Assembly (NCBI GenBank): GCA_020056205.1
Contig: JAGVIF010000393.1
Location: 1 to 12,051, forward strand
Direction of reading: 5' to 3'
Length of the DNA stretch: 12,051 bases
From: Lentisphaeria bacterium
GTDB lineage: Bacteria; Verrucomicrobiota; Lentisphaeria; Victivallales; GWF2-50-93
Shown here: positions 1 through 12,051 of the stretch, one piece after another
How positions within the stretch are numbered: the stretch's first letter is position 1
How the letters are laid out: every line of letters starts with the position of its first letter
Notes under the pieces: generated by a model
Databases searched by the model: none
The model's input: the letters and a program-made list of their open reading frames with translations, nothing else
Told to the model about the DNA's origin: nothing
Program-made: the position numbers and the translations under genes

Positions 1-21
1 AACATATAAGGAATTCAGCAT

Positions 22-1227
22 ATGGGCTACACGACTATAAATAAATGCAGGATATGTGGGGGCAACAGGCTCAGTTCTGTTCTTTCCCTGGGCAACCTCT
101 ATGTATCGACTTTTGTAGATAAGACTGATGACAAGGTGGAGAGAGCGCCATTGGAGCTTGTCCTGTGTGAAAAGTGCACCCTTCTCCAACTAAGGGACAC
201 TGCACCACAGGAGCTGATGTATTCAAGGCACTACTGGTACAGGTCGGGCCTCAATACGGTCATAATAAACGATCTCAAGGAAATTGCGGAGGTGGCCGCC
301 TCATTGGCCAAGCTTAAATCTGGAGATATCGTTCTTGATATCGGTGCAAATGATGGGACAATGCTCGAATTTTATCCGGAGAATCTGATCAGGGTTGGGT
401 GTGAGCCAGCCGATAATCTTGCCATAGAACTTAAAAAAGTCACAGCTCATGTAATACACGATTTCTGGAATTATGAGAACTGGAAGAAACTTTTTGGTGA
501 AAAGAAGGCAAAGGTCATAACGGCGATCGGGATGTTCTATGACATGGAAGATCCTAACCAGTTCATCAGGGATTCAGTCAGGGCCCTTGATAATGAGGGC
601 ATTTTCATCGCCCAGCTGATGTGTCTTAGGCCAATGCTGGAGAAGAATGATCTCGGGAATATTTGCCACGAGCATTTGGAATATTATTCATACGATTCTC
701 TGAAATATCTTTTAGAGACAAACGGACTTGAAATCTTCAAGGTCGAGGAGAACAGCATAAACGGGGGGAGCTACAGGATTTTCGCAAGCCACTTCAAGGA
801 CGGGAGCGTGCAATTCCCTGAAAAATTCACCCTCAAAGACTACAAGGATTTTGAAAAGCGGATTATAACGAACAGGGATAAATGCGTAAAGTTCATCAGG
901 AAAGTTGTTTCGGAAGGGAAAAAAGTATATGTCTACGGAGCCTCCACAAAGGGAAATACCATCCTCCAGTATTACGGGCTGGATGACAAGCTGATAGAAG
1001 GGGCGGCGGAAAAAAGCTCTGAAAAATGGGGCAAGTATACGGTGGGGACCAATATTCCGATCGTTTCCGAGGAGGAAGCAAGAAAACATGCTGATTATTT
1101 CCTGGTTCTTCCCTGGGCTTTTTTCAGTACATTTTACGGCAAGGAAAGGGCTTGGCTTGGAAAAGGGGGCAAGTTCATTGTCCCACTGCCCGATTTTAGG
1201 GTCGTAGGAAAGAATGATAATCCCTGA
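22..1227 (+). CDS. SAM-dependent sugar C-methyltransferase (TylCIII/TcaB9-like)
   Basis: Predicted cytoplasmic enzyme that transfers a methyl group from S-adenosylmethionine to a carbon of an NDP-4-keto-deoxysugar. The N-terminal zinc-binding domain shows cysteine pairs C9/C12 and C49/C52. A class I methyltransferase domain follows, with the SAM-binding glycine motif LDIGANDGT at about residues 105-113. The catalytic loop reads ICHEHLEYYS (about 214-223); the HEH core matches the general-base region of the TcaB9 family, where a tyrosine usually stands at the position of C215. A C-terminal Rossmann-like half (VYVYGASTKGNT, about 302-313) completes the three-domain layout, and 401 residues is the normal family length. 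The ATG at 22 has AAGGA nine bases upstream. The gene overlaps the Nudix gene by 14 nt. With a GDP-mannose dehydratase-like gene two places downstream, a GDP-4-keto-6-deoxyhexose is the likely substrate, but that is inference. No signal peptide or membrane segment is visible. Confidence 0.88.
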   Translation: MGYTTINKCRICGGNRLSSVLSLGNLYVSTFVDKTDDKVERAPLELVLCEKCTLLQLRDTAPQELMYSRHYWYRSGLNTVIINDLKEIAEVAASLAKLKSGDIVLDIGANDGTMLEFYPENLIRVGCEPADNLAIELKKVTAHVIHDFWNYENWKKLFGEKKAKVITAIGMFYDMEDPNQFIRDSVRALDNEGIFIAQLMCLRPMLEKNDLGNICHEHLEYYSYDSLKYLLETNGLEIFKVEENSINGGSYRIFASHFKDGSVQFPEKFTLKDYKDFEKRIITNRDKCVKFIRKVVSEGKKVYVYGASTKGNTILQYYGLDDKLIEGAAEKSSEKWGKYTVGTNIPIVSEEEARKHADYFLVLPWAFFSTFYGKERAWLGKGGKFIVPLPDFRVVGKNDNP

Positions 1228-1666
1228 ATCGCAATACCGTCGGATTATACGCTCTATTCCAATCCTATGTGTTGACGTAGTGATTGAAGTCGACGGTCGT
1301 TATCTTCTTGTGAAGAGAAACAATGCGCCGAAAAAAGGCAGATGGTGGGTTCCGGGAGGAAGAATTCACAAGGGCGAATCTGCGGTGTCGGCTGTAAAAA
1401 GAAAAGCTATGGAGGAGACAGGACTGGATATTCATGATATTGAACCGCTGGGATACTATGAATGCGTATTTAAAAGATCCAGTTTCGGTAGAATGCCCGG
1501 AGGATACCACGCAATTAGCATTGTCTTTGTCTGCAAGGCTTCGCTAAAGGAAATTTCACTGGACGATCAGAGTTCCGGCTGGAAGCTTGGAAACCTGCCC
1601 AAAGATTTTAAAATAAGATATTTCAACGAAGGAAAACAGATATGTCAAATATCAAAAGAGCGCTGA
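1214..1666 (+). CDS. Nudix hydrolase, GDP-mannose mannosyl hydrolase (Gmm)-like
   Basis: A 150-residue single-domain Nudix protein, probably cytoplasmic, that would hydrolyse a nucleotide sugar. The Nudix box spans about residues 49-71: G49, E55, R63, E67-E68 and G70 fit the consensus, but the Glu expected after the Arg is Lys64. E. coli Gmm also lacks that Glu. The N-terminus (IIRSIPILCVDVVI) and the stretch from NNAPKKG to VPGGR resemble the corresponding parts of Gmm, which releases GDP and mannose from GDP-mannose by attack at the sugar carbon. Gmm genes commonly sit beside GDP-mannose dehydratase genes in O-antigen and colanic acid clusters, as here. The ATG at 1214 lies inside the end of the methyltransferase gene with AGGAA just upstream, and the 3' end overlaps the next gene by 25 nt, so translation is probably coupled. 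The exact substrate is inferred from similarity and context. Confidence 0.85.
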   Translation: MIIPESQYRRIIRSIPILCVDVVIEVDGRYLLVKRNNAPKKGRWWVPGGRIHKGESAVSAVKRKAMEETGLDIHDIEPLGYYECVFKRSSFGRMPGGYHAISIVFVCKASLKEISLDDQSSGWKLGNLPKDFKIRYFNEGKQICQISKER

Positions 1667-2640
1667 TTTTAGGTGTCACCGGTCAGGATGGTTCCTATCT
1701 TGCGGAAATACTTCTTGAAAAGGGATATGAAGTCCATGGGATGGCGCGCCGATCCGCGACAGGAAACACTAGAAACATAGATCATCTCATTCATGATGAA
1801 AAAATATTTGAAGAACGTTTTTTCCTGGAAAGGGGCGATCTCGCGGATGTCACATCCCTTTATAGGATAATATCGGCGGTCAAGCCCGATGAGATATATA
1901 ATGAGGCCGATCAGGATCATGTGAGCTGGAGCTTTGCAATGCCGGCATATTCCTATGACATAACGGGAGCTGCAGTTGGAAGGATACTTGAAATAATACG
2001 TCAGATAAATCCGACGATAAGATACTTCCAGCCCTGTACGTCGAATATGTTCGGGGATCCGGAGGAGGTTCCGCAGAACGAAAATACCAGGTTCAACCCG
2101 AAGAGCCCGTATGCGGTTGCAAAGGCATTCGCCTTCATGCAGGTGAAATATTACAGGGAGGCATATGGCATGTTCGCTGTAAACGGCATCCTCTACAACC
2201 ATGAATCTCCTCGTCGGACAGAAGAATATGTGACTAGGAAAATAACTAGGGCCGCCGCAATGATTTCCGCAGGATTCCAGAAAAAAATAAGTCTTGGTGA
2301 TATGACTGCCGAGATTGACTGGGGTTATGCCAGGGAATACATGGAGACGGCGCAGAAGATACTTCAGCAGGACAAACCGGAAGACTTCATAATAGCTACC
2401 GGTGAAACTCATACGGTGAGGGAGTGGCTTGAAGAAGCCTTTCGCCAAGTGAATCTAAAGGCTGACGATCATCTTGAAATAAACCCGAAATTCATGAGGC
2501 CGACAAAGACAGGAAAACTTGTCGGAGACATCTCAAAAGCCAAAAATTCATTCGGCTACAATCCCAGAGTGAAATTCAAGGAATTGATCAGGATCATGGT
2601 TGACACCGATGTGAGGACTTTGAAACTTGCCAGTCTCTGA
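1642..2640 (+). CDS. GDP-mannose 4,6-dehydratase-like extended SDR, divergent active site
   Basis: An extended short-chain dehydrogenase/reductase most like GMD, which converts GDP-mannose to GDP-4-keto-6-deoxymannose, the precursor of fucose, rhamnose, perosamine and related sugars. Visible family features are the nucleotide-binding GVTGQDG (residues 11-17), RRSATGNTRNIDHL (36-49), catalytic Y157/K161 in SPYAVAK, NHESPRR (186-192), a DWGYAREY stretch, IATGETHTVREW and MRPTKTGKLVGD (286-297). Two blocks depart from canonical GMD. YNEADQDHVSWSF replaces the usual YNLAAQSHVAVSF. The catalytic Thr-Ser-Glu block reads T133-S134-N135, so the usual catalytic glutamate is asparagine. At 332 residues it is somewhat shorter than typical GMDs (about 345-375). 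The ATG at 1642 has GAAGGA eight bases upstream. It may be a GMD subfamily with altered chemistry; the product name should be held loosely. Confidence 0.85.
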   Translation: MSNIKRALILGVTGQDGSYLAEILLEKGYEVHGMARRSATGNTRNIDHLIHDEKIFEERFFLERGDLADVTSLYRIISAVKPDEIYNEADQDHVSWSFAMPAYSYDITGAAVGRILEIIRQINPTIRYFQPCTSNMFGDPEEVPQNENTRFNPKSPYAVAKAFAFMQVKYYREAYGMFAVNGILYNHESPRRTEEYVTRKITRAAAMISAGFQKKISLGDMTAEIDWGYAREYMETAQKILQQDKPEDFIIATGETHTVREWLEEAFRQVNLKADDHLEINPKFMRPTKTGKLVGDISKAKNSFGYNPRVKFKELIRIMVDTDVRTLKLASL

Positions 2641-2656
2641 ATAATGAAATGAATCC

Positions 2657-3898
2657 ATGAAAAGACGCATAGGCATACTGTTCCCGTCATCTAAAAAGGG
2701 CGGAGTCTATCAGTATGCGAGGGGTATTGCAGACAGCTTGATCAATCATTCAGGCAATTATGACTTCTGTATTATTCATGAGGAAGGGAAGCCTGATCTG
2801 TCATCAGGTGGATCTAATGATCGTTCAATAGATTTCGTGCAGATCCCCCCCTGCAATCCGTCCAATCTCAGGAAGCTTATTCATCTGCTGTCCCTTTATA
2901 TCGGGTTCAGCCCGGGTTTGATAAAGAACCTGAAAAGTGTTCTTGAAAAGGCATCGGTTGACCTGCTTATAGTTCCTACACCATTATTCTTCTCTATCCC
3001 TTTGGATGTCCCGTTTATAACGTCCTTGCCTGATCATAATGATAAATATTTCCCTGATTTCCCTGAATACTCCTTAAAAACAAAACTGGCACGGAATATT
3101 ATTTTCAGATATTTCGGCAAGAATGCCGTCCTCGTTGTTGCCGATTCGGAAACAACCGTCGGGGATCTTGAGAGATTTTCAGGAGTACATAGAGAGAAAA
3201 CTTTTATCATCCCCTATATTCCGCCTGATTATATTTATGAATTTAAAGATATGTCTCAGGCCGAAGCCGCCATCCTTACCAACCACCTTAATCTTCCAGA
3301 CAGATACATCTTCTATCCCGCCCAGTTCTGGTATCAGAAGAATCACTTCAGGCTTTTCAAGGCAATCAGACGTGTCAGGGATATCCACAACGAAAAAATC
3401 AATCTTGTCCTGTCCGGAAACTCAACAGGCAGTCCCATATATGAAAAAGTTTATCAGGAACTGCAAACTCTGGGGGAAGAACTTGATATAGAGTCACAGA
3501 TAACTTATATGGGATACACAGATAACAAGATGACAGTAGCGCTTTATAAGAGGTCGGTCGGACTTGTAAGTCCCGCTCTTCAGGCGCCGACAACCATTCC
3601 ACCTCTTGAAGCGATGATGCTTGGCGTCCCAGTGGCAACAGTGAATCTTGCTGAAATACCTAAGCAGGTAGGTGATGCAGGATTATTATTTGATCCATTG
3701 GATGTTGAGGACATCGCCAAAAAAACATATATTCTATGGACTGATGCCGCTCTCAGGGAACAGATGGTTAGCAGAGGCCTGGAGATTGTAAAATATCTTA
3801 ATAGAGAATGGTATGCGGAGCAATGGGTGAAAGCCATATCGAATGCCTTTATGAGGACTACAGTAGCCCCTGAGAAATGGACAAAGGATAAGTTGTGA
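2657..3898 (+). CDS. GT4-type (GT-B fold) glycosyltransferase
   Basis: A 413-residue glycosyltransferase expected to move a sugar from an NDP-sugar (GDP-mannose would suit the locus) to a growing lipid-linked glycan at the inner face of the membrane. The N-terminal Rossmann half opens with KRRIGILFPSSKKGGVYQYARGIA, in which the GGVYQYA loop is typical of GT4 acceptor domains. The C-terminal half begins near FYPAQFWYQKNHFRL, the usual start of the donor domain. The family signature follows at about residues 312-345: PPLEAMMLGVPVATVN, with the conserved E-x7-E pattern weakened, then IPKQVGDAGLLFDPLD. There is no signal peptide. The start lies 16 nt after the dehydratase stop and lacks a strong Shine-Dalgarno sequence, so it probably relies on translational coupling. 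The stop overlaps the GTG start of the next gene by 4 nt. Donor and acceptor cannot be read from sequence. Confidence 0.88.
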   Translation: MKRRIGILFPSSKKGGVYQYARGIADSLINHSGNYDFCIIHEEGKPDLSSGGSNDRSIDFVQIPPCNPSNLRKLIHLLSLYIGFSPGLIKNLKSVLEKASVDLLIVPTPLFFSIPLDVPFITSLPDHNDKYFPDFPEYSLKTKLARNIIFRYFGKNAVLVVADSETTVGDLERFSGVHREKTFIIPYIPPDYIYEFKDMSQAEAAILTNHLNLPDRYIFYPAQFWYQKNHFRLFKAIRRVRDIHNEKINLVLSGNSTGSPIYEKVYQELQTLGEELDIESQITYMGYTDNKMTVALYKRSVGLVSPALQAPTTIPPLEAMMLGVPVATVNLAEIPKQVGDAGLLFDPLDVEDIAKKTYILWTDAALREQMVSRGLEIVKYLNREWYAEQWVKAISNAFMRTTVAPEKWTKDKL

Positions 3899-5640
3899 TC
3901 CAAATTACACAAAAATTCTTAAAGAACCTAAAAAATCATTCAGTGCTCATTCTGATCCTGTCCTGCGGCGTGATATCTTTTGGAATATGGAATGCCGGTT
4001 TGCCGCTTGGCGATGAGGCAGGATATATAGAAACGGCAAGAAATCTTGCTTCGGAAGGGAAATATACTTCAAACCTATATTTGCTAAGCTATGCCCTGAT
4101 ATTTAAATTTACTTCTATGGAGCCTGCTTCCGCCCATTATCTTCTCAGATATGCCACTTCGCTTCTTTCGACAGTCCTGATCTATCTGCTCCTTAAAAGC
4201 ATGAAATTCGCCATGAGTGAGTTCATAATACTAATTGTCTGCATATTCTGGATGAACTGCCTCCTAAACATCCCATATGTCCAGTATGGAAATATCAACC
4301 TGTTTGCCATGAACATTGCGTTGATCCCTGTTATTTATCTGATCAGAAAACAATCCCTGAATTCTTTTATTATCTGTCTGGCCTCTTTCCTGTGGTGTTC
4401 AAAGATCAGGCCTGAATATATTCTCGCAGTATTCCTGCTGCTTTTATATTTCGGATTTATTTATTTCGACAAGATATTTCATGCCGATAAACAAAAGATA
4501 ATGTCATCAATAAGATCATCTTTCTTATCGCTGCTGATTTTAGTCTTTACACTATTTACAATCTTTTCCGATAAGTCGCAGGAGAGGGATTTTGACAAGT
4601 ATATGTTGCAGGTATTAAGCCAGTGCTATACTTTTTTATACGCCAAAATGAATCCGGATATCAGCATAGATCCTATGCAGGAACATTCTGCCATAATAGA
4701 TGAAGTTTTTGACCATCCATCAGGTTTTATAGATGCCTTCAGGAAAAATCCCTTAGAAATCATTACATATTTTGCTCTGAATGGATCAATCAATACCTTG
4801 CTCCTTGTCCCAAGCCTTGTTCAGCATAGGCCAATGATTCCAATATCGAAACTCCCCGAAATTTATGAAATATTGTTTATCTTGTTCGTTCCGGTCTGTG
4901 CTGTCGCCATGGTTATAAGAAGAGCCTTCAAAGGAATTTCCTTTAATAATATCCTATCATTTCTCAACATGAAGCTGGCGGATATTCCAGAACGCCTTCA
5001 AATTCGTGGTAATTTAATCAAGCGCATGGATATTACAGTTCTAATTATTTTATCTTCTTCCTCAATAGTTTCCATATTCCTCGCGATGCCGGATCCGAGA
5101 TGTTGGGTGACATGCATTCCCCTCGCGCTTTTTTGGTTTGCGTGGGGTTATTCGTACATGTATTCAAATGTCATCCCCGCAAAATTTAAAATAAAACAAA
5201 ATGATTTATCATCCTGCCCTCAGAAGTCATGTTTTCCCTATTGCATGATTCCATTGGCGGTATTTTTAATTTTTGCTGTCTATATGTCCCGTCCAAAGTT
5301 TCTTGACCTGAAAAGCAACAAAGTTGTGATTGATGCTATAAGAAAATCATCGGCATGGAAGAAAAAGCCTGTTATTGCCGGAAGCAACTCGATTTCCGTT
5401 TATGCAGTAATGGGGGAATGCGAAAGAATTGGATTATCCGCTTTGTCTACGGAAATGTTCAAAAGCGGATATATTGATTATTTCGTTGTTGACATAAATC
5501 ACAGGATATCCAAGTTCTGGGCGGAAAACCGGGAATTTATGGAAAATTTTGAAGCCGATCCAGGAACATGGGGATACATGAATATGAATGTTGAAAATTC
5601 AGACGGCTTAGTTGTTTATGCAAAGAAGCAAACAAGATGA
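3895..5640 (+). CDS. Polytopic GT-C glycosyltransferase (PMT/ArnT-like, GT39/GT83 type)
   Basis: A 581-residue integral membrane protein with about ten or more hydrophobic segments. The first covers roughly residues 15-35 and is followed by GLPLGDEAGYIETARNLASEG. The acidic pair D40-E41 in this first outer loop, followed by a Tyr and a helix ending in G-Y/F, is the hallmark of GT-C enzymes such as PMT and ArnT. These use a polyprenyl-phosphate-linked sugar on the periplasmic side of the membrane. The last 120 residues are a soluble domain (from about RPKFLDLKSNK). The start is GTG at 3895, chosen because GTGA overlaps the upstream stop and AAAGGA lies six bases upstream. The stop overlaps the ATG of the broken GT2 gene. 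DPM-type GT2 enzymes make the polyprenyl-phosphate sugars that GT-C enzymes use, so this gene may have lost a dedicated donor synthase. Acceptor unknown. Confidence 0.82.
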   Translation: MIQITQKFLKNLKNHSVLILILSCGVISFGIWNAGLPLGDEAGYIETARNLASEGKYTSNLYLLSYALIFKFTSMEPASAHYLLRYATSLLSTVLIYLLLKSMKFAMSEFIILIVCIFWMNCLLNIPYVQYGNINLFAMNIALIPVIYLIRKQSLNSFIICLASFLWCSKIRPEYILAVFLLLLYFGFIYFDKIFHADKQKIMSSIRSSFLSLLILVFTLFTIFSDKSQERDFDKYMLQVLSQCYTFLYAKMNPDISIDPMQEHSAIIDEVFDHPSGFIDAFRKNPLEIITYFALNGSINTLLLVPSLVQHRPMIPISKLPEIYEILFILFVPVCAVAMVIRRAFKGISFNNILSFLNMKLADIPERLQIRGNLIKRMDITVLIILSSSSIVSIFLAMPDPRCWVTCIPLALFWFAWGYSYMYSNVIPAKFKIKQNDLSSCPQKSCFPYCMIPLAVFLIFAVYMSRPKFLDLKSNKVVIDAIRKSSAWKKKPVIAGSNSISVYAVMGECERIGLSALSTEMFKSGYIDYFVVDINHRISKFWAENREFMENFEADPGTWGYMNMNVENSDGLVVYAKKQTR

Positions 5641-6052
5641 AAAAAGTCCTCATATTCGTTGTGGCATATCACGCGGAGTCCCATATAGCATCGGTTCTTG
5701 AGAGAATTCCAAAGGAGATATGGGATTCAGAGAAATACACGTCGGAGATATTGATAATTGATGACGCATCCGCTGACGGGACGAAACAGGATTTATAAGG
5801 GAATGCGGAAGAAATTCAATTTGAGGGTTCTTCGAAATCCGGTCAATCAGGGATATGGAGGGAATATCATAAAGAATTCCATCATATCAAAACTTCAACG
5901 TTTTAATGGACTCCAAGCTTTCTGAATTCCACACGGGCTACAGGGCATTTTCAAGGGAATTGCTCGAATCCCTCCCGTTTGAGGCAATGATCCGCATTGA
6001 CTTTCTGTTTTCCCCGATTACAGCACAAGAGAGAATCATATCCGTCCCATAG
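5637..6052 (+). pseudogene. Broken GT2 glycosyltransferase (polyprenyl-phosphate sugar synthase/DPM1-like)
   Basis: Remains of a GT2 gene in three frames. Piece one (5637-5798) starts with an ATG overlapping the previous stop, reads MKKVLIFVVAYHAESHIASV, then LIIDDASADGTK, the GT-A nucleotide-binding edge, and ends at TAA. A one-base shift near 5785-5790 opens piece two (about 5791-5885), with FNLRVLRNPVNQGYGGN, the next conserved GT2 block. Piece three (5906-6052, a third frame) reads KLSEFHTGYRAFSRELLESL, the conserved block near the end of the catalytic domain in DPM1-like GT2 proteins. Between pieces two and three about 80 residues are missing, including the region expected to hold the DxD-type metal site and the GSRML-like block. 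The end of piece three drifts from the family, and a mobile element starts 4 nt after its stop. No functional enzyme can be made. Family assignment rests on the motif order; the role as donor synthase for the adjacent GT-C is inference. Confidence 0.88.
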
Positions 6053-6056
6053 CGGG
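6049..6056. repeat. 8-bp direct repeat, left copy (target site duplication)
   Basis: ATAGCGGG directly abuts the left end of the 209-bp element and recurs exactly at 6266-6273, directly abutting its right end. A perfect 8-bp repeat at precisely the two boundaries defined by the inverted repeats is what a transposition event leaves. It overlaps the stop codon of the third piece of the broken GT2 gene (TAG at 6050-6052). Confidence 0.8.
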
Positions 6057-6096
6057 GTGAGAGTTCAGCAAACCACGCCCTTTGCTGAACTCTTAC
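6057..6096 (-). repeat. 40-nt hairpin repeat, left-end copy
   Basis: A stem-loop. On the plus strand GTGAGAGTTCAGCAAA pairs with TTTGCTGAACTCTTAC apart from one G-T wobble, leaving the 8-nt loop CCACGCCC. Read on the minus strand the loop is GGGCGTGG, matching the other two copies. Its stem sequence differs from theirs at many positions but stays paired. Confidence 0.85.
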
Positions 6097-6225
6097 TAAA
6101 AATAAAATGCGAAATACGAGTTTTAAATTGGTTTTTTATAAAAAATAACCGTAACGTCTTTTCCCTGTGTACTAAAAGTCGTTTTTTTTTTGCGGGAAAA
6201 TCATTGATTTCGCATTTTATTAGAG

Positions 6226-6265
6226 GTAAATATTCACTGAAGGACGTGGTTCAGTGAATATTTAC
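6226..6265 (+). repeat. 40-nt hairpin repeat, right-end copy
   Basis: A perfect 16-bp stem (GTAAATATTCACTGAA with its complement) enclosing the 8-nt loop GGACGTGG. It forms the outer part of the right terminal repeat of the 209-bp element. It differs by a single loop base from the solo copy at 9969-10008. Confidence 0.9.
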
Positions 6266-6273
6266 ATAGCGGG
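6266..6273. repeat. 8-bp direct repeat, right copy (target site duplication)
   Basis: ATAGCGGG, identical to 6049-6056, immediately after the last base of the 209-bp element. The preceding base is also C at both sites, but symmetry of the inverted repeats places that right-hand C inside the element, so 8 bp is the better reading. Confidence 0.8.
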
Positions 6274-6486
6274 CGGGGAGGCCGAAGCGTTTTAGACTAT
6301 AGGCTAATAGATCACAACACAAGAAAGCGTATTTCAAAAGCCAAATCAAATAGAGAATGTCATAGATTTCTAATTTGTGGCAGAATCCCACATGAACAGA
6401 TAGGCAATAGGGCATGAGGCCGATATCCCTTTTGATAAATTGCCAGCCCGGATTACATTACGCCTGTAAAAATAGGAGACATCTCA
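6274..6486. other. Gene-free stretch upstream of the toxin-antitoxin pair
   Basis: About 210 bases with no open frame showing recognisable protein similarity and no clear RNA gene. The frame through 6274-6414 stays open for some 45 codons but has no plausible start and a composition unlike its neighbours. The 3' part probably holds the promoter and leader of the downstream antitoxin gene. I cannot tell whether any of it is residual sequence from the broken GT2 gene. Confidence 0.5.
6432..6459 (+). promoter_or_regulatory. Possible sigma70-type promoter for mntA-hepT
   Basis: TTGATA (6432-6437) and TACATT (6454-6459) are separated by 16 bases and sit 28 bases before the antitoxin ATG. The -35 matches the consensus at five of six bases and the -10 at four of six. 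An independent promoter is expected for a toxin-antitoxin pair inserted in another operon. The match is weak and could be chance. Confidence 0.3.
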
Positions 6487-6876
6487 ATGACCATGTCCTT
6501 CGATGAACTTATTGTAAAAACATTTGAATCCGACCAACGTGTCGATGCGATCTATCTGCTTGGAAGCGTAACCAACGGATATTTGCGCCCAGATAGCGAC
6601 ATAGATATCGCCATTCTCCCAGCAATAGGGGCGAAGTTTGACTCCATTTGCCGTCATGCTTCAGCGTCTTTGCTCAGCCTCGAACTTGGAAGAGATATTG
6701 ACATCGGCTTGCTCTCATCTGACAATCTTGTCTATACTTATCAGGCGATCATGACCGGGAGGAGGCTTTTCGCGCGCAATCCGGGCGATGCTGATCAGAG
6801 GCTGGCTTGTCTGCTGGGGATGTATGGCCAATTCAATCTCGACCGGGCGGAGGTGTGCAATGCCTATTCAACCTGA
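6487..6876 (+). CDS. mntA: MNT-domain nucleotidyltransferase antitoxin (MntA family)
   Basis: A 129-residue minimal nucleotidyltransferase. In characterised MntA-HepT pairs this protein neutralises HepT by adding AMP units to a tyrosine of the toxin. The signature GS-x10-D-x-D is intact: G26-S27, D38 and D40 in LLGSVTNGYLRPDSDIDIAIL. A further acidic strand, RDIDIGLL (D70/D72), supplies the third carboxylate, so it should be catalytically active. Length is normal for the family. The ATG at 6487 has AGGAG eight bases upstream; a second in-frame ATG at 6493 is possible. The gene overlaps hepT by 17 nt, giving antitoxin-first order and coupled translation. It lies between a decayed GT2 gene and a radical SAM gene, unrelated to glycan synthesis, so it is probably an acquired module. 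Confidence 0.9.
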   Translation: MTMSFDELIVKTFESDQRVDAIYLLGSVTNGYLRPDSDIDIAILPAIGAKFDSICRHASASLLSLELGRDIDIGLLSSDNLVYTYQAIMTGRRLFARNPGDADQRLACLLGMYGQFNLDRAEVCNAYST

Positions 6877-7279
6877 CGATGTCCTTCTGAACAAGGCCGC
6901 AATAATTGAGCGTGCGTTGCGCAGAGTCCGGGAGGAATTAGCTCAAGATACAAGTCTTGTAAACTATACCCATATTGATGCGATGACACTGAACATTCAA
7001 CGGGCCTGTCAGGCCGCAATAGACATGGCCATGCACATTGTGGCCAAACAGCATCTTGGAATGCCTCAAACAAGCGCAGATGCATTCCGCCTCTTACTCA
7101 AAGCCGATATGATAAGCAAAGATGTCGCCAAGGACATGGTCGCGATGGTAGGCTTCCGCAATGTCGCAGTTCACGAATACCAAGAATTGAATATGGCAGT
7201 TCTGAAGCATATAGCTGAAAATGGATGGCGTTCCTTGGTTTCCTATTGCGCAGAACTCAGGCTACGCATCACCTCATAA
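6860..7279 (+). CDS. hepT: HEPN-domain ribonuclease toxin (HepT family)
   Basis: A 139-residue, all-helical HEPN protein. HepT toxins are RNases that cleave RNA and stop growth when their antitoxin is lost. The diagnostic R-x4-H-x-Y motif is intact as R100, H105 and Y107 in GFRNVAVHEYQ. R and H are the RNase residues, and the Tyr is the site modified by MntA in studied systems. I chose the ATG at 6860 over an earlier in-frame ATG at 6788 for three reasons: it has GGAGG six bases upstream, it gives the usual family length, and the earlier start would add a poor-quality extension overlapping most of the antitoxin's C-terminal coding region. The pair appears complete and functional. In this locus it may stabilise the surrounding genes or act in phage defence; both roles are inferred. 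Confidence 0.9.
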   Translation: MPIQPDDVLLNKAAIIERALRRVREELAQDTSLVNYTHIDAMTLNIQRACQAAIDMAMHIVAKQHLGMPQTSADAFRLLLKADMISKDVAKDMVAMVGFRNVAVHEYQELNMAVLKHIAENGWRSLVSYCAELRLRITS

Positions 7280-7340
7280 GAGTACCCTGATATTTCCCCC
7301 ACCATCAAATCTTCTTTAATATCGGATTCGATGGAATGAA

Positions 7341-8744
7341 ATGATGAAAATTCTTCTTGTAGTTCCGTCTCAACATGAAATATACGGGAAAATAACCCCG
7401 CCAGAGCATCCGCATCTTGGGATTCTATACATCGCCGCCATCTTACAAAGGGATGGACACGATGTCAAAACCGCCGATTTTGACGCGGAATTTCTTACGT
7501 TTCAGACCTTTGCAAACATTTTGACTGACTACAATCCGGATATTGTTGGAATCACTGCGACAACTCCGGTTTTCAACAACGCCGTAAAAATTGCCGAATT
7601 CACAAAAAAGCATTCCTCCGCCAAGACACTCATAGGAGGAATTCACCCGACACTTATGCCTTTGGAAACTATGGCTTCCGGTGTTTTCGATTTTGCCGTA
7701 AAGGGCGAGGGCGAAGAAAGTATAGCGGAACTTCTTAAATGCCTTGAATCCGGCGGCAAACTGTCAACAGTCAGAGGAATCTTGTACCGTGTGGGTGAAA
7801 AAAATTATGAGACCGAAAACAGGCCTTTTATTGACGACCTTGACTCCATCCCCTTCCCTGCGAGAAAATTACTTAAAAACAAAAAATACACATATCCGGA
7901 TGCGCTTAAAACACCGGCCTTTCCAATAATTACAAGCAGAGGGTGTCCGGGAAATTGCACATTCTGCACTGCGAAATTCGCACATGGCAAAAGATTCAGA
8001 TGCAGGAGCGCTGCCAATGTGGTTGATGAAATAGAACTGCTCATTTCAGAGTATAATGCGGCTGAAATCCACATATGGGACGATAATTTCATCACAAATC
8101 GGAAAAGAGTTTTTGCCGTCAGAGACGAGATAAAAAGACGCAGAATAAAATGTCTCTTCGCCTTCCCAAACGGGATAAGGGCTGATTTCATAAACCGGGA
8201 AATATTGCAGGTTCTGAAGGACATGGGCACATACAGCATTGCCATCGGGGTCGAATCCGGTAGCCAGAACATCTTAGACAGAATTCAGAAGGGGATAAAA
8301 CTTGAGCAAATTGAAAATGCGTTCAACATCGCCAAGTCGCTCGGTTTGGAAACTTGGGGCTTCTTTCTCCTCGGTCTTCCGGGAGAAAACGAAAAAACCA
8401 TAAACCAGACTATTGATTTCGCTATAAAACTCGACCCCGACATCGCCAAATTTCATCTGCTCAAACCATATCCCAAAAGCGAAATCTACAACGAATTGAA
8501 AAGCCTTGGAATGATAATTGACGAGAATTTTGTCCATTATGGGATACATACAAGTCCCGTGCATCGTCTCCCCGATCTTTCCGCCGGGCAACTCATGGCG
8601 TTGCAAAAAAAAGCGTATAGAAAATTCTACATGAGACCGGGCAAAATACTGAAGGAAATACTTAGGCTTAAAACTTTTAACAGGATGAAACTTAATTTTT
8701 CAGCCGGCATTTCGATAATCAAAGACAAAATTCTATCCGGATGA
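7341..8744 (+). CDS. B12-binding domain radical SAM protein
   Basis: A 467-residue cytoplasmic iron-sulfur enzyme of the cobalamin-dependent radical SAM class (BchE-like architecture). Residues 1 to about 140 form the B12-binding Rossmann domain: MKILLVVPS, PPEHPHLGILYIAAIL, DIVGITATTP, LIGGIHPTLMP and FAVKGEGEESI are all typical. The radical SAM barrel follows, with the [4Fe-4S] motif C202-x3-C206-x2-C209 in SRGCPGNCTFC, the GVESGSQ SAM-contact strand (303-309) and FFLLGLPGE further on. The classical B12 DxHxxG motif is absent, as in many members. Start at ATG 7341; ATG 7344 is equally possible. The stop overlaps the next GT-C start by 4 nt, which ties it to glycan or lipid modification. The reaction (methylation or a rearrangement on a sugar or lipid carrier) cannot be deduced. 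Confidence 0.88.
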   Translation: MMKILLVVPSQHEIYGKITPPEHPHLGILYIAAILQRDGHDVKTADFDAEFLTFQTFANILTDYNPDIVGITATTPVFNNAVKIAEFTKKHSSAKTLIGGIHPTLMPLETMASGVFDFAVKGEGEESIAELLKCLESGGKLSTVRGILYRVGEKNYETENRPFIDDLDSIPFPARKLLKNKKYTYPDALKTPAFPIITSRGCPGNCTFCTAKFAHGKRFRCRSAANVVDEIELLISEYNAAEIHIWDDNFITNRKRVFAVRDEIKRRRIKCLFAFPNGIRADFINREILQVLKDMGTYSIAIGVESGSQNILDRIQKGIKLEQIENAFNIAKSLGLETWGFFLLGLPGENEKTINQTIDFAIKLDPDIAKFHLLKPYPKSEIYNELKSLGMIIDENFVHYGIHTSPVHRLPDLSAGQLMALQKKAYRKFYMRPGKILKEILRLKTFNRMKLNFSAGISIIKDKILSG

Positions 8745-10000
8745 ATAAGAACAGGCATATCATTATAATAATTCTCCTCTCCCTTATCGCGAGGGCAATT
8801 GTTATTCTCGTATTGAACAGGCAACTCGATCCCGGAATCCTCGAATACGAGATACTTGCGCTCAACATGCTTAAACACGGGACGTTTTCAATGCAGTTCA
8901 GGGAGTATGGAGAATTTAAGGGTGTTATTGCTCCCGGATATTCATTGCTCATCTACTGCATATATGCCATATTTGGGATTCACAGGGAAATCCTTCTGCT
9001 CCTGCAAATCGCATCTATGACATTATTTGCGTTGATAATATACGGGATTGCGGAAAAATGTCTCAAGAACAGGAGCATGGCTCTTGTCGCGGCAATCCTC
9101 ACCATCTTGCATCCAGGCCTCCTCTACTACAACATACTGTATATACACAACTACAATATTTATCTTCCCCTTTTTTACGCCACCATCCTTCTTTTTATAA
9201 TGGCGCTCCGGAATAATTCAGGGAAACCTCTCCTCTGGGCTGGCGTAACTGCAGGCATTTCAACATTGACAAGGGCAACATTTTCTCCAATTTTTGTTGT
9301 TTGTCTCGCCTTTTATCTAATTTTCAAACGCGATGTGGCGCTGAGGAAAAAAATGATTTACGTCATCTCATCCTTTTTAATTTTTGCCGCGATCAATATG
9401 CCTTGGGCCGTCAGAAATTATATGCAATTCGGCAAACTCATCTATTCCCAAAACACAAAGTGGGAGTCATTCTGGGTAGGCAACAACCCAAATGCCAGCG
9501 GAGGACATTTTCATGCTGACGGGACGCTCGTTCTCGCGACAAAGCCCCCTGAAATGCAGGATGAGATAAACGCAAACAAGGGCGATGAAATTGCGATAGA
9601 AGAAGTTTTCAAAAAATATTCTTTACAATACGCGAAGTCCCAGCCTTTTCACTTCGTAAAAGGACTTATCCGCAAGTCCTTTTACTTCTGGTGGTTTTAT
9701 CCGCAGACAGGTCTTTTTTATCCAAAATCATACTTGCTCGCCTACAAGGGGATATACATCGCGCTGCTCATTTTCACAGCGATTGGCCTGTATTTCTGCC
9801 ATAAAGAAAAATTATGGTGTTCGGAAATGATTTTTCCGGCGCTACTCGTCCTCGGCATCTGGGCCGCCCACACAATGAATTTTATGGAGATGCGCCACAG
9901 ATGGACGATTGAACCGGTTCTTATCATCTTTGCGTCGGTGGGAGTATGGAAGACAATTCGGGCAGTATGTAAATATTCACTGAAGGACGGGGTTCAGTGA
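8741..10000 (+). CDS. Polytopic GT-C glycosyltransferase (GT39/PMT family)
   Basis: A 419-residue membrane protein with an N-terminal transmembrane helix (about residues 7-26). It is followed by LDPGILEYEILALNML and APGYSLLIYCIYAIFG, the acidic first-loop and PGY elements of bacterial GT39-type glycosyltransferases. These take sugar from polyprenyl-phosphate donors outside the cytoplasmic membrane. About eight to ten further hydrophobic segments follow, with a larger soluble loop near residues 245-290 (WVGNNPNASGGHFH and onward). The ATG overlaps the radical SAM stop (ATGA). The last residues, YSLKDGVQ, and the TGA stop are encoded by the 40-nt hairpin repeat at 9969-10008, so the natural C-terminus was probably replaced or trimmed at this point. 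Acceptor unknown. Confidence 0.85.
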   Translation: MNKNRHIIIIILLSLIARAIVILVLNRQLDPGILEYEILALNMLKHGTFSMQFREYGEFKGVIAPGYSLLIYCIYAIFGIHREILLLLQIASMTLFALIIYGIAEKCLKNRSMALVAAILTILHPGLLYYNILYIHNYNIYLPLFYATILLFIMALRNNSGKPLLWAGVTAGISTLTRATFSPIFVVCLAFYLIFKRDVALRKKMIYVISSFLIFAAINMPWAVRNYMQFGKLIYSQNTKWESFWVGNNPNASGGHFHADGTLVLATKPPEMQDEINANKGDEIAIEEVFKKYSLQYAKSQPFHFVKGLIRKSFYFWWFYPQTGLFYPKSYLLAYKGIYIALLIFTAIGLYFCHKEKLWCSEMIFPALLVLGIWAAHTMNFMEMRHRWTIEPVLIIFASVGVWKTIRAVCKYSLKDGVQ

Positions 10001-10008
10001 ATATTTAC
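9969..10008 (+). repeat. 40-nt hairpin repeat, solo copy at a gene junction
   Basis: A perfect 16-bp stem (GTAAATATTCACTGAA and its complement) with the loop GGACGGGG. It matches the right-end hairpin of the 209-bp element at 39 of 40 positions. No inner AATAAAATGCGAAAT block and no flanking 8-bp duplication accompany it. It contains the TGA stop of the upstream GT-C gene (9998-10000) and the GTG start of the downstream gene (9997-9999). Confidence 0.9.
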
Positions 10009-10203
10009 AACTACTTCGATTCCACTCGCATAAGGCAAAGCATTGTCATCAAATCGGCAATCGCAACAGCCTGCATAATCACGGTCTGGAGTTTTACCCA
10101 TCTTTTCACCTTAAACTGGGGGCTTCCAAATCCTCTAAGCTTTGCCGTGGACAGCATACCACCTCAAACCCATATGTCGGCCTTTGACATGATACATTAT
10201 TAA
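9997..10203 (+). pseudogene. N-terminal part of a GT-C glycosyltransferase, cut by in-frame TAA
   Basis: A 68-codon segment starting at GTG in the hairpin repeat. It has one transmembrane helix (about residues 18-37), then LNWGLPNPLSFAVDSIPP, which resembles the first-loop acidic motif of GT-C enzymes (D52), and ends in DMIHY at TAA (10201-10203). The same reading frame continues without another stop to 11667. NLQYPPLQYLIVAA comes directly after the TAA, and YPP-type motifs are expected at that point in this family. The two parts are therefore one gene of about 556 codons with a nonsense mutation, an assembly error or a recoded stop. The GTG start has no AGGA-type site because the hairpin occupies that place, so any translation would depend on coupling from the upstream stop. 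Confidence 0.78.
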
Positions 10204-10308
10204 AATCTCCAATATCCTCCTTTACAGTATCTAATTGTTGCCGCCATTATTCCAAGACAAGAGGAAACGGGAACTGCTCTGACACCGGAGATAATCAGGA
10301 ATAGAAGC

Positions 10309-11667
10309 ATGAAAATTTTTTCTATGCGGCTGATAAGCGCGATAATGACTCTTGGTTCCGCTATTATAATATCAGCATTCATTTTTCTTTCTCTCAAATC
10401 GCTAGGCGCGGCTCTGTTTGGCGCGTTTCTGTTTCTTTGCAACCCAGTCAGTATATACTATTCGAATACGTCGAATATGGATCAGCCGTATGTTTTCTGG
10501 TGGCTGTCATCGTTGTTCGCAATCTTTGTCGCCGATAAATATGCGGGATGGAATAAAAAAAATGTTTTTCTCGCAATTCAAGTCGTCGCAGGCGCTTGTT
10601 TCGGGCTTTCCTTTTGCACTAAAGACCAAGTATACGCTCTATATCTCCTGCCTTTGTCGTTCTATCTTTTCTATTTGTTCAAAAAAAACAAGAGTTTTAA
10701 AGCGCCATTGCTGACTCTTATAGCTTGGATTGCGGCTTTTACGGTGACAACAACAGCCATATATGCCGCCATCGGTGGATGGAAGGTGTTTTCCACGCAT
10801 ATAAGATGGATTACAAATGATGAACACCAGATTCTTTTCAGTCAATATGGATATGGAGTTCTCAATCGTTTTAAGTTTGTTTTCAAAACATTCTGCGACC
10901 TTTTTTCTTGCATTGACTATCCAATGATCGTCATTATTATTCTATCCATTACCGTCTTGTCCTTAAAGCATGAACATAATAAGGGCGAAACAATTTTGCT
11001 GAAAAAAACTTTTATTTTTTTAGCGCTCTCTCTCGTTTCCCTCGAAATATTCTATGTGCAGATAGCTCATTTTTCTTTTCCAAGATATTACCTGCCAATG
11101 ATTCCTATCGTTTCATGCATCGGCGCCTTTGCATACGGGCTGGCATACACAAAATCAAAGAAATTCTCTATCCTCCTAATATTGCCTCTCGCAGCCCAGT
11201 TCTGCGTTGCCGCCGAAACAATCTCCTCAATCAGAAATGATACTAGAATTACTTTGAGGAAGATGCTGACGGATATCCAAGATGAAGCCAATGATTCCCA
11301 ATTGAGGATAGCGCTCACCGGAGTTGCCAATGTAAGAAAAGTCGTATTCGGATTCGATAAAGACGGGAAAAGTGTTATAAGAAAAACTACTTTAGTAAAT
11401 GAGCCGCTTTCAACTTTTGGTTATATTTCAGAGAGGCAAAAATCGCTTGTCCGTAACCACGTTTCTCTATTTATGTTCAATCCGCAAATTGTCGTAAATG
11501 TATTTGGCGCCGATGACAAGTGGAATAATACCCTAAAAAATAATGGTTTTGATCTCATCTCTACGATTTCACGACGGAAACAATGTATCCCAACTTTATT
11601 CAAGCACAATTGCCCCGATTTCGATATATATATATATCAGAACGCGCAGTCACACGGAAGACGTTGA
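10309..11667 (+). CDS. C-terminal remainder of the GT-C glycosyltransferase
   Basis: A 452-residue open frame continuing the N-terminal fragment in the same frame. The frame is open from 10204, and the first ATG is 10309 with AGGA eight bases upstream, so an independent restart is possible. It carries about nine hydrophobic segments (for example SAIIISAFIFLSL and LISAIMTLG), GAFLFLCNPVSIYYSNTSNMD, which resembles the second loop of GT39-type proteins, and a soluble C-terminal end. Without the first helix and its acidic catalytic motif it is unlikely to be an active enzyme alone. The final residues DIYIYQNAQSHGRR come just after an (AT)7 tract, and a one-unit longer tract would join this frame to the next ORF. 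It may thus be doubly damaged or phase-variable. Confidence 0.75.
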   Translation: MKIFSMRLISAIMTLGSAIIISAFIFLSLKSLGAALFGAFLFLCNPVSIYYSNTSNMDQPYVFWWLSSLFAIFVADKYAGWNKKNVFLAIQVVAGACFGLSFCTKDQVYALYLLPLSFYLFYLFKKNKSFKAPLLTLIAWIAAFTVTTTAIYAAIGGWKVFSTHIRWITNDEHQILFSQYGYGVLNRFKFVFKTFCDLFSCIDYPMIVIIILSITVLSLKHEHNKGETILLKKTFIFLALSLVSLEIFYVQIAHFSFPRYYLPMIPIVSCIGAFAYGLAYTKSKKFSILLILPLAAQFCVAAETISSIRNDTRITLRKMLTDIQDEANDSQLRIALTGVANVRKVVFGFDKDGKSVIRKTTLVNEPLSTFGYISERQKSLVRNHVSLFMFNPQIVVNVFGADDKWNNTLKNNGFDLISTISRRKQCIPTLFKHNCPDFDIYIYQNAQSHGRR

Positions 11668-12001
11668 TCTCAAAGCCGAATTCAACAAAGAATTATTTGA
11701 ATATAATATTATGGAAATTGCCCATTATATTGACATTCTTCAGATTGACAGGCAACTCGACATTATAGGCAAACACTTTTCACCGTTCAAAGAACCGGAC
11801 ATCAACAATTATTATATAAAACCTGTATTGCTGGATTTTCTCGCGGATGCTTATGAAAATGCGGGAAGACTTGAGGATTCGGCAAAGACGCGGGCCTTTA
11901 TTCTGATGAATTTTCAGGAAAAAACATGGGCAGATAGGTCGCTTCCGTTTTTTGTGCGGCATCCTCAATTCGCTGACAAATATAAACTTGGAGTTCATTG
12001 A
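11543..12001 (+). CDS. Hypothetical C-terminal module, possibly displaced tail of the upstream GT-C protein
   Basis: An open frame of 152 codons whose first 30 or so codons overlap the GT-C gene in another frame and are probably not natural. The convincing part starts after the (AT)7 tract: DVDLKAEFNKELFEYNIMEI, then YIKPVLLDFLADAYENAGRLEDSAKTR, which has the helix-turn-helix pattern of a single TPR-like repeat (about 11830-11895). It is soluble and rich in charged residues, with no signal peptide. Starting at the only later ATG (11711) gives 96 residues but no visible ribosome binding site. One extra AT unit in the tract would fuse it in frame to the GT-C protein, so I favour a lost C-terminal extension over a separate gene. 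I do not recognise the family. Confidence 0.5.
   Translation: MVLISSLRFHDGNNVSQLYSSTIAPISIYIYIRTRSHTEDVDLKAEFNKELFEYNIMEIAHYIDILQIDRQLDIIGKHFSPFKEPDINNYYIKPVLLDFLADAYENAGRLEDSAKTRAFILMNFQEKTWADRSLPFFVRHPQFADKYKLGVH
11624..11637. repeat. (AT)7 dinucleotide tract inside coding sequence
   Basis: Seven uninterrupted AT units encode the DIYIY end of the GT-C frame. With seven units translation stops 30 bases after the tract (TGA at 11665-11667); with eight it would continue into the following ORF to 12001; with six it would enter the third frame. Tracts of this kind are prone to strand slippage. Confidence 0.9.
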
Positions 12002-12051
12002 AGAAAACCTGATTTCGCGAAGATGCCTCCGGCGTCGCAAATGCAAGGCGG
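12002..12051. other. Window end, no feature recognised
   Basis: Fifty bases after the last stop codon. They are somewhat richer in CG pairs than the upstream genes, but I see no start codon with a binding site, no clear hairpin and no further copy of the hairpin repeat. Confidence 0.4.

Follow-up and report, generated by a model that had tools for sequence, protein, structure and literature searches.

ISDge4, a published active IS66 element, has ends of the GTGA/GTAA...TCAGCA type (GTGACTACTCAGCA and GTAACTGCTCAGCA) and an 8-bp repeat (CCTCGATG), according to the available extracts of PMC12898284. The 8-bp duplication and the end type of the IS66 family (ISDge4, ISBst12 group; PMC12898284, extracts) are common to the element analyzed in this study, which is a 209-bp segment (6057-6265) bounded by perfect 8-bp direct repeats in the window, i.e., the whole 12,051-nucleotide stretch of DNA that was analyzed. 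Its left end (GTGAGAGTTCAGCA) agrees with the first ISDge4 end at 10 of 14 positions by hand count (ISDge4 end from the extracts of PMC12898284). Unlike IS66 elements, the window element has no transposase gene, and each of its ends bears an inverted copy of the first 16 bp, resulting in a hairpin.

Several other groups of short mobile or repeated sequences are comparable to this element. MITEPsy1/2 (PMC3189936) and MITEPye1 (PMC11578231) are likewise short and non-coding, share their ends with insertion sequences, and have target duplications, but in the accessible parts of these papers they are tied to IS5-like, Tn3-family, and IS1182-family ends, not to IS66, and palindromic terminal repeats are not described there for either group. 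PATEs of Haloquadratum walsbyi likewise have palindromes near both ends and short terminal-only versions, and small repeats insert into their palindromes, as in the hairpins of the host genome (extracts of PMC3119063). However, PATEs are described in these extracts as related to IS605-type elements and as lacking terminal inverted repeats and target duplications, both of which the window element has, and membership in this group was rejected on that account. REP/REPIN sequences with RAYT are likewise dispersed short palindromes occurring as singles and pairs (extracts of PMC3733652). Unlike REP/REPIN sequences as characterized in those extracts, the hairpins lack a constant tag (GTAG or CGTC) in their listed flanks and have no RAYT beside them in the scanned loci, and some full copies have 8-bp duplications. 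A search of open-licence literature, in partial texts, returned no MITE called IS66-derived and none with hairpin IS ends, which does not prove their absence; neither is described in the accessible portions of PMC3119063, PMC3281130, PMC3189936, PMC3733652, PMC12898284, PMC9769881, PMC11578231, or PMC6053426. Set against these systems, the window element is best described as an IS66-type MITE in a variant form with hairpin ends.

The element is short, lacks a transposase gene, and has terminal inverted repeats, as is characteristic of MITEs. The sole ORF of at least 80 aa listed across it (86 aa, 5997-6257) begins outside the element and is of insufficient length for a transposase. The 8-bp duplication, the two 40-nt hairpins, and the 15-bp blocks lying 44 nt inward were all found exactly where a preliminary description of this DNA had placed them (Table 1).

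Table 1. Features of the MITE and of a related solo hairpin, in positions of the window
Feature	Position	Strand	Remarks
Left 8-bp target-site duplication copy, ATAGCGGG	6049..6056	.	Perfect match to 6266-6273
MITE, 209 bp, without transposase gene	6057..6265	.	Family copies in host and relatives
Left terminal hairpin: outer arm GTGAGAGTTCAGCAAA, loop CCACGCCC, inverted arm copy	6057..6096	+	16-bp arms, 94%; 8-nt loop
Inner inverted-repeat block AATAAAATGCGAAAT, 15 bp	6101..6115	+	44 nt from left element end
Core between inner blocks, 91 nt	6116..6206	.	
Inner inverted-repeat block, reverse complement of AATAAAATGCGAAAT	6207..6221	-	44 nt from right element end
Right terminal hairpin, loop GGACGTGG, 8 nt	6226..6265	+	Perfect 16-bp stem, 100%
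Right 8-bp target-site duplication copy, ATAGCGGG	6266..6273	.	
Solo copy of right-end hairpin	9969..10008	+	Without 8-bp duplication; 3' end of ORF 8741-10000

The host is a metagenome-assembled genome (G000; 2.89 Mb, 597 contigs, 81% complete), of which the window is contig C15. A BLAST search of the element against this genome returned at least 68 matches, including itself (best 40 of 285 candidates scored). The 15-bp block, allowing one mismatch, occurred 88 times (including the two in the window) vs 0 for the reversed pattern, and the arm of the right hairpin, allowing two mismatches, occurred 413 times vs 7 for its reversed pattern, from which roughly 200 dispersed hairpins were estimated by arm count. 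Thus, the further copies suggested in the preliminary description were found in the host, as well as in relatives (see below), by BLAST, block, and arm searches, and the family occupies multiple unrelated sites.

The fetched host loci contained 109 motif groups of full, half, compact-pair, solo, and long-loop forms. Full elements have the order hairpin, 4 nt, block, core, block, 4 nt, and hairpin, and compact pairs consist of two hairpins without a core. Of the 12 host groups with two blocks, 9 have a core of 65-67 nt, compared with 91 nt in the window, and 4 of the 6 two-hairpin host entries measure 186-187 bp, the window copy being longer and diverged. The two-hairpin copy on contig C108, for example, has the left arm GTATAAGTTCAGTAAA and the right arm GTAAATATTCACCGAA. 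Hairpin arms with long loops were observed on contigs C49, C61, C2, C86, C162, and C163 of G000 (L012, L039, L191, L196, L180, and L199, respectively). The long-loop insert on C49 and C61 is a GC-rich palindromic repeat and recalls the insertion of SMR-A into PATE palindromes, as reported in the extracts of PMC3119063.

A typical host copy matched 13 of the 60 genomes searched, host included. All seven same-family relatives were matched, with 7 to 17 matches each, and five further genomes had one match each, among which only G030 contained a whole hairpin on reading. Matches were also obtained in 7 of 7 same-family genomes when a relative's own copy was used as the query. The layout recurs among relatives despite sequence drift, as exemplified by the ends in G005 (left GTACGTATTCAGTAAACTATG, right GTAAATATTCACTGAACTATG). 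A solo hairpin in a Victivallis vadensis metagenome-assembled genome (L114, CAMCYE010000002.1, 3478-3518) has C-G instead of T-A as its second base pair, with both sides changed. No viral contig matched the two hairpin patterns.

Among 81 loci of relatives picked from search hits, 28 entries had both outer ends (27 distinct sequences). Twenty-three of these had hairpins at both ends, and the other five included L232, the source of two of the seven entries within one mismatch of a duplication. A perfect 8-bp duplication was found in 5 of the 28 entries, all of them among the 23 with two hairpins and all different in sequence: CAACGAAG (L211), GATAAATG (L212), CAATGGCT (L215), TAATCTCC (L233), and CTCAGGTG (L258). 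Mismatched pairings of left and right flanks reached one mismatch or fewer in 0.26% of 756 cases. When lengths of 4-12 bp were considered, exact duplications in the 28 entries occurred only at 8 bp, with none at 4-7 or 9-12. Copies with different flanking duplications, which had been proposed as support for a mobile element, therefore exist in relatives.

In the host, one of the six two-hairpin entries, that of the window, had the duplication; these entries have five distinct left ends, two of them sharing one, and the window entry was put in by hand, its left hairpin having failed the filter. None of the four compact hairpin pairs of the host had a duplication. Four near-identical 123-bp copies in G005 (L240, L241, L244, and L245) were without one (5-7 mismatches of 8), unlike the 123-bp copy L258 of G007, in which it is perfect. 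We also observed a 129-bp element without terminal 40-nt hairpins but with the perfect 8-bp duplication CTTCGAAC at G000:C309:3821-3949 (in L013). Because the duplication is patchy, being absent from most host copies and the G005 copies and present in L258 and the C309 element, the data do not show that all copies arose by one simple route.

An orthologous site without the element, also anticipated in the preliminary description, was identified in G007. The insertion on contig C78 of G006 is 168 bp long with the duplication GATAAATG, and its flanks align with contig C393 of G007 in stretches of 588 bp (83%) and 564 bp (86%). The G006 query has 274 bp between these flanks and G007 has 97 bp; the G007 site is thus 177 bp shorter, vs the 176 bp expected from 168 + 8. 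The alignment of the intergenic region is diverged, and its small gaps can explain the one extra base, so that the junction at G007:C393 is not proven to the exact position. In a second site comparison (L065), the flank matches were broken and diverged.

The DNA fold of 6049-6273 has a free energy of -48 kcal/mol vs -20.15 (sd 3.16) in 200 shuffles (z -8.81). Such a strong fold would be expected of a transcription terminator or another fixed RNA structure that short repeats happen to flank by chance. This explanation is hardly credible, as the structure is multicopy with different flanks, target duplications and an orthologous site without it were found, and no Rfam family was identified at E<=0.5 in 5900-6500. 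A secondary terminator or RNA role of the element is possible.

PF03050 gave 8 matches in relatives, distributed over five of eight genomes, and no match in the host genome (81% complete). The 8 loci were scanned for inverted ends beside 7-9-bp duplications, and a 2313-bp IS66 element was found at L163 (G001:C441) with the duplication GTGAATCT and the ends GTACGTATTCAGTGAAGTATGT and GTAAATATTCAGTAAACTATGT; L164 and L170 are two further IS66 elements from the same scan, with other ends. L163 encodes a 579-aa IS66 transposase (235.2 bits vs the NCBIfam IS66 equivalog cut-off of 180; PF03050 E 3e-49) and a 126-aa DUF6788 protein. The ends of L163 agreed at 16-20 of 22 positions with those of the five duplicated copies from relatives, and the two sets also share the way in which left and right ends differ at positions 4-5 (CG vs AA). 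The corresponding values for L164 and L170 were 9-11 of 22, and 8-12 of 22 against all ends listed. The ends of the C309 element are of the same type as those of L163 (17-19 of 22).

In the window, the left outer end agreed with the two L163 ends at 12 and 14 of 22 positions and the right outer end at 16 and 18. Among 1,249,320 background positions, none scored 18 and one scored 17, with hundreds at 14 and thousands at 12. The best places in the window for IS66 ends were 6265 (18), 6226 (17), 10008 (17), and 9969 (16), of which the first two delimit the right hairpin and the last two the solo hairpin. The left border at 6057 (14) scored no better than several unrelated places. An L163-type transposase was present in 2 of 137 genomes of the order at E<=1e-30, one of them as a 98-residue fragment, and G007 holds a fragment 83% identical to the L163 transposase. 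IS66 relatives of this transposase occurred in at least 5000 plasmid records, all below 60% identity at the best place among the matches listed.

Thus, the 8-bp duplication typical of IS66 is present, the shared ends are strong for relatives and for the right end of the window element and weak for its left end, and no IS66 transposase was found in the host genome (81% complete), which is strictly not required of a MITE. The IS66-type link made in the preliminary description stands in that L163 has similar ends and 8-bp duplications occur; the lack of a PF03050 match in the host, the rarity of the L163-type transposase in the order, the copies without duplication in the host and in G005, and the indistinct left end of the window copy count against it. 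Judged by sequence, the IS66 affiliation of the window element is supported, because the 8-bp duplications occur and the IS66 ends of L163 match the family ends. The family is multicopy, has 8-bp duplications and a site without the element, and shares similar ends with an IS66 element of a relative. The best explanation, with a probability of about 0.85, is a non-autonomous IS66-type MITE moved in trans. An IS66 (DDE) transposase supplied in trans would recognize the outermost ~22 bp at each end, and insertion at a staggered 8-bp target would yield the ATAGCGGG duplication. The mover would have been the L163-type transposase lineage, and its source in the host has probably been lost or is unassembled. 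The inverted second end copy that makes each terminus a hairpin would be a second binding site or a structural insulator, not a by-product of palindrome-perfecting replication errors.

A different mode of mobility would be that of a REP/REPIN-type palindrome pair moved in trans by RAYT (Y1 tyrosine transposase) without target duplication. This would agree with the two hairpins in inverted order, the roughly 200 dispersed hairpins by arm count, solo hairpins without perfect duplications, and RAYT-like genes in the host and relatives. However, the family hairpin was found at none of the 78 Y1/RAYT loci scanned, which comprised 77 loci (all 78 PF01797 hits in seven relatives) and the host locus L062, with L061 left out. 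Eight of the 78 loci passed a loose filter, none of them with the family hairpin by eye, so that a RAYT/Y1 mover was rejected as a candidate; on recheck, three of the 78 loci had one isolated arm-like stretch, and none had a pair. The host Y1 hit L061 has the left family hairpin, but as a gene-cutting insertion, and the GTAG repeat flanking the host RAYT at L062 is unrelated to the family hairpin in type. Because exact 8-bp duplications occur at some two-hairpin elements, the RAYT explanation is further weakened for full elements, and we consider it very unlikely.

The RAYT-like gene of L062 (G000:C357, 68-658) scored 65.5 bits with NCBIfam REP_Tyr_transpos vs a cut-off of 80, and its flanking GTAGTAGCGCAATTTATTGCGC repeats form a GTAG-type REP pair common to several other fetched host loci. 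At L061 (G000:C59, 69-173), the IS200-type tnpA N-terminal stretch KWECKYHIVFIPKYRRKV stops where the left hairpin has its outer border, so that the element or a remnant of it sits inside the IS200 gene.

The right terminal hairpin of the window element is of the same type as the dispersed solo hairpins. The fetched host loci include 48 simple hairpins of the right type: 18 lie next to a 15-bp block, 9 lie next to a left-type arm, and 21 are solitary. A perfect duplication was found at none of these 21 host solos (best, 2 mismatches). In a second set, consisting of 40 short sequences of 336-921 bp from relatives, 29 of 40 hairpins were solitary within the sequence fetched, and these had no perfect duplication either. 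The stems of solos are well kept and their loops variable, in a sample chosen by similarity to the hairpin. Decayed 8-bp duplications were also considered at solos: 5 of 21 in the host were within 3 mismatches (null 0.60, p 0.0002), a threshold chosen at length 8 after data inspection, and 3 of 29 in relatives (null 1.80, p 0.26). Since the host signal failed to replicate in the 29 solos of relatives, such duplications are not claimed.

The solo hairpins could be a separate mobile unit, with the 209-bp element being a composite of two of them and a passenger that has 15-bp inverted repeats of its own. In line with this, solos stop sharply at the hairpin on the outer side, a core with its two 15-bp blocks but no hairpins lies at C249:380-475 in the host, and the 15-bp block is found alone or fused to other repeats. 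We consider this origin unlikely, as the order of hairpin, 4 nt, and block is repeated in several genera, solos lack perfect duplications, and the hairpins of relatives retain a graded inner tail, as right-end remnants of the element would. Specifically, 2-4 inner-tail bases were kept by 27 of 79 hairpins of relatives and at least 6 by 24 more, and 2-3 bases were kept in 11 of 159 cases at a control position. The graded tail fits right-end remnants of the IS66-type MITE, with the number of solos unexplained by it; solo hairpins are common and only partly explained. Separately, the loci L049, L051, L054, and L047 have block AATAAAATGCGAAAT fused directly to the GTAG repeat pair, with hairpins absent.

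The end of this MITE consists of the IS66 terminal repeat, a loop, and an inverted copy of the outer 16 bp, and in relatives the loop is itself part of the IS66-end match. The palindromic ends are indeed unusual, as had been suggested: the inner inverted copies are near-perfect in the window (1 mismatch on the left, 0 on the right) and absent from the three IS66 elements tested, the six ends of which (L163, L164, and L170) have an inner inverted copy with 6-10 mismatches of 16 at best. At 8 of 16 stem positions, at least two Watson-Crick types were found, each in at least 3 of 83 distinct hairpins, in hairpins gathered by a palindrome filter and with pair changes that template switching could also yield. 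Complementary loops between the two hairpins were seen in many copies, but this idea was dropped because they are missing in L212, L233, and L258.

We tentatively propose, as a doubtful but conceivable possibility, that the self-inverted, doubled IS66 end is a functional architecture, in which a 40-nt palindromic terminus with two transposase sites, kept palindromic during inter-genus drift, has itself become a REP-like 40-nt repeat with hundreds of copies without target duplications.

Upstream of the element, 5640-5798 gave a Pfam GT2 match under the cut-off (E 1.8e-4, 21.9 vs 23.3 bits), and 5930-6049 had no profile match at E<=0.001. A glycosyltransferase fragment is therefore present, as the preliminary description had it, and its decay is plausible on thin support, because the GT2 match is below the cut-off and 5930-6049 is matchless. 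The solo hairpin at 9969-10008 spans the final codons and stop of the mannosyltransferase-like ORF 8741-10000, which was possibly truncated by it. In addition, overlapping ORFs at 6487-7279 encode a Polbeta nucleotidyltransferase domain and a HepT-like domain, which we take to be an MntA/HepT-type toxin-antitoxin arrangement.

A functional hairpin end would represent a new kind of transposon terminus; if the hairpin is not functional, the family is a clear case of a transposon end becoming a palindromic repeat that is dispersed in the genome. In both cases, a transposon family is linked to the roughly 200 hairpins estimated by arm count in a single genome.
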